Shown here: positions 1 to 64,000 of the stretch, piece by piece
Layout: each line of letters begins with the position of its first letter
Numbering within the stretch: position 1 is the first letter of the stretch
From: Vallitalea guaymasensis
GTDB taxonomy: Bacteria > Bacillota > Clostridia > Lachnospirales > Vallitaleaceae
Assembly (NCBI RefSeq): GCF_018141425.1
Contig: NZ_CP058561.1
Location: 992,001-1,056,000 of the forward strand
Reading direction: 5' to 3'
Length of the DNA: 64,000 bases
The notes under the pieces: generated by a model
Seen by the model: only the letters and a program-made list of their open reading frames with translations
Told to the model about the DNA's origin: nothing
Databases searched by the model: none
Position numbers and translations under genes: made by a program

Positions 1-2
1 CC

Positions 3-50
3 AAAAAAGTTTTAGGTGACTTTGGTAATATATACAGAGTAAAGTATTAA
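3..50 (+). CDS. Possible C-terminal end of a gene entering from the left
   Basis: One + strand frame is open from base 3 and ends in TAA at 48-50, reading ...VLGDFGNIYRVKY. It is convergent with the lysin gene and is followed by a perfect hairpin at 61-100, which is what a real gene end would look like. Only 15 residues are visible, so no family can be assigned and chance is possible. Confidence 0.22.
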   Translation, partial: KKVLGDFGNIYRVKY

Positions 51-60
51 TATAACATTT

Positions 61-100
61 AAACTCCTTAGTAACATCATCTGAGTTTACTAAGGAGTTT
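61..100. terminator. Hairpin between convergent genes
   Basis: Bases 61-74 (AAACTCCTTAGTAA) pair perfectly with 87-100, leaving a 12-nt loop. The hairpin sits just beyond the stop of the M23 gene on the - strand and just beyond the partial + strand frame. The stem ends in TTT on both strands but no long U-tract follows, so its strength as a terminator is uncertain. Confidence 0.55.
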
Positions 101-118
101 ATCTCTTAACACTTTTAT

Positions 119-1105
119 CTAGAACTCTTTATAGTTATTTAAGATACACTGTCCCTCAGAATTAATAACCTTTTCTGGATCAAAATATCTTGCTGAAAAA
201 CCACTTAAAGATGTGAAATCTTTATACACTACACCATGCTCAAAATATTGTTTATTACCATTACTATCTTTATTATATCCTGGAGTATCTGCCCCATTTG
301 TTTTTGCTAAATATATACCAAGATGCAAATGGGCTCGATATCCCTTACCGTTGTTTCCAGTTCCTCCCATAACACCAATACTTTGCCCAGCAGATACGCT
401 TCCGCTACTTACTAACCTAGAATCTAAATGAGCATAAAATGAATAAAATACCTTACTATTTAATGTATGCTTGAGTTGAACAACATTCCCATTCCATGTT
501 GTATACCCTGAAAATACCACATCACCATCATAGATTGCTTTTACATCTTTAGTAGATTTCACTAAATCATTACCCAAATGCCCATAATTTCCTTGTGTAG
601 ATACACCATTCCATGCTAGAGTTTGTGTCCAACCATTAGATAGGTAATCATAGAATTTTATTTCTACTGGTGAAATACATAACTTCATGGAATCAACCCA
701 TGCACGTTTTCGTTTACCCCCACTTACATTATATTCAATAAGAGCATAGTTATTTTCCTTTTTTGAATACAAATAGTAAACTTTTTCTCCTTTGCTTATT
801 GATCCAGCATTTACATATCTACTACTTGATGGACCACAATAAGTGTCTGTTCCATGATTACAATATCTTGTCTGTTTATTTACATAATACGTTGAAACAC
901 TTCCTGACACTTGAGAAACCGCACTTTTTCTAATATACATTCTTTTTCTTTTTGAACCAGCTGGATATTCAATATAATACCATGATCCTTCCGACCATAA
1001 AATAGTTACTGAATCATTTGGTCCTGCATAACTGTTATCTGAAGGATAAGAGGTACTTGGACCATAATATACTGCTGTTTTACTTATTACTTTTCCTGTT
1101 GCCAT
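119..1105 (-). CDS. M23-family peptidoglycan endopeptidase with two bacterial SH3 domains
   Basis: Predicted cell-wall hydrolase of about 328 residues. Two tandem bacterial SH3-type repeats fill roughly residues 1-150; each has a YYGPS/YCGPS segment and a KRKR-M/A-YI/WV end. An M23 (LytM-like) zinc peptidase domain follows, with GHLGND (His and Asp ligands), the YAHLD segment and the AHLHLG His-x-His motif. There is no signal peptide, as usual for phage lysins that rely on a holin. The ATG at 1105 is preferred over one 18 nt upstream because an AAAGGAAG ribosome site lies between them. It is separated from the holin/amidase lysis cassette by 15 kb of accessory genes, so it is either a second lysin or a cargo hydrolase. 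Confidence 0.85.
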   Translation of the reverse strand: MATGKVISKTAVYYGPSTSYPSDNSYAGPNDSVTILWSEGSWYYIEYPAGSKRKRMYIRKSAVSQVSGSVSTYYVNKQTRYCNHGTDTYCGPSSSRYVNAGSISKGEKVYYLYSKKENNYALIEYNVSGGKRKRAWVDSMKLCISPVEIKFYDYLSNGWTQTLAWNGVSTQGNYGHLGNDLVKSTKDVKAIYDGDVVFSGYTTWNGNVVQLKHTLNSKVFYSFYAHLDSRLVSSGSVSAGQSIGVMGGTGNNGKGYRAHLHLGIYLAKTNGADTPGYNKDSNGNKQYFEHGVVYKDFTSLSGFSARYFDPEKVINSEGQCILNNYKEF

Positions 1106-1276
1106 TTTAAAACTTCCTTTCATTAATTAATTTAATTCTGTAATCGCGAGTACATTAATAATAGAGATAATTTAATATATATATGATTAAAGCTAAATTA
1201 AAACATTTTTATAAATTATCTATAATACGTACGTAAAGCCTATGTTTATTGGCTTGATATAATATTAGCATATACT

Positions 1277-1296
1277 TTTACGACATTACCACGACA
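1277..1296. repeat. 20-bp repeat, copy 1, in a 316-bp gene-free stretch
   Basis: TTTACGACATTACCACGACA occurs here and again, identically, at 8351-8370. Both copies lie upstream of leftward genes (the M23 lysin here, dam there). A related segment, TACCACGGTAATG, lies at about 1347-1359. The rest of 1106-1421 is A/T-rich and shows no gene; it ends with the terminator at 1368-1405. A role as a regulator site or a recombination relic is inferred only from the exact repetition. Confidence 0.6.
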
Positions 1297-1367
1297 TATT
1301 GCAATTTTATTTTGTTAAAATTTTTAAATAATTTTATATATTTACTACCACGGTAATGTATTATTCA

Positions 1368-1405
1368 TAAAAATAGCCAGTAACGTATTAATTAACGTTA
1401 CCAGC
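1368..1405 (-). terminator. Terminator copied from the 3' end of the XhlA gene
   Basis: On the - strand an 11-bp stem (1395-1405 with 1376-1386, two G-U pairs) is followed by TATTTTTA. It lies just downstream of the NERD-helicase stop codon. The 44 bases at 1366-1409 match 40 of 44 bases at the 3' end of the XhlA-like gene near 16,970-17,013, and the matching frame would still read ...NTLLAIFM. It is therefore both a working-looking terminator and a relic of coding sequence. Confidence 0.7.
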
Positions 1406-1421
1406 CATGTTTCTAAAATTT

Positions 1422-4220
1422 TTAATTGTTATACTCTATGATAATCTGATTATTCTTCTTTCCTATCTCCAACTTATCCATACCCTGGATACAATTTTTT
1501 AACTCTTTTAACTGGTGCATCTCAAAGGAATTGTCATTAATCATAATAGAATTATAGGTATTAGAATAAACAATCTTAACTGATTTAGTTATTGATAAAC
1601 TATAGCTTTCATAGTTTTTCTTTTTACTATTACTATTTTGTTTTATTTCACCATTAAATACTAATTCTGTACTTGAATCGCTTTCTTCAATACTTATCAT
1701 CGAATCACTCTGATGAAAACCTGAAAGCTCATCTATTTTGACATCATCAATATATATATTAATATAGCTTTGGATTACTTTTGCTCCATTCCCATCTTTA
1801 CCTGGTATCATTGTTGATTTTAAGTAAATAGTTTTCTTATTGTTTTTTACTGCTGAATCATCACTTATACCGATAGTATGTCCTTCTCTAAATATATTTA
1901 TAGGATCACGATAACATAAGAATATTAATATTCCAATAGTAATAAATACAATTTTCTTTAATAATCCTCTTTTAAATATGCTAGTATTAGAAATACTATC
2001 ATCTTTTAAATAAGAAATATTTTCATTATACATTTTCACATTATCTTGTTTTGTTGCTGCTGTTTCTAAATTTGTAATAGTAAAGTCTTTTTTAATCAGC
2101 TCTTTTTCGAGGTCATCTACCTTATTCTTATATTGCTTTTGAATAGTTTTAAGTTTTCTATCTTTCTCAATTGTCTTTTTCTTTTCATCTTCTATCTTCT
2201 TTTTAAGCACTTGTATATCTCGTTCATATTCTCCACTTGGTTTTACAATTTCACTTGATCTGATATGCTGATTTTTAACTCTTGTCTGATTTTTAGTGGA
2301 ATTTGTTTTCTCAATAATTTTATTTTGAAAATTGCTAACATCATTAAATGAGTTATCTATTAGCCTATCTATTATTTCTAACGCTTCAGGAGCAGTATAT
2401 TTATCCATATTAGCTGTTATTTTTCTAATCCCAACTATTGTCTTCATCTTATTTAAAAGCTGTTCACCATATAGCTTATAACGATTTTTCGAATCCTTTT
2501 CAATATTATATTCACGGCTGAGTTCCTGATAAACTTGTTTAATAACTTTTACATTATCATATTTCTTTGCTTCTTCTTTATATATAATCATCAGACTATA
2601 TTTAGCTCTAGTCATAGCTACAAATGTAGACTTATGATAAGTGGATGCTTTATCGTCTTTTATACCACACAAGATAACGTGTTTAAATTCTAAACCCTTT
2701 GCACTATGCCTTGTATATATAAAAGCTTCATTATCCTCAGGTTTACAGTCTTTTTTATCGCTATATAACTTAACTTTTGAATATTTATCTTCTTGAAATC
2801 TTTTTACATACTTTTCAATATCTTCATTTTGATTAATAATAATAGCTATATTATTTGCTAGTTCTCCTCTCACTAATAAATACTCTATATGATCCTTAAT
2901 TATGTTATATTCGTCATCATCGTCTTTGGCTTCCTTTAATATAGGCATTTCACCACTTCTAAAGTGTTCTTTTATCTTTGTACTATAATTACTGTTATAT
3001 TTATTCTCAGATAATTGTGCTTTTAATTTTTCATTTTTCAGGAAAGTATATGCAAATACAAAGATTTCTTCTGTTGTACGATAATTTCTAGTTAATAGAT
3101 CAACTTTTTTTTTGATATCAATAACAATATCTTCCCCATCTGGATCTAGATTATGTTGTCTTCCATATACATTTTGTGCTCCATCAGAAGCAATAACAAT
3201 TATTCCATCTTTCTTAAGAGAGTCTTTAAGTTCCTTCAACATACCATTGTCAAAATCTTGACCTTCATCAACTAAAATATAGTCATATTGACCTTTTTTT
3301 TCCTTCCAACTCTCATAATAGTTTAATTCTATTTGTTTATTATATTTTAATTCTTTTGTTTTAGCATAAATATGAGATTTTATACATGAGTTAAAGTAAA
3401 TTAAAAGTATCTTTGCATTAGGCTTATGGCTTGCTATGTATAATGCTTTTGTTTGAAGTACTATTGATTTACCTGTTCCTGCATTACCTCTTATAAGTTC
3501 ATGCTCAGTGGGAATACTTTTTGCCATAAGTATTTGATCCCATTCTAATGCTTTAAAAATTGGTTCATCATCATCTATAATAAATTGAGGATAAATGGCA
3601 CTACTAAAAATTTTAACATCTTTATCAGTCATATCTCTTGTAAATGTATGATAAAATTTGTCTTGTAATAATTTTATGTAATCATTATTTGCATCAGGTA
3701 TATGATATTTACCCTGTTTATCTCTTCGTCTTCTTGTATTACTTTTAAGTGATTGCAATTCATCTTTAAAAATAATATCTTCGGGTTTTAATATGTCAGA
3801 TATTTTCGTACCTCTATTATCTTTAAATTCCATATATTCAGAATAAGTAATATTACAAAAACAAACTACTTTATTAACTGGATAACCATATATATATTTA
3901 TCTTTAATAATGTTTAATAGTTCATTGCTGTACTCTTGGGCTTGAACTAATGGGTTTTTTACATTACTTCTATTCTTTAAATTGACTGATTTCTTATCAA
4001 ATCTTCTAATATAATCAAGGTCCCAGTCTTTTACTTCAATCACCATTACCCCTATTTTTTTACCAACAACAATAAAATCGGGTTCTTTATTATTTACATT
4101 TATTGTATAATAGACTATATAATCATCTGGCAATTTATGCAAGAAATTTAGAAGCTCTTTTTCTCCTGGAGTCATATTAGTTGTAATATATTGAGGTATA
4201 ATCTTAGCCAAAATCTCCAC
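1422..4220 (-). CDS. NERD-domain SF1 helicase with coiled coil and C-terminal membrane anchor
   Basis: A 932-residue protein. Residues about 15-130 look like a NERD (nuclease-related) domain, with EPDFIVVG and VMVIEVKDW carrying the D and E-x-K residues. An UvrD/Rep-like SF1 helicase core follows: Walker A GNAGTGKS near residue 246, Walker B VDEGQD near 318, LTRNYRTT, HSAKGLEF near 505 and VAMTRAK. A charged coiled coil covers about 655-725, then one hydrophobic segment (FITIGILIFLCY, about 755-770) and a soluble tail of about 160 residues. NERD-helicases occur among anti-phage systems; the membrane anchor is unusual. It follows the KAP gene by 139 nt on the same strand, so the two may be co-transcribed. 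The start is probably GTG at 4220, with a TTG a few codons later as the alternative. Confidence 0.82.
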   Translation of the reverse strand: MEILAKIIPQYITTNMTPGEKELLNFLHKLPDDYIVYYTINVNNKEPDFIVVGKKIGVMVIEVKDWDLDYIRRFDKKSVNLKNRSNVKNPLVQAQEYSNELLNIIKDKYIYGYPVNKVVCFCNITYSEYMEFKDNRGTKISDILKPEDIIFKDELQSLKSNTRRRRDKQGKYHIPDANNDYIKLLQDKFYHTFTRDMTDKDVKIFSSAIYPQFIIDDDEPIFKALEWDQILMAKSIPTEHELIRGNAGTGKSIVLQTKALYIASHKPNAKILLIYFNSCIKSHIYAKTKELKYNKQIELNYYESWKEKKGQYDYILVDEGQDFDNGMLKELKDSLKKDGIIVIASDGAQNVYGRQHNLDPDGEDIVIDIKKKVDLLTRNYRTTEEIFVFAYTFLKNEKLKAQLSENKYNSNYSTKIKEHFRSGEMPILKEAKDDDDEYNIIKDHIEYLLVRGELANNIAIIINQNEDIEKYVKRFQEDKYSKVKLYSDKKDCKPEDNEAFIYTRHSAKGLEFKHVILCGIKDDKASTYHKSTFVAMTRAKYSLMIIYKEEAKKYDNVKVIKQVYQELSREYNIEKDSKNRYKLYGEQLLNKMKTIVGIRKITANMDKYTAPEALEIIDRLIDNSFNDVSNFQNKIIEKTNSTKNQTRVKNQHIRSSEIVKPSGEYERDIQVLKKKIEDEKKKTIEKDRKLKTIQKQYKNKVDDLEKELIKKDFTITNLETAATKQDNVKMYNENISYLKDDSISNTSIFKRGLLKKIVFITIGILIFLCYRDPINIFREGHTIGISDDSAVKNNKKTIYLKSTMIPGKDGNGAKVIQSYINIYIDDVKIDELSGFHQSDSMISIEESDSSTELVFNGEIKQNSNSKKKNYESYSLSITKSVKIVYSNTYNSIMINDNSFEMHQLKELKNCIQGMDKLEIGKKNNQIIIEYNN

Positions 4221-4359
4221 CTCATTTCATGTTTGGCTGCTTAATTCTTTTAATACATTACTTCACTTTTTATATTTTCAGATTTCAAACATCTATTTAT
4301 ATCATCAAATATAATCAATAGTTTTTCCATACTTTTACTCAAGATGAATCACCGTAATA

Positions 4360-7272
4360 CTACTCATTTGATGGTAATAATGCATCAAGTACTTTATAAA
4401 TATCTACTAAATGTTTATCATAAGATGCAGTATAGCTACCTGTTATTATTTGAATATTTTTACTTTCAAATTTTAGTGCTTTAATATCATTTCTTCTGTG
4501 TTTCCAATAAGTTATGAGTGAATTTTTATCTAAAACATTTAATATCAAATTTATATCAAGTACATAATCTCTAGACAAATGTGCTAATAAATAATCTAAA
4601 AAATGCGTATAGTTAGTTGTACTATTATTCTCTGCTTTAAAACAAATTTCAAATAAATACTCATTAAATTCTTTATTTATGCCTTTACTATCTTTGTTTC
4701 CACTAACATCATAGTATCCGCAACCAATTCCTGTATCATCATTTATGGTATTTCCTAATTGATAAATAATAAAAGATTTCATTTTAAATTTCAACAAAGA
4801 AAATTCATTATTTATTCCTTCACCTTTAATCTTATTAGAACTATTATATCCACCTACATCATTCAGTGTAAGCTTATCTATTTCATCAAAAATATTTTTT
4901 TGTTGCTCAATATAACGAGACTTAAAAGTCATAAAAATATTTTGAGATATCTCACGCATTTCATTTTTAACAAAATCTTTATTAATATCTTTAACACTTA
5001 TTTTAGGATTTATATGGTTAACTAAAGCCCTTGTTAAATTAAATATATCTAATCCTCTACTTTCATGACAAGAAATACGAAAATTCAATATATCATATAG
5101 CGCTAAAACACCTTTTTCTTCTTCTCCTAAAATGTTTAAAACCCCTTCTTCCTTAAAATCACCTTCCCCAAAAATCCATTCTGCAATTTTAGCTATATTT
5201 TTATCTGTATTATCATACTGCTTTATATTTTTATCAATCCAGCCTATATCATTAAGTAATTTAACGATAAATATAATTAATGTTTCTCTAAAACTTCTAA
5301 TTTTTAACAATGAATATTTGTTTAAGTTCTTAAGAGCGTAACCAATTATCTCTTTTGTTTTTTTATAATTAGTTATTTCATACACATTATTAACTAAAGT
5401 TCTCCAGAATTGTTCATGAGTATCTTCACCATTTTCAAGAGAAAATTCTTTACTATTAAATAAATCTTCAATAGTTTTATTTAATAATAATTCATGTACA
5501 CAATTAACATAAAATCTATACTGTTCAATCTTAGCAGGAAAAGATGTATTGATTATAAGATTCAGATATCTTTCTAAATTTCTATTGTTTCCATTCCATT
5601 CTGAACCATTAAAGCAAGCATATGAAGTCAATATTTCTTGATTGATAGTTTTATCCTTAATTCTTTGAGTTACATTAAAAACTTCATCTAAAATAAATTT
5701 TTGATTTTCTGAAAGATTTCTTAAGTAGTTTTCGTACAAAGATGAATTTTTATATTTTTCCTTATCCTTAACCAAAACTGAAAAAAATCCATTTTTGCCT
5801 GCAGTTTCAGTATTATAAATAGTTCTAAATATATTAGGATAATTGATATAAATTAATAATAAATTAGTAAGATCTTTTTTGTTGAAATCACAATTATCAA
5901 AATCAGTTTTTTCAATATTAAGTAATAAAATTGTATTTATTAGTCTCTTAAGCTTTCTAGCATCACCGATAAAAGGCAAATAACGGTAATAATCATTAGA
6001 CTCAAATATATCTTTAACCCCTTCTATAGCTTTTGATATAAGAACTGGATCAGCCATAATATTTTCTGATAAACTTTCATCTTTTTTATCAATAAAATAT
6101 TTTAGCAATAATTTATTATCTAAAAAAATACTAGTTTTTACATTAATGAATTTCTCTAAGAACTCCATTACATTCTCTGTATCAAAATTTGTTTTTTCAA
6201 GTTTACCAATATTCTCTGTATCATAACAAAGTACATAAGAAATATTAGATAGGGTAAAAGCTTTTTTTATTACAAAAAGCATCTCTTTAATAGCCGAAAA
6301 ATTTAATCTGTCTAAATCATCAATTATTATTATTATTTTCTTATCTATATTTTTTAACGCTGATTCCAATCTCTCAAAAATATCATCTATTGATTGATTT
6401 ACTGATGGAAGTTTAAATCCTAATCCCATAACAGAAAATGATGGTTTAGAATCCTTTATTATTTTAGCATATTGTGAAATAAGCCACTCAATCTCAGGAA
6501 CAAAAATGTGATTTTTGATTTCATTAATTAACCCAAATATAAATTTATCTAACATTTTTTCTTTATTTTCGTATCTTAAAGGATTGAATGTATAAACTAT
6601 TATCTCATCCTTGTATTTTTTATTCCAATATTCTTTACAAAGGTTAACAAATGTTGATTTTCCTGTTCCCCATGGAGCATCAATTCCAAAAACCAAACCT
6701 TCTGATGAGTTTTCATTATAAACTTTCTCACAAAAATTATCAGCCTTATCTGAGAAATTAAATTTATCATCACTTCTACTTTCAACTTCTTTGTCACTCA
6801 TAAAAAGTGAGTTTTCATTAAGCTTCGTTACTAAACTAACTTGTTGATTTCTTAAGAAAAATGAGACGCAAAAAATAATAGGCAACAAAACCAAAGCCAT
6901 AAGTTGTGGGAAAGCCAATGTTCTAAGTAAATTTTCAAAAGAAATCGTACCAAAACCATCAAAAACAAATACTAGGATTCCTCCCCAAACCAAAAAAATT
7001 AGCAAATCTAACCTTAAACTTTTTATAAGTACTTTCATTTTCTTGCAATAATTTCTCATGTAAAGATAACATATAATTATTAAATAATATAATACTCTAA
7101 TGATCCATATTAGACATTCGTTATTAGGTAAAAAAGGGAATTCCCAAAACACCTTATCAACTACAGTAACTAAAATAAAAAGCTCAGAAATTAAAGCCCC
7201 AACAAAAAAAGATTTTAATAGCATTGAATAATTTATATATGTATACTTGTTTTTTTTACTATGTTGTCTCAT
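4360..7272 (-). CDS. KAP-family P-loop NTPase with N-terminal membrane segments
   Basis: A 970-residue protein. The first 150 residues contain about four hydrophobic helices (for example LIWIIRVLYYLIIICYLY and LMALVLLPIIFCVSFFL). A KAP-type NTPase domain follows, with Walker A APWGTGKST near residue 200 and Walker B IIIIIDDLDRL near 315, then a long helical C-terminal region. KAP NTPases are typically membrane-associated, and many bacterial members are found with plasmids, phages and defence genes. The NERD helicase gene lies 139 nt downstream and also carries a membrane anchor, which suggests a shared function at the membrane. No nuclease or toxin domain is recognisable in this chain. Confidence 0.85.
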   Translation of the reverse strand: MRQHSKKNKYTYINYSMLLKSFFVGALISELFILVTVVDKVFWEFPFLPNNECLIWIIRVLYYLIIICYLYMRNYCKKMKVLIKSLRLDLLIFLVWGGILVFVFDGFGTISFENLLRTLAFPQLMALVLLPIIFCVSFFLRNQQVSLVTKLNENSLFMSDKEVESRSDDKFNFSDKADNFCEKVYNENSSEGLVFGIDAPWGTGKSTFVNLCKEYWNKKYKDEIIVYTFNPLRYENKEKMLDKFIFGLINEIKNHIFVPEIEWLISQYAKIIKDSKPSFSVMGLGFKLPSVNQSIDDIFERLESALKNIDKKIIIIIDDLDRLNFSAIKEMLFVIKKAFTLSNISYVLCYDTENIGKLEKTNFDTENVMEFLEKFINVKTSIFLDNKLLLKYFIDKKDESLSENIMADPVLISKAIEGVKDIFESNDYYRYLPFIGDARKLKRLINTILLLNIEKTDFDNCDFNKKDLTNLLLIYINYPNIFRTIYNTETAGKNGFFSVLVKDKEKYKNSSLYENYLRNLSENQKFILDEVFNVTQRIKDKTINQEILTSYACFNGSEWNGNNRNLERYLNLIINTSFPAKIEQYRFYVNCVHELLLNKTIEDLFNSKEFSLENGEDTHEQFWRTLVNNVYEITNYKKTKEIIGYALKNLNKYSLLKIRSFRETLIIFIVKLLNDIGWIDKNIKQYDNTDKNIAKIAEWIFGEGDFKEEGVLNILGEEEKGVLALYDILNFRISCHESRGLDIFNLTRALVNHINPKISVKDINKDFVKNEMREISQNIFMTFKSRYIEQQKNIFDEIDKLTLNDVGGYNSSNKIKGEGINNEFSLLKFKMKSFIIYQLGNTINDDTGIGCGYYDVSGNKDSKGINKEFNEYLFEICFKAENNSTTNYTHFLDYLLAHLSRDYVLDINLILNVLDKNSLITYWKHRRNDIKALKFESKNIQIITGSYTASYDKHLVDIYKVLDALLPSNE

Positions 7273-7431
7273 GATAATCTCCTCATTTTACATTTTTCTA
7301 ATAATTAAAATTTTATATTATAAACAAACTATGCAAATCTTTTATATAATAAAATCTTTATTTTAAACTCCCATCTTCTAAATATACTGCACCATCCTAA
7401 AATATGATATCAAATTATCTGTTTTTATGCA

Positions 7432-7468
7432 ATAAAAAATAACCTATACGCTATTTAATAGGCATAGG
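7432..7468 (-). terminator. Terminator of the dam gene
   Basis: On the - strand, just after the dam stop codon, CCTAT...ATAGG arms (7464-7468 with 7443-7447) enclose a second short stem and are followed by a run of Ts (A-run at 7434-7442 on the + strand). A close relative of this hairpin and of the adjoining dam 3' end recurs at 13,343-13,441. The rest of 7273-7475 shows nothing else. Confidence 0.7.
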
Positions 7469-7475
7469 CTTAATA

Positions 7476-8234
7476 TTAGTAATTTGTTACTATTAATTCT
7501 TTATATTCCTGCTCTTTATCTTTATACTTAGTATGTAAATTATGAGGTCTTCTAACTTCTTCTATATTGTAATCTTTATATAACTCTCTTATAAACTCAC
7601 AATCATTATAAGATAATAAAAATTTACCTTTAACCTGCTCTAACACTTTTCTAAGCCTTATATGATCCTCTTTTGAAAATTGTACCTGATAATATTTTTC
7701 AGTTCCATAATAAGGTGGATCAAGATAGAAAAATGACTTAGGCTTATTATATGTTTTTATCACATCTTCAAAGTCCCTGTTTTCTATTACCACCTTAGAT
7801 AATCTTTCTTGTACTATTTCAAGATATTTAACCACTGTTGGTATATCTTTCTTAACACATCCGTAACTATGTAATTTAGAACCATAACTTGTCTTAATCA
7901 GCATAAAAAAACGGGCTGCTCTTTGTATATCAGTCATACCTGCAGTGTTATAACTATCTTTAAAATCATTAAATAACTCTCTTGAATTCAAGAAGAACTT
8001 TAGTTCCCTTTCCACTTCTGGACAATGGTATTTTACACACTTAAATAAATTCACAAGATCACTATTAAAATCATTATATATCTCTGTCTCTGCATGTCTT
8101 TCTGAATGAAATAATACCCACCCAGCACCCCCAAAAACCTCTATATATCTATTGAACTCTGTTGCAGGAAACCTTTTTACTATTTCTTTCTTCAAGCTAT
8201 TTTTACCACCCATCCAACTTATAAAACTTCTCAT
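7476..8234 (-). CDS. dam: Dam-type N6-adenine DNA methyltransferase (D12 class)
   Basis: A 252-residue solitary adenine methyltransferase. Visible motifs in order are the N-terminal SWMGGKNSLKKEI (FxGxK-like motif X), EVFGGAGWVLF (motif I region, SAM binding) and FFYLDPPYYGT with the DPPY catalytic motif near residue 190. The start at 8234 has an excellent GGAGGTGATTACA ribosome site; the frame is open a little further but without one. No cognate restriction gene is adjacent, so it probably protects phage DNA or marks GATC-like sites. Decayed copies of its 3' half lie at 11,411-11,632 and 13,343-13,441, showing that this gene has been duplicated or exchanged within the accessory region. Confidence 0.9.
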   Translation of the reverse strand: MRSFISWMGGKNSLKKEIVKRFPATEFNRYIEVFGGAGWVLFHSERHAETEIYNDFNSDLVNLFKCVKYHCPEVERELKFFLNSRELFNDFKDSYNTAGMTDIQRAARFFMLIKTSYGSKLHSYGCVKKDIPTVVKYLEIVQERLSKVVIENRDFEDVIKTYNKPKSFFYLDPPYYGTEKYYQVQFSKEDHIRLRKVLEQVKGKFLLSYNDCEFIRELYKDYNIEEVRRPHNLHTKYKDKEQEYKELIVTNY

Positions 8235-8350
8235 TGTAATCACCTCCTGTATAGTTCTAGTAGTCATCTTTAAGAATTTAAATTAAACTTCATCTGACAT
8301 ATGTATCTAATTCCATCTTAATCTACCTCAATTACATTTTACTAGTTACC

Positions 8351-8370
8351 TTTACGACATTACCACGACA
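8351..8370. repeat. 20-bp repeat, copy 2, in a 382-bp gene-free stretch
   Basis: Identical to the 20-mer at 1277-1296. Here it lies about 117 nt upstream of the dam start. The remainder of 8235-8616 is A/T-rich without a convincing gene. A TATAAT at 8606-8611, close upstream of the small + strand gene, may be its -10 box, but no well-spaced -35 box is evident. Confidence 0.6.
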
Positions 8371-8616
8371 AAAAAAAGAGTTTTTTCTAATACAGAAAGA
8401 AATTTCTATTACAAAAGTCTCTTTTAAAATTATCTCTTTTATTCCACTAATAATGTTCTGAATTTGTCAACTAACATTTAATTCGTGATTCTATCTTCAC
8501 TAAACATGTATTTAATTAATATTTTTGCCTATTAATTGACTATAGTATTCCCTTACCCCTAATGCTTTCTTCGTTCCCCTTTACGTGAATATATGTTCGT
8601 GTTATTATAATGTCAG

Positions 8617-8875
8617 GTGATAAAATTGAAAGTGTATTTAGAAAAGATCAATTGTCTAGCTTGGAGTAATAAAGAAGGTAATATTGAGCCTATCAGATTT
8701 GACTTTAAAGGTAAACCATATGGTCACATTCAGATTTTATATCATACAACCAATAAGATTGCTGGTAATCCACAACATATATTCGGCTGTATAACTAAAT
8801 GGAATAATAAAAAAATATGAATGCGAACTTAGATATGAAGTTAAGACTTGTATATGGTATTTATATAATGTTTAA
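8617..8875 (+). pseudogene. Small + strand gene split by a frameshift in an A7 run
   Basis: The frame from GTG 8617 reads MIKLKVYLEKINCLAW... and stops at 8818-8820, directly after a run of seven As (8809-8815). If one A is removed the frame continues as KKYECELRYEVKTCIWYLY and stops at 8873-8875, where a perfect palindrome begins. The protein-like extension and the terminator at its end suggest an original protein of about 86 residues broken by a one-base insertion, or expressed by slippage. It is the only + strand gene among leftward accessory genes. The family is not recognised. TTG 8626 is an alternative start, given AGGTGAT just upstream. Confidence 0.5.
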
Positions 8876-8895
8876 GTCTATCTTAAGATAGACTT
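8874..8895 (+). terminator. Perfect 22-bp palindrome after the small + strand gene
   Basis: AAGTCTATC...GATAGACTT forms a perfect stem with almost no loop, starting at the restored stop codon of the preceding gene. Only a weak T-rich tail follows. It may terminate the + strand transcript and possibly also the leftward 54-codon gene next to it. Confidence 0.5.
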
Positions 8896-8910
8896 TGACA
8901 AATACTTGTT

Positions 8911-9075
8911 TTATTTCATGTACTCATTTAAAACATTATATAACTGATTTGATGCTTTATAAGATATACTGTCAAGTCTTTCAACAACTTCTCTTTTTTC
9001 TGTCTCTGTAAGTTTCTCAAGGTCTGCTGCAATATCTTTTAGTCGCTTTGCTAACCATATAATATTTTTATCCAT
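8911..9075 (-). CDS. Small helical charged protein, 54 residues
   Basis: The frame begins at an ATG with an ideal ribosome site (GGAGG, 8-nt spacing) and reads MDKNIIWLAKRLKDIAADL...EYMK. It looks like one or two amphipathic helices with regular leucines. The family is not recognised. It lies between the terminator of the AbiTii operon and the palindrome at 8874-8895. A fragment resembling its 3' end (TATTTCATATACT) recurs in the decayed region near 11,660. Confidence 0.6.
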   Translation of the reverse strand: MDKNIIWLAKRLKDIAADLEKLTETEKREVVERLDSISYKASNQLYNVLNEYMK

Positions 9076-9146
9076 ACCTATATCCTCCACTGTAATTTAT
9101 ATTATAGCTATGTACTATTATAATATATTTCTGCTTTTAGGCAAAT

Positions 9147-9167
9147 TAAAAGAGCCATTTAAGGCTC
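9147..9167 (-). terminator. Rho-independent terminator of the AbiTii/TM-protein operon
   Basis: On the - strand GAGCC-TTAAAT-GGCTC (9152-9156 with 9163-9167) is followed by TTTTAATTT. It lies 160 nt beyond the stop of the 57-residue membrane protein and before the start of the next small gene. Confidence 0.7.
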
Positions 9168-9327
9168 CTATATACTAATCAGTGCTTTTGTATTAATTAT
9201 TACCAATATACTTGTTCTGTAATTTTGTTAATATATAAGCTATTACAATAACAAATGAATATTGTCGTAATAATCCTACTTATTTAGTATATTTTAATGT
9301 TAATTAGTTAAATTATATCATTCAAAT

Positions 9328-9501
9328 CTATAAACCTAATCCACCTAAAATCAATCCTACAATTACTCCCCCCACTATAGTCACTAAAAGGGTGATAATG
9401 ATGTATAAAAATGAACTTGATTTTTTCTCAGAATTCTCACCATTACTTTCTACTATTTCACTTTTAGATATCTTATTATTATCCCCAATTCTAATCCCCA
9501 T
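9328..9501 (-). CDS. 57-residue membrane protein with N-terminal RHIM-like motif
   Basis: The N-terminus is MGIRIGDNNKISKSEI; the C-terminal half is one hydrophobic segment (about residues 30-57, LYIIITLLVTIVGGVIVGLI). The ATG at 9501 is preferred because AAGGAG lies 8 nt upstream; a GTG at 9510 has no site. It overlaps the end of the AbiTii gene by 11 nt, so the two are translationally coupled. Residues 3-11 (I-x-I-G-D-N-N-x-I) match the AbiTii C-terminus and resemble the RHIM core (I/V-x-I/V-G-x-x-N). I infer a small pore or membrane effector, or receptor, joined to AbiTii by homotypic amyloid contact. There is no signal peptide. Confidence 0.72.
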   Translation of the reverse strand: MGIRIGDNNKISKSEIVESNGENSEKKSSSFLYIIITLLVTIVGGVIVGLILGGLGL

Positions 9502-10165
9502 TTTTGTCACTCCTTGTGTTTAAATCAGAACTTTTAATCGTATTACCATCACCAATTGTAATAGAGTTATCTGTAATAATTAGTTTTATTTCTTTATACA
9601 ATTTATCTAAATTAATCGTCTCTAATTTATGTGATGGTATATCTAAATCATCTAAAGGACCAAATTCTTTTTCCAACTTTAATAATAGTTTTATTATTTT
9701 AGTCTTCAATACATTTAATATATCCTTATATGAAGTTGAATCATAGATTACTCTCATACTTATACATTGAATTCCAGTTTTTTTATAAACAAGTGGTGCT
9801 AAAGTTGTTATATCTTTTGTCATTTTATCATCTGTACAGGCTAAAGATTCAATAGTTTTTACTCCATCTAAAACATGGGTGGTCGTAGCATTTTCTCTAG
9901 CTTCATCAGGCAAGTAATGATGTGGTAGTGGAACATTTGTTACTTGAAAACTACCATTAATTCCTGAGTATGTAATATGCCCTGACTTAATAACTCTATA
10001 TTTTGGTAATTCATCTATCGATTTATAACCTCCCAACTCCTTTTCAGTCCATTGTACAAGCCAATCATCTTCTATATCATTGGCTATTAAATAAAGTCTA
10101 TAGAAGGCTTTGTCCAAATTAATTTCTTCATTAACTAACTCTTTAATAATATTACTTTTTGCCAT
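9491..10165 (-). CDS. AbiTii-domain protein with C-terminal RHIM-like motif
   Basis: A 224-residue protein. Residues about 5-75 match the AbiTii domain pattern: helical start, ANDIEDDWLVQWTEKELGGY, then LPKYRVIKSGHITY. AbiTii is known from abortive-infection toxins, so a defence role is likely. The last 23 residues contain ITIGDGNTI (202-210), which shares 7 of 14 positions with the N-terminus of the membrane protein encoded next in the operon. The start at 10,165 has a GGAGAGG site; the frame is open ten codons further upstream without one. No enzyme motif is visible, so the domain may be a sensor or a toxin triggered by assembly. Confidence 0.8.
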   Translation of the reverse strand: MAKSNIIKELVNEEINLDKAFYRLYLIANDIEDDWLVQWTEKELGGYKSIDELPKYRVIKSGHITYSGINGSFQVTNVPLPHHYLPDEARENATTTHVLDGVKTIESLACTDDKMTKDITTLAPLVYKKTGIQCISMRVIYDSTSYKDILNVLKTKIIKLLLKLEKEFGPLDDLDIPSHKLETINLDKLYKEIKLIITDNSITIGDGNTIKSSDLNTRSDKNGD

Positions 10166-10504
10166 AAGATATCCTCTCCTAAAATAAAAAATCAAATCAT
10201 GTAATTAACCACTAAAATTACCATTTTAACTCTAAATCAAATGTATAATTTTATATATCTATATACCTAAAATCAATAATTATTTTTCGTCATCTCTAGC
10301 TTTGATAACTTTCTCATGCTTGCAATACTCTTCCTACCATATTTCTAGCTCGTAAATTTAAGTAGATAATTACCTTAACTAATTCCTCCTCTGTTAAATT
10401 AATTATCCTAATATTATTTATATATTTAAAAACAAAATAATTACTTCTTCTTTTAGACAACTTAAAGTGACTCATAGTCTAGCATAATAATATAAAACTT
10501 ATAA
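10166..10504. other. Gene-free A/T-rich stretch, possible decayed gene
   Basis: No intact gene is seen. On the - strand around 10,319-10,440 one frame reads a protein-like NLTEEELVKVIIYLNLRARN, but it is cut off from an upstream ATG at 10,476 by a frameshift and early stop. This may be the relic of a small gene. Confidence 0.35.
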
Positions 10505-11329
10505 TTATAAATCTACAGTTAAATCAATTTTCATTCCTTCATAAAGATATGTCTTGCTTATTGAAGCTATATCTTCTAATGAACCTATTTCAATGGGTTC
10601 TTCTAGAATATTTTTAATTTTAATATCATCTGTGTTTATAATTATTCTACCTTCACTTTGTGAACTAAATCTTATATCTTTAATAGCTAATTCTAATGGT
10701 GGTATTTGTCCAAAATCCCACCACGTATTATAATTAAAATCCAAGTAACTAACACGTGCAATAATTATTTCTTCTCTTTTTAAACCTAATTGCATTAATG
10801 CTTTAATTATTCTGTTTTCGAATTCTTTGTAATTATAAACAACTATTACAGCAGGTTTATCTTTTTCATCTAATTTTTTCACTTTGCAAGGTTCTAAATT
10901 ATCCATAAAATCTCTAAAATATGATGCTGGTACCATTGTACTTAACCTATGTGTCCCTCCTACGTCAGGACATTTAAACATTTTATTTTTTAATATATAG
11001 AAACAAAAACAAGGTAATAACATATCCCTTTCACTTTTTAAGTAAATACTCCTATCAATTTTCATACGTTTTAATTTTGAATATTTCATATATTTTTCAT
11101 TAAGTTCTTTGATATGTTCCAAATCATAAAGCATATCAAACATTGCCATTGTACCTTCAAATTTGTCACCACGCCCCTCACTATTTTCAATAGCATATTT
11201 AACCCAAGAATCTGGCGTATTGAATTTAATCTGTCCTTTGTTTAAAAAACTTTCAGCATATTGTACTGTAGTGCAGCGAAACATTGCAAAAAAATTTTCT
11301 GGATTTGCCCATTTAACCTCTTTTTTCAA
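10505..11329 (-). CDS. Unknown accessory protein, 274 residues
   Basis: No family is assigned with confidence. The N-terminal pattern (FAMFRCTTVQYAESFLNKG, then IKFNTPDSWV, then RGDKFEG, then LPCFCFY) recalls DUF2971-type proteins, which share a 'Y/F-R...FL..G.I.F...P' opening and are frequent in accessory regions; this is a resemblance by eye only. The start is TTG with AGGTGG upstream. It stands alone on the - strand between the AbiTii operon and a dam pseudogene, so a defence or moron role is likely from context. No membrane segment is seen. Confidence 0.6.
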   Translation of the reverse strand: MKKEVKWANPENFFAMFRCTTVQYAESFLNKGQIKFNTPDSWVKYAIENSEGRGDKFEGTMAMFDMLYDLEHIKELNEKYMKYSKLKRMKIDRSIYLKSERDMLLPCFCFYILKNKMFKCPDVGGTHRLSTMVPASYFRDFMDNLEPCKVKKLDEKDKPAVIVVYNYKEFENRIIKALMQLGLKREEIIIARVSYLDFNYNTWWDFGQIPPLELAIKDIRFSSQSEGRIIINTDDIKIKNILEEPIEIGSLEDIASISKTYLYEGMKIDLTVDL

Positions 11330-11410
11330 AATACCACCTCTATATAAATATTTTTTTAATATACTGTTAAAGTTTACCTTTAATCTGTCCTAGTGCTTGT
11401 TTAGTATATT

Positions 11411-11632
11411 ACCAGCTCTTTATCCTTAAACTTATTAAGTAAATTATGTGTTTTCTACGTTCCTCAATATTATATTCTTTGTATTACTCTCTTATATACT
11501 GAAAATCATTATAAAATAATAAAAACTTACCTTTAACTTGCCCTAAAGCTTTTTCTATGCCTTATATAGTCCCTTCTGTAACTTGTACCTGATTGTATTT
11601 TTCTGTACCATAATTAAAATGGGATCAAGATA
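11411..11632 (-). pseudogene. Decayed dam fragment (C-terminal half)
   Basis: The + strand sequence here aligns along its length with 7507-7728, the 3' part of the intact dam gene. Shared stretches include GCTCTTTATC, TAACTCTCTTATA-like, ATCATTATAA, TTACCTTTAAC, CCTTATAT and GGATCAAGATA. Many substitutions and indels break every frame. The flanks (to 11,773) carry scraps resembling 8902-8925 and 9174-9190, so the stretch 11,330-11,773 is a mosaic of remnants with no intact gene. Confidence 0.8.
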
Positions 11633-11773
11633 TAAAACTATTATAATACTTGTTTATTTCATATACTACTAATCAGTGATTATGTATGTCTTAAATATAT
11701 TTTTTGTTAGAATTGTTTTTTAGGGATTACAGATATAACTCTTATATATAGGTGAAGTATTAATAACTTACCT

Positions 11774-13093
11774 CTATAAATCATCCTCTAAATCTATATC
11801 AAATTCCTCCTTTGTTGCTATGCATAACTCAGAATAACTATCAAATTCCTCAAAATAGTACTTTAGAAAAGAACCCTTTGTTTGATGTCTCAAATAATCA
11901 CCGTCTAATTTCATTATCCCATATTTTTCTGAAAACTCTACATATGAAGGAAATGCAATTGTAGAGATGCCAATTAATTCCTCATACTCTTTTTTAGATA
12001 TACGTTCACCATTTTGACATATGTTAAAATAAATTTCTATGTAATTACTACGTTCCGAGCTAATTATGTCCATTAAGTCATTAATAGCAATAGTTCTAAG
12101 CCATTCTCCAAATAGACTTTCTTTATCTTCACTTGTATCAGGTGTATCACCATTTTCAAATACCCAATTACAATATTTGTCAATCATATCAAAAATTGCT
12201 CTAGTATTTCCTTTTAGTATTCTATATAAAGAAATAAATTCTTCTTCCTCAAATGGCAAATAATAATCGTCAGTTGAGAAAACATCAATTCTTATATCTA
12301 ATACTTTTGGAATATCTTCAATACTTAATGGATTTACATTTATTGGATCGTATATATACCCTTGAAGTCGTTGAGATCTGACAAGACTTCTAAATATGTT
12401 ATTTGCTCCACATAAAACCCATTTTGTTCCTGGTATATTAAAAACTGTATCTCTCATTTGCTCTAAAAGGTATCTTGCTTTTTCATCGCTTCTAATCAAC
12501 TCAAGATTATCTATAATACAAACAATTCCACTATTCTCAAACTCCCTAAAGCTGTCTTCAAGAAAATTTACTATTAAGCTATAAAATCCATCTTCACTAA
12601 ATACCTGTGTATCATTCAATTCTTTACTTCTGCCAGTGTCAAGTCCACAACCAAGTATAGATAACCCACCATTAACTGAAGTAACCGTCTCAGGATCAAA
12701 GAATTTCCCAATAGTATGTTTCATCTTATTATTAACAAACTCACAATTACATACTATCGTTTCAGCTAGTTTTAAAAGCACTGACTTTCTGAAGGTATTA
12801 ATATCTTCATCAGATGACAATTGAAATATATCTATACAAGGCACTTGAATACCTTCATTAGTTTTATTAATTTCATCATACATTTTAAATAAAGCAACAT
12901 TGACTAGACTAGTTTTGCCAATTCCAACATCACCTTCAACTGTAACAATTTTATTTGTATACTTTAAACGACTAATAATCTTACATATTTCTTTTTCTCT
13001 TCCAATCAATAAACGTTCTCCATAAAAATCACGACCTAAAGGTTTATGATTAAATGGTGGATTATTAAATCCCCAATTATTATAAATATTCAT
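11774..13093 (-). CDS. Stand-alone AAA+/STAND-like ATPase
   Basis: A 439-residue protein with an ORC/Cdc6-like layout. An FNNPPF... opening leads to Walker A VEGDVGIGKTSLVN at about residues 53-66 and Walker B IVCIIDNLEL near 192, where D-N replaces the usual D-E. A sensor-1-like VLCGANN follows, then a helical C-terminal region that could hold a winged helix. ORF, ribosome site (AAAGGGGTAGTAT) and length are normal. It lies alone between two dam remnants. Single ATPases of this type act as regulators in several defence systems, but no effector domain is visible here. Confidence 0.72.
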   Translation of the reverse strand: MNIYNNWGFNNPPFNHKPLGRDFYGERLLIGREKEICKIISRLKYTNKIVTVEGDVGIGKTSLVNVALFKMYDEINKTNEGIQVPCIDIFQLSSDEDINTFRKSVLLKLAETIVCNCEFVNNKMKHTIGKFFDPETVTSVNGGLSILGCGLDTGRSKELNDTQVFSEDGFYSLIVNFLEDSFREFENSGIVCIIDNLELIRSDEKARYLLEQMRDTVFNIPGTKWVLCGANNIFRSLVRSQRLQGYIYDPINVNPLSIEDIPKVLDIRIDVFSTDDYYLPFEEEEFISLYRILKGNTRAIFDMIDKYCNWVFENGDTPDTSEDKESLFGEWLRTIAINDLMDIISSERSNYIEIYFNICQNGERISKKEYEELIGISTIAFPSYVEFSEKYGIMKLDGDYLRHQTKGSFLKYYFEEFDSYSELCIATKEEFDIDLEDDL

Positions 13094-13342
13094 ATACTAC
13101 CCCTTTCTGTTTACAAACTTTATATTTTTTACACAACATTCATAATTACAAAACATAGTATTTTTTATTATACTTAATCTTGTTATATTACCCCAAATTA
13201 TTTATTGCCGTAACCAGATTTTCCATCTACTCCACATCCAACGTTAATTAAAATATAAGAAGTAATTATCAACTTTATATATTATAACATATATTTATTT
13301 AGGATATTAAAATATCTTATAATATAACATCAATTTTTAAGA

Positions 13343-13441
13343 TTTTATGCAATAAAAATAGCCTATGTCTATTTTCATAGGCATAGGTTGGTTATTAATA
13401 ATTTGTTACTATTAATTCATTATATTGCTGCTCTTTATCTA
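13343..13441 (-). pseudogene. Second dam remnant: 3' end plus terminator
   Basis: Sequence 13,343-13,441 matches 7423-7515, i.e. the last 13 codons of dam and its terminator. The frame still reads KEQQYNELIVTNY before a stop. The GCCTATG/CATAGGC hairpin followed by TATTTTTATT on the - strand is intact and may serve as a terminator for the gene at 13,498. The rest of 13,094-13,497 is A/T-rich without a gene. Confidence 0.8.
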
Positions 13442-13497
13442 CAATTTGTCCTAAAGCTTATTTTAGTATAGTGTTCAAAAATTATTTTAATTATTAT

Positions 13498-13959
13498 CTA
13501 CTGCCGCAAACAGACTTTACATAACTCATATCCTTCTCTAATAGCATCTTGTATAGTTTCAAATTCTTTAAATCCAATTTTATTTGATTTAATTAACCAC
13601 TCACAATTATAACGATGTAGTTTTTTGGATTTACAATTTCCATAAAATTTACCCTTTTTTACTTCTATTTTTGTAAACATTTTATTAATTTTACCCTCTG
13701 AGTTAATCAGTATAATATCACTTGAAGCAAGTTTAACAACATCACTACCATTATTATCTTTACCAAAGCGCACTTCAAAACCATTTTTAATTAAATGCCT
13801 TTTATATGTCATGGGAGTTCGGTTACATTTATTTCCTCTAATATATTCAAATCTCTCTATTACACCAAATTTTTTCATAAGTTTTCTCTCTTTATTTTCA
13901 CTAATAACCTTATGAACAGAGCCAACTATAATTGAACCCATAAGTAGTAACTCCAGCAT
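13498..13959 (-). CDS. Small protein with Ada-type zinc-binding C-terminus
   Basis: 153 residues. The N-terminus has a short hydrophobic stretch (LELLLMGSIIVGSVHKV) that could be a weak membrane anchor. The last 50 residues fit the Ada metal-binding-like pattern found in many phage and nuclease-associated proteins: FYGNCKSKKLHRYNCEW, then a FKEFETIQDAIREGY helix and CKVC. This gives Cys, His and a C-x2-C pair. It is a DNA- or metal-binding module by family; the function here is unknown. It is the third leftward gene after two HEPN-motif proteins. Confidence 0.65.
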   Translation of the reverse strand: MLELLLMGSIIVGSVHKVISENKERKLMKKFGVIERFEYIRGNKCNRTPMTYKRHLIKNGFEVRFGKDNNGSDVVKLASSDIILINSEGKINKMFTKIEVKKGKFYGNCKSKKLHRYNCEWLIKSNKIGFKEFETIQDAIREGYELCKVCLRQ

Positions 13960-14060
13960 TTTATCACCATCTTAAACACTTTAATTCGGTATCATTTTTT
14001 TTATTTACAAACCATATAATATATTATCAACGTGTAAGCAAACTTTTATATATACTAATT

Positions 14061-14807
14061 TTACTTTGCTTTTTTTAGTTTTTTTAGAACTTTAAAGTCA
14101 TCAATTATAAAATCTTCCATCCTGTATACTATATTAAGTAATGAATCTATCATATAATTAATGAAATAATCCAATGATAGCTTATACCCTAAACATTCAA
14201 CAAAACATTTTTCTTTTGCTGAATCTGTTCTATATTCTGCATAATAAACATTTAAATTCTTTTGATGTACAATTTGATCTCTAACAGCACGCCCTTTTGA
14301 TGATCCACATAGAACTTTAAGCCAACTAAATTGATTTTCATCCTCTTTGTCAAATAAATTCTTGAATCCATTTAATGCCTTGTTATCTATCTTATGAATA
14401 GATTTAATAAACTTATTAAAGCTATCAACTCTCACAGTCATAATAGGTTCCAATAATATTTTCCCTAAAAAAGTAGCTAATATGTCTAATGCTGCTCTTG
14501 AAAATAAAATTAATGACTCTGCATAAAATACAATGTCTATTTCTTCTTCTCCAAATAGTGCTGGACATTCTTTATTTTGAGAAAGAATAAAATTAAATTC
14601 TTTATCAATTGCTTTTTGACCAGCATGTATAGCCATTATAAGCTTTGAGCAACTATTCTCTATCTTTATATTTAAGTAATCCAATTCGTCTTTTTCAATT
14701 ATAGAGGAAATCTTTTCACTATTTAATAAGCACTCAATTCTTCTAAATGGTTCTCTCCTATTTTTAAAATAATTGAAATTATATCCATATATTAAATCTA
14801 AATTCAT
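14061..14807 (-). CDS. HEPN-motif helical protein A
   Basis: 248 residues, nearly all predicted helix. Near the C-terminus R176-DQIV-H181 fits the R-x4-6-H motif of HEPN ribonucleases, placed at the start of a helix as in that superfamily. It follows a second protein with the same motif 104 nt upstream on the same strand. HEPN proteins include toxins, Abi and CRISPR-linked RNases. The ribosome site is AGGAGATGTTGAT. The specific family is not recognised, so the RNase role is an inference from the motif and the all-helical character. Confidence 0.65.
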   Translation of the reverse strand: MNLDLIYGYNFNYFKNRREPFRRIECLLNSEKISSIIEKDELDYLNIKIENSCSKLIMAIHAGQKAIDKEFNFILSQNKECPALFGEEEIDIVFYAESLILFSRAALDILATFLGKILLEPIMTVRVDSFNKFIKSIHKIDNKALNGFKNLFDKEDENQFSWLKVLCGSSKGRAVRDQIVHQKNLNVYYAEYRTDSAKEKCFVECLGYKLSLDYFINYMIDSLLNIVYRMEDFIIDDFKVLKKLKKAK

Positions 14808-14911
14808 ATCAACATCTCCTAATTTTAATCATCCAAAATCGTTAGTTTTTTAATCATTGAATATTATCTTTATATACGATCAATCACATTTTAACCTTAC
14901 TTGTTTATTGT

Positions 14912-15784
14912 TTAATCTATAACTGTACACTTCCTTAATATCTCTATGTTTTTTATTACTTCTTCGGTATATCGGCAATATTTTTTCCATATTTTTATAG
15001 TTTTTTGTACGATGTCTTCATACTTTAAAGATTCTTCCTGTAGTCCACCAATTTGCATCCATTTAGCATTTCTATATTTTTCAAGTCCTTCTTTTACATC
15101 CTGTAAACTGGAATATTTATTAGCAGATTTATTTATAATTTGATATGCTGTTTCTACAGTATTCTTAGGTTCAATTGTTTTTTTGAATATTCCTGTACCA
15201 AATGAATCGATAGGAACACTACAAGCATGAATAAATTTATTTCTAATACGATTTATTTCACTCCCAATTTGTTCTATATTTTTAAAATATTTTTTTATAC
15301 ATTTTAATTCTTCTTCACTTAAGTATTTAAGTTCTTGAATTTCTTCGTATTCTATTCTTTTAAGATAACTTGATACTATCTTAAAATTAATCCAATCATA
15401 CTCAACAATAACATACTTTTTTTTATACTTTTTATTTACTTTTCTGTCCAAAGCTTCATAAAACAGATATCCTATTTTATCTTTAAATGAAAATAAATCG
15501 TTTAAAACTATTTTTAGATAGATTAACCTTTGAAACTCTAATTCCCCATAATTTGGTTCCTGTTTCATTAATGTATCATAGGCAATAGATGAAGCTAAAC
15601 ATACTTTTATTTCATAACTAAGATTGCATATTTCTAGTATCCATCCATTTATATTTACTAAAGACAAATTTTTAAAGTCTATCACATTTTTAACACTTAT
15701 TCTTAATTCTGGTATATTATATGATTTATTCTTTCTTAAATTATAAAATTTTTCTTGCATACTGATAAAATCTTCTAGTGCCAT
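14912..15784 (-). CDS. HEPN-motif helical protein B
   Basis: 290 residues, helical, with R181-NKFI-H186 in the same relative place as the motif of its downstream neighbour. Lysine-rich segments (KKYKKKY near 118) could bind RNA. The two proteins are not obviously similar outside the motif. As the first gene after the late-operon terminator it begins the accessory block, and it may have its own promoter in 15,785-15,862. Paired HEPN genes can form heteromeric RNases or toxin pairs; no nucleotidyltransferase (MNT) antitoxin is seen next to them. Confidence 0.62.
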   Translation of the reverse strand: MALEDFISMQEKFYNLRKNKSYNIPELRISVKNVIDFKNLSLVNINGWILEICNLSYEIKVCLASSIAYDTLMKQEPNYGELEFQRLIYLKIVLNDLFSFKDKIGYLFYEALDRKVNKKYKKKYVIVEYDWINFKIVSSYLKRIEYEEIQELKYLSEEELKCIKKYFKNIEQIGSEINRIRNKFIHACSVPIDSFGTGIFKKTIEPKNTVETAYQIINKSANKYSSLQDVKEGLEKYRNAKWMQIGGLQEESLKYEDIVQKTIKIWKKYCRYTEEVIKNIEILRKCTVID

Positions 15785-15862
15785 AAATTTAACCTCATTA
15801 TTTATTTTTCACACATTTTTTTATTACATTATTATAATATCAGAACATTGATGTTTATTCAA

Positions 15863-15904
15863 CAAAAAGAGCCTACAAAACTATTTTTTCATAGTATGTA
15901 GGCT
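15863..15904 (-). terminator. Terminator of the phage late operon
   Basis: AGCCTACA (15,870-15,877) pairs with TGTAGGCT (15,897-15,904), with extra inner pairing, and on the - strand is followed by a T-rich tract (CTTTTTGTT). It follows the holin stop codon directly and separates structural and lysis genes from the accessory region. Confidence 0.85.
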
Positions 15905-15910
15905 AAAACG

Positions 15911-16216
15911 TTACTTATCTAGTATTTTTTTCTGAGTTAATTGCTTTATAATCTCATTACCAAATACAGCTATAGCAGCAATAATTACAGATTGTATTAC
16001 TGCAGTTACAATTACTACTGGTGTAAACTTACCCTCTACTACTACACCCATATAAATAATAGTAATAAATAAGCTTACACCTAATAAAATAATAGGTATA
16101 AGCCATTCAGCTTTAAATGCTGGTACTTTCTTTAGGAATAATCCAAAACAATATAAGAATACTATTAAACCAAATAATTCGGGTCTTACAAAACTAATTA
16201 TTGCGTTCCAATCCAT
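15911..16216 (-). CDS. Phage holin (Hol44-like)
   Basis: 101 residues with three hydrophobic helices: about 12-30 (ELFGLIVFLYCFGLF), 40-60 (LIPIILLGVSLFITIIYMG) and 68-88 (VVIVTAVIQSVIIAAIAVFG), then a charged KQLTQKK tail. Size, topology and place next to an amidase fit a phage holin, and the MDWNAI.. opening resembles the Hol44 family. It makes the membrane lesion that releases or activates the lysin. The ribosome site is GGAGAGATTAAC. Confidence 0.82.
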   Translation of the reverse strand: MDWNAIISFVRPELFGLIVFLYCFGLFLKKVPAFKAEWLIPIILLGVSLFITIIYMGVVVEGKFTPVVIVTAVIQSVIIAAIAVFGNEIIKQLTQKKILDK

Positions 16217-16275
16217 GTTAATCTCTCCAATCTTTTCTATTATTATTTACATCTTAACTAAACAAGTCTTTAGTC

Positions 16276-16917
16276 TTACATTATATCTAACAAATTCGCT
16301 ACTACTGTTGCCAATTCTGCTCTTGTAACTGTTAAGTTAGGTTTAAATTCCCCATCTGGAAAACCTTCCATTATTCCAGCTGCTACCACTTTATAAATAT
16401 TATCTTTAGCCCAATGTTTATCTATATCTGGCAAAATATTTTCTTCTTGAAGCGTTAGTATAAATTCTTCCCAAGGGAAGTAATTACCTGGACACAATTT
16501 ATAAGGTGCAAAATCATGATGTCTTTTTACATTACTTACTGGAATATTATACTTTCTTTGTAAGTGCTTTGTTAGATTAAACAATGCCTTTAGTTGCTTT
16601 GCTGGTACATCTTTATCTGTTTGGTTTTTATACTCTTGGTAGCACCCCTCTAAACATATACCGATAGATCTACTATTCATATCTCCCTGTTTACAATGTC
16701 CTCCTCTTTGCTCTTCCTTTCTTCCTTCAAATATATAGCCTTCTTTACTAATAAAGTAATGATACCCTATCCCAGACCAACCTAATTCTAAATGCCATCT
16801 TTGAATATCATCTATAGTGCAATGTTTCGCCAGTGCATGGTGTATTATTATGTATTCTGGTTTGTTATTATTTGGTTCTTCAATTTTAAATTTACTTCCT
16901 ACTACTGCTATACTCAT
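16276..16917 (-). CDS. N-acetylmuramoyl-L-alanine amidase with SLH repeat (endolysin)
   Basis: 213 residues. An amidase_2/PGRP domain (about 15-155) shows IIIHHA (zinc His at 26/27), GIGYHYFI, GGHCKQGDMNSRSIGICLEG and RHHDFAPYKLCPG with the third ligand Cys. The C-terminal 50 residues form one S-layer-homology repeat (IDKHWAKDNIYKVVAAGIMEGFPDG...TRAELA), which would bind the host wall polymer. No signal peptide is present. It lies between holin and XhlA genes as the main endolysin of the phage. Confidence 0.92.
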   Translation of the reverse strand: MSIAVVGSKFKIEEPNNNKPEYIIIHHALAKHCTIDDIQRWHLELGWSGIGYHYFISKEGYIFEGRKEEQRGGHCKQGDMNSRSIGICLEGCYQEYKNQTDKDVPAKQLKALFNLTKHLQRKYNIPVSNVKRHHDFAPYKLCPGNYFPWEEFILTLQEENILPDIDKHWAKDNIYKVVAAGIMEGFPDGEFKPNLTVTRAELATVVANLLDIM

Positions 16918-16956
16918 ATTTATCTCTCCATTTCTTTTTTTATAATTGTTTTAATA

Positions 16957-17220
16957 TCAATTAATTGCCATAAAAATAGCCAGTAACGTATTTACTAACG
17001 CTACTAGCCATGCTATGTATTCTCTATAATTCTTTTTATTGTCTTTGTCATTTTCTAGCTTTTGTACTCTATCATCTACATCATTTATAGTCTGCCTTAA
17101 CCCGTTGTAGTCTCTTATGAGTGTCTTAGTTTCTGTCATTGCTATTGTTAGATCGTTAGTCTCTTTTGTAACTTTCTGTATTGCTTCATAAAATTCTTTT
17201 TGTGTTACTATATCACTCAT
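16957..17220 (-). CDS. XhlA-like phage lysis accessory protein
   Basis: 87 residues: a heptad-type coiled coil (about 10-60, ...VDDRVQKLENDK) then one C-terminal membrane helix (AWLVALVNTLLAIFMAI). This is the standard shape of haemolysin XhlA proteins, which sit at the inner membrane and assist holin and amidase. The ribosome site (GGGTG) is weak. Its last codons double as a terminator-like hairpin, described separately. Confidence 0.8.
   Translation of the reverse strand: MSDIVTQKEFYEAIQKVTKETNDLTIAMTETKTLIRDYNGLRQTINDVDDRVQKLENDKDNKKNYREYIAWLVALVNTLLAIFMAIN
16971..17008 (-). terminator. Terminator-like hairpin inside the XhlA 3' end
   Basis: An 11-bp stem on the - strand (16,998-17,008 with 16,979-16,989) is followed by TATTTTTA, all within codons for the XhlA membrane helix. 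The same element recurs after the NERD helicase at 1368-1405. Here it may attenuate transcription into the amidase and holin genes. Confidence 0.55.
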
Positions 17221-17239
17221 TATTCACACCCTACACCTT

Positions 17240-18802
17240 CTAAATTAATTTGTTTTCTATTGCTTCTATTTTATGAAATAAACCATCAATTATCCATTGC
17301 TGCTCTTGTACTGCTTTAACTAAAGGTGCTATAAATTCTGAATATCCTATTGTTAATACATCCTCTCCACCATTGATGCTATGATCTTGATATCCACCAA
17401 AATCTATTTTTTTATCTTCCAATAATTGTTTTATCTCTTGTCCACTGAAACCTTGATGTATCCTATTCCTTTTCTTAGAACCATCTTTCTGTAATTTAGT
17501 AATATGACCATTTTCGGCTAGTTGGATATAATCTTCTCTGTAATTAAACTTAAATTGTCTTGGTTTCAATCCCAGTATGAAATCCAATCCTAATTTAGTA
17601 TCTTCTAGATCAGCTATATCCCTTTCATCTGCTCTGTTATGAACACTTCCATATGTATATACATTATTATTTGTATTCCCCAATCGTACTTGATCAGAGC
17701 TGCTTAAATATGTTTTTGTTCCTATTGCAATGGAATTGTTGTAACTTATAACATCATTACCTTCTATTGTATACAAAGAGGAATAGTCACCTAATGCAAT
17801 ATTATCACTGCCATCTTCAATATAATATAAACACTGATAGCCTATTCCTATATTATCTCTGCCATCATAACAGCTACCTAAACTTTCTTTTCCTATCCCT
17901 ATATTTCTACTGGTTTCTTCTACACAATTTAAACTGTCTCTTCCTATCCCTATATTATTATTGCCTGTAGTATTATACTCTAAGGCACTTGCACCTATTG
18001 ATATATTATCTTGACCAGTAGTGTTACTCCATAAACTTTTATAGCCAATACCTATATTACTAAAACCTAAGGTATTTCTACATAACGCTTGAAAACCTAA
18101 TCCGATATTATCATTACCTCTTATATTACCTTTGAGAGAACCATAACCCACTGCTATATTATTGCTTCCTGTTCTATTAGCTGATAGTGAGTCACTTCCC
18201 ATTGCTGTATTATTACTACCTCTTTCATTGAAAGCAAAAGATTGAAAGCCAATACCTATATTGTTCATTCCACCAGTAGCAAATTCCCCGGCAACATTAC
18301 CTATGAAATAGTTATTGCCACTTTTAACCTTGATTTTGTCGGTCTTTGATTTTATTCCTTTGATGTTCTCTTCTATCTCTTCTATCTTTTCTGTCCATAG
18401 TATAATCTCTTGTGGTTTTACTGCTTCTCCATCTATGTCTATTGGTATTCTAGAGTTAAATGTAAATTGATTAGTTGTTATTCTATCTTTATCAGTTTTG
18501 ATTACTATTTCAGCTTTTATTTTTCCTTGGTTTAAGAATATACCATTATCAATAGTGACTTGTATCAATCCATTCACAGCATCTTCAATAATGCATCCTG
18601 AATCTTCATCCTGATAATATTTTTTACCTTGTTCATCTTCATAGTCTATTTTTATATTACTATCCGTTAGATCAATGATGTTATCTTCTTCATCGTATAG
18701 TTTGATGTTGATTATGTTAGTATCCAAAGTAACAAAATTGATGTTTTCTATGTAATGTAATCTCTTTTGTGTACCTACTTTTATACTGTATTCTTGTTTC
18801 AA
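17240..18802 (-). CDS. Tail fibre: BppU-type N-terminus, head-repeat stalk, S74 chaperone domain
   Basis: About 520 residues, three parts. Residues 1-130 resemble a phage baseplate upper protein (BppU) domain that docks the fibre. Residues about 155-370 hold some nine imperfect 22-24-residue repeats of the N-I-G-I-G...S-L type, as in trimeric autotransporter heads (left-handed beta roll). From about 390 comes an S74 intramolecular-chaperone domain (LGLDFILGLKPRQFKFN). The catalytic pair is missing: the usual S-D-x-R-x-K is A-D-E-R-D-I (A391 and I396), so self-cleavage is unlikely. The start is TTG 18,802 with AGGGGGG upstream. It is the likely receptor-binding fibre. Confidence 0.85.
   Translation of the reverse strand: MKQEYSIKVGTQKRLHYIENINFVTLDTNIINIKLYDEEDNIIDLTDSNIKIDYEDEQGKKYYQDEDSGCIIEDAVNGLIQVTIDNGIFLNQGKIKAEIVIKTDKDRITTNQFTFNSRIPIDIDGEAVKPQEIILWTEKIEEIEENIKGIKSKTDKIKVKSGNNYFIGNVAGEFATGGMNNIGIGFQSFAFNERGSNNTAMGSDSLSANRTGSNNIAVGYGSLKGNIRGNDNIGLGFQALCRNTLGFSNIGIGYKSLWSNTTGQDNISIGASALEYNTTGNNNIGIGRDSLNCVEETSRNIGIGKESLGSCYDGRDNIGIGYQCLYYIEDGSDNIALGDYSSLYTIEGNDVISYNNSIAIGTKTYLSSSDQVRLGNTNNNVYTYGSVHNRADERDIADLEDTKLGLDFILGLKPRQFKFNYREDYIQLAENGHITKLQKDGSKKRNRIHQGFSGQEIKQLLEDKKIDFGGYQDHSINGGEDVLTIGYSEFIAPLVKAVQEQQWIIDGLFHKIEAIENKLI
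17708..18318 (-). repeat. Tandem 66-72-nt repeats encoding the fibre head-roll
   Basis: Within the fibre gene, units coding N-x-I-G-I-G-x-x-S/A-L recur about nine times with spacings of 22-24 codons. They match the beta-roll head motif of trimeric adhesins. Unit number is expected to vary by recombination, changing fibre length. Confidence 0.75.
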
Positions 18803-18815
18803 ATTATCCCCCCTA

Positions 18816-19403
18816 TTAGAATAAACCATATTGATTCAATACGTTTATCATTTCATTAATTTTATTTTTCAGGCTACTGTTATCAGAACTATATAGACTT
18901 CTGACTGAACGTTTGTATGTTGGTGTTCTGTTAAAAAATCCTAGATTGCCATCTGTCCTAAAACTACTTTTACAAACTGTACTATTATGAAAGTCAACTC
19001 CATTGTGAAAGTCAACACCACCAGTAAATTTTGCCCCTTGTAGTTCAGCATTACCGTTAACATCTAATGTCCGTATCCGAGCAGTACCAGTAACATACAG
19101 TAGATCAAAAGTATTTGATGGTTTTGGTGGTTCAGGTGGCTCTACTTTATAATTGATTTTATTGATTACTATATAAGTATCTGCAACCCTAGCCAACAAT
19201 ACTCTATCATTAACAGCTGGTTTATAATCAGCTAAGTAAGAGTATTGTTTTTCACTTACATCCTCTTCACCATCAAATTGTATTTTGGCAGTTTTATTAT
19301 CAAATAAACCTTTTACAATACCTAACTTAAAAGGCTGCTGTATTTCTTCTTGTTCTTTTTTTTCTGATTCTACAACTTCTTCAGCTGTTATTATTTCACT
19401 CAT
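18816..19403 (-). CDS. Baseplate/tail spike-type protein with OB-fold
   Basis: About 195 residues. An acidic N-terminus is followed by an OB-fold-like segment (KLGIVKGLFDNKTAKIQFDG... to DRVLLARVADTYIVINKI), as in phage baseplate spike or hub proteins. A Pro-rich linker (EPPEPPKPS) leads to a short beta region and the common fibre ending LGFFNRTPTYKRS plus a coiled coil. The start at 19,403 has GGAAGGTGAT upstream and overlaps the previous stop by 4 nt (ATGA), so translation is coupled. It lies between the hub-like protein and the fibre. Confidence 0.68.
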   Translation of the reverse strand: MSEIITAEEVVESEKKEQEEIQQPFKLGIVKGLFDNKTAKIQFDGEEDVSEKQYSYLADYKPAVNDRVLLARVADTYIVINKINYKVEPPEPPKPSNTFDLLYVTGTARIRTLDVNGNAELQGAKFTGGVDFHNGVDFHNSTVCKSSFRTDGNLGFFNRTPTYKRSVRSLYSSDNSSLKNKINEMINVLNQYGLF

Positions 19404-20515
19404 ATATTTATCACCTTCCTGCATTCGTGTTTCATCCTGCCTCCAACTTTCAAATCCATTTTCCATCTGGTTTCTATATAGTTGGTTGCTATACCTAGAG
19501 TAGAATGATCTAGAAATAATAAATTGTCATAACTATGATGTGGCATTAAAGCAGTTTCAATAATAGCCTTTTTATAGATTTGGCTATCCTGAAATACTAA
19601 TCTTTTTGTATAATCATCCAATGTGTTCTGATCTAAAATATCATTTAGCTGTACGTACTTGACTATATTTCTTTGCCTATTGTATACGCTTGTTACAGAT
19701 ACAGGAGAGTTATTTGTATAAGTACTGATAAGTGGCTGTCTTTCTGGATTACTTGATGCAACTATCCATTTATTTGGTACGTTGAACAAATCAAGTTCAT
19801 CCACTGCACCAGGATATATAATACTTAACTCATTATCTCTATAACTATATTCCACTTGTCTGTTTGTAGGTAATATATATGGTCCTGAAGTAAAAATACC
19901 ATTTTCATCTACAAATAATGAGTTGAAGTTTATCTCTTTCAACAAGCTGTTTACAGCTTCTAGTTTAGTTGTACCAATCTCAAACTCTTTGTCTGTGGAT
20001 ATTAAATAATTATTATCTGGTATATTTATTTTTCTGATTAACCCACTATTAAGAATATCAATTATTGCGTTTACATAATTAGTACCAGCTACAATCCTGT
20101 ATCTATTGTCAAACTTATCTTCTTTTAGAATTAAGCTTGAATCATAGGCTTCTATGGTTCTCCATATCTGGCTATATTCTTCGTGTCTAGTTGGTGATGA
20201 TATAAGGAAGATGCCTAATGACCACTCAGCAAATCCATTAGGCATCTTCAAACAAAATATAGGTTGAATCCTATCATTCAGCCAGTCTATATCATTTAAT
20301 TCATTTTCTTTGATATTGAAAGTGGCTGTACGTTTTATCTCTGCTAAACTATTCATCTCTATACTATTACCGCTTTGAGGTGACGTCAACTCTCCTATTC
20401 TTATGTCAAATTTGTTTAACAGATTATATCTTATATCAATCTCCCTATTAGAGTGTAATGCTTTTATAATCTGTTGTTCTGTATAACCGTTCTTTTCTAA
20501 ACTAAGCATAGTCAC
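19400..20515 (-). CDS. Tail hub / baseplate protein
   Basis: 371 residues. The gene order (tape measure, distal tail protein, this gene, baseplate spike, fibre) and the beta-rich sequence with ERTIEAYDSSL-like and KLEAVNSLLKEINFNSLFVDENG segments fit the siphovirus tail hub (Tal/gp44-type, DUF5048-like). It would close the tail tube. No lytic domain is seen, unlike many Tal proteins. It overlaps neighbours by 4 nt on both sides. Confidence 0.65.
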   Translation of the reverse strand: MTMLSLEKNGYTEQQIIKALHSNREIDIRYNLLNKFDIRIGELTSPQSGNSIEMNSLAEIKRTATFNIKENELNDIDWLNDRIQPIFCLKMPNGFAEWSLGIFLISSPTRHEEYSQIWRTIEAYDSSLILKEDKFDNRYRIVAGTNYVNAIIDILNSGLIRKINIPDNNYLISTDKEFEIGTTKLEAVNSLLKEINFNSLFVDENGIFTSGPYILPTNRQVEYSYRDNELSIIYPGAVDELDLFNVPNKWIVASSNPERQPLISTYTNNSPVSVTSVYNRQRNIVKYVQLNDILDQNTLDDYTKRLVFQDSQIYKKAIIETALMPHHSYDNLLFLDHSTLGIATNYIETRWKMDLKVGGRMKHECRKVINI

Positions 20516-22245
20516 ACCTCTATTTCTTCACTATGATCTGTTACATTGAATGTAAACTCCATTGAAAAACCTTTTTTATATTGCTTACATCTTATATTAC
20601 ATATGTTACCGTATTTCTTGGTGAACTTGTCTCTATATAATATAATGGTTCTTTCATTTATCAGATCAATGAATTTCTGCAACTTGATGTAAGTATTAGC
20701 AAAAAATTTCAAGTTATATGTTTCCTTGACAAATGGGGAGTACTCCGTCACTGGATATTTCCTACCAGTATAATTGTTTTCTGAACATAAGTTATCTAAT
20801 GAGAAATCTTTGTTATTCTTATGAAGACTGTATTTCATTTCAACCACATCATCCATATTTTTGATTGAACTGAAAAGATAATGTTTTAATAAGCATTTTC
20901 CTCTTACAATATCACTATCATTAAATGCACCATTTTTGACTGCTCTAATGAAATAATCATAGTCTATATTATTTTCTAGAGTATTATCTTTCACTATTCC
21001 ATCAACTGCTTTGAAAACAGGTATATAAAATGATTCATTATGCTTTTTTCTATATAAGATATAAATAGTACCTGATTCATTATCCGTTGCTATAGCTACT
21101 CCATAATTATTGGATTCTAATGTAACGTTAGGTTTAACAGGTTTTGTAGTTTGTATATTAAAACTTCTTTGAGTCCAATTACTCCATAGATCATACCGAT
21201 TTTTTGTCCTTACCTGTGCAGTATAAATACCATCTAATAAAAATTTATTAACCATATGATTCTTAACACTTGTTGATGGCTGTACTCCTGAATCATAGAT
21301 TAAATTATCCTCTTGTAATATCTGTACTTGATATAATTGCTGGTCGTCACTACCCCAGCTGATAGTTGGTCGTGACACGTTACCAGTAATATCTTGTATA
21401 GTTGGATTCTTTGGCATACCAACACTGTAAAATGCTGTACTTGGTGAATAGTTTCCTGTTTCCCCGAATACATTATAGGTCCTGACTCTCCATAGTATAT
21501 TCCCAGAAGGTAATGTATTGGCTGGCATATTGTAATAGTTGTTTGATGTTGTTTGTGATATGGTATTCCAACTGCCTCCATTATTACTGGACCATTGTAA
21601 ATCAAACTTTTTCTGTATTCCTCCCATTGAATCATTATGTTTCCATTCAAACTTTATTATTGATGAATTATCAACATAATTTCCATCTGGCAGATTAACA
21701 ATAGGTGTCTCTGGTGGAACATCTTCATATGTAATGGTCAGATATGGTTTATTACTGCTTGCACGAGTAGAAGCCATCTGAGCTGTCTGAGTATCAAAAG
21801 GTACTTCAAGCTTAAATCCCATACCCTTTTCTAATCCATCATAGCCATATAGAATAAAATCAAACCAACCTGAGCTGACTGAATTATTTATATTATGCCA
21901 AGTCATGGAACCATATTGTGAAGCCATATTAGCATACGTTACTGTTTTTTCTCCCCATTCCCTATACAAGTTATAAGCATTGGTTTGAATCCAGTGGTGA
22001 GAAGGTTTTGGGATAGAGCTTAATAAATAAACGTGTAATACTGCAGCTGTAATTTTCTTATATTTAAGTATATCCTTTATGCTTTGACTGTTATAGCCAA
22101 AAATAGCCATACGTTGTTCTACAGATGGATAAGCTCCATAATTTCCTGTTAACAGATAATCTTGTGAACTATAATTACTTGTACTATCGTAAGAACATAA
22201 ATAAGCCGACTTTTCAAAAGTATAATTAACATTATGTTGAGCCAT
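20512..22245 (-). CDS. Distal tail protein with DNRLRE-like and fibronectin III domains
   Basis: 577 residues. Residues 1-175 resemble a DNRLRE/TGF-like carbohydrate-associated fold (EKSAYLCSYDSTSNYSSQDY, TAAVLHVYLL, NKPYLTITYED). Two or three fibronectin type III-like domains follow (PETPIVNLPDGN...; PKNPTIQDI...; KPVKPNVTLESN). The C-terminal part (KKGFSMEFTFNVTDHSEE) resembles the ring-forming region of distal tail proteins. Its place directly after the tape measure supports the role. The start codon overlaps the tape measure stop by 1 nt (TAATG). Confidence 0.7.
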   Translation of the reverse strand: MAQHNVNYTFEKSAYLCSYDSTSNYSSQDYLLTGNYGAYPSVEQRMAIFGYNSQSIKDILKYKKITAAVLHVYLLSSIPKPSHHWIQTNAYNLYREWGEKTVTYANMASQYGSMTWHNINNSVSSGWFDFILYGYDGLEKGMGFKLEVPFDTQTAQMASTRASSNKPYLTITYEDVPPETPIVNLPDGNYVDNSSIIKFEWKHNDSMGGIQKKFDLQWSSNNGGSWNTISQTTSNNYYNMPANTLPSGNILWRVRTYNVFGETGNYSPSTAFYSVGMPKNPTIQDITGNVSRPTISWGSDDQQLYQVQILQEDNLIYDSGVQPSTSVKNHMVNKFLLDGIYTAQVRTKNRYDLWSNWTQRSFNIQTTKPVKPNVTLESNNYGVAIATDNESGTIYILYRKKHNESFYIPVFKAVDGIVKDNTLENNIDYDYFIRAVKNGAFNDSDIVRGKCLLKHYLFSSIKNMDDVVEMKYSLHKNNKDFSLDNLCSENNYTGRKYPVTEYSPFVKETYNLKFFANTYIKLQKFIDLINERTIILYRDKFTKKYGNICNIRCKQYKKGFSMEFTFNVTDHSEEIEV

Positions 22246-24299
22246 TAAAACGCCACCCCCGCTCTTCTTGTTCTTCTGATGCTCTTAGCTAATAAAACTA
22301 GATCGTTATATTCTTTTGTTGTTTTTGCATCTATGTAGATATTGAATATATCCCCTCCACCTAAACCATTGGTTGTTGCATCAGGATTGAAAGGATTGTC
22401 TTTTGCTGGAACAATAGCTTCGTCTTTATGTGCATAAATCAGCTGATCTTTTGATAAACGATTTGTTCCTGTATCGTAACCGTTTATTCCATCAACCCTA
22501 TAAGTATTATATTTAACTTTAGGTGTTTCTAATTTAGGTACTTCTATTTGTGGCATTTTCATATTACCAATAGAATTTATGCTATCAGTAACCTCTCCAC
22601 TTCTTCCTATTATTACAGCAAGTACAACCGCCAAAGCTGCCAATGCTCCTACTACTAAAAGAATAGGGCTGACACTTGCAGCCGAGACTGCACCTAAAGC
22701 TCCCATACCAACACTTGCCCCTCCACTGGCAACACCAACAGCTGCTAGACCAGCAGATATAGCACCACTTATTGTTGCTATGGAAGAACCTATCTTCACG
22801 AATATACCTAGTGTAAAGACAAGTGCACCGAAAATAGCAATGGTCTGTAATACTTTAGGATTTAGATTCCCTAAACTACCAAATACAAGTTTAATAAATC
22901 CTAATACACCTTGTATTGCTGGCTCTAATGCTTGGAACGCTTTAATAGCACTTGTTTTTACAGATTCTATAGTCCTAGCTAAAGTTCTACCAGTACCATC
23001 CATATCTTGTACAGCTTCATCTGTAGTACCTACTGAATTAGCCATAGCATCTAAAGCTTCCTTAAAGTCTTTATTACCCTTAGAACTAGTTAATAACATT
23101 ACAGCATTCAAGGCTTCTACAGAACCAAACAGCTTCGTCAAGCTTTCTGTATTACCACCTGTACTTTTCATAACCAAATCCAGGAATTTAGAGAACCCTT
23201 TTGCTTTTAGTCCTGTGGCACTAAAATTCAATCCTAATTTTTCAGCTTCTTTACTGGCTTCTTCTGTAGGTTTTATTATACTTGCTATGATGGCTTTCAT
23301 TGCAGTAATGGCTTCTTTGTCTTTAATTGAGCCTTTTGTCAATGCAGTTATAGAGGATAATAATTCATCTACACTTACATTTGCTTGTGCTGCCAAAGGT
23401 GCAACCCTACCGATAGTATCTCCAAATTCTCCTATGGTTGTTTTACCTAGTTTCTGTAATACAAGAAGTTTATCCGATATTTCCATTACTTTTTCTGTCT
23501 CTAATCCATAAGCATTAAGTATATTAGTTAATGTATTGACACTGGTTGTAGCATCTGTAAAACCACCTATGCTATTTTTTATTGCATCATCCAAGAATGT
23601 TATGGATTTACTCGTTTCAACTCCTGCACTTAATGTCTGATATAATGCTTCTGCTATTCCAGTACTGGATTCACCATATTTTTTACTTAACTCCAAGACA
23701 CTTTTACTAAGTTTTTCATTACTCACTTGTGCTTCATCTGCTATGGTCTTGACTTTTCTCATGGAAGTATCAAAGTCTACTCCAAACTTAGTTATTGCTA
23801 CTCCAATAGCTGTAACAGCAGTACCAACCTTAAGCATTCCATTAGATACCTCTTTAGCTTGCTGTCCTACTTTCTTAGCACGTTCCCCATATTCCTTTAA
23901 CTTTTTCTGTGCTTCTGTAAATGCTTTAGATTGTGCTTTTATGTCCTTGTTTGTTTTCTCTAACTGCCCTTCCATTTTTCTGAGGCTGGTTATTGCATTA
24001 TTGTATTTAATGGCTAATACGCTAGTGGCTTTGCTGTTTTCACCAGTCTCCTTTTTACTTTTTTCATACTGGTCTTTCAAGTTTTTTACTCGTAATGTCT
24101 GTATATTAATTTTTTCAGATAAAGCAGTGTATTTCTGTTTCAGTGTATCTGTTGTTTCGCCAAATGCCTTGGCTCTGGCTGATGCTTCACGAAAAGAGGT
24201 ATCCAAGAGTTTTATTCTCCTTGATACCTCTGCACTGTTTTTATTGAATTCTGTACTATTCATTCCCACTTTAATTATGGTTTGGAACTCTTTATTCAT
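22245..24299 (-). CDS. Phage tail tape measure protein (TP901 family)
   Basis: 684 residues. An N-terminal coiled coil (1-140) is followed by the TP901 core: GVAITKFGVDFDTSMRKVKTIADE..., GESSTGIAEALYQTLSAGVE, NTLTNILNAYGLETEKV, TTIGEFGDTIGRVAPLAAQANV. Hydrophobic segments at about 490-570 are typical for the membrane-crossing part. It sets tail length; 684 residues imply a fairly short tail. No peptidase domain is present. The ribosome site is GGGGGTGAACT. Confidence 0.92.
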   Translation of the reverse strand: MNKEFQTIIKVGMNSTEFNKNSAEVSRRIKLLDTSFREASARAKAFGETTDTLKQKYTALSEKINIQTLRVKNLKDQYEKSKKETGENSKATSVLAIKYNNAITSLRKMEGQLEKTNKDIKAQSKAFTEAQKKLKEYGERAKKVGQQAKEVSNGMLKVGTAVTAIGVAITKFGVDFDTSMRKVKTIADEAQVSNEKLSKSVLELSKKYGESSTGIAEALYQTLSAGVETSKSITFLDDAIKNSIGGFTDATTSVNTLTNILNAYGLETEKVMEISDKLLVLQKLGKTTIGEFGDTIGRVAPLAAQANVSVDELLSSITALTKGSIKDKEAITAMKAIIASIIKPTEEASKEAEKLGLNFSATGLKAKGFSKFLDLVMKSTGGNTESLTKLFGSVEALNAVMLLTSSKGNKDFKEALDAMANSVGTTDEAVQDMDGTGRTLARTIESVKTSAIKAFQALEPAIQGVLGFIKLVFGSLGNLNPKVLQTIAIFGALVFTLGIFVKIGSSIATISGAISAGLAAVGVASGGASVGMGALGAVSAASVSPILLVVGALAALAVVLAVIIGRSGEVTDSINSIGNMKMPQIEVPKLETPKVKYNTYRVDGINGYDTGTNRLSKDQLIYAHKDEAIVPAKDNPFNPDATTNGLGGGDIFNIYIDAKTTKEYNDLVLLAKSIRRTRRAGVAF

Positions 24300-24310
24300 A
24301 GTTCACCCCC

Positions 24311-24882
24311 TTATAATATGTCTTCTATACTGCCTTGAATATTATTTCTGCCCTCTGCAATATCTTTATCATGTTGTTTTTCTTCTGTATAAATATCTAT
24401 TAATGAAAATATCTTGCATAAATAGCTGTTCCAGAATTCTTCATCACTTTTATGTAATTTGACAGTATACATATAATACAGATAATCCCAATCAAGTTCT
24501 AATTCTTCTTTTTGTTCGTGGTCTTGGTCTTTTTCTTTGTTTTGTGATCTTGTGGGACTTTCAACTTTTTTTCATCTTTGATTTCAATAGTACTTGCTGC
24601 AAAGTAAAATAAATCTATTATACTTTCCACTGTCATATTGCATACTACATTTTTTGCATCTTGAAATGTTACATCATTCCCACATGCTTTCATACCTGCA
24701 TATAATAATTTCGCTCCACTCAAGAAAGGTTTGTTCTCTGCATCATCAAATACTTTACTGAAACCCTCATATTCTTCATCAAGAATCATCATTGCATATG
24801 CACTGAATTTACATTCTTTTATTGTTCCATCTTCAAATTCTAGACCTAGAGTTTCTATAGGTCTGACATTTATCTTTTTCAA
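24311..24882 (-). CDS. Tail assembly chaperone, frameshift fusion (gpGT-type)
   Basis: Downstream of gene G the -1 frame is open and protein-like for 84 codons (…EELELDWDYLYYMYTVKLHK, then EEFWNSYLCKIFSLID), ending in TAA at 24,311-24,313. It has no start of its own. It joins the upstream gene at a canonical A_AAA_AAG slippery site (24,571-24,565); a -1-frame stop lies just 5' of the site, so the shift must occur there. The product would be about 190 residues. Such G/GT pairs bind the tape measure in long-tailed phages. The WDYLYYMYTVKL part fits the usual T region of Gram-positive phages. Confidence 0.88.
24499..24882 (-). CDS. Tail assembly chaperone, unshifted form (gpG-type)
   Basis: About 127 residues; N-terminus KKINVRPIETLGLEFEDGT, ending in a Lys/Thr-rich tail (KTKKKTKTTNKKKN). 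It is the first frame of the G/GT chaperone between major tail protein and tape measure. TTG 24,882 is chosen as start because AAAGGAG lies 8 nt upstream; TTG 24,900 has no site. The C-terminal basic tail is read only when no frameshift occurs. Confidence 0.85.
   Translation of the reverse strand: MKKINVRPIETLGLEFEDGTIKECKFSAYAMMILDEEYEGFSKVFDDAENKPFLSGAKLLYAGMKACGNDVTFQDAKNVVCNMTVESIIDLFYFAASTIEIKDEKKLKVPQDHKTKKKTKTTNKKKN
24565..24571 (-). promoter_or_regulatory. Programmed -1 ribosomal frameshift site A_AAA_AAG
   Basis: In zero frame the codons are gaA-AAA-AAG (codon start 24,573), giving the X_XXY_YYZ heptamer A_AAA_AAG in the right phase. Slippage leads into the -1 frame encoding the T part of the chaperone. 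Confidence 0.88.
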
Positions 24883-24903
24883 AAACCTCACTCCTTTCAA
24901 GGT

Positions 24904-24932
24904 AAAAGAAAGGACTTAGATATACTAAGCCC
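24904..24932 (-). terminator. Terminator overlapping the major tail protein stop
   Basis: On the - strand GGGCTTAG-TATAT-CTAAGTCC (8-bp stem, one G-U) is followed by TTTCTTTT. The TAG of the stem is the stop codon of the major tail gene. It probably acts as a partial terminator, giving more tail-tube protein than chaperone or tape measure. Confidence 0.8.
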
Positions 24933-25497
24933 AAGCTGTACCATCATATACTTTTTCAAACCATTTAGTCCTTAGATCATCTGGTGCATTGGTATCATCA
25001 CTATCAATTACGTTTTTCCATTGTTTATCGGCTCTTTCTGTTACTTCAAATGTAAGGGTAGAACTTTTTGGATCTGTTTTTTCTGCTTTCTTTACATATT
25101 CTTCGTTATCATGTTTTTTCTTGCAGTATAACAACCATACGAATCTACTTTCTCCATTTCTTTTGATGGCTTCAAAACCGATAGCAACATATGGCGGATC
25201 ATCATCACTCTTTTCAATAACTACACCATTACTATCTATTTCATGTCCTTCTACTTCTGCCACTGTGACATTATCCATACCATATGTTTTTATTACAATC
25301 TGTCCACCTTCAAAATCATTGATTACGTCAGTACCTCCAGTTGTATATTTTTTAATGGTGCTGGTATTAACACTAATATCTATCTGCTCACTTTCATATA
25401 AAAGTTTTGGCACAGCATATGTAATAGTACCATTATCATCTGCTGTCACTAGTGCATAATAGATGTTTTTTACATCCTGTATTGCATGTTTTTTCAT
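24925..25497 (-). CDS. Major tail tube protein (phi13/TP901-1 type)
   Basis: 190 residues, beta-rich. Segments IYYALVTADDNGTITYAVPK, VAIGFEAIKRNGESRFVWLLYCKK and STLTFEVTERADKQWK are typical of phi13-type major tail proteins. It lies between the tail terminator and the chaperones, as in other siphoviruses. Start and upstream stop overlap by 4 nt. Confidence 0.88.
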   Translation of the reverse strand: MKKHAIQDVKNIYYALVTADDNGTITYAVPKLLYESEQIDISVNTSTIKKYTTGGTDVINDFEGGQIVIKTYGMDNVTVAEVEGHEIDSNGVVIEKSDDDPPYVAIGFEAIKRNGESRFVWLLYCKKKHDNEEYVKKAEKTDPKSSTLTFEVTERADKQWKNVIDSDDTNAPDDLRTKWFEKVYDGTAWA

Positions 25498-25844
25498 GTC
25501 ATGACCTCACTTTCATTATCTTTTAGATAATAATATCTTTGTATCCTATGAAATATCTTTGTGTCATTTTCAAAGTCCTCTGTCTCAGAAGGTCTGCTAA
25601 AGTCCAGGAACATCAATTTCTGTTTAACTAGTTTTGATATATTTACATGGTCTATATCCTTCTTGGTCCATATATCCACTTGAATAAAAAATTCTGTTTC
25701 TACTTCTCCACTGGTAGTAAAAACAGAACCTTTTTCACTGATTATCCTGAATGATATTGAAGGAAAACCGCCTGGGCGAATCATCCACTGAGTCTTGGCT
25801 ATATCATTCAATGCATTTTTTATTATGTCTCGTATATCCTCCAA
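25494..25844 (-). CDS. Tail terminator / tail completion protein
   Basis: 116 residues. Position between the gp10-like protein and the tail tube, size and the pattern MEDIRDIIKNAL...ETEFFIQVDIWTK...LVKQKL fit tail terminator proteins that cap the tube and join it to the head. The start is TTG with AGGTGATAAT upstream. Confidence 0.7.
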   Translation of the reverse strand: MEDIRDIIKNALNDIAKTQWMIRPGGFPSISFRIISEKGSVFTTSGEVETEFFIQVDIWTKKDIDHVNISKLVKQKLMFLDFSRPSETEDFENDTKIFHRIQRYYYLKDNESEVMT

Positions 25845-25852
25845 ATTATCAC

Positions 25853-26251
25853 CTACATTCCTAAAGCCTTCTTGATATCATTATCTGTTATTTGTTTTAC
25901 TTCATCTTCTGTCTCTTTTACTGTTCTACTCAACAAGTAATCAGGGTCCTGCTTACTAGTTCCAAACTCTCTCCATTTTGCTTTGTATTGAAGCTTACCA
26001 AAGTGAATACTTCTGGTTTTATTAAGTTCATCATCTTTTTTCAGACCAGATATCTTCACATTGTCTTTCATATGGATATAATCCTCTTTTTCAACATCAG
26101 ACCTTACAACATTATCTTGTAACTTATCTGCAACAACTTTACTTGCTTTAAGAGTGGTCCTTCTTTCAATCTTTTCTATATCCTTACCCATGTTTTCAAA
26201 TTCCTTAATAAGATTATCAAAGTTGAAAGAAATATTAACCTGGTCGCTCAT
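25853..26251 (-). CDS. HK97 gp10-like head-tail protein
   Basis: 132 residues. A helical N-terminus (FDNLIKEFENMGKDIEKIERRT), then KASKVVADKLQDNV, and the ending KWREFGTSKQDPDYLLSRTV match the HK97 gp10 family, where a W-x-x-FGT motif is usual. It overlaps the head-closure gene by 17 nt. Likely involved in head-tail joining or tail completion. Confidence 0.78.
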   Translation of the reverse strand: MSDQVNISFNFDNLIKEFENMGKDIEKIERRTTLKASKVVADKLQDNVVRSDVEKEDYIHMKDNVKISGLKKDDELNKTRSIHFGKLQYKAKWREFGTSKQDPDYLLSRTVKETEDEVKQITDNDIKKALGM

Positions 26252-26564
26252 TCTTATTCAGCTCCCCTGTTACTATAAGATACATTTTTCTTTTATCAAA
26301 TGGACGTATACCTTTTATCTCATATTGCATTCCATCAAGTAAGAATCTCATATTATTGGTTATGTCATTTCTTGCTCTAATTATGAGATTAACTACTTTA
26401 AGTACATTACTGGCATCAGACTTAAATGTCTCTTTTGTACTCATATATTTAACCTTAGCCCATATAGTCTTATATTGCTTATATCCATCATCTGTAAAAT
26501 CTAATGCATCACTGTCTTTCTTCTTAAGAAAAGGTATTCTATCTTTTAATTCTCCTGGGTCCAT
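26235..26564 (-). CDS. Head closure / head-tail joining protein
   Basis: About 109 residues. MDPGELKDRIPFLKK...YKTIWAKVKYMSTKE...IRARNDITNNMRFLLDG is the usual pattern of SPP1 gp16-like head-tail joining proteins (PF05521 type). The second ATG is chosen since GAGGG lies 6 nt before it. Confidence 0.85.
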   Translation of the reverse strand: MDPGELKDRIPFLKKKDSDALDFTDDGYKQYKTIWAKVKYMSTKETFKSDASNVLKVVNLIIRARNDITNNMRFLLDGMQYEIKGIRPFDKRKMYLIVTGELNKNERPG

Positions 26565-26578
26565 AATCATCCCTCACT

Positions 26579-26839
26579 TTACAACTGCAGTAACATCATC
26601 TTTGCAATTTCTCTTATACCACTGTTTCCTTTTTCACTGGCAAGTCCTCTATTCTCATACATGTCAGCTATTAAAAACAGACATATCATTTTAGCCCGGT
26701 TATCCTTATCATCAATAACTGAATCTGTAGATGATCTAATAAAACTTTCTGCTGCATGAATCATTGTTTGTATGCTGATATCATCTTCATCTGTTTCTAT
26801 CCTAAGGTGTTGTTTTACCTCTTCAAGGGAAACTATCAA
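26579..26839 (-). CDS. Head-tail connector (gp6-like)
   Basis: About 86 residues: SLEEVKQHLRIETDEDD, IQTMIHAAESFI, then AKMICLFLIADMYENRG. This is the classic phage_connect_1/gp6-like helical fold that forms the ring below the portal. Start TTG 26,839 has GGAG 8 nt upstream; GTG 26,848 is the alternative. Confidence 0.88.
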   Translation of the reverse strand: MIVSLEEVKQHLRIETDEDDISIQTMIHAAESFIRSSTDSVIDDKDNRAKMICLFLIADMYENRGLASEKGNSGIREIAKMMLLQL

Positions 26840-26881
26840 GGTTATCACTCCATTCTAAAATAGAGAAGGAATCAACCTTCT

Positions 26882-27310
26882 CTATTTAATGTCAACTGTA
26901 TCTACGGAATATGGCATCAATACAATTTCATATTCCGTCTTTTTATTTTCTGATTTAAGCATTTGTGATAATAATTCAAACTGTCCTATACTCAAACCTT
27001 TTTTAGCTTTTACTATAATTGTATTGCCCTCTTCTTTAATTACTTCAACTTCATCATTATCTATATCAGGTTTATCTTTTGCAACAGTTTTCTTTTTAGT
27101 TGTTTTATCCTCTTTGATAATTACTTCAACCTCATTATTATCTTCTTCAGGTTTATCTTTTGTTACAGTCTCTTGTTCAGTTGCTTTGCCCTCTTCGATA
27201 ATTACTTCAACCTCATTATTATCTACTTCGGATTTATCTTTTGTAATAGTTTCTTTTTCAGTTGTTTTATCATCTATCTTCTTTTTACTAGTTTTCTTTT
27301 TATTAGGCAT
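26882..27310 (-). CDS. Repeat-rich head-associated protein of unknown function
   Basis: 142 residues. A basic start (MPNKKKTSKKK) is followed by three 27-residue charged repeats (residues 16-96, core E/Q-E/K-T-x-x-KDK...DNNEVEVI). A C-terminal domain of about 45 residues follows (GLSIGQFELLSQMLKSENKK). It sits between capsid and connector, where decoration or small head genes are common. The repeats look like a flexible extendable spacer holding the C-terminal domain. Family not recognised; SD AAGGAGGGATGATAA is strong. Confidence 0.68.
   Translation of the reverse strand: MPNKKKTSKKKIDDKTTEKETITKDKSEVDNNEVEVIIEEGKATEQETVTKDKPEEDNNEVEVIIKEDKTTKKKTVAKDKPDIDNDEVEVIKEEGNTIIVKAKKGLSIGQFELLSQMLKSENKKTEYEIVLMPYSVDTVDIK
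27023..27265 (-). repeat. Three tandem 81-bp repeats
   Basis: Units at 27,185-27,265, 27,104-27,184 and 27,023-27,103 share blocks such as ATTACTTCAACCTCATTATT and are exactly in frame. Copy number should be variable between related prophages. Confidence 0.85.
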
Positions 27311-27323
27311 TTATCATCCCTCC

Positions 27324-28613
27324 TTAAGCAGTTATCTTCTTGACTCTTACGAAACCTTTATACATTGCTACATTACCACCTATCCATACTGAGCCACGAT
27401 AAGCTATTTGTCCAGTTTTAAATTTATAATCTCTTGATTCTTCTACTTCTATATCTGAGAATACAGGCATTTCATAACCTTCTAATTTTCCATATGCCAT
27501 ACATAAAGTATCTGCTGCTGTTTTAGTAGATGAGAGTGCAGGACAACCACTGTTAATGATAAAAGGAACTTTGAAACTATCGTCTGATGATATTGTTCCA
27601 GTGTTTCCATTTAACTCGATCTTATAAAGTTTCTTATCGTCTGTTCCTCTTATAGCTGCAAATTTAGCAAGGTCTAATTTATTTAAGATTAAATAAGCAT
27701 CTCCTTCAACATCTTCATCTCCACCATACCCGAATACTATTTTATCTAATGTATCTTTATCAATTTCAGATATTTCTACTTCTTCTCCATCACCTACTGG
27801 AATGACTTTTGCTGGTGCATTGAAAATACCTGTTATTGCATTTGAACCTCCTGCTCCTAATACAATCTGTTTAGTTATTTTCTTTCTAAGTGATTTTTCA
27901 ATACTATTTCTAACTAAAGTCTGATATTGAATATTAGGTAATTTCTTGGCTTCATCTGTAATCTCTGTATAAGCTGTTATTTTAGCTTTTCCTATGGATA
28001 CATAATCAAATTCTGGATCTGCATCATGGTACTCACCATCTTCTGTTGTATAGTCACCTTCACCACTTGATTTCTCAAATGCCTTTGAATAGCTTTCTCC
28101 ACCCTGTAGTGGTACAGCATGTACCTTGTCAATTAGTCCTGATACTTCATTGAATGTTTTGTTTATGTCTCTACTATATTTATCTTCATTGACAAGCTTA
28201 CCACTTCCTAGTGATACAGCTCTGAAAGTTGGCATTTCATCAGTACTGAATTTTACTGCTTTACCATCTTTCAAGGTTTGCCCTCTTTGTTCATATTTCT
28301 TTTCTATTTCTGCTCTTTCTTCATCAGGTTTTGTGTATGTGGCTAATGGATTGAATCCTCCTACTGGTAATGCATTTCTTTTTTCTTCAATGTTCTCCTG
28401 CTCTCTTTTTTCGATGTTAGTTTCATTATTTAATTCAGTTTCTTCTATTTCCTCAATCATTCCTCTTAGCTCTGCTATATCTCTGTTGATTTCTTTTATT
28501 TCATTGTTTATGCTTCTTAGTTCAACTACATCTTTAGCTTCTTTATTCTTTGTTTCTAGTTCCTGCATTCTAGCTTCTTTCAATTTTAATAATGCTAATA
28601 ATTTCTCTTTCAT
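27324..28613 (-). CDS. Major capsid protein (HK97 fold) with N-terminal scaffold region
   Basis: About 429 residues. The first 85 residues are a charged coiled coil (delta/scaffold domain) that the prohead protease would remove. The capsid domain follows: TFRAVSLGSG, DKVHAVPLQGGES, ITAYTEITDEAKKLPN, and an HK97-like C-terminal part ending WIGGNVAMYKGFVRVKK. The ATG at 28,613 has AAAGGTGA upstream and follows the protease stop by one base. It is the main head shell protein. Confidence 0.93.
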   Translation of the reverse strand: MKEKLLALLKLKEARMQELETKNKEAKDVVELRSINNEIKEINRDIAELRGMIEEIEETELNNETNIEKREQENIEEKRNALPVGGFNPLATYTKPDEERAEIEKKYEQRGQTLKDGKAVKFSTDEMPTFRAVSLGSGKLVNEDKYSRDINKTFNEVSGLIDKVHAVPLQGGESYSKAFEKSSGEGDYTTEDGEYHDADPEFDYVSIGKAKITAYTEITDEAKKLPNIQYQTLVRNSIEKSLRKKITKQIVLGAGGSNAITGIFNAPAKVIPVGDGEEVEISEIDKDTLDKIVFGYGGDEDVEGDAYLILNKLDLAKFAAIRGTDDKKLYKIELNGNTGTISSDDSFKVPFIINSGCPALSSTKTAADTLCMAYGKLEGYEMPVFSDIEVEESRDYKFKTGQIAYRGSVWIGGNVAMYKGFVRVKKITA

Positions 28614-28614
28614 A

Positions 28615-29295
28615 TTATTCACCTTTTACCTTTCTTATCGTGATATCAATTTCATTCTGGTTTCTTAATCTCAATACCTCTGCTTCTTGTTCTGCTCTGG
28701 AGTTCTCCAACTCTTTTGACTTTACATTATCCAAAGTGGCTTTAGCGTTATCCAATGCTTTTTTGTCACGAGCATTTATATCAGTACCCTCATAAGCTGG
28801 GTAATTGACAGCACTTACTTCTCTTACTTTTGCAATCTTTGAAATGTATCTTGTAGGCATATCACTATCAAGATCAGTCCATCTTTCTTCTTCAACGTAA
28901 AAAATAAAAGACATTCCATTAATGTCTCCTCTTTTTACAGCACTGTATAAACTTTTTGCTTCAACGTTGTTATCTACATCCAAGTCGGCTTTTACATACA
29001 AGCCTTTTTCATCTACCTTTAACTGCATTGTTGAGTTTCCTTCTTCTTTCCTGCTTCTTGCTAAAGGTATCTTATGCCATTCATGATTGGCACTGAAGAG
29101 TACATCATCAAAATCAGTATCATCAAATGCCCCTCTTTCAATGACTTCATAGAACCAGTCGGCAATATTGGTTCTTTGATTGTATACTGCTGCATGACCG
29201 TCTATGTAAGTTCCTTCTTCACTTGCCCTGATGTCTGGGAAGCCAAAACTTCTTATGACTTCTATGTCCTTTTTAGGCATCTGTTCTTTATCCAT
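28615..29295 (-). CDS. HK97 prohead protease (U35)
   Basis: 226 residues. The serine-protease domain shows GHAAVYNQRT, FYEVIERGAF, FSANHEW with the catalytic His, LARSR and INGMSFIF with the catalytic Ser, then SAVNYPAYEGT. A charged helical tail follows. It matures the capsid by cutting the delta domain of the next gene. It overlaps the portal gene by 8 nt. Confidence 0.95.
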   Translation of the reverse strand: MDKEQMPKKDIEVIRSFGFPDIRASEEGTYIDGHAAVYNQRTNIADWFYEVIERGAFDDTDFDDVLFSANHEWHKIPLARSRKEEGNSTMQLKVDEKGLYVKADLDVDNNVEAKSLYSAVKRGDINGMSFIFYVEEERWTDLDSDMPTRYISKIAKVREVSAVNYPAYEGTDINARDKKALDNAKATLDNVKSKELENSRAEQEAEVLRLRNQNEIDITIRKVKGE

Positions 29296-30502
29296 CTTCT
29301 TTTCCCTCCATTCTTGCTTTATTTAATTGATATTGATTAGCTATATTAACATCAACATAATTAAGGCTCATATATCTTTCATCCCCACCTATGTATGGAG
29401 GATAACCAAATAACTCTAATAAAGCATTGTTTGTCAATGCTCCTCTGTTCCCTAGAATATCTGCAACTGCTATTTTGTTTTTAACATTGGTAAATAGTAG
29501 TTTTTGAGGATAGAACACTATTTCATTCCCATGGTTCAGCTTTTCTTTACTGAATATAGTTTTTGAAAATGCCTGCCCCAAACTGATTACTAATGGTTCA
29601 ATAGTTTTTTCATAAAAAGCCTGGTATTGTTCATCTGTAAAATCTCCTGTTAAGATAGGCAGTGATACTCCAAACCACTTAAGAACTTTCATTTCCAAAA
29701 ATCCCATGGTATCTTTATCTATGATCTTAGGGTCAACTTGTAATGGTATGTATTCACCTTTTACATCTAAGGGTAATATTCCTGATTCTCCACTAGATAT
29801 TCTTTTTTCAAATTTATTCTTTTCTTGAATAAGCTTTTCCTCATCTACCATAGAACCATATTTATACACCCCTCTTATTTGTAATGATGTTTTTATTGCC
29901 TTATCCAAACCTTCTATTACGGTATCATTAGTTTGTAGTATCTTTAATAAGGCTTCATTGTCAGGCTGTCCATTCATACCTCCACCCATTACTTCATTTA
30001 CTGAATACCTTAGTCTTAGGTGTATAAGGCTTTCATATGGAAGTGTGTAATTCTCTCCACTTGCGAATCTCATTTCTACAAACATCCTGTTGCTTTCATC
30101 CTGCTTGAATGTAACCACTTTAGGATCTAATGGATAAAATCCTGTGTACTTTCCATCTTTATACGTAGGATATATGAAAACGTTGTAATTTAAATACAGC
30201 TGCCAAACTATCTTTTCCAAGAAGTCTTTTGTTGTCATTAGTTCATTAGGTGAAAACTTGAATAACCTGTTAAGTTCACTATTTACTCTTACCTGCATAC
30301 CGTTTGGATCATTTCTTATGTGTTTAGGCATCAGCTTACTACACTCTGTTGCAATGCAGTTGATACAATCTTGTACAATATCGGATGCATATATGTTCTC
30401 TCCAAACTGTGAGAATATAGGCACGTTTCCATTCATGAATCTAGCGTATCTTGTTATCCTTCGTTTGTTCTTGAATTTTGTTAGTGTATTAATTAGTCCC
30501 AG
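29288..30502 (-). CDS. Portal protein (HK97 family), apparent CTG start
   Basis: About 404 residues. Portal features: DIVQDCINCIATECSKL, FLEKIVWQLYLNYNVFIY, LIHLRLRYSV, DFTDEQYQAFYEKTIEPL and the ending NRGALTNNALLELFGYPPYIGGDE. The first ATG (30,436) has no ribosome site and would lack the conserved basic N-terminus. The frame is open upstream and reads GLINTLTKFKNKRRITRYARF, a normal portal opening, starting at a CTG (30,502) 6 nt after a near-perfect GGAGGTGA. No ATG, GTG or TTG is available in that segment. Either CTG is used or a base has changed. It forms the DNA entry ring. Confidence 0.9.
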   Translation of the reverse strand: MGLINTLTKFKNKRRITRYARFMNGNVPIFSQFGENIYASDIVQDCINCIATECSKLMPKHIRNDPNGMQVRVNSELNRLFKFSPNELMTTKDFLEKIVWQLYLNYNVFIYPTYKDGKYTGFYPLDPKVVTFKQDESNRMFVEMRFASGENYTLPYESLIHLRLRYSVNEVMGGGMNGQPDNEALLKILQTNDTVIEGLDKAIKTSLQIRGVYKYGSMVDEEKLIQEKNKFEKRISSGESGILPLDVKGEYIPLQVDPKIIDKDTMGFLEMKVLKWFGVSLPILTGDFTDEQYQAFYEKTIEPLVISLGQAFSKTIFSKEKLNHGNEIVFYPQKLLFTNVKNKIAVADILGNRGALTNNALLELFGYPPYIGGDERYMSLNYVDVNIANQYQLNKARMEGKEDG

Positions 30503-30518
30503 CTTTCCTCACCTCCTC

Positions 30519-32246
30519 CTAAATGATGTTCATGTATTCTGTTCGATATCTTTTAAGTAATACATATAAGATTATCAATGTTACTGAACCATCTATTCTT
30601 TGTGTAGCATCTGATGATTTTATGGGATATATCAATCCTTCTTTATCTACTTTCAGACAGGTATTCAATAAGCACCATCTATCAACTGGATTACTGTTAT
30701 ATATTATTAGACCGTCTTTGAAATCAGCTTCTACAGACTTCATTGGATTAGATAATGTGTATTTGTCCATTGGTACATTCTCAACATCTATATCAAGCTT
30801 TTCATCCATTTCCTTACGCCAGTATTTAGCATTCCATTTATCACATCCAGCTTTGAATATCCTTATCTTGTATTTCTTCCAAAGTTCTTCATGCCACTGA
30901 GTAATCTTGGAGTAATCAATATCATTTCCTTCACTTTTTGTAATGTATCCTGCTTCAACCCATTCTTTATAAGGTGCTTCTTTAGAATTTAATTTTGATT
31001 CAGGAATGAAGTATTTTGATATTATGTATTTCTTGTTGCTGTTAGGTTTCATTATCAGGACCTTGGAACTTGTTAAGTCTGTTGTTTCTGATAAGTCAGT
31101 ACCGCTGAAACCAAAGCAACCTCTAAACTCTTCATAGTCAAATGTTGCATCATTACTTATGTCTGCTTCTTCAAGCCACTTGGCAGCACTGGTCTGTTTA
31201 ACATTGAAGTCTTTTGCTAGTACAAAGACTCTATCTGATCTTTTAGCTTGTGCACTTCTTATTTGTGATACCAGGTAAGCTTCTTTTTTACATACACCAA
31301 GATTAGGATTTGCTTTATACCAACTTATTTCATCTTGAAATATTTCTTCTTCTGAATCCTGAGTATATAACCAAACTAAGATATCAGGATCTTCTCTTTC
31401 ACCATTTAATACTTCTCTTCCGTATTTCAGTTCTTCATCAAGGTATCCGTCATTAATGAATCCTTCTGTGGTTATATTAATAAATAATGGTTCATCTTTT
31501 GTTGATTGAGATTGCTCTATTGATTTGGCTATGATATTATCTTTCATCTCATGACTTTCATCTAATATAGCAAAATCAATATTTCTTCCTTCTTTGTTCC
31601 TAGTCCTGTCAGATAGTTTTTTAATACTGGACCTGTTAATCAGGTTGAACATACCCTTCTGATTTTTATGGGTCCTTTTCTCTTTAGGATCAAATATCTC
31701 CCTCATGGTGTTAATCTCATCATAGATGATACTTGCCTGGTTATCATCGTTTGATGAACATATCAAATCAGAACCACCATTACCACACATGAATTCAGCC
31801 ATACTTAATGCTCCACATATTGCTGACTTTCCATTCTTTCTTCCAATGAGAAGTATCACTTTCTTGAAACGTCTCAACTTTGTGTCAGACCATCTGAATG
31901 AATATATGACTTCTATTAAAGCCTTTTCCCATAATTCTAATATGAATGGTTTCCCATAGAATGGTGACTTTGTATGTTTACAGAATGTTTCTATAAACTC
32001 TGTCCTTAGTTCTGAAACTGAAATATCATAGTAGTAATCAGGATTATCCAAGTCATTTATTAAGTTTTCAAGGCAGGTCATCAGCTCCCTACCTATAATT
32101 ACTATTTCACCCTTTTTTATCAGGTTCTTAATATCTACAGGTGCATAATTCAAGGATTCAAAACCTTTTATGGCTTTATTGTAGTATTCAAGTAAATATG
32201 AATGTTCATCATCAATGGTGTTAAGACTTAAATTTATATTTGCCAT
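30519..32246 (-). CDS. Terminase large subunit
   Basis: 575 residues. ATPase: LLIGRKNGKSAICGALS (Walker A-like R-K-N-G-K-S), NIDFAILDESHEMKD (Walker B with catalytic E), NITTEGFINDGYLDEEL (coupling motif). Nuclease: FSGTDLSETTDLTSS and the late QRIDGSVTLIIL with acidic residues. It is of the HK97/P27-partner class and packages DNA into the prohead. It starts 4 nt after the small-subunit gene. Confidence 0.95.
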   Translation of the reverse strand: MANINLSLNTIDDEHSYLLEYYNKAIKGFESLNYAPVDIKNLIKKGEIVIIGRELMTCLENLINDLDNPDYYYDISVSELRTEFIETFCKHTKSPFYGKPFILELWEKALIEVIYSFRWSDTKLRRFKKVILLIGRKNGKSAICGALSMAEFMCGNGGSDLICSSNDDNQASIIYDEINTMREIFDPKEKRTHKNQKGMFNLINRSSIKKLSDRTRNKEGRNIDFAILDESHEMKDNIIAKSIEQSQSTKDEPLFINITTEGFINDGYLDEELKYGREVLNGEREDPDILVWLYTQDSEEEIFQDEISWYKANPNLGVCKKEAYLVSQIRSAQAKRSDRVFVLAKDFNVKQTSAAKWLEEADISNDATFDYEEFRGCFGFSGTDLSETTDLTSSKVLIMKPNSNKKYIISKYFIPESKLNSKEAPYKEWVEAGYITKSEGNDIDYSKITQWHEELWKKYKIRIFKAGCDKWNAKYWRKEMDEKLDIDVENVPMDKYTLSNPMKSVEADFKDGLIIYNSNPVDRWCLLNTCLKVDKEGLIYPIKSSDATQRIDGSVTLIILYVLLKRYRTEYMNII

Positions 32247-32250
32247 TTCA

Positions 32251-32598
32251 TCACTTCACTTGCTGCTTTTCTTTTATCCACTTGTCAAAAGCATCATCAT
32301 CCTCAATAGCATTTCTATTCAAGATACTATTTAGTACTTTTATAACTACAGAATAACAATTTACATTTTTAAGGAATTGCTTACTTGATTCAAATGTTTT
32401 CTGTAAGCTTTTATTGGTAGGATGCACTTTCACCATACCAGTTTCTTTCATGATCTCTTTCAACCCATGATTCTCAGCATATAAAAAAGCAGCATCTTCT
32501 ATAAGACCCTGCACCAGTTCTCTTTGATTATCTTCTACATCTTTAAAGATGTTGGATAATTTCTCATACTCCTTTTTATATACTTGTGATTTTTCCAC
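32251..32598 (-). CDS. Terminase small subunit, P27 family
   Basis: About 115-121 residues, helical: LIEDAAFLYAENHGLKEIMKETGMVKVHPTN..., then KQFLKNVNCYSVVIKVLNSIL. The 'G-x-V-x-x-H-P' turn and place directly before TerL fit P27-type small terminases, which recognise packaging DNA. GTG 32,598 (GGAGGT 10 nt upstream) or GTG 32,616 may be the start. Confidence 0.8.
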   Translation of the reverse strand: MEKSQVYKKEYEKLSNIFKDVEDNQRELVQGLIEDAAFLYAENHGLKEIMKETGMVKVHPTNKSLQKTFESSKQFLKNVNCYSVVIKVLNSILNRNAIEDDDAFDKWIKEKQQVK

Positions 32599-32639
32599 TT
32601 TTCTAAAAACCTCCACCGATTTTCAAATTTTTTGGTTGC

Positions 32640-32705
32640 TGTGAGAAATACCTTCCCCCCTACGGTCTTTCGGTGTTGCCCTATTACTATTCATGGGGGG
32701 GATCA
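32640..32705. other. Candidate packaging (cos) region
   Basis: This 126-bp gap between the HNH gene and the P27 small terminase contains the most G/C-rich segment of the late region: CCTTCCCCCCTACGGTC, then CGGTGTTGCC, then a run of seven Gs at 32,695-32,701. Phages with this HNH/P27/TerL order usually have cos sites at about this place. The site itself cannot be proven by eye. Confidence 0.4.
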
Positions 32706-32742
32706 ATAATCTTTTTTGTTATCCATCCTCACAACCTCTTCA

Positions 32743-33426
32743 TTATTCTTTATAACTCCTAAACCATTTATCTATGTATGATGAATATTCCTTTATGCTT
32801 CTACCATCAATACTAGTCTTTAATCTATTTAGACATTCATCTTTGTCTGTATCAATTAAAATAAGTTCTGCACCTAGTTCCTTTACCAGTCTGTCTCTCT
32901 TGTACTTATCTGCATAACCACCTATTACCCAGGCATTATTCCATTTACCATATCTAGTTTTTATATTATCTATCAAAGCCTTTTGAACACTGATGATATT
33001 AAATAATAACTTATCAGGTTTATCATATCTTGGTAATAAAGTGACAGCTTCATATAGTCTATCCATATCAACTACTATGTCATTATCTGATTTATGTTCA
33101 AGTACATAAGTTGTTTTACCTGAACATGGTGGTCCATAGACAATGTAAACATTCTTGTCTTTCTTCTTATGTCCACCTTGGAATCTATCATGTCTTTTAT
33201 TGTGACAGCCATTACATAACACCTTAACTTTATCTGAATTAAGAGATACCATGGCATCATTGACATTGTTAAGTGTTAAGATTTCTTCATGATGTACCTC
33301 TATTTGTTTATGCTCTGTAATAATCTTTCCACAATCTTCACATACAGGACCACGTTGCAATATAATCATCTTTCTGAATTTCTTCCACTCTTTAGAATCA
33401 TAGAAGCTCTTTAATGTACTCCACAT
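32743..33426 (-). CDS. HNH endonuclease fused to a P-loop kinase-like domain
   Basis: 227 residues. The N-terminal 85 form an HNH nuclease: CEDCGK, EVHHEEILT, LCNGCHNKRHD (two CxxC zinc pairs and the H-H/N/H core). A linker (GGHKKKDKN) leads to a P-loop domain VYIVYGPPCSGKTTYV and VVDMDRLYEAV, like polynucleotide or adenylate kinases. Terminase-linked HNH proteins assist cos cleavage; the kinase part may act on DNA ends. It lies between the two small-terminase candidates. Confidence 0.88.
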   Translation of the reverse strand: MWSTLKSFYDSKEWKKFRKMIILQRGPVCEDCGKIITEHKQIEVHHEEILTLNNVNDAMVSLNSDKVKVLCNGCHNKRHDRFQGGHKKKDKNVYIVYGPPCSGKTTYVLEHKSDNDIVVDMDRLYEAVTLLPRYDKPDKLLFNIISVQKALIDNIKTRYGKWNNAWVIGGYADKYKRDRLVKELGAELILIDTDKDECLNRLKTSIDGRSIKEYSSYIDKWFRSYKE

Positions 33427-33444
33427 GTTACCATTCCTTTAACT

Positions 33445-34164
33445 CTAATTCTTTCTTAAATCTAGCACTTCCTGTTCCATTCTTAGCTTTTGTTTACTAA
33501 CTTCTTTTCTATGCTGCAACTCTGGATTAGTAATCTGTACTCTAAGTTTATCAACCCTTAATCGTTGCTCTTCTGTTGTCATTTCCCAATTAGCATGAAG
33601 CATGTCATCATATTTTTTAATCATACCAGATAATGTTGTCATAGCTCTGCTTTGAGCATTTAAGAAGTTCGCTTGTTTATCCCAGGCGAATTGTATTTCA
33701 TATTCCTTACTATTCATTTTGTCACTACAAGTTGTTTTCTTTAACTCTTTTGTCATATCATCTTTATCATTAACAAACATTACTTTTTGTGATCTAATGA
33801 TAGCTGCCCATAAAGTAATTATCTGTGCCCATATAATTTCTATTGGATCAGCATTAGCATCTTCTAATTCCTGGACAATACTCTTAGTTTTTGTTGGATA
33901 ATATTTGGAGTACCATCCATCTGTCCTAGCATTTTGATTACGTATAGGTGCTCCACCCAAATTACCTAATGCGTTCTGATTACCTAGTGGTGCTCCACCT
34001 TTTGGATTATACTTTACATTCCATTGGTCTATCTTTTTCCAGTATGTAATATTTCTAGGCTTCTCATTAAGTATATTAGCAATTTGTTTTATGGTTATCT
34101 TCCCATGATGTTCTTTATAAATTTTAAATGCTGCTAACCTATTAGGGTTCTTTTCTTTTGCCAC
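33445..34164 (-). CDS. Terminase small subunit-like DNA-binding protein
   Basis: 239 residues. An N-terminal HTH (FKIYKEHHGKITIKQIANIL, then ITYWKKIDQW) is followed by the GGAPLGNQNALGN...GGAPIRNQNAR signature of YqaS-type phage small terminases. A helical C-terminus follows (LRVDKLRVQITNPEL). A P27-type small subunit is also present (32,251), so the phage may carry two DNA-recognition proteins. The start is GTG with AAGGGGGGATAAA. Confidence 0.8.
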   Translation of the reverse strand: MAKEKNPNRLAAFKIYKEHHGKITIKQIANILNEKPRNITYWKKIDQWNVKYNPKGGAPLGNQNALGNLGGAPIRNQNARTDGWYSKYYPTKTKSIVQELEDANADPIEIIWAQIITLWAAIIRSQKVMFVNDKDDMTKELKKTTCSDKMNSKEYEIQFAWDKQANFLNAQSRAMTTLSGMIKKYDDMLHANWEMTTEEQRLRVDKLRVQITNPELQHRKEVSKQKLRMEQEVLDLRKN

Positions 34165-34571
34165 TTTATCCCCCCTTAAGTTTTAACTGTACTTTTTATA
34201 CTGTACTCAAAACCTTAGTAATTCTTATATATATAATTGACAAAATATATTTAGTTGAGTTGTTTTATTTGAAATTCCATTTTTTTATGAACAGTAACTA
34301 ATAATAACAAATAGTAATAATATTACTTTTTTGAGATAAAAAAAATAATGCACAAAACTCTTTTTATCTCATGATTAATAAATAAACTATAAAAATATGG
34401 CTCAACCCTCCATTATTACTGGCTTCATGGTCGTTTTTTATACTAAACTGCAAATCAGTAATAACATATAGGATTACGGATTATATTTTTAAGTTGCATT
34501 ATATAGAAGTTATTTTTCCATCTTATCATAAATAAGTAACCTCGACATTTTTACGGATTCCAATGTAAAAT
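34165..34571. other. 407-bp gene-free stretch upstream of the packaging genes
   Basis: It contains a perfect 10-bp inverted repeat (GAGATAAAAA 34,333-34,342 with 34,361-34,370), which may terminate the transcript of the tyrosine recombinase or fold in the late mRNA. A/T-rich hexamers that could form the late promoter are present on the - strand but none is well spaced. No gene is seen. Confidence 0.45.
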
Positions 34572-35213
34572 TTATAATCTACTGCCAGCAATTTTAGCAG
34601 CACTTTCTTTTGCTTCATCTTCAAGCCCTAAATATATCTTAGTTACTTCAATGCTTTTATGCCCTAATGCTATGCGTACGTGTTCCAATGAACCTGTAGC
34701 ATCATATATTCTTCGAGCATATGTTTTTCTAAGGCTATGACCTGTAATCTGCTTTAAGTTGATATCTGGTTCATTTGCAACCTCTTTGAGTATGTCAGAA
34801 AAACTATCTTCACCAATATATTGACTTCCTTTTCCTTTGTTGCTGATGAATGCATACTCTGAAGCTTTTCTACCTTGAACAAATTTCTTAAGTATTACTT
34901 CCAAAGAAGGAACAATTTCATGTTTTCTTGGCTTTGGTTCTTTTTGTGTAGAATTAGGATGTTTGAATTTATGTGTCCTCCATGCCTTAATCTGCTTACT
35001 TTCTTGAATTTCAAAGAAACCATTTTCTAAGCTTACCCTGATATCGCCAACTGTTAAGCAGACTAAATCTTGCATTCGATATCCTGTAGCTACTCCTAGT
35101 AAAAATAGAGTTATGTTTCTTTCCTTGAACTTGCTGCTCTTCTCTTCCAGCCTATACTTGAACCGATCATATGATTCTTCTGGTATAGGTTTTGCTGGCT
35201 TCTTTTTTGACAC
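34572..35213 (-). CDS. Phage tyrosine recombinase (catalytic domain only)
   Basis: About 213 residues with the full catalytic set: GYRMQDL (Arg), a Lys-bearing beta hairpin, HSLRKTYARR (H-x-x-R), LGHKSIEVTKIYLGL (His and Tyr nucleophile). The usual N-terminal core-binding domain is short. It sits between late regulator and packaging genes, not near an attachment site, and the phage already has a serine integrase, so it more likely resolves multimers or acts in DNA processing. Start GTG 35,213 has AAGGAGGTGG 8 nt before it. Confidence 0.85.
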   Translation of the reverse strand: MSKKKPAKPIPEESYDRFKYRLEEKSSKFKERNITLFLLGVATGYRMQDLVCLTVGDIRVSLENGFFEIQESKQIKAWRTHKFKHPNSTQKEPKPRKHEIVPSLEVILKKFVQGRKASEYAFISNKGKGSQYIGEDSFSDILKEVANEPDINLKQITGHSLRKTYARRIYDATGSLEHVRIALGHKSIEVTKIYLGLEDEAKESAAKIAGSRL

Positions 35214-35244
35214 TTCATATTCCACCTCCTTCATTTGGGCATGA

Positions 35245-35272
35245 AAAAAGCCCTGTAGTATAACAAGGCTTC
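35245..35272 (-). terminator. Terminator after the late regulator gene
   Basis: On the - strand AAGCCTTGT-TATACT-ACAGGGCTT (9 bp, one G-U) ends in TTTTTTC. It separates the ArpU-like gene from the tyrosine recombinase and packaging operon. Confidence 0.82.
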
Positions 35273-35314
35273 TTAAAAGTATATAAATCTTACTACTAGC
35301 ATATTAACATGTGT

Positions 35315-35334
35315 AATACCGTAAAATACCGTAA
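35315..35334. repeat. Tandem 10-bp repeat AATACCGTAA
   Basis: Two adjoining exact copies (35,315-35,324 and 35,325-35,334) lie just past the stop codon of the late regulator and upstream of the late-region genes. One helical turn spacing suggests a protein-binding site, possibly for the regulator itself. Confidence 0.5.
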
Positions 35335-35337
35335 ATT

Positions 35338-35769
35338 TTATATTGCTGTTTCTTCCTTTATTTTTTTTATATATTTCTCTAATGAACTTAAAGAAATATG
35401 AATCTTATTTGCAATTTTCCAGTTAGGCATTCTTGGATTTTTTATTTTATACATTATGTATTGTTTTTTAATATCAGCTAAGCTATTAATTGTTTTTTCT
35501 AACCCTTTTCTTTGACCATATAATTCTTCTAGTTCCTCTTCTAATTCTTTTATAAAACCAGTCAATATTTTGATATTATTAGCTGTAGTAAATATATCTT
35601 GTTGATAAAGAGAAGTTTGTATTTTATCTTGGCTATAGTCAATACCTTTTACTTCTAAGGGAATATATATTTTCATATTCTTTTGTAAATCCCTTTTTGC
35701 TGTTATTAATTGACTTTCCTGTACAGCTATACGTTCTGTTATCCTTCTGTATTCATCTATTATGTTCAC
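35338..35769 (-). CDS. ArpU/RinA-like late transcription regulator
   Basis: 143 residues. A long coiled coil (about 1-95: ITERIAVQESQLITAKRDLQ; ELEEELEELYGQRKGLE) precedes a C-terminal sigma-region-4-like HTH (YIMYKIKNPRMPNWKIANKI, then LSSLEKYIKKIK). Such proteins turn on the late packaging operon of Gram-positive phages, and the gene stands at the early/late border. The start is GTG with AAGGCGAT. Confidence 0.75.
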   Translation of the reverse strand: MNIIDEYRRITERIAVQESQLITAKRDLQKNMKIYIPLEVKGIDYSQDKIQTSLYQQDIFTTANNIKILTGFIKELEEELEELYGQRKGLEKTINSLADIKKQYIMYKIKNPRMPNWKIANKIHISLSSLEKYIKKIKEETAI

Positions 35770-35849
35770 ATTATCGCCTTCTTCCTTTGTTAAATAGTCC
35801 TTTAAGGTAGTTATATATTTTTAAATTTTGCACTTCAACATACACTTTG

Positions 35850-36641
35850 TTACCAGTTTTTATTTACTGTAAATGATGTTTTTTTATCTATCTCCATTCC
35901 ATTGTAAGTAAGTAAACTATTTATGTTATACTTCTTACTTCCATGTTTAAGAGGTAGATCAACATTCTCCAAGTTCACCAAAATGGGATCTTCAAAAAGA
36001 GACCATTCCGATACTTCGGGTCGTACCGTTATTTCTACTTTATTATTAGGCATTTCTTTATATTCAGATCTATATCTCTCTAATTCGATTTTTACCCGTG
36101 CCTTTATTATCAATCTTTTACCTGTTTTACTATACCATACATTAATAGAAAGTAATTTTATCTTTATTGATTTCCATATAGGCTTTACAAGAGGGTTTAA
36201 TCTTGTAACCTTAGTATTAATAGGTATACCTTTATCACTTAATCCTATGTTGACACAATAGGTAATGGCTTCTCGTGTTCCTTCACGAACCACACTACAC
36301 TTCTCTTCTTCAGGAATTATTGGTTTTTGTATATGCTCACAATCAATTGCTTGAAGAATTACCTCAACACTAACCCCAGTAGTAAATGAAATAAAGCTAA
36401 CTTTAATTATCCCATAAACATCAGCAGTATGAATATCTATACTTTCTAAAAACTCCTTGATAACTGTTTTTCTTGTATGATAATCTGTATAACGAACTCT
36501 TCCTTTAGCCAAAGCATCTCCTATTTCACTATATGAAATTCGATAACACCCAGTACCTATGTATGAAAGCAAAGATGCCCATGGTCCCCAAGCTCCAAAG
36601 CCAGCTAAAGAAGGTGGTGCCCAAACTGTAGTACGAACCAT
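35850..36641 (-). CDS. Unknown protein, 263 residues
   Basis: Family not recognised. The first 30 residues are rich in Gly, Pro and Trp (WAPPSLAGFGAWGPWASLLS), unlike its neighbours. The rest is beta-rich with many Val and Ile. There is no clear membrane helix, no zinc pattern and no nuclease motif. It lies alone upstream of the late regulator and may be a moron. The ribosome site AAAGGGG is 11 nt from the ATG. Confidence 0.6.
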   Translation of the reverse strand: MVRTTVWAPPSLAGFGAWGPWASLLSYIGTGCYRISYSEIGDALAKGRVRYTDYHTRKTVIKEFLESIDIHTADVYGIIKVSFISFTTGVSVEVILQAIDCEHIQKPIIPEEEKCSVVREGTREAITYCVNIGLSDKGIPINTKVTRLNPLVKPIWKSIKIKLLSINVWYSKTGKRLIIKARVKIELERYRSEYKEMPNNKVEITVRPEVSEWSLFEDPILVNLENVDLPLKHGSKKYNINSLLTYNGMEIDKKTSFTVNKNW

Positions 36642-36799
36642 TATTCTTAATCCCCTTTAAAACTTTAATATAATATAATATTCTTATATACATGGTTATG
36701 TTCCTCTATGCTTTATTAATTATTATGACATTTAGAATACCTGTATTTATTTTAATCAAGTAAGGTATCCCTTTACTAAACCAAGCCTTTGTGCCTATA

Positions 36800-36827
36800 T
36801 TTGCATACCTAAACAATGTGATATAAT
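36800..36827 (+). promoter_or_regulatory. Promoter of the small membrane protein gene
   Basis: TTTGCA (36,800-36,805), a 16-bp gap and TATAAT (36,822-36,827), then GGAGGTGATTTTA and the ATG at 36,849. A monocistronic + strand unit is indicated. Confidence 0.55.
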
Positions 36828-36848
36828 ATCTTATTGGAGGTGATTTTA

Positions 36849-37034
36849 ATGAACCTTATCACAATATTTTTTATACTAGTTAGTATAGCTAACTTCATTG
36901 GTTGTATTTATTACTTTGTGTCTTCAAACATATCACTAGCTATTTTCTGTGGATTTGCTGCTTTATTGAGTATCCTTAAAGTACTTTCAGACAAAGAGAA
37001 GTTAAAAGCTGAAAAGGATACAATCAAACAATAA
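36849..37034 (+). CDS. Small membrane protein, 61 residues
   Basis: MNLITIFFILVSIANFIGCIY and a second hydrophobic stretch (SLAIFCGFAALLSILKVL) give two membrane helices, then a Lys-rich tail. It has its own promoter, ideal ribosome site and terminator and is opposed to the phage early operon, so it is probably expressed in the lysogen. Candidate moron (superinfection or host-modifying protein); family unknown. Confidence 0.7.
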   Translation: MNLITIFFILVSIANFIGCIYYFVSSNISLAIFCGFAALLSILKVLSDKEKLKAEKDTIKQ

Positions 37035-37044
37035 TATATACATC

Positions 37045-37067
37045 GCTAGAGGATTATTCCCTCTAGC
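37045..37067 (+). terminator. Terminator of the small membrane protein gene
   Basis: GCTAGAGG (37,045-37,052) pairs perfectly with CCTCTAGC (37,060-37,067); a T-rich segment follows after about 11 nt. Confidence 0.65.
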
Positions 37068-37129
37068 AGTCATTCAAGATTTTTCTTATATGTTTCTCTT
37101 TAGCCCTTCTCTAAACACAATATTTCCGA

Positions 37130-37321
37130 TTATACGCTCAATTTTTCATATCGTTTACAGTCAATGCCACCTTTTTCATATTTCTTATAGTATCCATAGC
37201 TGCAATAATATTCATAATAAATATTACTCCAACTTCCATCGTATTCTTGATCTCCATTTCCTTCACATAGACAATGTATACAACTTTTACATTTTTCTTT
37301 TGGTTCGTTATATTCTTCCAT
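37130..37321 (-). CDS. Cysteine-rich small phage protein
   Basis: 63 residues with CKSCIHCLCEG near the N-terminus and further Cys at YYCSYGYY and IDCKRYE, a pattern of a small metal-binding protein. GGGAGAAAGAA precedes the ATG. It belongs to the leftward early genes; function unknown. Confidence 0.65.
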   Translation of the reverse strand: MEEYNEPKEKCKSCIHCLCEGNGDQEYDGSWSNIYYEYYCSYGYYKKYEKGGIDCKRYEKLSV

Positions 37322-37355
37322 TTCTTTCTCCCTTCACAAAATTAATTATTTGCCT

Positions 37356-37591
37356 TTAACTTAAAACATCCCTTAACGCTTTAGTGGGTACAACATAAAC
37401 CGGCATAAGATTTATGTTATCTTTATGGTTTTCTGGTTTACTTATAAAAACAAAATGGTATCTCCTTCATCTGAAATATTACGTTGTAGTGTTACTTCGC
37501 CATGTACAATCTCCATATTTCTGCAACCTTTTTTGATTCTTCCATAAGCACCATTAGTTACAACTTCCTTACCTTCTACAAATTTATTCAT
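37356..37591 (-). pseudogene. Small early gene with a frameshift
   Basis: From ATG 37,591 (GGGAG upstream) the frame reads MNKFVEGKEVVTNGAYGRIK... and stops at 37,442-37,444 after 49 residues. In the -1 frame the sequence continues as YHFVFISKPENHKDNINLMP...TKALRDVLS to a stop at 37,356-37,358. The two parts together look like one phage protein of about 84 residues broken near 37,465-37,475. Confidence 0.6.
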
Positions 37592-37673
37592 CTTTTTTCT
37601 CCCTTCACTAAATCATATCTTTAATCTTCAAATAAGCTATGTTATAATATTTAAGTTATTAGGAGGAGTTTCA

Positions 37674-37904
37674 TTGCTTATTTTTATGAAGACACACAAG
37701 ATTGAATTAATTTTAATACTGATATACATAACACTTCTTTCTATGAGTACCTATCCATTTTCTATTAGGTTGCTTACTTTTATCTCTTTTATGGATTACT
37801 TTTATATCTACCCCAATAGAAAATGCAATAAAATTTATAAGGTAATTAATATATGCTTAATTTTGCTTGCAATAATATTATCTATATATAGTATTCTAAA
37901 CTAA
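37674..37904 (+). CDS. Small membrane protein, 76 residues
   Basis: Two or three hydrophobic helices (ELILILIYITLLSMSTY; LLTFISFMDYFYIY; VINICLILLAIILSIYSIL). TTG start with AGGAGG 8 nt upstream, and TATAAT at 37,643-37,648. Like the gene at 36,849 it is a single + strand membrane-protein gene inserted among leftward phage genes, ending 8 nt before the convergent methyltransferase stop. Probably a moron. Confidence 0.65.
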   Translation: MLIFMKTHKIELILILIYITLLSMSTYPFSIRLLTFISFMDYFYIYPNRKCNKIYKVINICLILLAIILSIYSILN

Positions 37905-37912
37905 TATTTAGT

Positions 37913-38989
37913 CTATATTTCCAATTTATATTGACATATTGCTGTTCCTAATCGTTTTTGTGATATGTCTTTATAGTCATTATTCAATTCAAATCCTATG
38001 TAATTACGATTGTTTTCCCATGCAACTAACGCAGTTGTTCCGGATCCCATGAACGGGTCTAATACTATTCCGTTTTTAGGACATCCAGCGAATACACATG
38101 GTTCAATTAGCTTTTCAGGGAAAGTTGCGAAATGTGCTTGTTTAAACTGGCTAGTTGATACGGTCCATACAGTTCTTTTGTTGCGCACACCATTTTCATT
38201 TACTGCATTACCATGGCTTTCTCTTTCTGAAGTAGAGGAATTATTAAATGATTGTCCCTTAGTATAGCTGCCGCCACCTCTAAATGTTTTTGAATTTCCT
38301 TTTCCTATTACAGCTTTCATCGCTCCATTTCTTTTACTTCCACCATTAGCTCTGTCACTGCCTTTTTGATTTTCAATGTCTTGTGATAATCTTTGAATTG
38401 TAGATGCGGCTATAGGTTCCATAATTGATTGATAGTCATAATAGTACTTTCTTGACTTCGATAAAAGAAATATATACTCATGTGCTTTGGTTGGTCTATC
38501 CTTTGCACTTTCAGGCATGCAATTTGATTTACTCCATATGATATCAGATCTTAAATACCATCCATCATCCTGGAGTGCAAAAGCAATTCTCCATGGTATA
38601 CCTATTAAGTCTTTAGGTTTTAGGTTTATCTTCTTTAATTCTTGAATTTTCTCATACCTACCACCTTTGGGGTTATGCTGCTGCTGTTGATAGAATACTG
38701 GATTTAATACTGCCTTTTTTCTATCTCCACCAGTACCAACATAGCTATCACCTAGATTAAGCCAAACTGTACCATCTTTCTTTAGAACTCTTTTTATTTC
38801 TCTAAATACTTGGACCATATTTTCTATGTATTTTTGCAAGGTATCTTCTAATCCTATTTGACCATCAACACCATAATCTCTTAATCCCCAGTATGGTGGT
38901 GAAGTTATACAGCAATCTATTGAATTATCATCTATGAGTTTTAAACCCTTTCTACAATCCATATTGTAAATTTTATTAATCTCTAACAT
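37913..38989 (-). CDS. Beta-class DNA methyltransferase (N4-cytosine or N6-adenine)
   Basis: 358 residues. The catalytic motif TSPPYWGLRDYG comes first (about 30-41) and the SAM motif VLDPFMGSGTTALVAWENN near 315, the order of beta-class enzymes. A target-recognition region of about 200 residues with Gly/Ser/Asn-rich low complexity lies between. No restriction partner is nearby; it probably protects phage DNA. Whether C or A is the target cannot be told from S/T-PPY alone. Confidence 0.9.
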   Translation of the reverse strand: MLEINKIYNMDCRKGLKLIDDNSIDCCITSPPYWGLRDYGVDGQIGLEDTLQKYIENMVQVFREIKRVLKKDGTVWLNLGDSYVGTGGDRKKAVLNPVFYQQQQHNPKGGRYEKIQELKKINLKPKDLIGIPWRIAFALQDDGWYLRSDIIWSKSNCMPESAKDRPTKAHEYIFLLSKSRKYYYDYQSIMEPIAASTIQRLSQDIENQKGSDRANGGSKRNGAMKAVIGKGNSKTFRGGGSYTKGQSFNNSSTSERESHGNAVNENGVRNKRTVWTVSTSQFKQAHFATFPEKLIEPCVFAGCPKNGIVLDPFMGSGTTALVAWENNRNYIGFELNNDYKDISQKRLGTAICQYKLEI

Positions 38990-39028
38990 ATTCCACCTAC
39001 CTCTACAAAACTTAGTTTTAGTTCAAAT

Positions 39029-39949
39029 CTACTCCTCTTGAGATTCAAGTTCTTGTATCTTCTTAAGATACTCAGCTGGAGTTATTTTCCCTAATTCCAA
39101 CAAATCCTTTAAGTCTAACTTCTTTTGGAATATCTCGTACTGCTTACCATCTGTCTGCTCATAGTTAATAAAACCACTGACAGGCTTTTTCTTTTGTTTT
39201 GACTGAGGTTTTGCTCTGTTAGCATATGTACCCTCTAGTATCTTAACTGGATTGTCACTCTTTATTAACCAATCAAAATTGCAAGCAAGCCATTTTCCAT
39301 TTCTTCCTGATAGGAAATCACTCTTTTCAGCCAGTTCAAATATTTGATATATCCGTTCGATATCTTTATTAATAAAATTAGAATTATATAATACTCTAAT
39401 AAATTTCTTACGCTTATCTGTCAGTTTTTGAACCTTTGGTAGAGAAACACATATCTCATTGTATTTATCAACTATTTGTTGATATGGTATCTTCTTTTTT
39501 TCGTTTGATAATGATTTATTAGGCTCATTGGTTTTACTATATATATTACTAACTGTATTATTAGATACTGTATTACTCTCTACCAAGTTTTCCGAAGGGG
39601 GTCTGTCGACATGTCGAAGGGGGTCTTCGGTATCTCGAAGGGGGTCTTCATTATCTTCAGAAAGTAATCTCTGCTTATTTATTACATTTATGACTCTCTT
39701 GATAATCTGCTTACCCTCTTTGATATAATTTATCTTGATGAAACCCTTAGTCTCTAGTGATTTAATCACTTCTGAACATCTATTCTTGGATAGCTTGAAA
39801 AAGTTTGAGAAGTGTTCATTCATTGCATAACACCCTCCATTGTTATCCAGTGAATCAATTTCAACTAAGAATAGTTTTTCTTGTGTTGTAAGGCTTTGTG
39901 ATAACCATATTTCTTTTGGTATCCATATGCCTTTAAAGTCTCTTTCCAT
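39029..39949 (-). CDS. Phage replication initiator (replisome organiser)
   Basis: 306 residues. The N-terminal 95 form a winged-helix DNA-binding domain (WIPKEIWLSQSLTTQEKLF, KNRCSEVIKSLETKGFIK). A linker rich in D-P-L-R repeats (EDPLRDTEDPLRHVDRPP) is encoded by iterated DNA. The C-terminal domain (YQQIVDKYNEICVSLPKVQK..., NGKWLACNFDWLIKSDN) resembles DnaD-like loader-interacting regions. It would bind the origin within its own gene and load the host helicase. A separate helicase-loader gene is not seen. Confidence 0.78.
   Translation of the reverse strand: MERDFKGIWIPKEIWLSQSLTTQEKLFLVEIDSLDNNGGCYAMNEHFSNFFKLSKNRCSEVIKSLETKGFIKINYIKEGKQIIKRVINVINKQRLLSEDNEDPLRDTEDPLRHVDRPPSENLVESNTVSNNTVSNIYSKTNEPNKSLSNEKKKIPYQQIVDKYNEICVSLPKVQKLTDKRKKFIRVLYNSNFINKDIERIYQIFELAEKSDFLSGRNGKWLACNFDWLIKSDNPVKILEGTYANRAKPQSKQKKKPVSGFINYEQTDGKQYEIFQKKLDLKDLLELGKITPAEYLKKIQELESQEE
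39593..39647. repeat. Iterons inside the initiator gene, likely replication origin
   Basis: CGAAGGGGGTCT occurs at 39,593-39,604, 39,615-39,626 and 39,636-39,647, spaced 22 and 21 bp (two helical turns). A 12-bp palindrome TCGACATGTCGA lies between the first two. The G-rich units stand out against the A/T-rich surroundings. Iterons in the middle of the initiator gene are the typical origin of lambdoid and many Gram-positive phages. Confidence 0.72.
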
Positions 39950-39963
39950 GATCTATCCCCCTT

Positions 39964-40254
39964 CTAATCATCCTCACCTAGTATTGAATTTCTTATGTCT
40001 GAATCAATCTCTATGGATTGTTTTATAGGCGGTACTATAACTTCACAATCCATCTTCACATCACCATTATCAAGTTTATTATTAATTTCATCTATCTTCT
40101 CTTCAATTCTGCTCATGTCTTTCATGAAGTCCTTATTCCTTTCATAAAACCTAATGGCTTCACAAATATATTGTGAAGCATTAGATTTACTGTTAATCAT
40201 GTCCAATACGTCCTGATTTTCCTTGTTGAAGCTAAGTAATTTTTGTCTACTCAT
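39964..40254 (-). CDS. parR: ParR-like partition adaptor
   Basis: 96 residues. The N-terminal part (SFNKENQDVLDMINSKSNASQYICEAIRFYER) fits a ribbon-helix-helix DNA-binding fold; the acidic C-terminus (DSDIRNSILGEDD) would contact the actin-like filament. The start overlaps the ParM stop by 4 nt, and parC-like repeats lie upstream of parM. This is the order parC-parM-parR of type II partition systems. Identification rests on context plus fold pattern. Confidence 0.75.
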   Translation of the reverse strand: MSRQKLLSFNKENQDVLDMINSKSNASQYICEAIRFYERNKDFMKDMSRIEEKIDEINNKLDNGDVKMDCEVIVPPIKQSIEIDSDIRNSILGEDD

Positions 40255-41216
40255 AGAACCCCAGCCTTTACTAGTCCAACAATCTGGAAACCTTTCGCAT
40301 TAGCCCATTGAGCATCCGTTTGAGGTAATTGGACATGTGGAACTGACTTCTTGAAGTAATCGTATATTATCTTACTTGTACCACCAACACATATTACTGG
40401 CATGATAGAGAGATTAATGTTCTTTTCTTTGATACTGGTAAGTACGTTATTTTTTATATAACGGTTTATGGTACTGCATACAATTACAGCACTTTCTTCC
40501 TGCAGTTTACCATTAATGATTATTCCACCATTCTCTATGGCTTTAGCTGCTGTTTTCAGATCATAGTCATCACCAAAATATGTACTAAGTTCTTCCCTTA
40601 CCATAGTTTCTAGGAAAATACCTCCGTAGTTATTAGAAAATAGTGTACTTGGTATTGGTACTAGATTATCGTATACACCAACATTCATGTTACGTCTGCC
40701 TATGTCAATAACAACTACCCTGTTATTTCTGAATACTGCTGGTTCAAGGTAGGTGATTCCACTACCTTCATGTTTTATTATCACTCTTTCAAAAGTTATT
40801 TTATAATCTGTTCCATTAACTTCAATTTCAACTGGTGTTTCAGGAGCAATAAACTCTCTAAATTCCTCTTTGAGTTTGACGTTTTTAAATATTGCAGTAG
40901 GACAACCAACCGTTAATGTTACATAAGGTGTTGTGTCTCTTCCAGCAATTTTACATATAGCTGTGTATATTGCTAATTGATGTGTTAAGGATGTCTTTGT
41001 TGTATCAGTATCGTAGTGTTCTCCTTGTTCACCGATTATATAGTTTTTACCCTGATAACTAACTTTATAGGAGTTACCTTCAACATCAATATCTCCATCT
41101 GCTAGATCATAGGATTTAGTTAAGAAAAATACTTCTCTATCTGTTGAATCAATTAATTTTCTTCCTAATGCCTTGGTAGCACTTTTACCAGCATCAACTG
41201 ATATAATATATTTCAT
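40251..41216 (-). CDS. parM: ParM-like actin ATPase for DNA partition
   Basis: 321 residues with actin-superfamily motifs: ISVDAGKSATKAL (phosphate 1), TLTVGCPTAIFKN, VVVIDIGRRNMNVGVYDN (phosphate 2), VICVGGTSKIIYDYF (adenosine) and the ending AQWANAKGFQIVG, where 'A-N-A-x-G' is typical of ParM/Alp proteins. It would form filaments that segregate DNA bound by ParR at parC. In a phage this implies a stage as a low-copy plasmid or a role in moving replicating phage DNA. SD AGGAGGAATAATTGG. Confidence 0.88.
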   Translation of the reverse strand: MKYIISVDAGKSATKALGRKLIDSTDREVFFLTKSYDLADGDIDVEGNSYKVSYQGKNYIIGEQGEHYDTDTTKTSLTHQLAIYTAICKIAGRDTTPYVTLTVGCPTAIFKNVKLKEEFREFIAPETPVEIEVNGTDYKITFERVIIKHEGSGITYLEPAVFRNNRVVVIDIGRRNMNVGVYDNLVPIPSTLFSNNYGGIFLETMVREELSTYFGDDYDLKTAAKAIENGGIIINGKLQEESAVIVCSTINRYIKNNVLTSIKEKNINLSIMPVICVGGTSKIIYDYFKKSVPHVQLPQTDAQWANAKGFQIVGLVKAGVL

Positions 41217-41234
41217 CCAATTATTCCTCCTAAG

Positions 41235-41405
41235 TATATGAATATAATATATATCAAGTTTTTTATATGATATTCATATATAGTTTTGATAGTATGTATA
41301 TGATATTCATATAGGTTTAAATATAAATATGAATATCATATATACTTTTCACTGTTTCATATATGAATATCATATAGTTTCAAATTGTTATATCATATTC
41401 ATATA
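41235..41405. repeat. parC-like centromere: six iterated 17-bp near-palindromes
   Basis: Copies of TATATGATATTCATATA or its complement (0-1 mismatch) start at 41,235, 41,264, 41,297, 41,326, 41,360 and 41,389. Start spacings are 29, 33, 29, 34 and 29 bp, an alternating pattern close to three helical turns. The array lies 19 bp upstream of the parM start and should bind ParR and also repress the operon. No gene is seen in 41,217-41,491. Confidence 0.85.
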
Positions 41406-41491
41406 TACTTTCAGTAGATATATCTTTTTTATATAGTAGTAGTTAAATTATTTAATACGTCATCATAGAGGGCATGATAGCCCTCTTATAT

Positions 41492-42199
41492 TTAAAGTAT
41501 GATTTTCACTTTGGTATCTTCTAATGCTTCATTCAAGTATTCTTTTATAGCTTCCATTGCATTGACTCTCCAACCTGTTCCTCCTGCTTCAAATAATGCA
41601 GCTGCTGGACCTGTTCTCATTCTGAATACAAATTTGCTATAAGGTTGTTGTAGTTCAGGGAATGTTCTAAAAGGTGCAAGTTCCACTGGATTAGGTAATT
41701 CTACGTCTGCTACTCTTGCAATGCCTGTCCTTGCTGTAACTGTTTGTGTCACTCCATCATCACCAGTATTCTGAACCGTTTCTTCTTTTATGTTACCAAC
41801 GATTTTCAACATGGTCTGCATATCAGTATTAGGTTCAAAACAACTTTGTAACATGATATTGAAATCCTCTGTATCCAAAAAACTGTTAAACTCAACACGA
41901 GGTAATATTGCCTTAGCTTCTACCAGCTGTTCTCTATTTCTGTCTTTATTAAGCTTAGAGTATACCCTTACAGTACTTGGTGACTTAATATGTATGGTTA
42001 AATCTTCTCCAACAATATGCCCATCAATTTGACTTTTCACATAATCAATGACACCAGTTAGAGTTGTCAGTTGAAAACTTTCTTTAACTACTGGATCAGT
42101 TAATTTTGTACAACTGTTGGTTGCATACTTGAATCCATCTATTTCCTTAATCTCTGTCTTTCCTAAACCTACTAAATATTCTAATGCTTGTTTAATCAT
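41492..42199 (-). CDS. Phage early protein, possibly DUF2303-like
   Basis: 235 residues. The middle and end (STVRVYSKLNKDRNREQLVEAKA, PYSKFVFRMRTGPAAALFEAGGTGWRVNA) are beta-rich and vaguely recall the YfdQ/DUF2303 phage family; I am not sure. It is in the early operon between partition genes and a replication-terminator-like protein. ATG 42,199 is chosen because GGAGG lies 9 nt before it. Confidence 0.6.
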   Translation of the reverse strand: MIKQALEYLVGLGKTEIKEIDGFKYATNSCTKLTDPVVKESFQLTTLTGVIDYVKSQIDGHIVGEDLTIHIKSPSTVRVYSKLNKDRNREQLVEAKAILPRVEFNSFLDTEDFNIMLQSCFEPNTDMQTMLKIVGNIKEETVQNTGDDGVTQTVTARTGIARVADVELPNPVELAPFRTFPELQQPYSKFVFRMRTGPAAALFEAGGTGWRVNAMEAIKEYLNEALEDTKVKIIL

Positions 42200-42223
42200 T
42201 TCATCTTTCCTCCGATTCATTTG

Positions 42224-42601
42224 TTATTTAACATTTTTATTCAACATTGTAACTTTGTCATTGTCAGTTTCAGTTTCAATATCCTCAATTGACATTTGAC
42301 CTGGTATTCCACCAGTGTATTCTTCTGCTACTAATCTTCCATTAGAATCCTTACCTATAAATATTTCTGTTGTAAGAGGATCTGCAGGAGCCAGTTTTGA
42401 TTTGGTTTGAAAATCAATAGATGCAGAATTTCTCTTTTTATTAGGCTTTATCTTAAAAGTAATCTGTATAGTTCTAGCTGCTTTATCAGATGTATTTGGG
42501 TCACTGATGTTTTCTAGCACTTTCTCAAATTCTGCATCAAACTGCTCTATAAGAGCACCATGAGCCATCTTGGAAATATTAAAGTAGTCTATGTTATCCA
42601 T
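42224..42601 (-). CDS. Phage 'replication terminator'-like protein
   Basis: 125 residues. MAHGALIEQFDAEFEKVLEN, SDPNTSDKAARTIQITFKIKPN and the basic DFQTKSKLAP match a small early phage family usually named replication terminator protein, whose function is unproven. It has AAAGGGTG before the ATG at 42,601 and is followed 24 nt later by the next early gene. Confidence 0.68.
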   Translation of the reverse strand: MDNIDYFNISKMAHGALIEQFDAEFEKVLENISDPNTSDKAARTIQITFKIKPNKKRNSASIDFQTKSKLAPADPLTTEIFIGKDSNGRLVAEEYTGGIPGQMSIEDIETETDNDKVTMLNKNVK

Positions 42602-42672
42602 ATTTTCACACCCTTTCATTATTTGGTTGATTTATTATAAATAATGGATTATAATAAACTTGGTTAAATTAT

Positions 42673-42960
42673 TTAGTACGTCATTAAAGACGTGCTTTTT
42701 TTCTGTTTTAATTTAAGTTCAAGCTGTTCTAGTTCCTTTTTGGCTTTATAGTACTTGGAATCTTTATTCCTGAGGTCTACTTCATAATGTGATGCATTAT
42801 GCTTACCATAATCAAGAATATCTTCAAGTCTCTTCTTAAGAATCTTTTCATCAGCCCATGCAAAGCAGCTATCCTCTATTTTTCTATTAAGTGCCTTGCA
42901 TTTATCATCTGATGTATTATTGGCACAGTTAGAACAAGATTTATCCTGCTTGTTCATCAT
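42673..42960 (-). CDS. Small phage protein with CxxC motif and coiled coil
   Basis: About 95 residues. SCSNCANNTSDDKCKAL and DSCFAWADE give four Cys, as in small zinc proteins; the C-terminal half is a Lys/Glu-rich coiled coil. It overlaps the preceding 65-codon gene by 20 nt. Function unknown. Confidence 0.6.
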   Translation of the reverse strand: MMNKQDKSCSNCANNTSDDKCKALNRKIEDSCFAWADEKILKKRLEDILDYGKHNASHYEVDLRNKDSKYYKAKKELEQLELKLKQKKSTSLMTY

Positions 42961-43138
42961 CAGCACCAGCTTTCTTGACATACCCTTTTTTCTCCATGAA
43001 CTGTCTTGCCTTACTCATATTTCTAGTAATTTTCTTAGTACCATTTATAACAGCAACTACTTGTCCATTGTATTGTGCTATGTATCCTAATTCTTTGGTA
43101 ACAGTATGTCGGTATTCGCAAAACTTAATATTTATCAT
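42941..43138 (-). CDS. Small early phage protein, 65 residues
   Basis: MINIKFCEYRHTVTKELGYI..., basic C-terminal half (ARQFMEKKGYVKK). AGGAGGAGATAACA precedes the ATG, a strong site. Function unknown; translation is coupled to the next gene by overlap. Confidence 0.6.
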   Translation of the reverse strand: MINIKFCEYRHTVTKELGYIAQYNGQVVAVINGTKKITRNMSKARQFMEKKGYVKKAGADDEQAG

Positions 43139-43150
43139 TGTTATCTCCTC

Positions 43151-43510
43151 CTACTGGTACTGATATTGATAGAACCTCATTTTGATAGCATTAAGAGCAA
43201 GTGCGAAGTTGGTTTCATCTAGTCCGCAAAATGTGTCAATAACAGATACACCTTCGTATGAGTTGTACAGATTGAATGCTAATCGTATTAGATTCTTAGA
43301 AGTTTGTGAAAAGTCAACTTTTCCATTAGCTAAGTTCTCAGGTAAAATGACTCTTTCTTCAAAGTCATAAATAAAATCAGACTTAAGAAATAGATCATTA
43401 TTACCAGCAATTATGAAAAATACTGCTTTTCTTTCTGTATCTCCTGTATATGTTTGGTCTTTTCTTAGTAATTGGTTAAACCTTATTTGATGCATTTCGT
43501 TTAAAAACAT
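43151..43510 (-). CDS. DUF6075-like phage protein
   Basis: 119 residues. FFIIAGNNDLFLK, the SDFIYDFEERVILPENL segment and QTSKNLIRLAFNLYNSYEG fit a family of early proteins (DUF6075) common in phages of Clostridia and Lactobacillales. SD AAAGGAGATAAACG. Role unknown. Confidence 0.72.
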   Translation of the reverse strand: MFLNEMHQIRFNQLLRKDQTYTGDTERKAVFFIIAGNNDLFLKSDFIYDFEERVILPENLANGKVDFSQTSKNLIRLAFNLYNSYEGVSVIDTFCGLDETNFALALNAIKMRFYQYQYQ

Positions 43511-43619
43511 CGTTTATCTCCTTTCTTTTATCGCTTGTACCAGTCATGTTAAAGGCTAACAATAGGAGGCGAATGATTAGTATTTTAGAAAATTTAATTC
43601 ATCCTCCCATTTTAATAAT

Positions 43620-43838
43620 TTACTCTGGAACACTTTGTAATGATTCATTTTTCACCCTTTCTTTACCTAATCTTTCTAATCTATCTAATTCTTCATCATC
43701 CAAGTTTGCTAACATCCTGTAAAATGTTTCTGTCTTTTCGTTAACCCCTATCATATGCCCTTTAATAGAATCCAAAACGGTACCATCTCTAAGTATGTGT
43801 ATTACTTTATACTTTTGACCGTTAAGCTCTTTCTCCAT
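43620..43838 (-). CDS. Small early phage protein, 72 residues
   Basis: MEKELNGQKYKVIHILRDGT..., then an acidic helix (DDEELDRLERLGKERV). It resembles a conserved small family of clostridial and streptococcal phages (BOW99_gp33 type). Ideal site GGAGGTGAGAAG. Function unknown. Confidence 0.68.
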   Translation of the reverse strand: MEKELNGQKYKVIHILRDGTVLDSIKGHMIGVNEKTETFYRMLANLDDEELDRLERLGKERVKNESLQSVPE

Positions 43839-43943
43839 CTTCTCACCTCCAATAAATATTTAATTAACATTTCTTTTACTTTATAATTTATGTTAGGTAA
43901 TTTTTGTCCTATTACTACTATGCTTAACATTATTTTGATGATT

Positions 43944-44153
43944 TTAAATCACTTTTTCTGAGAAAAAAATTTTTTCTTTATCATTAATAGCAAGTATTTT
44001 TGATAATAAAAATATTTCACTAGCTTTAAACTCTGTTATATTTTTAATCTTCTTATATAAACCCATTTCTGAAAGTCCTAGTTGTTTTGCTATTTCTCTT
44101 TTAGTTAATCCACTTCTTTTAATAGCAATTTCTAACTCAATAGTATTTGTCAT
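43944..44153 (-). CDS. Cro-like HTH regulator
   Basis: 69 residues, one XRE/DUF739-type HTH (TIELEIAIKRSGLTKREIAK, then LGLSEMGLYKKIKN). It is the first gene of the leftward early operon, facing the repressor genes across the divergent promoters, so it probably opposes the repressor during lytic growth. Confidence 0.8.
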   Translation of the reverse strand: MTNTIELEIAIKRSGLTKREIAKQLGLSEMGLYKKIKNITEFKASEIFLLSKILAINDKEKIFFSEKVI

Positions 44154-44198
44154 TTAACTCACCCCTCTTGTATTTTGTTGATTCAAAATCACATTTAC

Positions 44199-44228
44199 AT
44201 ATTAACATGCTTAGTGATTAATTGTCAA
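44199..44228 (-). promoter_or_regulatory. Leftward early promoter (PR-like)
   Basis: On the - strand TTGACA (44,228-44,223), 18 bp, TAATAT (44,204-44,199), about 46 nt before the Cro-like start codon. The -35 box lies inside an inverted repeat GTCAACA (44,224-44,230) / TGTTGAC (44,253-44,259) shared with the rightward promoter, a likely operator pair. Confidence 0.72.
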
Positions 44229-44254
44229 CATTTTTTTATGTTTTTAATTTTTTG

Positions 44255-44283
44255 TTGACTTTTAATCTACAATATGCTAGATT
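44255..44283 (+). promoter_or_regulatory. Rightward repressor promoter (PRM-like)
   Basis: TTGACT (44,255-44,260), 17 bp, TAGATT (44,278-44,283), 37 nt before the repressor ATG at 44,321. Its -35 box coincides with the second half of the GTCAACA/TGTTGAC repeat. Confidence 0.7.
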
Positions 44284-44320
44284 GTTTTATATAAACAAAA
44301 GTTTAGAAAGAGGTAAAATT

Positions 44321-44887
44321 ATGGGATTATATGAGAGGATAAAAAATCGACGTGAAGAATTAAAAATGACTCAAGAAGAACTAGCAACTAAAATGGGCTA
44401 TAAATCTCGTTCTACCATAGCTAAAATTGAATCAGGTGCAAATGATATTCCACAGTCAAAAATTAAAGATTTTGCAGAAGCGCTGCAAACAACTCCTTCT
44501 TACCTAATGGGATGGACAGATGATACAGGATTTGCAAGTGAAATCACAAAAAAACAAATAAATAAAACAATATTTTCTCAACGTTTAAAAGAAATAATGG
44601 AAGAAAATAATGAAACGACTTATACTTTGGGTGATTCATTACATCTAAGTGCTGCAACAATATCTAGATATACTATCGGTGAAATGGTTCCTAAAATTAC
44701 AACTATTGAAATACTATCATTAAAATATAATTTAAATCCTGCATGGCTTATGGGTTATGATGTTCCTAAACACATAAAAACTGACAAACCTAATACACTA
44801 GCAGCTCATGCAACAAAAGATCTAACAGAAGAAGAACAAGAAAAAGTTATTGAATATATTAAGTTTCTTAAATCCCAAAGAAAATAA
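44321..44887 (+). CDS. Repressor-like protein with two HTH domains
   Basis: 188 residues. HTH 1 (YERIKNRREELKMTQEELAT, then YKSRSTIAKIESG) and HTH 2 (about 88-150: FSQRLKEIMEENNETTYTLG, then SAATISRYTIG) each end in a P-x-x-L/Y-M-G-W/Y-type turn. The C-terminal tail HATKDLTEEEQEKVIEYIKF recurs in the next two proteins. As the first gene after the promoter it is the best candidate for the prophage repressor. There is no S24 self-cleavage domain; induction may depend on the ImmA-like protein at 46,282. The frame is open upstream, but AGAGGT supports ATG 44,321. Confidence 0.82.
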   Translation: MGLYERIKNRREELKMTQEELATKMGYKSRSTIAKIESGANDIPQSKIKDFAEALQTTPSYLMGWTDDTGFASEITKKQINKTIFSQRLKEIMEENNETTYTLGDSLHLSAATISRYTIGEMVPKITTIEILSLKYNLNPAWLMGYDVPKHIKTDKPNTLAAHATKDLTEEEQEKVIEYIKFLKSQRK

Positions 44888-45002
44888 ATTTATTATTAAT
44901 AATAATAAGCTTTATATATTACAAACAACAAACAGCTAAATAACTACCAGTATAAATATAGTACAACTATCGGGAATTTTAATTATAAGCTGAGGTATAA
45001 AT

Positions 45003-45854
45003 ATGAATGAATTGAGTAAAAATATCAAAATTGCTAGAACTAAAAAGAAAATGAGCCAATTAGAACTTGCAAAAGCTATTGGTAAATCTAAAAATGTAAT
45101 CTCTAATTGGGAACGTGGAAATAATAAACCTGATGTTGATAAAATAGAGTTATTATGTACATTGCTAGACACTACTCCAAACAAATTAATGGGTTGGGAA
45201 TCACCTATTCATATAGTACCAGCTTATGTTACACAAGAATTAATTCAAAAAGACATTATTAAAAGGATAAAAAATAGAAGAATTAAACTTAGTTTATCCT
45301 ATCAGGATTTAGCCAAAAAAACAGGACTTAGTAAATCTACATTACAACGCTATGAAACTGGAACTATTGGTAATATCCCATTAGACAAATTAGAGATATT
45401 AGCTAAAGCTTTATGCGTTTCACCTGCATATATAATGGGTTGGGAAAAAGATGTCGTTAATAAAAAACCTAAAACTATTGCAGCTCATTCCACAGTTAAT
45501 ATATGTGAGCAAAAACATCAAATGGAATTTAAAGATAAAATCAAAAAAAGACGTACAGCATTAAATATGACTATGCAAGAATTAGCTAAAAAAATTGGAG
45601 TTAGTACTCCTACAATACAGAGATATGAGAGTGGAGAAATAAAAAATGTTAGAAAAGATAAAATTACATTATTAGCTTCGGCTCTTGATTGTTCACCTGG
45701 ATACCTAATGGATTGGGAAGAAAATATAAATAACGAAACATCAAAGCAGAATGAAATTAATACTATTGCTACTCATGCTACTGAAGATTTAACTAAAGAA
45801 GAACAAGAAAAAGTTATTGAATACATAAAGTTTATAAAGTCACAAAGAAAATAA
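45003..45854 (+). CDS. Repressor-like protein with three HTH domains
   Basis: 283 residues holding three successive XRE-type HTH domains, about 5-66 (IKIARTKKKMSQLELAKAIG), 83-150 (IKNRRIKLSLSYQDLAKKTG) and 176-240 (KIKKRRTALNMTMQELAKKI). Each is closed by Y-x-M-G-W or an equivalent. The conserved tail (HATEDLTKEEQEKVIEYIKF) ends the chain. Triple HTH proteins are uncommon. Such a protein could bind three half-sites along an extended operator. SD TGAGGTATAAAT. Confidence 0.8.
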   Translation: MNELSKNIKIARTKKKMSQLELAKAIGKSKNVISNWERGNNKPDVDKIELLCTLLDTTPNKLMGWESPIHIVPAYVTQELIQKDIIKRIKNRRIKLSLSYQDLAKKTGLSKSTLQRYETGTIGNIPLDKLEILAKALCVSPAYIMGWEKDVVNKKPKTIAAHSTVNICEQKHQMEFKDKIKKRRTALNMTMQELAKKIGVSTPTIQRYESGEIKNVRKDKITLLASALDCSPGYLMDWEENINNETSKQNEINTIATHATEDLTKEEQEKVIEYIKFIKSQRK

Positions 45855-45909
45855 ACCCATATTTAAAACTTAAAGGGGGTTAATACAAATGACAAAACTT
45901 TTATAATAT
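45786..45909 (+). repeat. 124-bp direct repeat, copy 1 (copy 2 at 46,179-46,302)
   Basis: The 3' end of the three-HTH gene, the spacer and the first five codons of the ImmA-like gene are duplicated almost exactly at 46,179-46,302. Copy 1 therefore contains a dead ImmA start: ATG at 45,890, then ACAAAACTTTTATAA, which stops at once. The repeat shows that the one-HTH gene between the copies arose by segmental duplication. Confidence 0.88.
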
Positions 45910-45923
45910 AAGGAGATTCTTAA

Positions 45924-46247
45924 ATGGAAATAGGTGAAAGAATAAAAAAAAGAAGAAAAGATCTTAACATGTCACAAGAGGAGTTAGCTTTTAAATTAGG
46001 TTATAAATCACGTTCATCAATAAACAAAATTGAAAAAAGTGGTCGTGATTTACCTCAATCAAAAATTAAAACAATAGCTGATGTTTTAGGTGTAACCCCT
46101 TCTTACATTATGGGTTGGGAAGATTCTAGTAACACTAAGTTAGATACAACTAAAACAATAGCAACTGATGCTACAGCAGATTTAACTAAAGAAGAACAAG
46201 AAAAAGTTATTAAATACATAAAGTTTATAAAGTCACAAAGAAAATAA
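45924..46247 (+). CDS. Repressor-like protein with one HTH domain
   Basis: 107 residues: one HTH (ERIKKRRKDLNMSQEELAFK, then YKSRSSINKIEKSG), very close to HTH 1 of the 44,321 protein, and the same tail (DATADLTKEEQEKVIKYIKF). It lies between the two copies of a 124-bp repeat. It could act as a competitor or heterodimer partner of the longer repressors. SD AAGGAG. Confidence 0.82.
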   Translation: MEIGERIKKRRKDLNMSQEELAFKLGYKSRSSINKIEKSGRDLPQSKIKTIADVLGVTPSYIMGWEDSSNTKLDTTKTIATDATADLTKEEQEKVIKYIKFIKSQRK

Positions 46248-46281
46248 ACCCATATTTAATAACTTAAAGGGGTTAATACAA

Positions 46282-46737
46282 ATGACAAAACTTTTACAAT
46301 ATATTGAAGAGGAAAATATAGAACTTATTGAAACAGATATACCAATTAAAAATCTTAAAGGTCTATATTATGATAATACAATCATTATTGATAAGAAAAT
46401 AGCTACTACAGTTGGAAAGAAATGCATCTTAGCTGAAGAAATAGGGCACTATTATACAAGTACAGGGGATATTTTAGATCAATCTAATATTAGCAACATA
46501 AAGCAAGAAAACAAAGCAAGAGCATGGGCTTTCGAAGAATTGATAGGGTTAGTCGATATAATAAATGCATATAAAAGTGGAGTGCGTAATAAATATGAGT
46601 TAGCTGAATACTTAGATGTGACTGAAGAATTTCTGGATGAAGCTATTGAGTACTATAAAAGGAAATTCGGAATATTATTTAATATTGACAAGTACATTAT
46701 ATATTTTGAACCATTTGGAGTAATAGAAAGACTATAA
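46282..46737 (+). CDS. ImmA/IrrE-like metallopeptidase
   Basis: 151 residues. ILAEEIGHYYTSTGDI holds an E-x-x-H core, with Ala in place of the first His of HExxH, as is usual in this clostridial subgroup. QENKARAWAFEELI gives the downstream conserved helix. ImmA proteins cleave phage or ICE repressors after DNA damage; here the likely targets are the three repressor-like proteins encoded just upstream, none of which has a LexA-type self-cleavage domain. SD AAAGGGG. Confidence 0.83.
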   Translation: MTKLLQYIEEENIELIETDIPIKNLKGLYYDNTIIIDKKIATTVGKKCILAEEIGHYYTSTGDILDQSNISNIKQENKARAWAFEELIGLVDIINAYKSGVRNKYELAEYLDVTEEFLDEAIEYYKRKFGILFNIDKYIIYFEPFGVIERL

Positions 46738-46794
46738 TAATTAAAATTGGTATTAACATAATATAAATCTTGATTGAAGAAAAGGAGGTGCTCT

Positions 46795-48210
46795 ATGTCA
46801 GCGAACCTAGAAAAAAGAGTAGCTTGTTACGTTAGAGTAAGTACAGAAAATCAGCTTGAAAATTATAGTATAGATGAACAGACAGACCGTTTAAAAGCTT
46901 TTTGTAAAGCCAAAGATTTAAGTATTGTCAAGTTCTATACTGATGGAGGCTATTCAGGTGGAAATATGAACCGTCCTGGACTTCAACAGATGTTAAAAGA
47001 TATTAAGGATAAGCATATTGATATGATTATAGTATATAAATTAGATAGATTAAGTAGATCACAAAAAGATACTCTAACATTAATTGAAGATGAATTTCTA
47101 TCAAACGATGTTGATTTTGTGTCAATGAGTGAAAACTTTGATACCTCTACTCCCTTTGGCAAGGCTATGATTGGTATATTATCTGTATTTGCTCAGTTAG
47201 AAAAAGATCAGATCACAGAACGTTTTACCATGGGACGTATTGGTAGAGCTAAAAACGGATATTATCATGGTGGACCAACAGCCCCAACAGGCTATGACTA
47301 TATAGATGGTGAACTTGTAGTAAATGAATACGAAGCATTACAAGTCAAAGAAGTTTTCAAGCGTTTTTTAGATGGTCAGAGCATCAATGCTATACGAAAA
47401 TACATGAGTGAACATTATACTAACAAATATGGAAACTGGAGCAGTCATACACTAGTCTTAAATATATTAAAAAACAAAGTATATATAGGTAAAGTGAAGT
47501 TTAAAGGTAAAGCATATGCTGGGAAACATAAGCCAATAATATCAACTGATATTTTTAATGACGTTCAAAAAATATTAACTAGCACAAAAAGAGAAGATTC
47601 TAAGACTATTTTTCAGAAAAACCCATTTAAAGCTAATAATTTATTAACTAGTCTAATATACTGTAAAAATTGTGGTGCAAGATTTTGTGGTAATCATGGA
47701 AACTATGTTTGTTATTCCAGAGGAAAAACCGATAAGCGAAAAATTATAGATCCTAATTGTAAAAATAAAAAATGGAATATACAAGCTTTAGATAAGATTA
47801 TAAAAGATGAAATACTAGAAGCTGCACTGAATAAAGAATACTTCAATAAAATAATATCTAACAAAGAAATTGTACCAGTTGATAATACAAAAAAAATGAA
47901 GAAGCGTATAGATGAAATAGATAAACAAATCGTTAGAATGATGGACTTATATCAAGTTGGTGATATCCCTATAGAACAAATATCTCACAGAATAGTAAAA
48001 TTGAAAAAAGAAAAAGATACTATTTCAGACCAACTTGTAGATAAAAAACAAACAAAGCTTTCTATAGCAGAAGCAAAAGGAATATTATCAAGAGCAGCCA
48101 TAATATTAGAAAATGGTGATTTATCTCAGCAAAGAATGGTTGTTAGCAACCTAATTGATTATATTGAGATAGATGATGAATGCATACAAATTCATTGGAG
48201 TTTTGTATAA
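46795..48210 (+). CDS. int: Large serine recombinase (prophage integrase)
   Basis: 471 residues. Resolvase domain with catalytic Ser16 in YVRVSTENQ, then YTDGGYSGGNMNRPG and VYKLDRLSRSQKDTL. A recombinase domain follows (GPTAPTGYDYIDGELVVNEYEA), then a zinc ribbon (LIYCKNCGARFCG ... DPNCKNKKW) and a coiled coil (about 385-445) with a short tail. The gene ends about 20 bp from the FeoB junction, the usual attP-proximal place. The ATG at 46,795 has AAAGGAGGTGCTCT. It should integrate and, with a directionality factor, excise the phage at feoB. Confidence 0.95.
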   Translation: MSANLEKRVACYVRVSTENQLENYSIDEQTDRLKAFCKAKDLSIVKFYTDGGYSGGNMNRPGLQQMLKDIKDKHIDMIIVYKLDRLSRSQKDTLTLIEDEFLSNDVDFVSMSENFDTSTPFGKAMIGILSVFAQLEKDQITERFTMGRIGRAKNGYYHGGPTAPTGYDYIDGELVVNEYEALQVKEVFKRFLDGQSINAIRKYMSEHYTNKYGNWSSHTLVLNILKNKVYIGKVKFKGKAYAGKHKPIISTDIFNDVQKILTSTKREDSKTIFQKNPFKANNLLTSLIYCKNCGARFCGNHGNYVCYSRGKTDKRKIIDPNCKNKKWNIQALDKIIKDEILEAALNKEYFNKIISNKEIVPVDNTKKMKKRIDEIDKQIVRMMDLYQVGDIPIEQISHRIVKLKKEKDTISDQLVDKKQTKLSIAEAKGILSRAAIILENGDLSQQRMVVSNLIDYIEIDDECIQIHWSFV

Positions 48211-48214
48211 ATTT

Positions 48215-48260
48215 TATATTACAGTTTTAGTTTATCCATGTGCATGGGATTCGGATGTAA
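48215..48260. other. Right attachment junction (attR) within feoB
   Basis: FeoB homology resumes at about 48,232 (L-S-M-C-M-G-F-G-C-N). The typical clostridial protein reads L-T-M-C-M-G-F-G-C-N here, so the crossover core is near 48,229-48,256, probably including ATGTGCATGGGATT. No copy of this core is found near the left edge of the window, so attL lies outside it. Confidence 0.7.
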
Positions 48261-49086
48261 TGCAGCTGGTATAACTGCCTGTAGGATAATAGATTCTCCT
48301 CGTGAGCGTCTTATTGCAATAATAACTAATAATTTTGTACCTTGTAATGGACGCTTTCCAACACTTATCGCACTAGCCACAATCTTCATTGCTGGAATTA
48401 GCGGTAAATTTTCATCTGTAATTGGCACTTTAGTAATTCTACTTACCATCGTTTTAGCTGTATTTTTAACTTTTGGAATATCAAAATTGCTGTCAAAAAC
48501 TATACTTAAGGGAATCCCCTCATCCTTTACATTAGAATTACCGCCTTACAGAAAACCACAGATTGGTAAGATATTGATTAGATCATTGATCGATAGAACA
48601 TTATTTGTATTAGGTAGAGCTATAGTTGTAGCTGCACCCGCTGGTGTAATCATATGGATTTTACAGAATATCACTGTTGGAGATATAAGTATTCTATCCC
48701 ACTGTGCTAATTTTCTAGAACCTTTTGCCAATATGATTGGTCTAGATGGATATATACTAATGGCATTCATATTGGGCTTCCCGGCCAATGAAATTGTTAT
48801 ACCGATACTTATTATGAGTTACATGTCAACTGGTGCAATGCTAGAACTTGATAGTCTCCAAGCTCTAAAAGATTTATTGGTTAATAATGGATGGACCATG
48901 CTTACTGCCATATGTACTATGTTATTCTCACTGAATCACTTTCCATGTGGAACTACATTATTAACCATATATAAAGAAACTAAAAGTAAAAAATGGACTT
49001 TTGCATCATTTATTATACCTACCATAACAGGGATAGTGATATGTTTTATTGTAGCTCAAACAGCTAGATTGTTTGGATTTTATTAG
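48232..49086 (+). pseudogene. feoB: feoB, C-terminal part, cut by the prophage
   Basis: About 285 codons of the ferrous iron transporter FeoB: the first Gate region with the conserved GFGCN, CRIIDSPRERLIAIITNNF, VPCNGRFP, and then transmembrane helices to the C-terminus (GFPANEIVIPI, NHFPCGTTLLTIYKE). The N-terminal G-protein domain and first helices are missing and should lie left of the prophage. An in-frame ATG at 48,238 has no ribosome site, so the fragment is likely silent. Excision would rebuild the gene, so iron(II) uptake may be under prophage control. Confidence 0.92.
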
Positions 49087-49096
49087 GAGTACAGTC

Positions 49097-49206
49097 GCAA
49101 ATATAATATAGGGGAATATTTCGTCAGCCTGTTAAACGTCCGTGTTTAAAAGGCTGAATTCGCCGTCCATGGCTCACTGCTCCATATTCCCCTATACTAT
49201 ATTCGC
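49097..49206. repeat. Long palindromic element with inner hairpin
   Basis: Outer arms 49,097-49,119 and 49,184-49,206 match at 21 of 23 positions (…TATAGGGGAATAT). An inner hairpin pairs CAGCCTGTTAAAC (49,125-49,137) with 49,144-49,156. The central part is richer in G/C than the surroundings. It lies directly after feoB and could be its terminator or a dispersed repeat (MITE/REP-like). Confidence 0.65.
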
Positions 49207-49271
49207 TCGATATTTAAATCTGGTTTAATTCTTCACTCTAAATGATAGAACTGTAAAAAACATAAAAAATA

Positions 49272-49354
49272 TAGTGATAATCACAATTTTTACGACTTGT
49301 TGTATACCTTAAAAACAGATAAAACAACAAACGTAACCAGAGTGATTATCACTA
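49272..49354. repeat. Inverted repeat between feoB and ssb
   Basis: TAGTGATAATCAC (49,272-49,284) and GTGATTATCACTA (49,342-49,354) are perfect 13-bp arms with further inner pairing (TTGTTGT / ACAACAA). It may end the convergent feoB and ssb transcripts. Confidence 0.6.
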
Positions 49355-49401
49355 CATATGGTTTAACATACTACCATTAATTTATACATAACTCCCCTAA
49401 C

Positions 49402-50040
49402 TCACTTAATCTCTTCCTCATGCACCTCTATCTTAGAAATTGAAACCTCATATGCAACCTTACTTATGGACTCAGTCTCACTTAATTTTTTTTGATACTC
49501 CCTACTCTGTATTCTGCCCCATATTTTTATTCTATCACCAACATTGAATTTTTCTGCATATCTTGCATTTCTTCCCCAGCAGATACATGGAATATAATCC
49601 GATTTGTTATAAGGACGATTGACAGCTAATAAAATATCTGTAATCTCTCTTCCAAAAGGAGTTGTTCTATACATTGGAGGCTTACAAATATAACCATCTA
49701 AATATATGTAATTAGGGTTTCTCTTAATCTCTTCTTCTTCAAAAATAGAGATTTCTCTAGCGAAAACTGTTAAAACTAATCTATTTTTACCCTCAATTTG
49801 TCTGTTATAAGAACGGAATTGTCCTTGAACATCTACTATCTTACCTCTCAAATCACTAGTTGTGTCAATAAGACGTTCGGATACCATTATAGGTATTATA
49901 TCGGAGTTATCACTTAGTCTTGATATTTCTACATCAAAATTGTAAAATCCCTCTCCATATACTTCATGGCTGAATTCAAATGTAGAATGTATTTTCCCTA
50001 TTAAATTGACTTGATTGTTTCTGATAACATTATCTTCCAT
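49402..50040 (-). CDS. Single-stranded DNA-binding protein with two OB folds
   Basis: 212 residues with two successive SSB-type OB domains: about 5-100 (NNQVNLIGKIHSTFEFSHEV, then FYNFDVEISRLSD) and 108-205 (YIYLDGYICKPPMYRTTPFG, then DILLAVNRPYNKSDYIPCIC). The second, with W-G-R-N-A and W-G-R-I-Q-S-R-E-Y, is typical. This tandem form occurs in Clostridia in addition to the normal SSB. No acidic SSB tail is seen, though it ends EVHEEEIK. A role in DNA uptake or repair is possible. Confidence 0.8.
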   Translation of the reverse strand: MEDNVIRNNQVNLIGKIHSTFEFSHEVYGEGFYNFDVEISRLSDNSDIIPIMVSERLIDTTSDLRGKIVDVQGQFRSYNRQIEGKNRLVLTVFAREISIFEEEEIKRNPNYIYLDGYICKPPMYRTTPFGREITDILLAVNRPYNKSDYIPCICWGRNARYAEKFNVGDRIKIWGRIQSREYQKKLSETESISKVAYEVSISKIEVHEEEIK

Positions 50041-50186
50041 GATACTTATCTCCCTTCCATTATATTAAACGCTAACCCTTCTCCTTAGAAAAATTCTCAT
50101 TCAATATATATTCATATGTTTAATGTTTATCTATATTTATCTTTATTCAAAATGATTGATTTTTAGAAGCAGATTTTTAATTCTTC

Positions 50187-50654
50187 TTACATGGAATTTA
50201 ATTTATCACTGATACTCCTATCTATTAACATGACAGCTGTTACAGCAGACATTATATTATATATATCGTGTCCCCAAGACGATTTAATGAATACTGGAAA
50301 TTCTTGTGGCTCAATTATCGTATCATCTTCGTCTATCTCTCTTTGAATACAGTAGATCAGAGTTTTACTTGTATCCAAATCACCACCTAAACTTGATATA
50401 GTAACGCTAGATTTCTTATTAAATCCAAGAGTAATAAATCTGCATAGAGGGATATCAAGGTTGATATCTTTCAATTCATGATCCACATTGGCAATAGCAT
50501 AATAGGTTGTTTCACCATTATCAAATACATTAATAGTCACCAAATGACTCTCTTCTTCTATCTCATATTTCACGTTAACTTTTTTCATGATATCTTCAAA
50601 AATGAATATTAAGTTACTTAACTTATCATTACCTGTTATAATAATTTTTTTCAT
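50187..50654 (-). CDS. Unknown protein, 155 residues
   Basis: MKKIIITGNDKLSNLIFIFED..., mixed alpha/beta (TYYAIANVDHELKDINLDIP; SVTISSLGGDLDTSKTLIYC; VFIKSSWGHDIYNIMSAVTA). Family not recognised; the C-terminal part might be a small ligand-binding fold. It stands alone upstream of ssb, with a modest CAGGTTG site. Confidence 0.55.
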   Translation of the reverse strand: MKKIIITGNDKLSNLIFIFEDIMKKVNVKYEIEEESHLVTINVFDNGETTYYAIANVDHELKDINLDIPLCRFITLGFNKKSSVTISSLGGDLDTSKTLIYCIQREIDEDDTIIEPQEFPVFIKSSWGHDIYNIMSAVTAVMLIDRSISDKLNSM

Positions 50655-51015
50655 ATATAGCAACCTGCCTTTGAAAATATATAAATAGTTATATCACTTA
50701 TTATTGTCTAACTTAGTAATTAATAATCCTTAAAATAAAAAAATAATTATTATCTAACATAAATAGCTATATGTGTTGTATAATAATACATGAACCGCAA
50801 ATAATTTTTCGTATTATTAAAAAACACAAAAAAATAGACATTATGTCACTATTTATTGTTTTTATACATAATGAATATTAATTTTAGATAAATTATAATT
50901 ATAATTGTAATCAATAATATAAAAAAGTAGTAAAAACGCATAATAACATCTTTATTAAATGAATGAATTTGTTGATATTATGCAACTGCTTATCTTAATA
51001 GAAAGGAGGATGTCA
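50655..51015. other. 361-bp divergent intergenic region
   Basis: A/T-rich region between two divergently transcribed genes. It should contain promoters for both. Several TATAAT-like hexamers occur near 50,890-50,910, but none is paired with a clear -35 box. No gene is seen. Confidence 0.4.
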
Positions 51016-51855
51016 ATGAAATTAACTATAACAACTCTTATAGAAAATTCTAAAGGAGAGCATCTAGGCTTATTGAACGAACATGGTATTTCCTTTTTGA
51101 TTGAAGTGAATAATAAGAAAATACTGTTTGATACTGGTCAAAGTGGTGATTTTATTAAAAATGCATCTACTCTTGGTAAAGACTTAAAAGATATAGATAT
51201 GGTAGTCTTAAGTCACGGACATTATGATCATACAGGTGGATTTAGACGTTTTGTAGAAACTGTTACTTCTGATTTTAAACTGTATTTTCATAAGAATGCA
51301 TTTAGAAAAAAATACAGCTTTGATAATACTCATTACAAATTTTTAGGAAACAGTTTTGACAAAGAATTTTTAGAGGATAATAATGTTGAATCTCATCTTG
51401 TGGACGAAGATATATTAGAGATAGATAAAGGAATTTATATTATTTCTAATTTTGAACGTGTTACTTCATTCGAGAAAAACAACCCTAGATTTTATCTTGT
51501 AAATAATGATGAACATGTTCTTGATGATTTTAATGATGAAATTATGTTAGCAATAGATACACCAGATGGTCTAGTTGTAATTCTTGGCTGTTCTCATCCT
51601 GGAGTAATCAATATGCTTAAGACTTTGATTAAGCGTACTGGTAAAAGCATTAATACAATCATCGGTGGAACACATTTGGTTAGGGCTGACGAGGATAGAA
51701 TTCGTCAAACCATAGAGAATTTTAAAGCTATGGACATAAAAAAATTTGGCATTTCACATTGTACGGGAGAAAATGCCATGAATCAGTTGAAGCTAGAATT
51801 TGGTGACAAATATTTTCATAATACAACTGGAACAGTACTATATTTTGATAAATAA
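51016..51855 (+). CDS. MBL-fold metallohydrolase
   Basis: 279 residues. Zinc motif SHGHYDHTGG (H67-x-H69-x-D71-H72), KILFDTGQSG before it, GCSHPGVINML and FGISHCTGENA after it. The pattern fits the family named dihydropterin-6-yl-methyl-aminobenzene 5'-phosphate synthase-like, whose real substrates are mostly unknown. It begins a rightward group with a CdaR-type regulator, permease and glycerate kinase, so it may act on a related metabolite. ATG 51,016 has AGAAAGGAGG 7 nt upstream. Confidence 0.85.
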   Translation: MKLTITTLIENSKGEHLGLLNEHGISFLIEVNNKKILFDTGQSGDFIKNASTLGKDLKDIDMVVLSHGHYDHTGGFRRFVETVTSDFKLYFHKNAFRKKYSFDNTHYKFLGNSFDKEFLEDNNVESHLVDEDILEIDKGIYIISNFERVTSFEKNNPRFYLVNNDEHVLDDFNDEIMLAIDTPDGLVVILGCSHPGVINMLKTLIKRTGKSINTIIGGTHLVRADEDRIRQTIENFKAMDIKKFGISHCTGENAMNQLKLEFGDKYFHNTTGTVLYFDK

Positions 51856-51873
51856 AAATATGGAGAGATAGGT

Positions 51874-53025
51874 ATGTTTTTAAAAGATATTGCGCAAAGA
51901 ATTGTTAATTTAATGATGGAAGTTATTGATTACCGTAATATTAATATTATGGATTGTGATGGTTTTATTCTTGCTTCAGGTGAACCTAACAGAGTCTCCA
52001 CCTATCATAAAGGTGCCGATGATGTTATTAAGTCTGGAAAAAGTATTGAAATATATCCAGGTGATGTTGAAAAATTCCCTGGTGCTAAACAAGGTGTTAA
52101 TCTTCCCATCAATATTGAAGGAAAGGTTATCGGCGTTGTAGGAGTCTACGGACACCCTGATGAAGTTAGAATGGTTGCCAAGCTTGTTAAAAATTCTGTA
52201 GAGCTGGCTCTTGAACAATATCTTATATCTGAACAGGTCAACCTGGTTAAAGACCTGAACAATCAAATGATAAGAAAGTTAATATTTAATCCTATATCTG
52301 AAACAGAGGAAGAAATATTATGTTTATCAAAAGTATCACATGTGGATCTTAAGCTGCGAAGATGTGCTGTGGTAATAAAATTAGATAAATTTTCTAATGA
52401 TGAAGTTTATGAATCTGTCAATGCTATGGGAGAGATAGAAAAACTGTTAACAAGTAATAATTATATAACCAATAATGATTTTTTTGGTATCATTAATCAT
52501 TATTTTATAATTTTCAAAGATATTGCTGATGAAAAACGCTCTACATATATAGATAACATCTTACACACCCTTAAAGATAAACAACCATTTGATACTAGAA
52601 TAGGCTTAGGTAATTCTTATAACGACTTGTATGGATATAAAAAATCATTTAACGAAGCTGTTGAACTTATTTCCATAAGCAAAAACGTTCCTCTTGATAT
52701 TAACGATTTTGAAACGCAAGCCAAATACCTTCTCCATAAAATACAGACAGATGCATCTGAACCATTTATTAAGAAGTTGTATTTGTCAATACTGAATGAA
52801 AATAATAAAGTTCCAGAATGGTTTTATAAAACATTAGATTCATTATTTGAACATAATCTTAATTTGAACGAAACGGCGGAAGCTCTATTCGTTCACAAAA
52901 ATACCCTTGTTTATCGCTTAAAGAAGATTGAACAGATAACAGGATTGAATGTAAATAATTTTTATCATTCAGTACTTCTATATTGTTTATATTCCTATAT
53001 AAACAATATAGATAAATCGAATTAG
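51874..53025 (+). CDS. CdaR-type sugar diacid/glycerate regulator
   Basis: 383 residues. The N-terminal sugar-diacid recognition domain (IAQRIVNLMMEVIDYRNINI, then GVNLPINIEGKVIGVVGVYG) is followed by a middle domain and a C-terminal PucR-type HTH (NLNETAEALFVHKNTLVYRL, then KKIEQITGLN). CdaR activators control glucarate, galactarate and glycerate genes, in line with the permease and glycerate kinase downstream. It starts 18 nt after the MBL gene. Confidence 0.9.
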   Translation: MFLKDIAQRIVNLMMEVIDYRNINIMDCDGFILASGEPNRVSTYHKGADDVIKSGKSIEIYPGDVEKFPGAKQGVNLPINIEGKVIGVVGVYGHPDEVRMVAKLVKNSVELALEQYLISEQVNLVKDLNNQMIRKLIFNPISETEEEILCLSKVSHVDLKLRRCAVVIKLDKFSNDEVYESVNAMGEIEKLLTSNNYITNNDFFGIINHYFIIFKDIADEKRSTYIDNILHTLKDKQPFDTRIGLGNSYNDLYGYKKSFNEAVELISISKNVPLDINDFETQAKYLLHKIQTDASEPFIKKLYLSILNENNKVPEWFYKTLDSLFEHNLNLNETAEALFVHKNTLVYRLKKIEQITGLNVNNFYHSVLLYCLYSYINNIDKSN

Positions 53026-53085
53026 ATGATTGCTATAGAACCAGCAATTATTTAGTTCTATTAGGCTTATAAAAGTCAAGGACAT

Positions 53086-53129
53086 ATATTGAACTTAATA
53101 AAATGAATATTGATGTTTAAGTTCAATAT
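53086..53129. promoter_or_regulatory. Inverted repeat before the permease gene, likely operator
   Basis: ATATTGAACTTAA (53,086-53,098) and TTAAGTTCAATAT (53,117-53,129) form perfect 13-bp arms spaced 18 bp. No T-tract follows, so a regulator site (perhaps for the CdaR-type protein) or an mRNA hairpin is more likely than a terminator. It is 47 nt before the gntP-like start. Confidence 0.6.
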
Positions 53130-53176
53130 GTGTAGATAGTGGTATCTAATACTTAAAAATACTAGGAGGAAATATT

Positions 53177-54520
53177 ATGACAAGTGGCATAGGACTATTT
53201 ATTATCGTTATAATTGCAATTGTGGGTACAATCATTTTGATTTCGAGATTCAAAATGCATCCTTTTATAGTGTTACTGCTGGCAGCGTATTTTATAGGTA
53301 TATGTACAAAAATGCCTGCTGATTCTATAATATCAACAATTAAAAAAGGTTTCGGTAATATCCTAGGTAACATTGGTATTGTAATCATTGCTGGTACAAT
53401 AATTGGTACGATACTGGAAAAAACCGGAGCGGCTCTTACAATGGCTAACAGTATATTAAGGCTAGTTGGTAAAAAAAGAGCACCTCTTACAATGAGTTTA
53501 ACTGGATATGTTGCAAGTATCCCAGTATTCTGTGATTCTGGTTTCGTAATTTTATCCCCTATAAATAGAGCTCTAGCAGAAAAATCAAAAGTATCTTTAG
53601 CTGTTATGGCTACTGCACTTAGCTCAGGATTATATGCAACGCATTGTCTTGTTCCACCAACACCAGGTCCAATAGCAATGGCTGGTACATTATCAGCTAA
53701 CTTAGGTTTAGTTATTCTAATGGGTCTAGTTGTATCCATCCCTGTTATGCTTGCAGGTTACATATATGCAATTAAAGTTGGTCCAAAATTCCCTATCGAC
53801 CCTAATCCAGAAACAACAGTAGAAGAATTATTAGAAAAATATGGTAAACTTCCAAGTGCTTTTAAATCATTTGCACCTATCATTTTACCTATTATTCTTA
53901 TTGCTTTCAAATCAATAGCTGATTTCCCATCTGCACCATTTGGTGAAGGTATTGTTAAATCATTCTTTGATTTTATAGGTAATCCTGTTACTGCTTTGAT
54001 TCTAGGAATCTTCCTAGCTATGACTTTAATACCAAAGTCTGAAAAGCAAAATAGTTTTAAATGGATTGGAAAAGGTATCTATAATTCAGCATCAATCTTA
54101 GCGATTACAGGTGCTGGTGGTGCTCTTGGTGCTATCTTACAATCATTACCACTTGCTGATGCATTAAGCGATTCATTACTTAAATATAACATTGGATTAT
54201 TATTACCATTTATCATAGCCATGTTACTTAAAACAGCTATGGGAGCTTCCACAGTTGCTATGATCATAACTTCTGCAATGGTTGCACCACTTATGGCTAA
54301 TATGGGTATGACAAGTGAAATGGCAAAAGTACTTGTAGTTCTAGCGATCGGTGCTGGTTCAATGACAGTATCTCATGCCAACGATAGTTATTTCTGGGTT
54401 GTCTCCCAGTTCAGTGATATGGATACATCCACGGCTTATAAATGTCAAACGGGTGTTACCCTTGTCCAAGGTATTGTAGCGATTGTGATGATAATGATAC
54501 TTGGAGTAATATTCATCTAA
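53177..54520 (+). CDS. GntP-family permease (glycerate/gluconate uptake)
   Basis: 447 residues with about 12 hydrophobic segments. GntP-type segments include LLAAYFIGICTKMPADSI, PVFCDSGFVILSPINRALA, ATHCLVPPTPGPIAMAG and SHANDSYFWVVSQFSDMD. The P-T-P-G-P and C-D-S-G-F motifs are typical of gluconate:H+ symporters. With a glycerate kinase next door, D-glycerate or a sugar acid is the probable substrate. SD AGGAGGAAATATT. Confidence 0.92.
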   Translation: MTSGIGLFIIVIIAIVGTIILISRFKMHPFIVLLLAAYFIGICTKMPADSIISTIKKGFGNILGNIGIVIIAGTIIGTILEKTGAALTMANSILRLVGKKRAPLTMSLTGYVASIPVFCDSGFVILSPINRALAEKSKVSLAVMATALSSGLYATHCLVPPTPGPIAMAGTLSANLGLVILMGLVVSIPVMLAGYIYAIKVGPKFPIDPNPETTVEELLEKYGKLPSAFKSFAPIILPIILIAFKSIADFPSAPFGEGIVKSFFDFIGNPVTALILGIFLAMTLIPKSEKQNSFKWIGKGIYNSASILAITGAGGALGAILQSLPLADALSDSLLKYNIGLLLPFIIAMLLKTAMGASTVAMIITSAMVAPLMANMGMTSEMAKVLVVLAIGAGSMTVSHANDSYFWVVSQFSDMDTSTAYKCQTGVTLVQGIVAIVMIMILGVIFI

Positions 54521-54554
54521 CAAAGACTGACTAACATAGAAAAGAGTTGATTAC

Positions 54555-55682
54555 TTGAAGAAAATAGTTATTGCCTCAGATTCTTTCAAAGGTACTATGG
54601 ACTCTATTAATGTCTGTAATATAGTTGAAAAAGGTATTAAAAACATTAGACCAGAAATTAAAACCATAACGATACCTATAGCTGATGGAGGCGAAGGAAC
54701 TGTAGATGCTTTTTTAAATGCTATTGGCGGTATAAAAGTAACCAAAAAAGTTACAGGTCCACTTTTTGACAAAATTGAAGCAACTTACGGAATATTAGAT
54801 GATGGATCAGCAGTCATTGAAATGGCTCAAGCCTCAGGACTGCCTCTAGTAGAAGGAAGAGAAAATCCTCTGAAGACAACTACTTATGGTACAGGCGAGC
54901 TAATTCAGGATGCTCTAGAAAAAGGCTGTAGTAAAATAATCATCGGTATTGGGGGAAGCGCAACTAATGATGGCGGTGTCGGAATGGCTGCTGCATTAGG
55001 TGTAAGATTCCTACAAGAAGATAATAGTGAAATAGATCTAACTGGTGAAGGCTTAGGTTCTTTAGCTACTATTGATACAAGTAATCTAAATTCCAAAATA
55101 ACTGATTGTCAATTTATCGTAGCTTGTGATGTTGATAATCCATTATATGGCGCTAACGGAGCCGCTTATGTTTTCGCTCCACAAAAAGGTGCCAATGCAG
55201 AAATGGTAAAGATTCTTGATGAGAACCTTAAGCATTATGCTGGTATAGTTAATAGAGACTTAGGAATAAACTTGCAGAAATATAAGGGTTCAGGTGCCGC
55301 AGGAGGATTAGGCGCAGGTCTTGTTGCCTTTGTTGATGCCCAGTTGAAATCAGGTATCAATATATTACTTGATGCTGTAGATTTTGATGATCTTGTAGCT
55401 GATGCTGATTTAATTATAACAGGTGAAGGCAAGATTGATGGGCAAAGCTTACGAGGTAAAGTACCTGTAGGTATAGCTGATAGAGCTGTGAAATATCACA
55501 AGCCTGTTATTGCTATTGTAGGTGCTATTGGTGATGAGACTGATGCACTCTATGAAAGAGGAATCAGTTCTATATTCAGTATTAATCAAAGACCGGAAGC
55601 CTTTGAAGTTGCTAAGAATTATTCTGAAGAAAACTTATTAAAAACAACCGAATCCATTATTAGACTGGTATCGGTAGTATAA
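54555..55682 (+). CDS. Glycerate kinase
   Basis: 375 residues. MKKIVIASDSFKGTMDS, IADGGEGTVDAFL, EMAQASGLPLV, GIGGSATNDGGVGMAAALG, LITGEGKIDGQSLRGKVPVG are the signature blocks of the GarK/GlxK glycerate 2-kinase family. It phosphorylates glycerate with ATP and feeds 2-phosphoglycerate to glycolysis. TTG start; it follows the permease by 34 nt and is followed by a strong terminator. Confidence 0.93.
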   Translation: MKKIVIASDSFKGTMDSINVCNIVEKGIKNIRPEIKTITIPIADGGEGTVDAFLNAIGGIKVTKKVTGPLFDKIEATYGILDDGSAVIEMAQASGLPLVEGRENPLKTTTYGTGELIQDALEKGCSKIIIGIGGSATNDGGVGMAAALGVRFLQEDNSEIDLTGEGLGSLATIDTSNLNSKITDCQFIVACDVDNPLYGANGAAYVFAPQKGANAEMVKILDENLKHYAGIVNRDLGINLQKYKGSGAAGGLGAGLVAFVDAQLKSGINILLDAVDFDDLVADADLIITGEGKIDGQSLRGKVPVGIADRAVKYHKPVIAIVGAIGDETDALYERGISSIFSINQRPEAFEVAKNYSEENLLKTTESIIRLVSVV

Positions 55683-55687
55683 CCAAT

Positions 55688-55718
55688 TAAGGGACTGTTC
55701 TTTATGGACAGTCCCTTA
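55688..55718. terminator. Terminator after the glycerate operon
   Basis: TAAGGGACTGT (55,688-55,698) pairs perfectly with ACAGTCCCTTA (55,708-55,718), followed by TTATTTACT. It can serve the rightward operon and the convergent XRE gene. Confidence 0.85.
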
Positions 55719-55767
55719 TTATTTACTAAACTTACCTAGTTTAATTAATTCAATTGAACTAAGTATT

Positions 55768-56178
55768 CTATTGTTTATTATTTTTAATATTTTTTATTGA
55801 ATCCAATGCTAAGTCATTAGTATGCTTCAATGATTTTGATATGATCAATTTTGTTCTGTCAAGCATTGGTTTATTTCCAAAACGAAGTCCATCTAGATTT
55901 TCTACATTATTAATAAATCTATGAAGTTCTTTATCAACATCTACGAAATGACTCAGTTCTGATATAGGAGTTGGGTCATCTGTTAATCCCATCAGATAAT
56001 CCATTGATACATTAAAAAATTTTGCAAATTGCATTTTTGTATCATCGTCTGCTTGTCTAGCATTTCTTTCATATTGTGAAATGTTATTTTTAGTCTTTCC
56101 TACTATATCTCCTAATTCTTGCTGTTTCATTCCTTTCTGTTTCCTTAATAATCTTAATCTATTGCTAAAATTTGGCAT
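55768..56178 (-). CDS. XRE-family transcription regulator
   Basis: 136 residues. HTH at about 5-60 (RLRLLRKQKGMKQQELGDIV, then KTKNNISQYERNARQ) and a helical C-terminal region for dimer contact. ATG 56,178 has TGAGGTGATTAGA. TAACCAA and TTGGTTA words upstream (56,231-56,237; 56,273-56,279; 56,307-56,313) could be its operators. Confidence 0.82.
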   Translation of the reverse strand: MPNFSNRLRLLRKQKGMKQQELGDIVGKTKNNISQYERNARQADDDTKMQFAKFFNVSMDYLMGLTDDPTPISELSHFVDVDKELHRFINNVENLDGLRFGNKPMLDRTKLIISKSLKHTNDLALDSIKNIKNNKQ

Positions 56179-56265
56179 TCTAATCACCTCACATTTATTT
56201 TAGAATCCATTAATATCACTGTAAATAGCAATAACCAACAAGACAACTTAATGCAAAATTAGGTA

Positions 56266-56294
56266 TTGACAGTAACCAATATGTGTATTATAAT
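56266..56294 (+). promoter_or_regulatory. Consensus promoter with no gene behind it
   Basis: TTGACA (56,266-56,271), exactly 17 bp, TATAAT (56,289-56,294): a perfect sigma-A promoter on the + strand, surrounded by TAACCAA/TTGGTTA repeats. The next 600 bp on the + strand hold no convincing gene. Confidence 0.75.
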
Positions 56295-56908
56295 GTAGTT
56301 AACGATTTGGTTATTATTATTGACATCAAATCAATATAATATCCATTTCAGTTATTACTTATTTTCATTTATATATAATGTATTCTAATACCTCACTGTT
56401 TTGTTAATGTTTTACTAGTGTTAACAATTCAAAAATGCATAATTGGATTATGCAAATGCAATATAGTTTATTTTACTAAAGGGCAAGTAAGTAAGCTATA
56501 TTGCAATGAAAAATATTTAATATGTAGTACAATTTATTAATACTTGTAATATCGACATTGTATATTAAACACATAACAAAATACAATTTAATATACTTAA
56601 TATAATAATTGTCATTGTTAAGGGTATGATAGATAGGATTATTCTATATGTAGTCCTGTTCTGCCATTTTATGCTCAATTTGATAGCTGTTTATTTTTAA
56701 CTCCCCTTCCCCTTACATGATTAATTATATATACATACTCCCCTTATCCTAACTAGATTAGAATCTTCAACACATATGTCTATTATGCGAACGATCCTTA
56801 AAAGGGTGAAATATCTAGAATTTGGAGTATATTAGATATTTCACCCTTATTATATCACATTTTATTTTACTTTTATTAACTTTACACTATATTACTCAAT
56901 TGTTAACG
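56295..56908. other. Gene-free region with a stem-loop; possible non-coding RNA
   Basis: No protein gene is seen between the promoter and the next gene. TGCAATATAGTTTA near 56,458 pairs with TAAGCTATATTGCA near 56,497, giving a stem of about 13 bp within an otherwise A/T-rich tract. The region ends with the 16-bp hairpin at 56,802-56,848. An RNA transcribed from 56,300 is possible. Confidence 0.35.
56802..56848. terminator. Strong hairpin, likely bidirectional terminator
   Basis: AAGGGTGAAATATCTA (56,802-56,817) pairs perfectly with 56,833-56,848; A/T-rich tracts lie on both sides. It is 61 bp past the stop of the leftward XRE-TPR gene and at the far end of the possible rightward RNA. Confidence 0.75.
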
Positions 56909-58000
56909 CTATTTATTTAACTTTTCTATTTCATTAAATATCTTCTTAAATTCTTCCTCCTCTCTTATGGAATCAAAACTTGATTGTTTTAGTAGTACCA
57001 ATATATTTTCATATATATTAATTCTTATTGGATACTCACTTTGTTTTAATTCATCAAAACACCATAATTTCTTTAACCCTTCAATGTTAGTGAAGTCATG
57101 ATTTTTATAAGAATCTATCATGTGTTTTAACATTTCTATAGCTTTTTTATTATTACCAATATTTATGAATAATTGAGCTAACTGCAGATATTCATTTAAC
57201 AGAAAAACTGTTTCCCCATCATATTGGAATAGATTTTTTATATTTATGCTCAGATTATAATATTTTTCAGCTACATCATAATCTTGTTCATTATTACAAT
57301 AGGTATTTCCCAAACTCAAACAGATATTAGATATATCATTAATACTCTTGAACAATTTACTTTGGAGTAATGTTCTAGCTTCTTGATATCTTTGTTGCTT
57401 TATATAAATACTTGCCATAATATCATCAGGATCACATTGACTTATATTAATCTTATTAAGTGTACTAATAGCCTCCTCTTCTCTATCCAATGTTGCGTAT
57501 AGACTACCTAAAGCAAATAATGAAACTTCTACCAGCTTAGTATCATTACAATTTGAAATCACTTCTTCATATAATTCTACAGCCTCATTTAACATTTGTG
57601 TGCATTTTTCTTCATTTTCAGTTTTCCAAGAATAAATAGTATATAAAAACGCTATCCTACTCATCAGAAAATAACTTGACGGATATTTGTTCAAATACTC
57701 TTTTGTCCTCTTAATGGCTATACTCATATCCGAGTTATTAAAAAGCTCTTCGCATTCTTCATATATCTCCTTCACCTTCTCATCACTTAAATCCTTATCA
57801 AAGTTAAGTAATGTATCAATAGTAACATTGAAAAATTTTGCTAATATAGGCAATAATGTTATATCTGGATATGAATTTCCACTTTCCCATTTTGATATGG
57901 CAGCAGTTGATACTCCAATTATTTTTGCAAGTTGTTGCTGAGTTATGCCCTTGTCTTTTCTTAATCTATATATTATTTGTCCAATCTGTAATTTTTTCAT
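56909..58000 (-). CDS. XRE regulator with C-terminal TPR repeats
   Basis: 363 residues. HTH at about 5-62 (IGQIIYRLRKDKGITQQQLA, then VSTAAISKWESGNSYPD), followed by some seven helical TPR-like repeats (for example EEEAISTLNKINISQ; DVAEKYYNLSINIKNL; NKKAIEMLKHMIDSY). The build is like RRNPP/Rgg-type sensors that bind small peptides, but no peptide gene is evident beside it. SD AAGGAGTG. Confidence 0.85.
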   Translation of the reverse strand: MKKLQIGQIIYRLRKDKGITQQQLAKIIGVSTAAISKWESGNSYPDITLLPILAKFFNVTIDTLLNFDKDLSDEKVKEIYEECEELFNNSDMSIAIKRTKEYLNKYPSSYFLMSRIAFLYTIYSWKTENEEKCTQMLNEAVELYEEVISNCNDTKLVEVSLFALGSLYATLDREEEAISTLNKINISQCDPDDIMASIYIKQQRYQEARTLLQSKLFKSINDISNICLSLGNTYCNNEQDYDVAEKYYNLSINIKNLFQYDGETVFLLNEYLQLAQLFINIGNNKKAIEMLKHMIDSYKNHDFTNIEGLKKLWCFDELKQSEYPIRINIYENILVLLKQSSFDSIREEEEFKKIFNEIEKLNK

Positions 58001-58251
58001 AATATTACACTCCTTAATTTTATAACCAATAAATAAATCTGGATAATTACCATCTTAAAACATTTATTAAATAGAATATTCTTCTTCTAGTATACAGCGT
58101 AATAACCCATATACCAATAGAGATATAGTTAATTATAGTCAGTAAAATATAACTGTTGGTTAATTTTTATATGGAATAATTACTAAACAACTAAACAAAT
58201 TCCTTCAGTAAAGCTAATACGTTTTTCATATTCTTCTCTAACTTTTTATAC

Positions 58252-58285
58252 AAAAAAACAGAGAATAGTATTATCCTATTCCCTG
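58252..58285 (-). terminator. Terminator of the sugar operon
   Basis: On the - strand CAGGGAATAG (58,285-58,276) pairs with CTATTCTCTG (58,268-58,259), one mismatch or wobble, then TTTTTTT. It lies 38 bp after the FGGY kinase stop. The rest of 58,001-58,322 is A/T-rich without a gene. Confidence 0.85.
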
Positions 58286-58322
58286 CTTCATCTTAGTATA
58301 TAATTATATTTTCTTATACTAT

Positions 58323-59831
58323 TTACGACCAAAATGAATCTACTAATAATTCACTTAGTCTTATATATTCTTCATAACAACTCTTATATATTTTAACACT
58401 CTCTTTATTAGGTTGATAAGTCTTTTGGATAGTTACAGTCTTATCTATAGCTTCTTGAAAGTCCTTATATATACCTACACCAACTCCAGCAAGAATTGCA
58501 GCTCCTAGAGTAGTCGCATGGTCTGAATAAGGTACCTGAATAGTACGGTTAGTTACATCTGCTTTGATTTGAGTCCATACACTGCTATTGGCACTTCCAC
58601 CTACACTTGATAAAGTACCAACCTCAACTCCTGCTTCTTTAGCAGTCTCCAAGTTATGGTTAAGAGCATATGCAACGCCCTCCATTGTACTTCTGATCAT
58701 ATGTGCTCTTGTTTTATCAAAAGACAATCCATAATAAACACCTTTTGCCTTACTATTCCACAGAGGAGATCTTTCCCCTTTCATATAAGGTAAAAAGATT
58801 ATATCATCACTACCTGGTGGTATTCTCTCAGCTTCTTCACTCATTATAACAAATGGATTACTCCCTCTCTTATCAGCTTCTTCCTGCTCTACATGTCCAA
58901 ATTCTCTATTAAACCAATTAAGAGTTCCTCCTCCACCTGTTGTACCACCTTGCAACAACCACATATCAGGTAAAACATGATATCCAAGAATCAATTTCTC
59001 ATGTATCACAGGCTTACCTAACGCAATACTCATTCCACCTGCTTGACCACCCTGTTCTTGAGTCTCTCCTTCATTAATTACACCAGCACCTAAAGTACAA
59101 CAAGCAGCATCTAGACCACCAGCTACAACAGGTGTACCCTCTTTCAACCCCGTTGCCTTAGCTACCTTCTCTGTAACACTACCAACAATATCATGACTAT
59201 GCATCAACGGTGCCATCAAATCTATAGATAACCCTAACTTATCAGCTATCTCAAAATCCCACTCACCTTTGTTTATATCAAAAAAATGGAATCCATAACA
59301 CTGAGAATAATCTTGTGAAATTTTATCAGTAAGCTTATATACTATATAAGCATTGCTCTGCAAAAATTTATAAGTCCTATTGAATACCTCAGGCATATTA
59401 TCTTTTAACCATAACATCTTAGGAGTTATATAAGCTGAATCAACAGGATTACCACTGATGCTAATCAACTTTTCTTCACCAACTGCATCCTTCATCCATT
59501 TCGCCTGCTCTTCAGCCCTTCTATCCAACCATATCATAGCCCTACTCAGCACATTACCTGACCTATCAATAGGAATACAAGCCCATGATGTCCCATCAAT
59601 ACCAATACCTTTTATATCTTTCGGATTAATATTATCTCTACTTAACATCTGGGAAATTCCCTCAGTAATTACTTGCCACCAATCCTCCGGATCTTGCTCC
59701 ACAAAACCTTTACTAGGATAATAAGTCTCATAACTCATAGTAATACTAGAAACTACTTTACCCATTACATCAAAAATAGTCATCTTACAACCCGATGTAC
59801 CTTGGTCAATAGCTAATAGCAACTCTCCCAT
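58323..59831 (-). CDS. FGGY-family carbohydrate kinase
   Basis: 502 residues. N-terminal LAIDQGTSGCKMTIFD (phosphate-binding), EQDPEDWWQVI, GIGIDGTSWACIPID; C-terminal GGSANSSVWTQIKADVTNR and ATTLGAAILAGVGVG. Close to xylulokinase-type kinases; the exact sugar (a pentulose or 6-deoxyketose) cannot be told. The RbsD/FucU mutarotase gene overlaps its start by 1 nt, suggesting that the two act on the same sugar. Last gene of the leftward operon. Confidence 0.9.
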   Translation of the reverse strand: MGELLLAIDQGTSGCKMTIFDVMGKVVSSITMSYETYYPSKGFVEQDPEDWWQVITEGISQMLSRDNINPKDIKGIGIDGTSWACIPIDRSGNVLSRAMIWLDRRAEEQAKWMKDAVGEEKLISISGNPVDSAYITPKMLWLKDNMPEVFNRTYKFLQSNAYIVYKLTDKISQDYSQCYGFHFFDINKGEWDFEIADKLGLSIDLMAPLMHSHDIVGSVTEKVAKATGLKEGTPVVAGGLDAACCTLGAGVINEGETQEQGGQAGGMSIALGKPVIHEKLILGYHVLPDMWLLQGGTTGGGGTLNWFNREFGHVEQEEADKRGSNPFVIMSEEAERIPPGSDDIIFLPYMKGERSPLWNSKAKGVYYGLSFDKTRAHMIRSTMEGVAYALNHNLETAKEAGVEVGTLSSVGGSANSSVWTQIKADVTNRTIQVPYSDHATTLGAAILAGVGVGIYKDFQEAIDKTVTIQKTYQPNKESVKIYKSCYEEYIRLSELLVDSFWS

Positions 59832-60256
59832 TAAACAACAACACCTTTTTTAAGAATGATATTTGCATATAACGAAGTCTCCCCAGTAGCTACAACCGCA
59901 TATGCCTTCTTAGCTCTCTCATAAAATGCAAATCTTTCTTCATAACAGATTTTTTTGTCTCCCTCTTTTTCCTTGATTATAGCCTTATATGTATCCCATA
60001 TCTCAGGAACATAAGTATCTCCCTTTACAACTTCCATCAATCCAACAGGTTCATCAGTATACACATCCAAAGGCATCAATTCTAAAACAGCCTCTAAAAC
60101 TTCAGGTACACCATGTCCATCTAATCTAACTAATCTCTGAGCCATAGAAGCCGCAGGAAAGTTACCATCAGATATAACTATCTCATCCCCATGCCCCATC
60201 TCCATCAATATTTTCAACAACTCTGGTGATAAAATACTTGGAATCTTCTTCAACAT
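59831..60256 (-). CDS. RbsD/FucU-type sugar mutarotase
   Basis: 141 residues. MLKKIPSILSPELLKILMEM, GHGDEIVISDGNFPAAS and the C-terminal YANIILKKG are signature parts of the RbsD/FucU family; the long loop with R-L-D-G-H-G is nearer FucU (fucose mutarotase) than RbsD. It interconverts sugar anomers before phosphorylation by the next enzyme. ATG 60,256 has AGGAGATGATTAGT. Confidence 0.9.
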   Translation of the reverse strand: MLKKIPSILSPELLKILMEMGHGDEIVISDGNFPAASMAQRLVRLDGHGVPEVLEAVLELMPLDVYTDEPVGLMEVVKGDTYVPEIWDTYKAIIKEKEGDKKICYEERFAFYERAKKAYAVVATGETSLYANIILKKGVVV

Positions 60257-60350
60257 ACTAATCATCTCCTATAATTTTTATATATATTATTTTATTACTT
60301 ACTACACAATTTAACTGTAATCTTTTTATCTACCTAACATTAATATCACG

Positions 60351-60433
60351 GGCAAAAGGGTAAATTGTAATAATCACGCAGACCGATCGCTTCTCAGAGT
60401 AAGGCAAGTGATTATTACAATTTACCCTGCCCC
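60351..60433. repeat. Long perfect palindrome within the sugar operon
   Basis: GGGTAAATTGTAATAATCAC (60,358-60,377) pairs perfectly with 60,408-60,427, and outer GGGCA/TGCCC pairs extend it. The 30-bp centre is GC-richer. It lies between the PfkB and fucU-like genes and may stabilise or end mRNA there, or be a dispersed element like that at 49,097-49,206. Confidence 0.7.
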
Positions 60434-60447
60434 CTCCTACCATAATA

Positions 60448-61380
60448 TCAACCTATCACAGCTACCTCTACCTGACTAAAATACAAATCCACCAATTCTT
60501 TCTCTACATAACCAGTCTGAGCAAATTGAGTATTAGCAGTTCCACAAGCCATACCCATCCTAATCATATCTATCTGACTCATTTCTCTTTCTAACCCAAT
60601 AGCACACCCAGCTATAAAAGAATCTCCAGAACCAACTGTATTTATAACCCTAGCAGGTGGAATAGTAAACCTGTATATACCTTCATCAAGTCCCGCAATA
60701 CATCCATCTTTTCCTAGACTGATTACAGGTACCTCAACACCCATTTTCTTAAAATGCTCAATAGCCTTTACAAGTCCTTCCAATGTACTAACATCACCAT
60801 TATAAACCTGCTTAATCTCATCAGTATTAGGTTTTACCATATAAGGTATAGCTTTTATACCCTCTATGAATGCTTTTGAACTTGTATCTAAAATAACTTT
60901 TTTATCATGCTTCTTAGCAATATCAATCAATACTTTGTAAAAATCATTAGATATTCCCTTTGGTAAACTCCCAGAAATAGTAACCACTTTTACATCATTC
61001 AACATATTTTCATATGCCTTGATAAATTTATCAACTTCATATTCTGATACAACTGGTCCTGCTTCCAATATCTCAGTACTAATCTGATTAACAGTATCAG
61101 ATACGTTAACACATATTCTTGTTTCTCCACTTACCTTAATAAATCTACTTTCAATCCCCAGCTCTTTAACTTTATTATTAATAAAATCTCCATTAGAACC
61201 ACCTAATAAACCTGTTGCAGCAACTTTTTCACCCATTGTTTTTGCAACCTTAGCTACATTAAGCCCTTTACCACCTGCAGAGGCAACCGTCTTGATAGGA
61301 CGATGTACCTCTCCAAGTTTATAATTATCTATTATATAGACTTTATCAATAGCTGGATTCATAGTAATTGTAAGAATCAT
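60448..61380 (-). CDS. PfkB-family hexose-phosphate kinase (1-PFK / tagatose-6-P kinase type)
   Basis: 310 residues. MILTITMNPAIDKVY, ASAGGKGLNVAKVAKTMG, VVTISGSLPKGI, LDTSSKAFIEGI and the catalytic NTVGSGDSFIAG are typical of the FruK/LacC subfamily. Between a galactitol-1-phosphate dehydrogenase-like enzyme, a class II aldolase and this kinase the likely route is tagatose-6-P to tagatose-1,6-bisphosphate, though fructose-1-P is also possible. Confidence 0.9.
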   Translation of the reverse strand: MILTITMNPAIDKVYIIDNYKLGEVHRPIKTVASAGGKGLNVAKVAKTMGEKVAATGLLGGSNGDFINNKVKELGIESRFIKVSGETRICVNVSDTVNQISTEILEAGPVVSEYEVDKFIKAYENMLNDVKVVTISGSLPKGISNDFYKVLIDIAKKHDKKVILDTSSKAFIEGIKAIPYMVKPNTDEIKQVYNGDVSTLEGLVKAIEHFKKMGVEVPVISLGKDGCIAGLDEGIYRFTIPPARVINTVGSGDSFIAGCAIGLEREMSQIDMIRMGMACGTANTQFAQTGYVEKELVDLYFSQVEVAVIG

Positions 61381-61389
61381 TATACACCT

Positions 61390-62253
61390 CTAGAATTCGT
61401 CAGCTAAGCCGCTTGATCCACAAAGCCTTATCTTTTTCTTGACTACTTCTTTTACAGCTTCTCTAGCAGCTCCCATATAATTTCTTGGATCATTTTCATC
61501 TTTATTTTTAGCGAATGTACCTGCAATCGCTTCTGCCATAGGATTTTTCAATTCAGTTGCTATATTTATTTTTGCTATTCCACGTTTTATGGCCTCTTTG
61601 ATACTATCATCTGGTACACCGGAAGCGCCATGTAGAACAAGTGGTACATCTACTATTGCTTCAATTGCAGACAACCTGTCAAAATCTAACTTAGGCTCTC
61701 CTTTGTACATACCGTGTGCAGTTCCTATAGCTATTGCTAATGTATCAATACCTGTATCTTCAACAAATTTTTTAGCTTCAGAAGGAATTGTCAAGGCAGC
61801 TTCATCACTGTTGACAAACATATCGTCTTCAACTCCACCTATCCTTCCAATCTCACCTTCAACTTGTATTCCTACAGCATGAGCCATATCTGTAACACGC
61901 TTAACCAATTTCACATTTTCTTCATATTCAAGATTAGCCCCATCAATCATTACAGATGTATAGTTATTCTTAATACATTGTACAATAGTATTAAAAGATG
62001 GGCAATGGTCAACATGAAGTGCTACAGGAATATTATACATATCTGCTGCCTTTTTTACAATAACCCCAATGTATTCTATTCCTGCATGTTTCAAAGTTCC
62101 TGGTGTTGTCTGAATAATTACTGGAGCTCTTTCTTCACTAGCACCTTCAATAACTGCTTGAATGGTTTCTAGATTATGTATATTAAACGCCGCTATTGCT
62201 ACCTTTTTCTCTTTTGCTTTCTTAATTAATTCTAGTGAACTTACTAATGGCAT
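61390..62253 (-). CDS. Class II ketose-bisphosphate aldolase
   Basis: 287 residues. AAFNIHNLETIQAVIEGASE, VALHVDHCPSFNTIVQCI (zinc His/Asp), VEGEIGRIGGVED, IGTAHGMYKGEPKLDF, LVLHGASGVPDD. This is the FbaA/GatY/KbaY class II family with zinc ligands in place; GatY-type (tagatose bisphosphate) is favoured by context. It makes dihydroxyacetone phosphate and glyceraldehyde 3-phosphate. SD AAGGAGGTATAGCT. Confidence 0.92.
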   Translation of the reverse strand: MPLVSSLELIKKAKEKKVAIAAFNIHNLETIQAVIEGASEERAPVIIQTTPGTLKHAGIEYIGVIVKKAADMYNIPVALHVDHCPSFNTIVQCIKNNYTSVMIDGANLEYEENVKLVKRVTDMAHAVGIQVEGEIGRIGGVEDDMFVNSDEAALTIPSEAKKFVEDTGIDTLAIAIGTAHGMYKGEPKLDFDRLSAIEAIVDVPLVLHGASGVPDDSIKEAIKRGIAKINIATELKNPMAEAIAGTFAKNKDENDPRNYMGAAREAVKEVVKKKIRLCGSSGLADEF

Positions 62254-62268
62254 AGCTATACCTCCTTA

Positions 62269-63306
62269 TTAAAATTTCATCATCACTTTACCCGACACTC
62301 TTTTCGCCTCTATATCTTCAAAAGCTTTTTTTATATCATCAATATCAATAACCCTATCTATCAATTTTTCTACTTTTATCTGTCCTGTTCCAAGATAGTT
62401 TGCACCTAGAGTCCATTCTTTTCCTGGAAAAGGAGCTGAATATGACATCCAAGAACCTTTTACCGTCAATTCTTTTCTATTCATATATTCAAATTGTTTT
62501 GGCTGTATGACAAATTGAGTGTGAGGTGTACCAATATACATAACACTTCCTTTGTTACCAGCAATCTCTAAGCATAGTAATTCTGTAAAAGGCACTCCTG
62601 CTGTTTCAAGAACCATCTCAAAACCTTTACCATTAGTGATTCTTTTAACTTGTTCAGCTATATCATCTGTTTTGGTATTGATTACATTATCCGCTCCCAA
62701 TTCTAAGGCAATTTTTAATCTTTCGTCATCAATATCAAATACTGTAATATCTTTTGCACCCATTATCTTGGCACACTGTAAGGTCAATAAACCTATAGTA
62801 CCCATGCCTGTTATAGCTACACTTGTCATAGGTTTGAAATCCATGATTAACAGTCCATGTAATGCTACGGTTATAGGTTCAAGAAATGCTCCTTGGACAT
62901 AAGAAACTTGTTCTGGTAGTTTTACTATATTAACTTCTGGGGCTTTTACATATTCAGCCCAAGCTCCATATTCTCTTGAACCGATGAAACTATAATTTTT
63001 ACATAATGCATGATTACCACTAAGACAATCTACACATGAATGACAAGGTTTTAGAGGTGCTACTGATACTTTGTCTCCAATATGTACATTCTTTACTTCT
63101 CTTCCCATTTCAACTACTTCACCTGAAAACTCATGTCCAAATACATTGGGATAATAATGAGAAGCTGTTCCCAAGACTCTTGGTATATCTGAACCGCATA
63201 TTCCAGAAGCCTTTACTTTAATCAACACTTCATTATCTTCAATAACAGGCTTTTCAATATCTTCTATTCTAATTTCTTTTTGTGCATATAATACAGCAGC
63301 TTTCAT
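62269..63306 (-). CDS. Galactitol-1-phosphate 5-dehydrogenase-like zinc dehydrogenase
   Basis: 345 residues. MDR features: GICGSDIPRVLGTASHYYPN, FGHEFSGEVVEMG, the structural zinc Cys set PCHSCVDCLSGNHALC, FIGSREYGAWAEYV, AITGMGTIGLLTLQCA (NAD fold), ILETAGVP-like LETAGVP and KGSWMSYSAPFPGKEW. The last two and GSDIPR resemble GatD, so a sugar-alcohol phosphate substrate is probable. Other polyol dehydrogenases cannot be excluded. Confidence 0.88.
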   Translation of the reverse strand: MKAAVLYAQKEIRIEDIEKPVIEDNEVLIKVKASGICGSDIPRVLGTASHYYPNVFGHEFSGEVVEMGREVKNVHIGDKVSVAPLKPCHSCVDCLSGNHALCKNYSFIGSREYGAWAEYVKAPEVNIVKLPEQVSYVQGAFLEPITVALHGLLIMDFKPMTSVAITGMGTIGLLTLQCAKIMGAKDITVFDIDDERLKIALELGADNVINTKTDDIAEQVKRITNGKGFEMVLETAGVPFTELLCLEIAGNKGSVMYIGTPHTQFVIQPKQFEYMNRKELTVKGSWMSYSAPFPGKEWTLGANYLGTGQIKVEKLIDRVIDIDDIKKAFEDIEAKRVSGKVMMKF

Positions 63307-63323
63307 TGATATTGCCCTCCTCG

Positions 63324-64000
63324 CTATTTAGCTATGATTCCCTCTAAATCCCATAAGTCTTCCCATGATTGGTTATCTTTCCATAAGAAAACTTGACCTT
63401 TGATAAGGCGACAGTTCTTATCAATCTTAGATATAGCTTCCATCTCTTCATCAGTCAAAGGGTTTTCTGTTACACATTTTATGTTGCTAAGATATTCATT
63501 TCTCTTTACTGAAAATGGAATAGGCACTTGCCCTCTTTGAACTGCCCATTTTATACATACGACTGCTGGATGTACCCCAAGTCTTTTTGCTGCTGCTAGA
63601 ATAACTGGGTCTTCTATGTCTACTGTATCATTCTCTGTTTTATCTCTATCTGGACGAGTTGGAGAACCAATAGGACAAAAACCGATAGGCTGAATATTAT
63701 TTTTTATGCAAAAATCAAATAGCTCCTGTTGTTGAAAATGAGGGTGTTGCTCCATTTCATTTACTGCTGGTTTTATCCTTGCATCCTTAAGTAACAATTC
63801 AAATTTCGCTTTTGTCATATTGGAAGTACCGATATTTCTTACTAATCCCATGTCTACCAATCTTTCCATTTGTCTCCAAGTTTTCATAAATTCTTCATGG
63901 ATATATGGGTGAGCATTCTCACTTCTTGAATCAACTGAACAACCTGGAGCGTGGTAGTTAGGAAATGGCCAATGAATTAAATATAAATCTAAGTAATCAA
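63324..64000 (-). CDS. Aldo/keto reductase, N-terminus beyond the right edge
   Basis: The frame is open to the window edge: LDLYLIHWPFP (active-site His region) at the far right, then MGLVRNIGTSNMTKAKFE, AVNEMEQHPHFQQQEL, PIGSPTRPDR, WAVQRGQVPIPFSVKRNEYL. This covers about 225 residues of a typical 300-330-residue AKR. It is the most upstream visible gene of the leftward sugar operon and would interconvert a sugar and its polyol with NAD(P)H. The start lies outside. Confidence 0.9.
   Translation of the reverse strand, partial: DYLDLYLIHWPFPNYHAPGCSVDSRSENAHPYIHEEFMKTWRQMERLVDMGLVRNIGTSNMTKAKFELLLKDARIKPAVNEMEQHPHFQQQELFDFCIKNNIQPIGFCPIGSPTRPDRDKTENDTVDIEDPVILAAAKRLGVHPAVVCIKWAVQRGQVPIPFSVKRNEYLSNIKCVTENPLTDEEMEAISKIDKNCRLIKGQVFLWKDNQSWEDLWDLEGIIAK

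Follow-up and report, generated by a model that had tools for sequence, protein, structure and literature searches.

The repressor region of a prophage of Vallitalea guaymasensis was found to consist of three consecutive XRE repressor genes with six HTH domains, all ending in one type of C-terminal tail and followed by a single ImmA-like protease gene. We interpret this set as a bank of repressor specificities that very probably grew by accretion, shares one protease tag and may serve as immunity to other phages. Judged from the sequence, this interpretation is given an even chance of being correct.

The stretch of DNA that was analysed, referred to as the window, is 64,000 nucleotides long (G000:C1:992001-1056000) and belongs to a host genome of 5.63 Mb on a single contig. 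It contains most of a tailed-phage prophage, the phage genes being named by eye. The end of the recombinase gene adjoins the 3' part of feoB (48238-49086), and the 5' part was located at L423:15367-16731 (G000:C1:989367-990731), both parts being named by eye. The two parts are about 49.5 kb apart and flank the prophage, so the prophage is about 49.5 kb long, sits in feoB and splits it. The order of genes in the immunity region is a leftward Cro-like gene, then rightward ORF1, ORF2, ORF3, immA and the recombinase (Table 1). Helicase-like, KAP-type NTPase and actin-like (ParM-type) genes were seen by eye in the prophage regions 1422-7272 and 40251-41216.

Table 1. Features of the immunity region, with positions in the window, and the operator classes used for comparison.
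Feature	Position	Strand	Sequence or motif	Remarks
Cro-like gene, 69 aa	43944-44153	-		divergent from ORF1; L049/L157 have a similar gene, opposite their solitary repressor
Operator-like site O1	44177-44193	+	GTTGATTCAAAATCACA	similar site GTTGATTTTTAATCACG upstream of the a1-type repressor of L243
Operator-like site O2	44213-44229	-	GTTGACAATTAATCACT	over -35 of leftward promoter-like site
Operator-like site O3	44254-44270	+	GTTGACTTTTAATCTAC	over -35 (TTGACT) of rightward promoter-like site
ORF1, 188 aa	44321-44887	+	tail core TLAAH	HTH a1 44330-44512; HTH a2 44576-44755; tail 44792-44884
ORF2, 283 aa	45003-45854	+	tail core TIATH	HTH b1 45015-45194; b2 45258-45440; b3 45531-45713; tail 45759-45851
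Decayed internal tail	45474-45521	+	TIAAHSTVNICEQKHQ	between b2 and b3; read by eye
Buried ATG	45522-45524	+	ATG	at b3 start; matches start of b3-type repressors, MEFKDKIK (L201) and MDFKDKIK (L099)
Scar	45855-45910	+		copy of immA leader and first immA codons, with mini-ORF MTKLL 45889-45906; score 98, shuffle maximum 49 (1000 shuffles)
ORF3, 107 aa	45924-46247	+	tail core TIATD	HTH c1 45933-46115; tail 46152-46244
ImmA-like M78 gene	46282-46737	+	EEIGH (46435-46449)	Peptidase_M78 E 2e-9; PHROG 87 metallo-protease E 3e-40
Serine recombinase	46774-48210	+		adjoins feoB 3' part; both named by eye
Class a1			GTWGA..TCTAC	from L049, L240, L243
Class c1			GTTGA..TCTAC	from L011, L238, L242
Class a2			GTTTCGTAAC	from L116, L147
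Class b1			TTCTGTAT	from L416
Class b2			CAWAAATGCAAC	from L028, L199
Class b3			TTTACGTAAA	from L099, L051, L042, L271, L201
Class d1				from L029

The initial annotation had described three consecutive repressors with two, three and one HTH domains, and Pfam HTH_3 stretches were indeed found in these numbers. Strong scores, from 6e-18 to 1e-24, were obtained for all six HTHs with a profile that was seeded with these very domains; Pfam HTH_3 also detects all six. The reading frame of ORF2 is open across its 283 codons, and a plausible ribosome site was seen by eye before each repressor gene. The predicted lack of a LexA-like protease domain was likewise confirmed: peptidase S24, by which self-cleaving repressors of the LexA/lambda-CI type are recognised, is absent from the families listed for ORF1 (9), ORF3 (4) and ORF2 (best 25 of 51). 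Among 152 distinct XRE proteins encoded directly upstream of an EExxH ImmA, all from loci other than the window and L028, 149 have one scored HTH, three have two and none has three, so the multi-HTH set is not a matter of chance. Three-HTH XRE proteins as such are not new, and other families exist. Proteins of about 250-300 aa with three XRE domains per chain, probably chromosomal, were found at L401, L403, L405, L413, L417, L419 and L420. They differ from the window proteins in that no AAH tail was scored; they are alike along the chain (by eye) and so probably form a vertical family and not a mixture of specificities.

A nearly identical tail on the three proteins had also been claimed. The tail is present in all three, at the DNA level too, but its core differs between them. 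Positions 45755-45910 are 90% identical to 46148-46303 over 156 nt, and 44788-44943 reach 69%. DNA identity among the window's tails is 77-86%, and among its HTHs 53-67%.

Growth of the array by accretion is well supported by the sequence and very probable. The tail of ORF2, a spacer and the first immA codons recur after ORF3 as tail, spacer and the true start of immA. This copy of the immA start after ORF2 indicates that ORF3 entered at an ORF2-immA junction and that ORF2 once adjoined immA. Inside ORF2, the decayed tail and the matching methionine suggest that b2 and b3 were once separate genes, later joined by an in-frame fusion. An alignment also hinted at a decayed immA scar behind ORF1, which was rejected because 464 of 1000 shuffles were as good. 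Within the scar after ORF2, at 45880-45907, a changed base makes a promoter-like TTAATA-16-TATAAT upstream of ORF3; promoter matches overall are at chance level.

Relatives of the domains occur as separate repressors, namely of a1 (L361, 77%), a2 (L147, 64%), b2 (L199, 69%), b3 (L201 and L271, 80%), c1 (L011, 75% over residues 1-68) and, at only 53%, b1 (L416). The b2 domain is also 73% identical to gene 1 of L028. The recognition segment of a2 shares 12 of 13 residues with L116, that of b3 all 13 with L201 and L271, and that of b2 12 of 13 with L028 gene 1. The reservation of the initial annotation, that the extra HTHs might lack DNA-contact residues, is therefore contradicted for a2, b2 and b3. 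At least three of the six HTHs look borrowed from other phages.

A second array was found at L028 (G012, same family, another genus), where four tail repressors with 1, 1, 2 and 2 HTHs, again six in total, precede immA. This prophage has a tail-sheath gene (by eye), so the L028 phage is probably of a different type. DNA identities in the L028 array are 67-87% for the tails and 54-68% for the HTHs. The operators belonging to this phage itself fall into the b2 class; L028 was the source of that class, and L199 agrees with it. A b2-type recognition segment is present in L028 gene 1 (12/13; none of the 152 other repressors reaches 10/13) and an a1-type segment in gene 3 (12/13; three of the 152 reach 10/13). 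Taken with the b2 operators of L028, these shared segments mean that the window array includes a domain of the type used by the L028 phage for itself, and the L028 array one of the type used by the window phage. G012 has a further immA locus, L029, and its solitary repressor shows 79% identity to the first HTH of gene 4. An Abi-like gene (by eye) lies near the four-gene array, at L028:3381-4367.

A third array, L390, lies at 648-2910 of a 7.2 kb contig of G756 (same class, another order). Here an S24-type CI (by eye) is followed by a three-HTH and a two-HTH protein, then by a short ORF with HELYH and by an integrase. The two multi-HTH proteins have a common tail unlike that of the window, with 24 of 31 residues shared (by eye), and they look extra to a complete CI. 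Among 188 genomes of its order, the three-HTH protein matched only its own genome at E 1e-20.

Such arrays are rare. The 160 immA-anchored loci comprise 119 with a tail ORF and 41 without a scored tail. The 119 are made up of 109 with one single-HTH ORF, three with a two-HTH ORF (L086, L116, L143), six without a scored HTH and one (L183) in which another tail gene follows immA. The 146 distinct tail proteins from 362 loci and the window have one HTH in 139 cases, two in six and three in one; clusters of them occur in this set only in the window and L028. Scanning of Viral_contigs gave no relative with ORF2 and two loci, L011 and L012, with ORF3. The matched records, 149 from phages and 6 from plasmids, contain no place that covers at least 80% of ORF2. 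A tandem or multiple phage repressor array, or stacked immunity, was not found in the partial texts of an incomplete library that included PMC8960796, PMC10233336 and PMC6550527.

This rarity bears on the possibility that the set is a neutral or transient by-product, in which related phages recombined at the conserved tail/immA junction and left tolerated extra genes and fusions of little effect, so that only ORF1-HTH1, with ORF3, matters. Clustered matches in two of the 392 genomes of the order (G000 and G012; by eye, with at most 12 candidates scored per genome) would fit such an origin. The same holds for the finding that two tail repressors upstream of immA occur at none of the 160 other immA loci, a count that would miss arrays with an unscored tail, and for the scar and the internal tail, which can be read as sloppy recombination. 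However, the strong profile scores of all six HTHs, the long open frame of ORF2 and the plausible ribosome sites argue against a mere by-product, as do the values of a2 against L116 (pN 0.17, pS 0.49) and the occurrence of arrays in three prophages. A by-product is therefore considered rather unlikely.

The tail is the part common to the array. An ImmA-like protease gene after the repressors had been noted initially, and the gene is of the M78 family; its motif is EExxH and not HExxH, the motif of ImmR/ImmA. The region resembles the ImmR/ImmA systems of ICEBs1, TnSmu1 and Firmicute phages in having an XRE repressor gene directly upstream of an M78 protease gene. It also appears to resemble them in a C-terminal linker and helix common to the repressors paired with the protease. 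It differs from them by three repressors with six HTHs per protease, by the AAH linker, by one helix after the HTH in the model and by the EExxH motif. EExxH was found in 191 of 195 distinct ImmA homologues, a figure biased by scan patterns (LAEE) that favour EE. E52, E53, H56 and E76 are invariant across 68 ImmA sequences, and the zinc motif therefore begins with E instead of H. Activity of ImmA is plausible on these grounds, though not assured. The ImmA model had a pLDDT of 95.8, and its nearest folds were CapP (7t5t, Z 9.6, 127 aligned, 4.0 A) and IrrE (3dte, Z 9.5, 127 aligned, 4.2 A). Foldseek gave no match to this model at E 0.001 or better, the top two being CapP and IrrE at E 0.003-0.005 (best 0.0034, CapP), and the ImmA profile gave no match to PDB chains by sequence at E 0.01. 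In IrrE/PprI-DdrO and CapP-CapH, which serve DNA repair or defence, one protease is paired with one repressor.

Coupling of the tail to ImmA is probable and well supported by sequence comparison, though linkage of tail and immA may give part of the co-variation. Loci were anchored on immA (80 genome and 80 viral, with a second viral scan of 80 rows overlapping the first) or on the repressor (76). AAH was found within the last 60 residues of 129 of 134 distinct repressors of the immA-anchored loci, even where the following helix differs; ORF3 has TIATD at this place. For the co-variation, 212 repressor-ImmA pairs were thinned to 129 with less than 80% ImmA identity, all with an AAH-like motif. 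In these pairs, tail distance is correlated with ImmA distance (Spearman 0.288; 0 of 500 permutations as high, permutation maximum 0.173). HTH distance does not (rho 0.026, 130 of 500 permutations), and tail and HTH distances are independent of each other (-0.01). Linkage can contribute because the tail adjoins immA, but tails distant from immA are also of the local type in both arrays, and the EEQ type of the window occurs in 11 of the 129 pairs including the window (loose pattern). A RelE-like toxin-antitoxin pair (by eye) was seen at L031:5801-6249, between a TIAVH-tailed repressor and its immA.

In the AlphaFold2 model of ORF3 (mean pLDDT 79), the HTH helices extend to residue 63 and the last helix spans 89-105; the motif at 78-82 lies in a stretch, 73-84, with pLDDT below 50. 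According to PMC8960796, cleavage of ICEBs1 ImmR takes place at F95-M96, within the linker that joins the two helices predicted for its C-terminal part. In our reading of sequence, model and analogy, AAH putatively marks the recognition or cut site of ImmA. The initial suggestion that the tail serves ImmA recognition is partly strengthened, with a tail that goes with ImmA and a motif in a disordered linker before the last helix. ORF3, which does not have the histidine of AAH, may resist ImmA, and not every member need be an ImmA substrate.

Three operator-like sites were identified between the Cro-like gene and ORF1. Their arrangement follows the layout of the family, in which about three sites surround the -35 boxes of two divergent promoters (by eye). 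O3 is the single site in 1-48230 that was recovered with the L049 sites alone. A promoter scan gave 20 sites, and shuffles gave 19.8, which leaves individual promoter calls with little weight. Solitary phage repressors (L049, L099, L029, L199 and others) have the same HTH classes, with about three class operators upstream, and those of L049, L099 and L029 carry the AAH tail and lie upstream of immA as in the window. They differ in having one HTH and one gene, and L199, L201 and L271 carry other tails. Each operator class of Table 1 was chosen by eye on the basis of one to five loci outside the window, with a single locus for b1. The b2 class was first read from L028, and three sites were then found upstream of L199 (HTH 69% to b2) and two weaker ones upstream of L303 (61%). 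For b3, the class was first derived from L099, L051 and L042, and two sites each were then found upstream of L271 and L201.

Summed top-three class scores on 44154-44320 were compared with 500 dinucleotide shuffles, the window sites not being used. Shuffles were as good in 0 of 500 cases for a1 and 2 for c1, compared to 89 for b1, 100 for d1, 118 for b3, 306 for a2 and 461 for b2. In eight other regions each class gave 0/500 at its own loci (a1 at L243, 2/500), largely by construction, and L243 also gave 0/500 for a2, so the classes are not fully exclusive. A matrix of the own type found two sites each at L240 and L011 and one each at L243, L238 and L242. No site was found with it at the a1- or c1-like loci L129, L244 and L248, which were left out of the class lists used in the shuffle test. 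In 1-48230 of the window, no match at the class thresholds was found for a2, b2, b3 and d1; b1 had nine matches, to a short motif. At other thresholds, the matrix, which included the own sites, recovered all three of these and nothing else in 1-48230 (0.33 expected); a single a2-type match was seen, at 6825 (1.0 expected). Since a1 and c1 score in 44154-44320 and the other classes do not, the phage's own switch appears to be read by ORF1-HTH1 and probably also by ORF3; a2, b2, b3 and, less surely, b1 seem to point elsewhere.

These scores bear on tuning of the own circuit, the role proposed in the initial annotation. The several HTHs would then control the promoters of the phage itself in a graded manner or at multiple sites; resistance to an antirepressor would be an example. 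Operators over two divergent promoters are known from classical phage switches, and the three operator-like sites as well as the fit of both a1 and c1 agree with such a role. However, a2, b1, b2 and b3 were no better than shuffles in 44154-44320, and a2, b2 and b3 had no match at their thresholds in 1-48230 of the window. Graded or multi-site repression of this region is thus mostly unsupported, and tuning of the own circuit is judged improbable. Regulation of host genes by the extra HTHs is hardly credible: a loose b2-type inverted pair pattern occurs at 33 places in the genome against 3 for a control, a weak comparison because the pattern is palindromic and the control is not, and the b3 pair pattern occurs at 0 places in the host genome.

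If the set is instead a bank of specificities, it would be the accreted repressor array of a temperate phage. ORF1-HTH1 would be the phage's own repressor and act on the three operators that separate it from the Cro-like gene; ORF3 would belong to its class or to a closely similar one. The remaining HTHs would derive from other phages' repressors. They would have entered behind the resident repressor and ahead of immA, some of them by in-frame fusion, and every repressor would by now carry the ImmA-coupled tail of the resident type. The operon of the lysogen would then give repressors of several specificities and could silence phages with those operator classes as well as the phage itself. ORF1 and ORF2 would be expected to bind GTTTCGTAAC, CATAAATGCAAC and TTTACGTAAA sites. 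Upon induction, a single ImmA, acting through the tail that the repressors share, would remove most or all of them.

The intact recognition helices, the kinship with repressors that have other operators, the reciprocal content of the two arrays, the recurrence of arrays and the array behind a CI all point to an immunity bank. Several observations speak against it. The operator classes overlap to some extent, ORF3 does not have the AAH histidine, and the host genome contains no b3-type operator pair. The a1 and c1 domains, two of the six, look redundant for the own operator. The L029 locus shares a genome with the L028 array, which should exclude such a phage; L029 may have come first. Arrays are rare and could be transient recombination by-products, and the operator classes were hand-picked, with some misses (L129, L244, L248).

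A resident repressor can block other phages, as reported for an E. coli Nissle prophage (PMC5987069) and for Cluster A mycobacteriophages (PMC6550527); an array or a shared protease tag was not met in the portions of these two reports consulted. It is proposed here, tentatively, that some temperate phages may keep a growing bank of their rivals' DNA-binding domains on a resident protease tag, with stacked immunity and joint release by one ImmA. Superinfection immunity is usually described as one repressor with one specificity. With stacked specificities behind one protease-coupled tail, a prophage would be able to keep out several unrelated phages without losing normal induction. The array predicts from sequence alone which operators, and hence which phages, would be concerned. 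It would also show an exchange of immunity specificity in which HTH parts move freely and the tail stays with ImmA. If true, the bank would record competing phages in a heritable form coded in protein.
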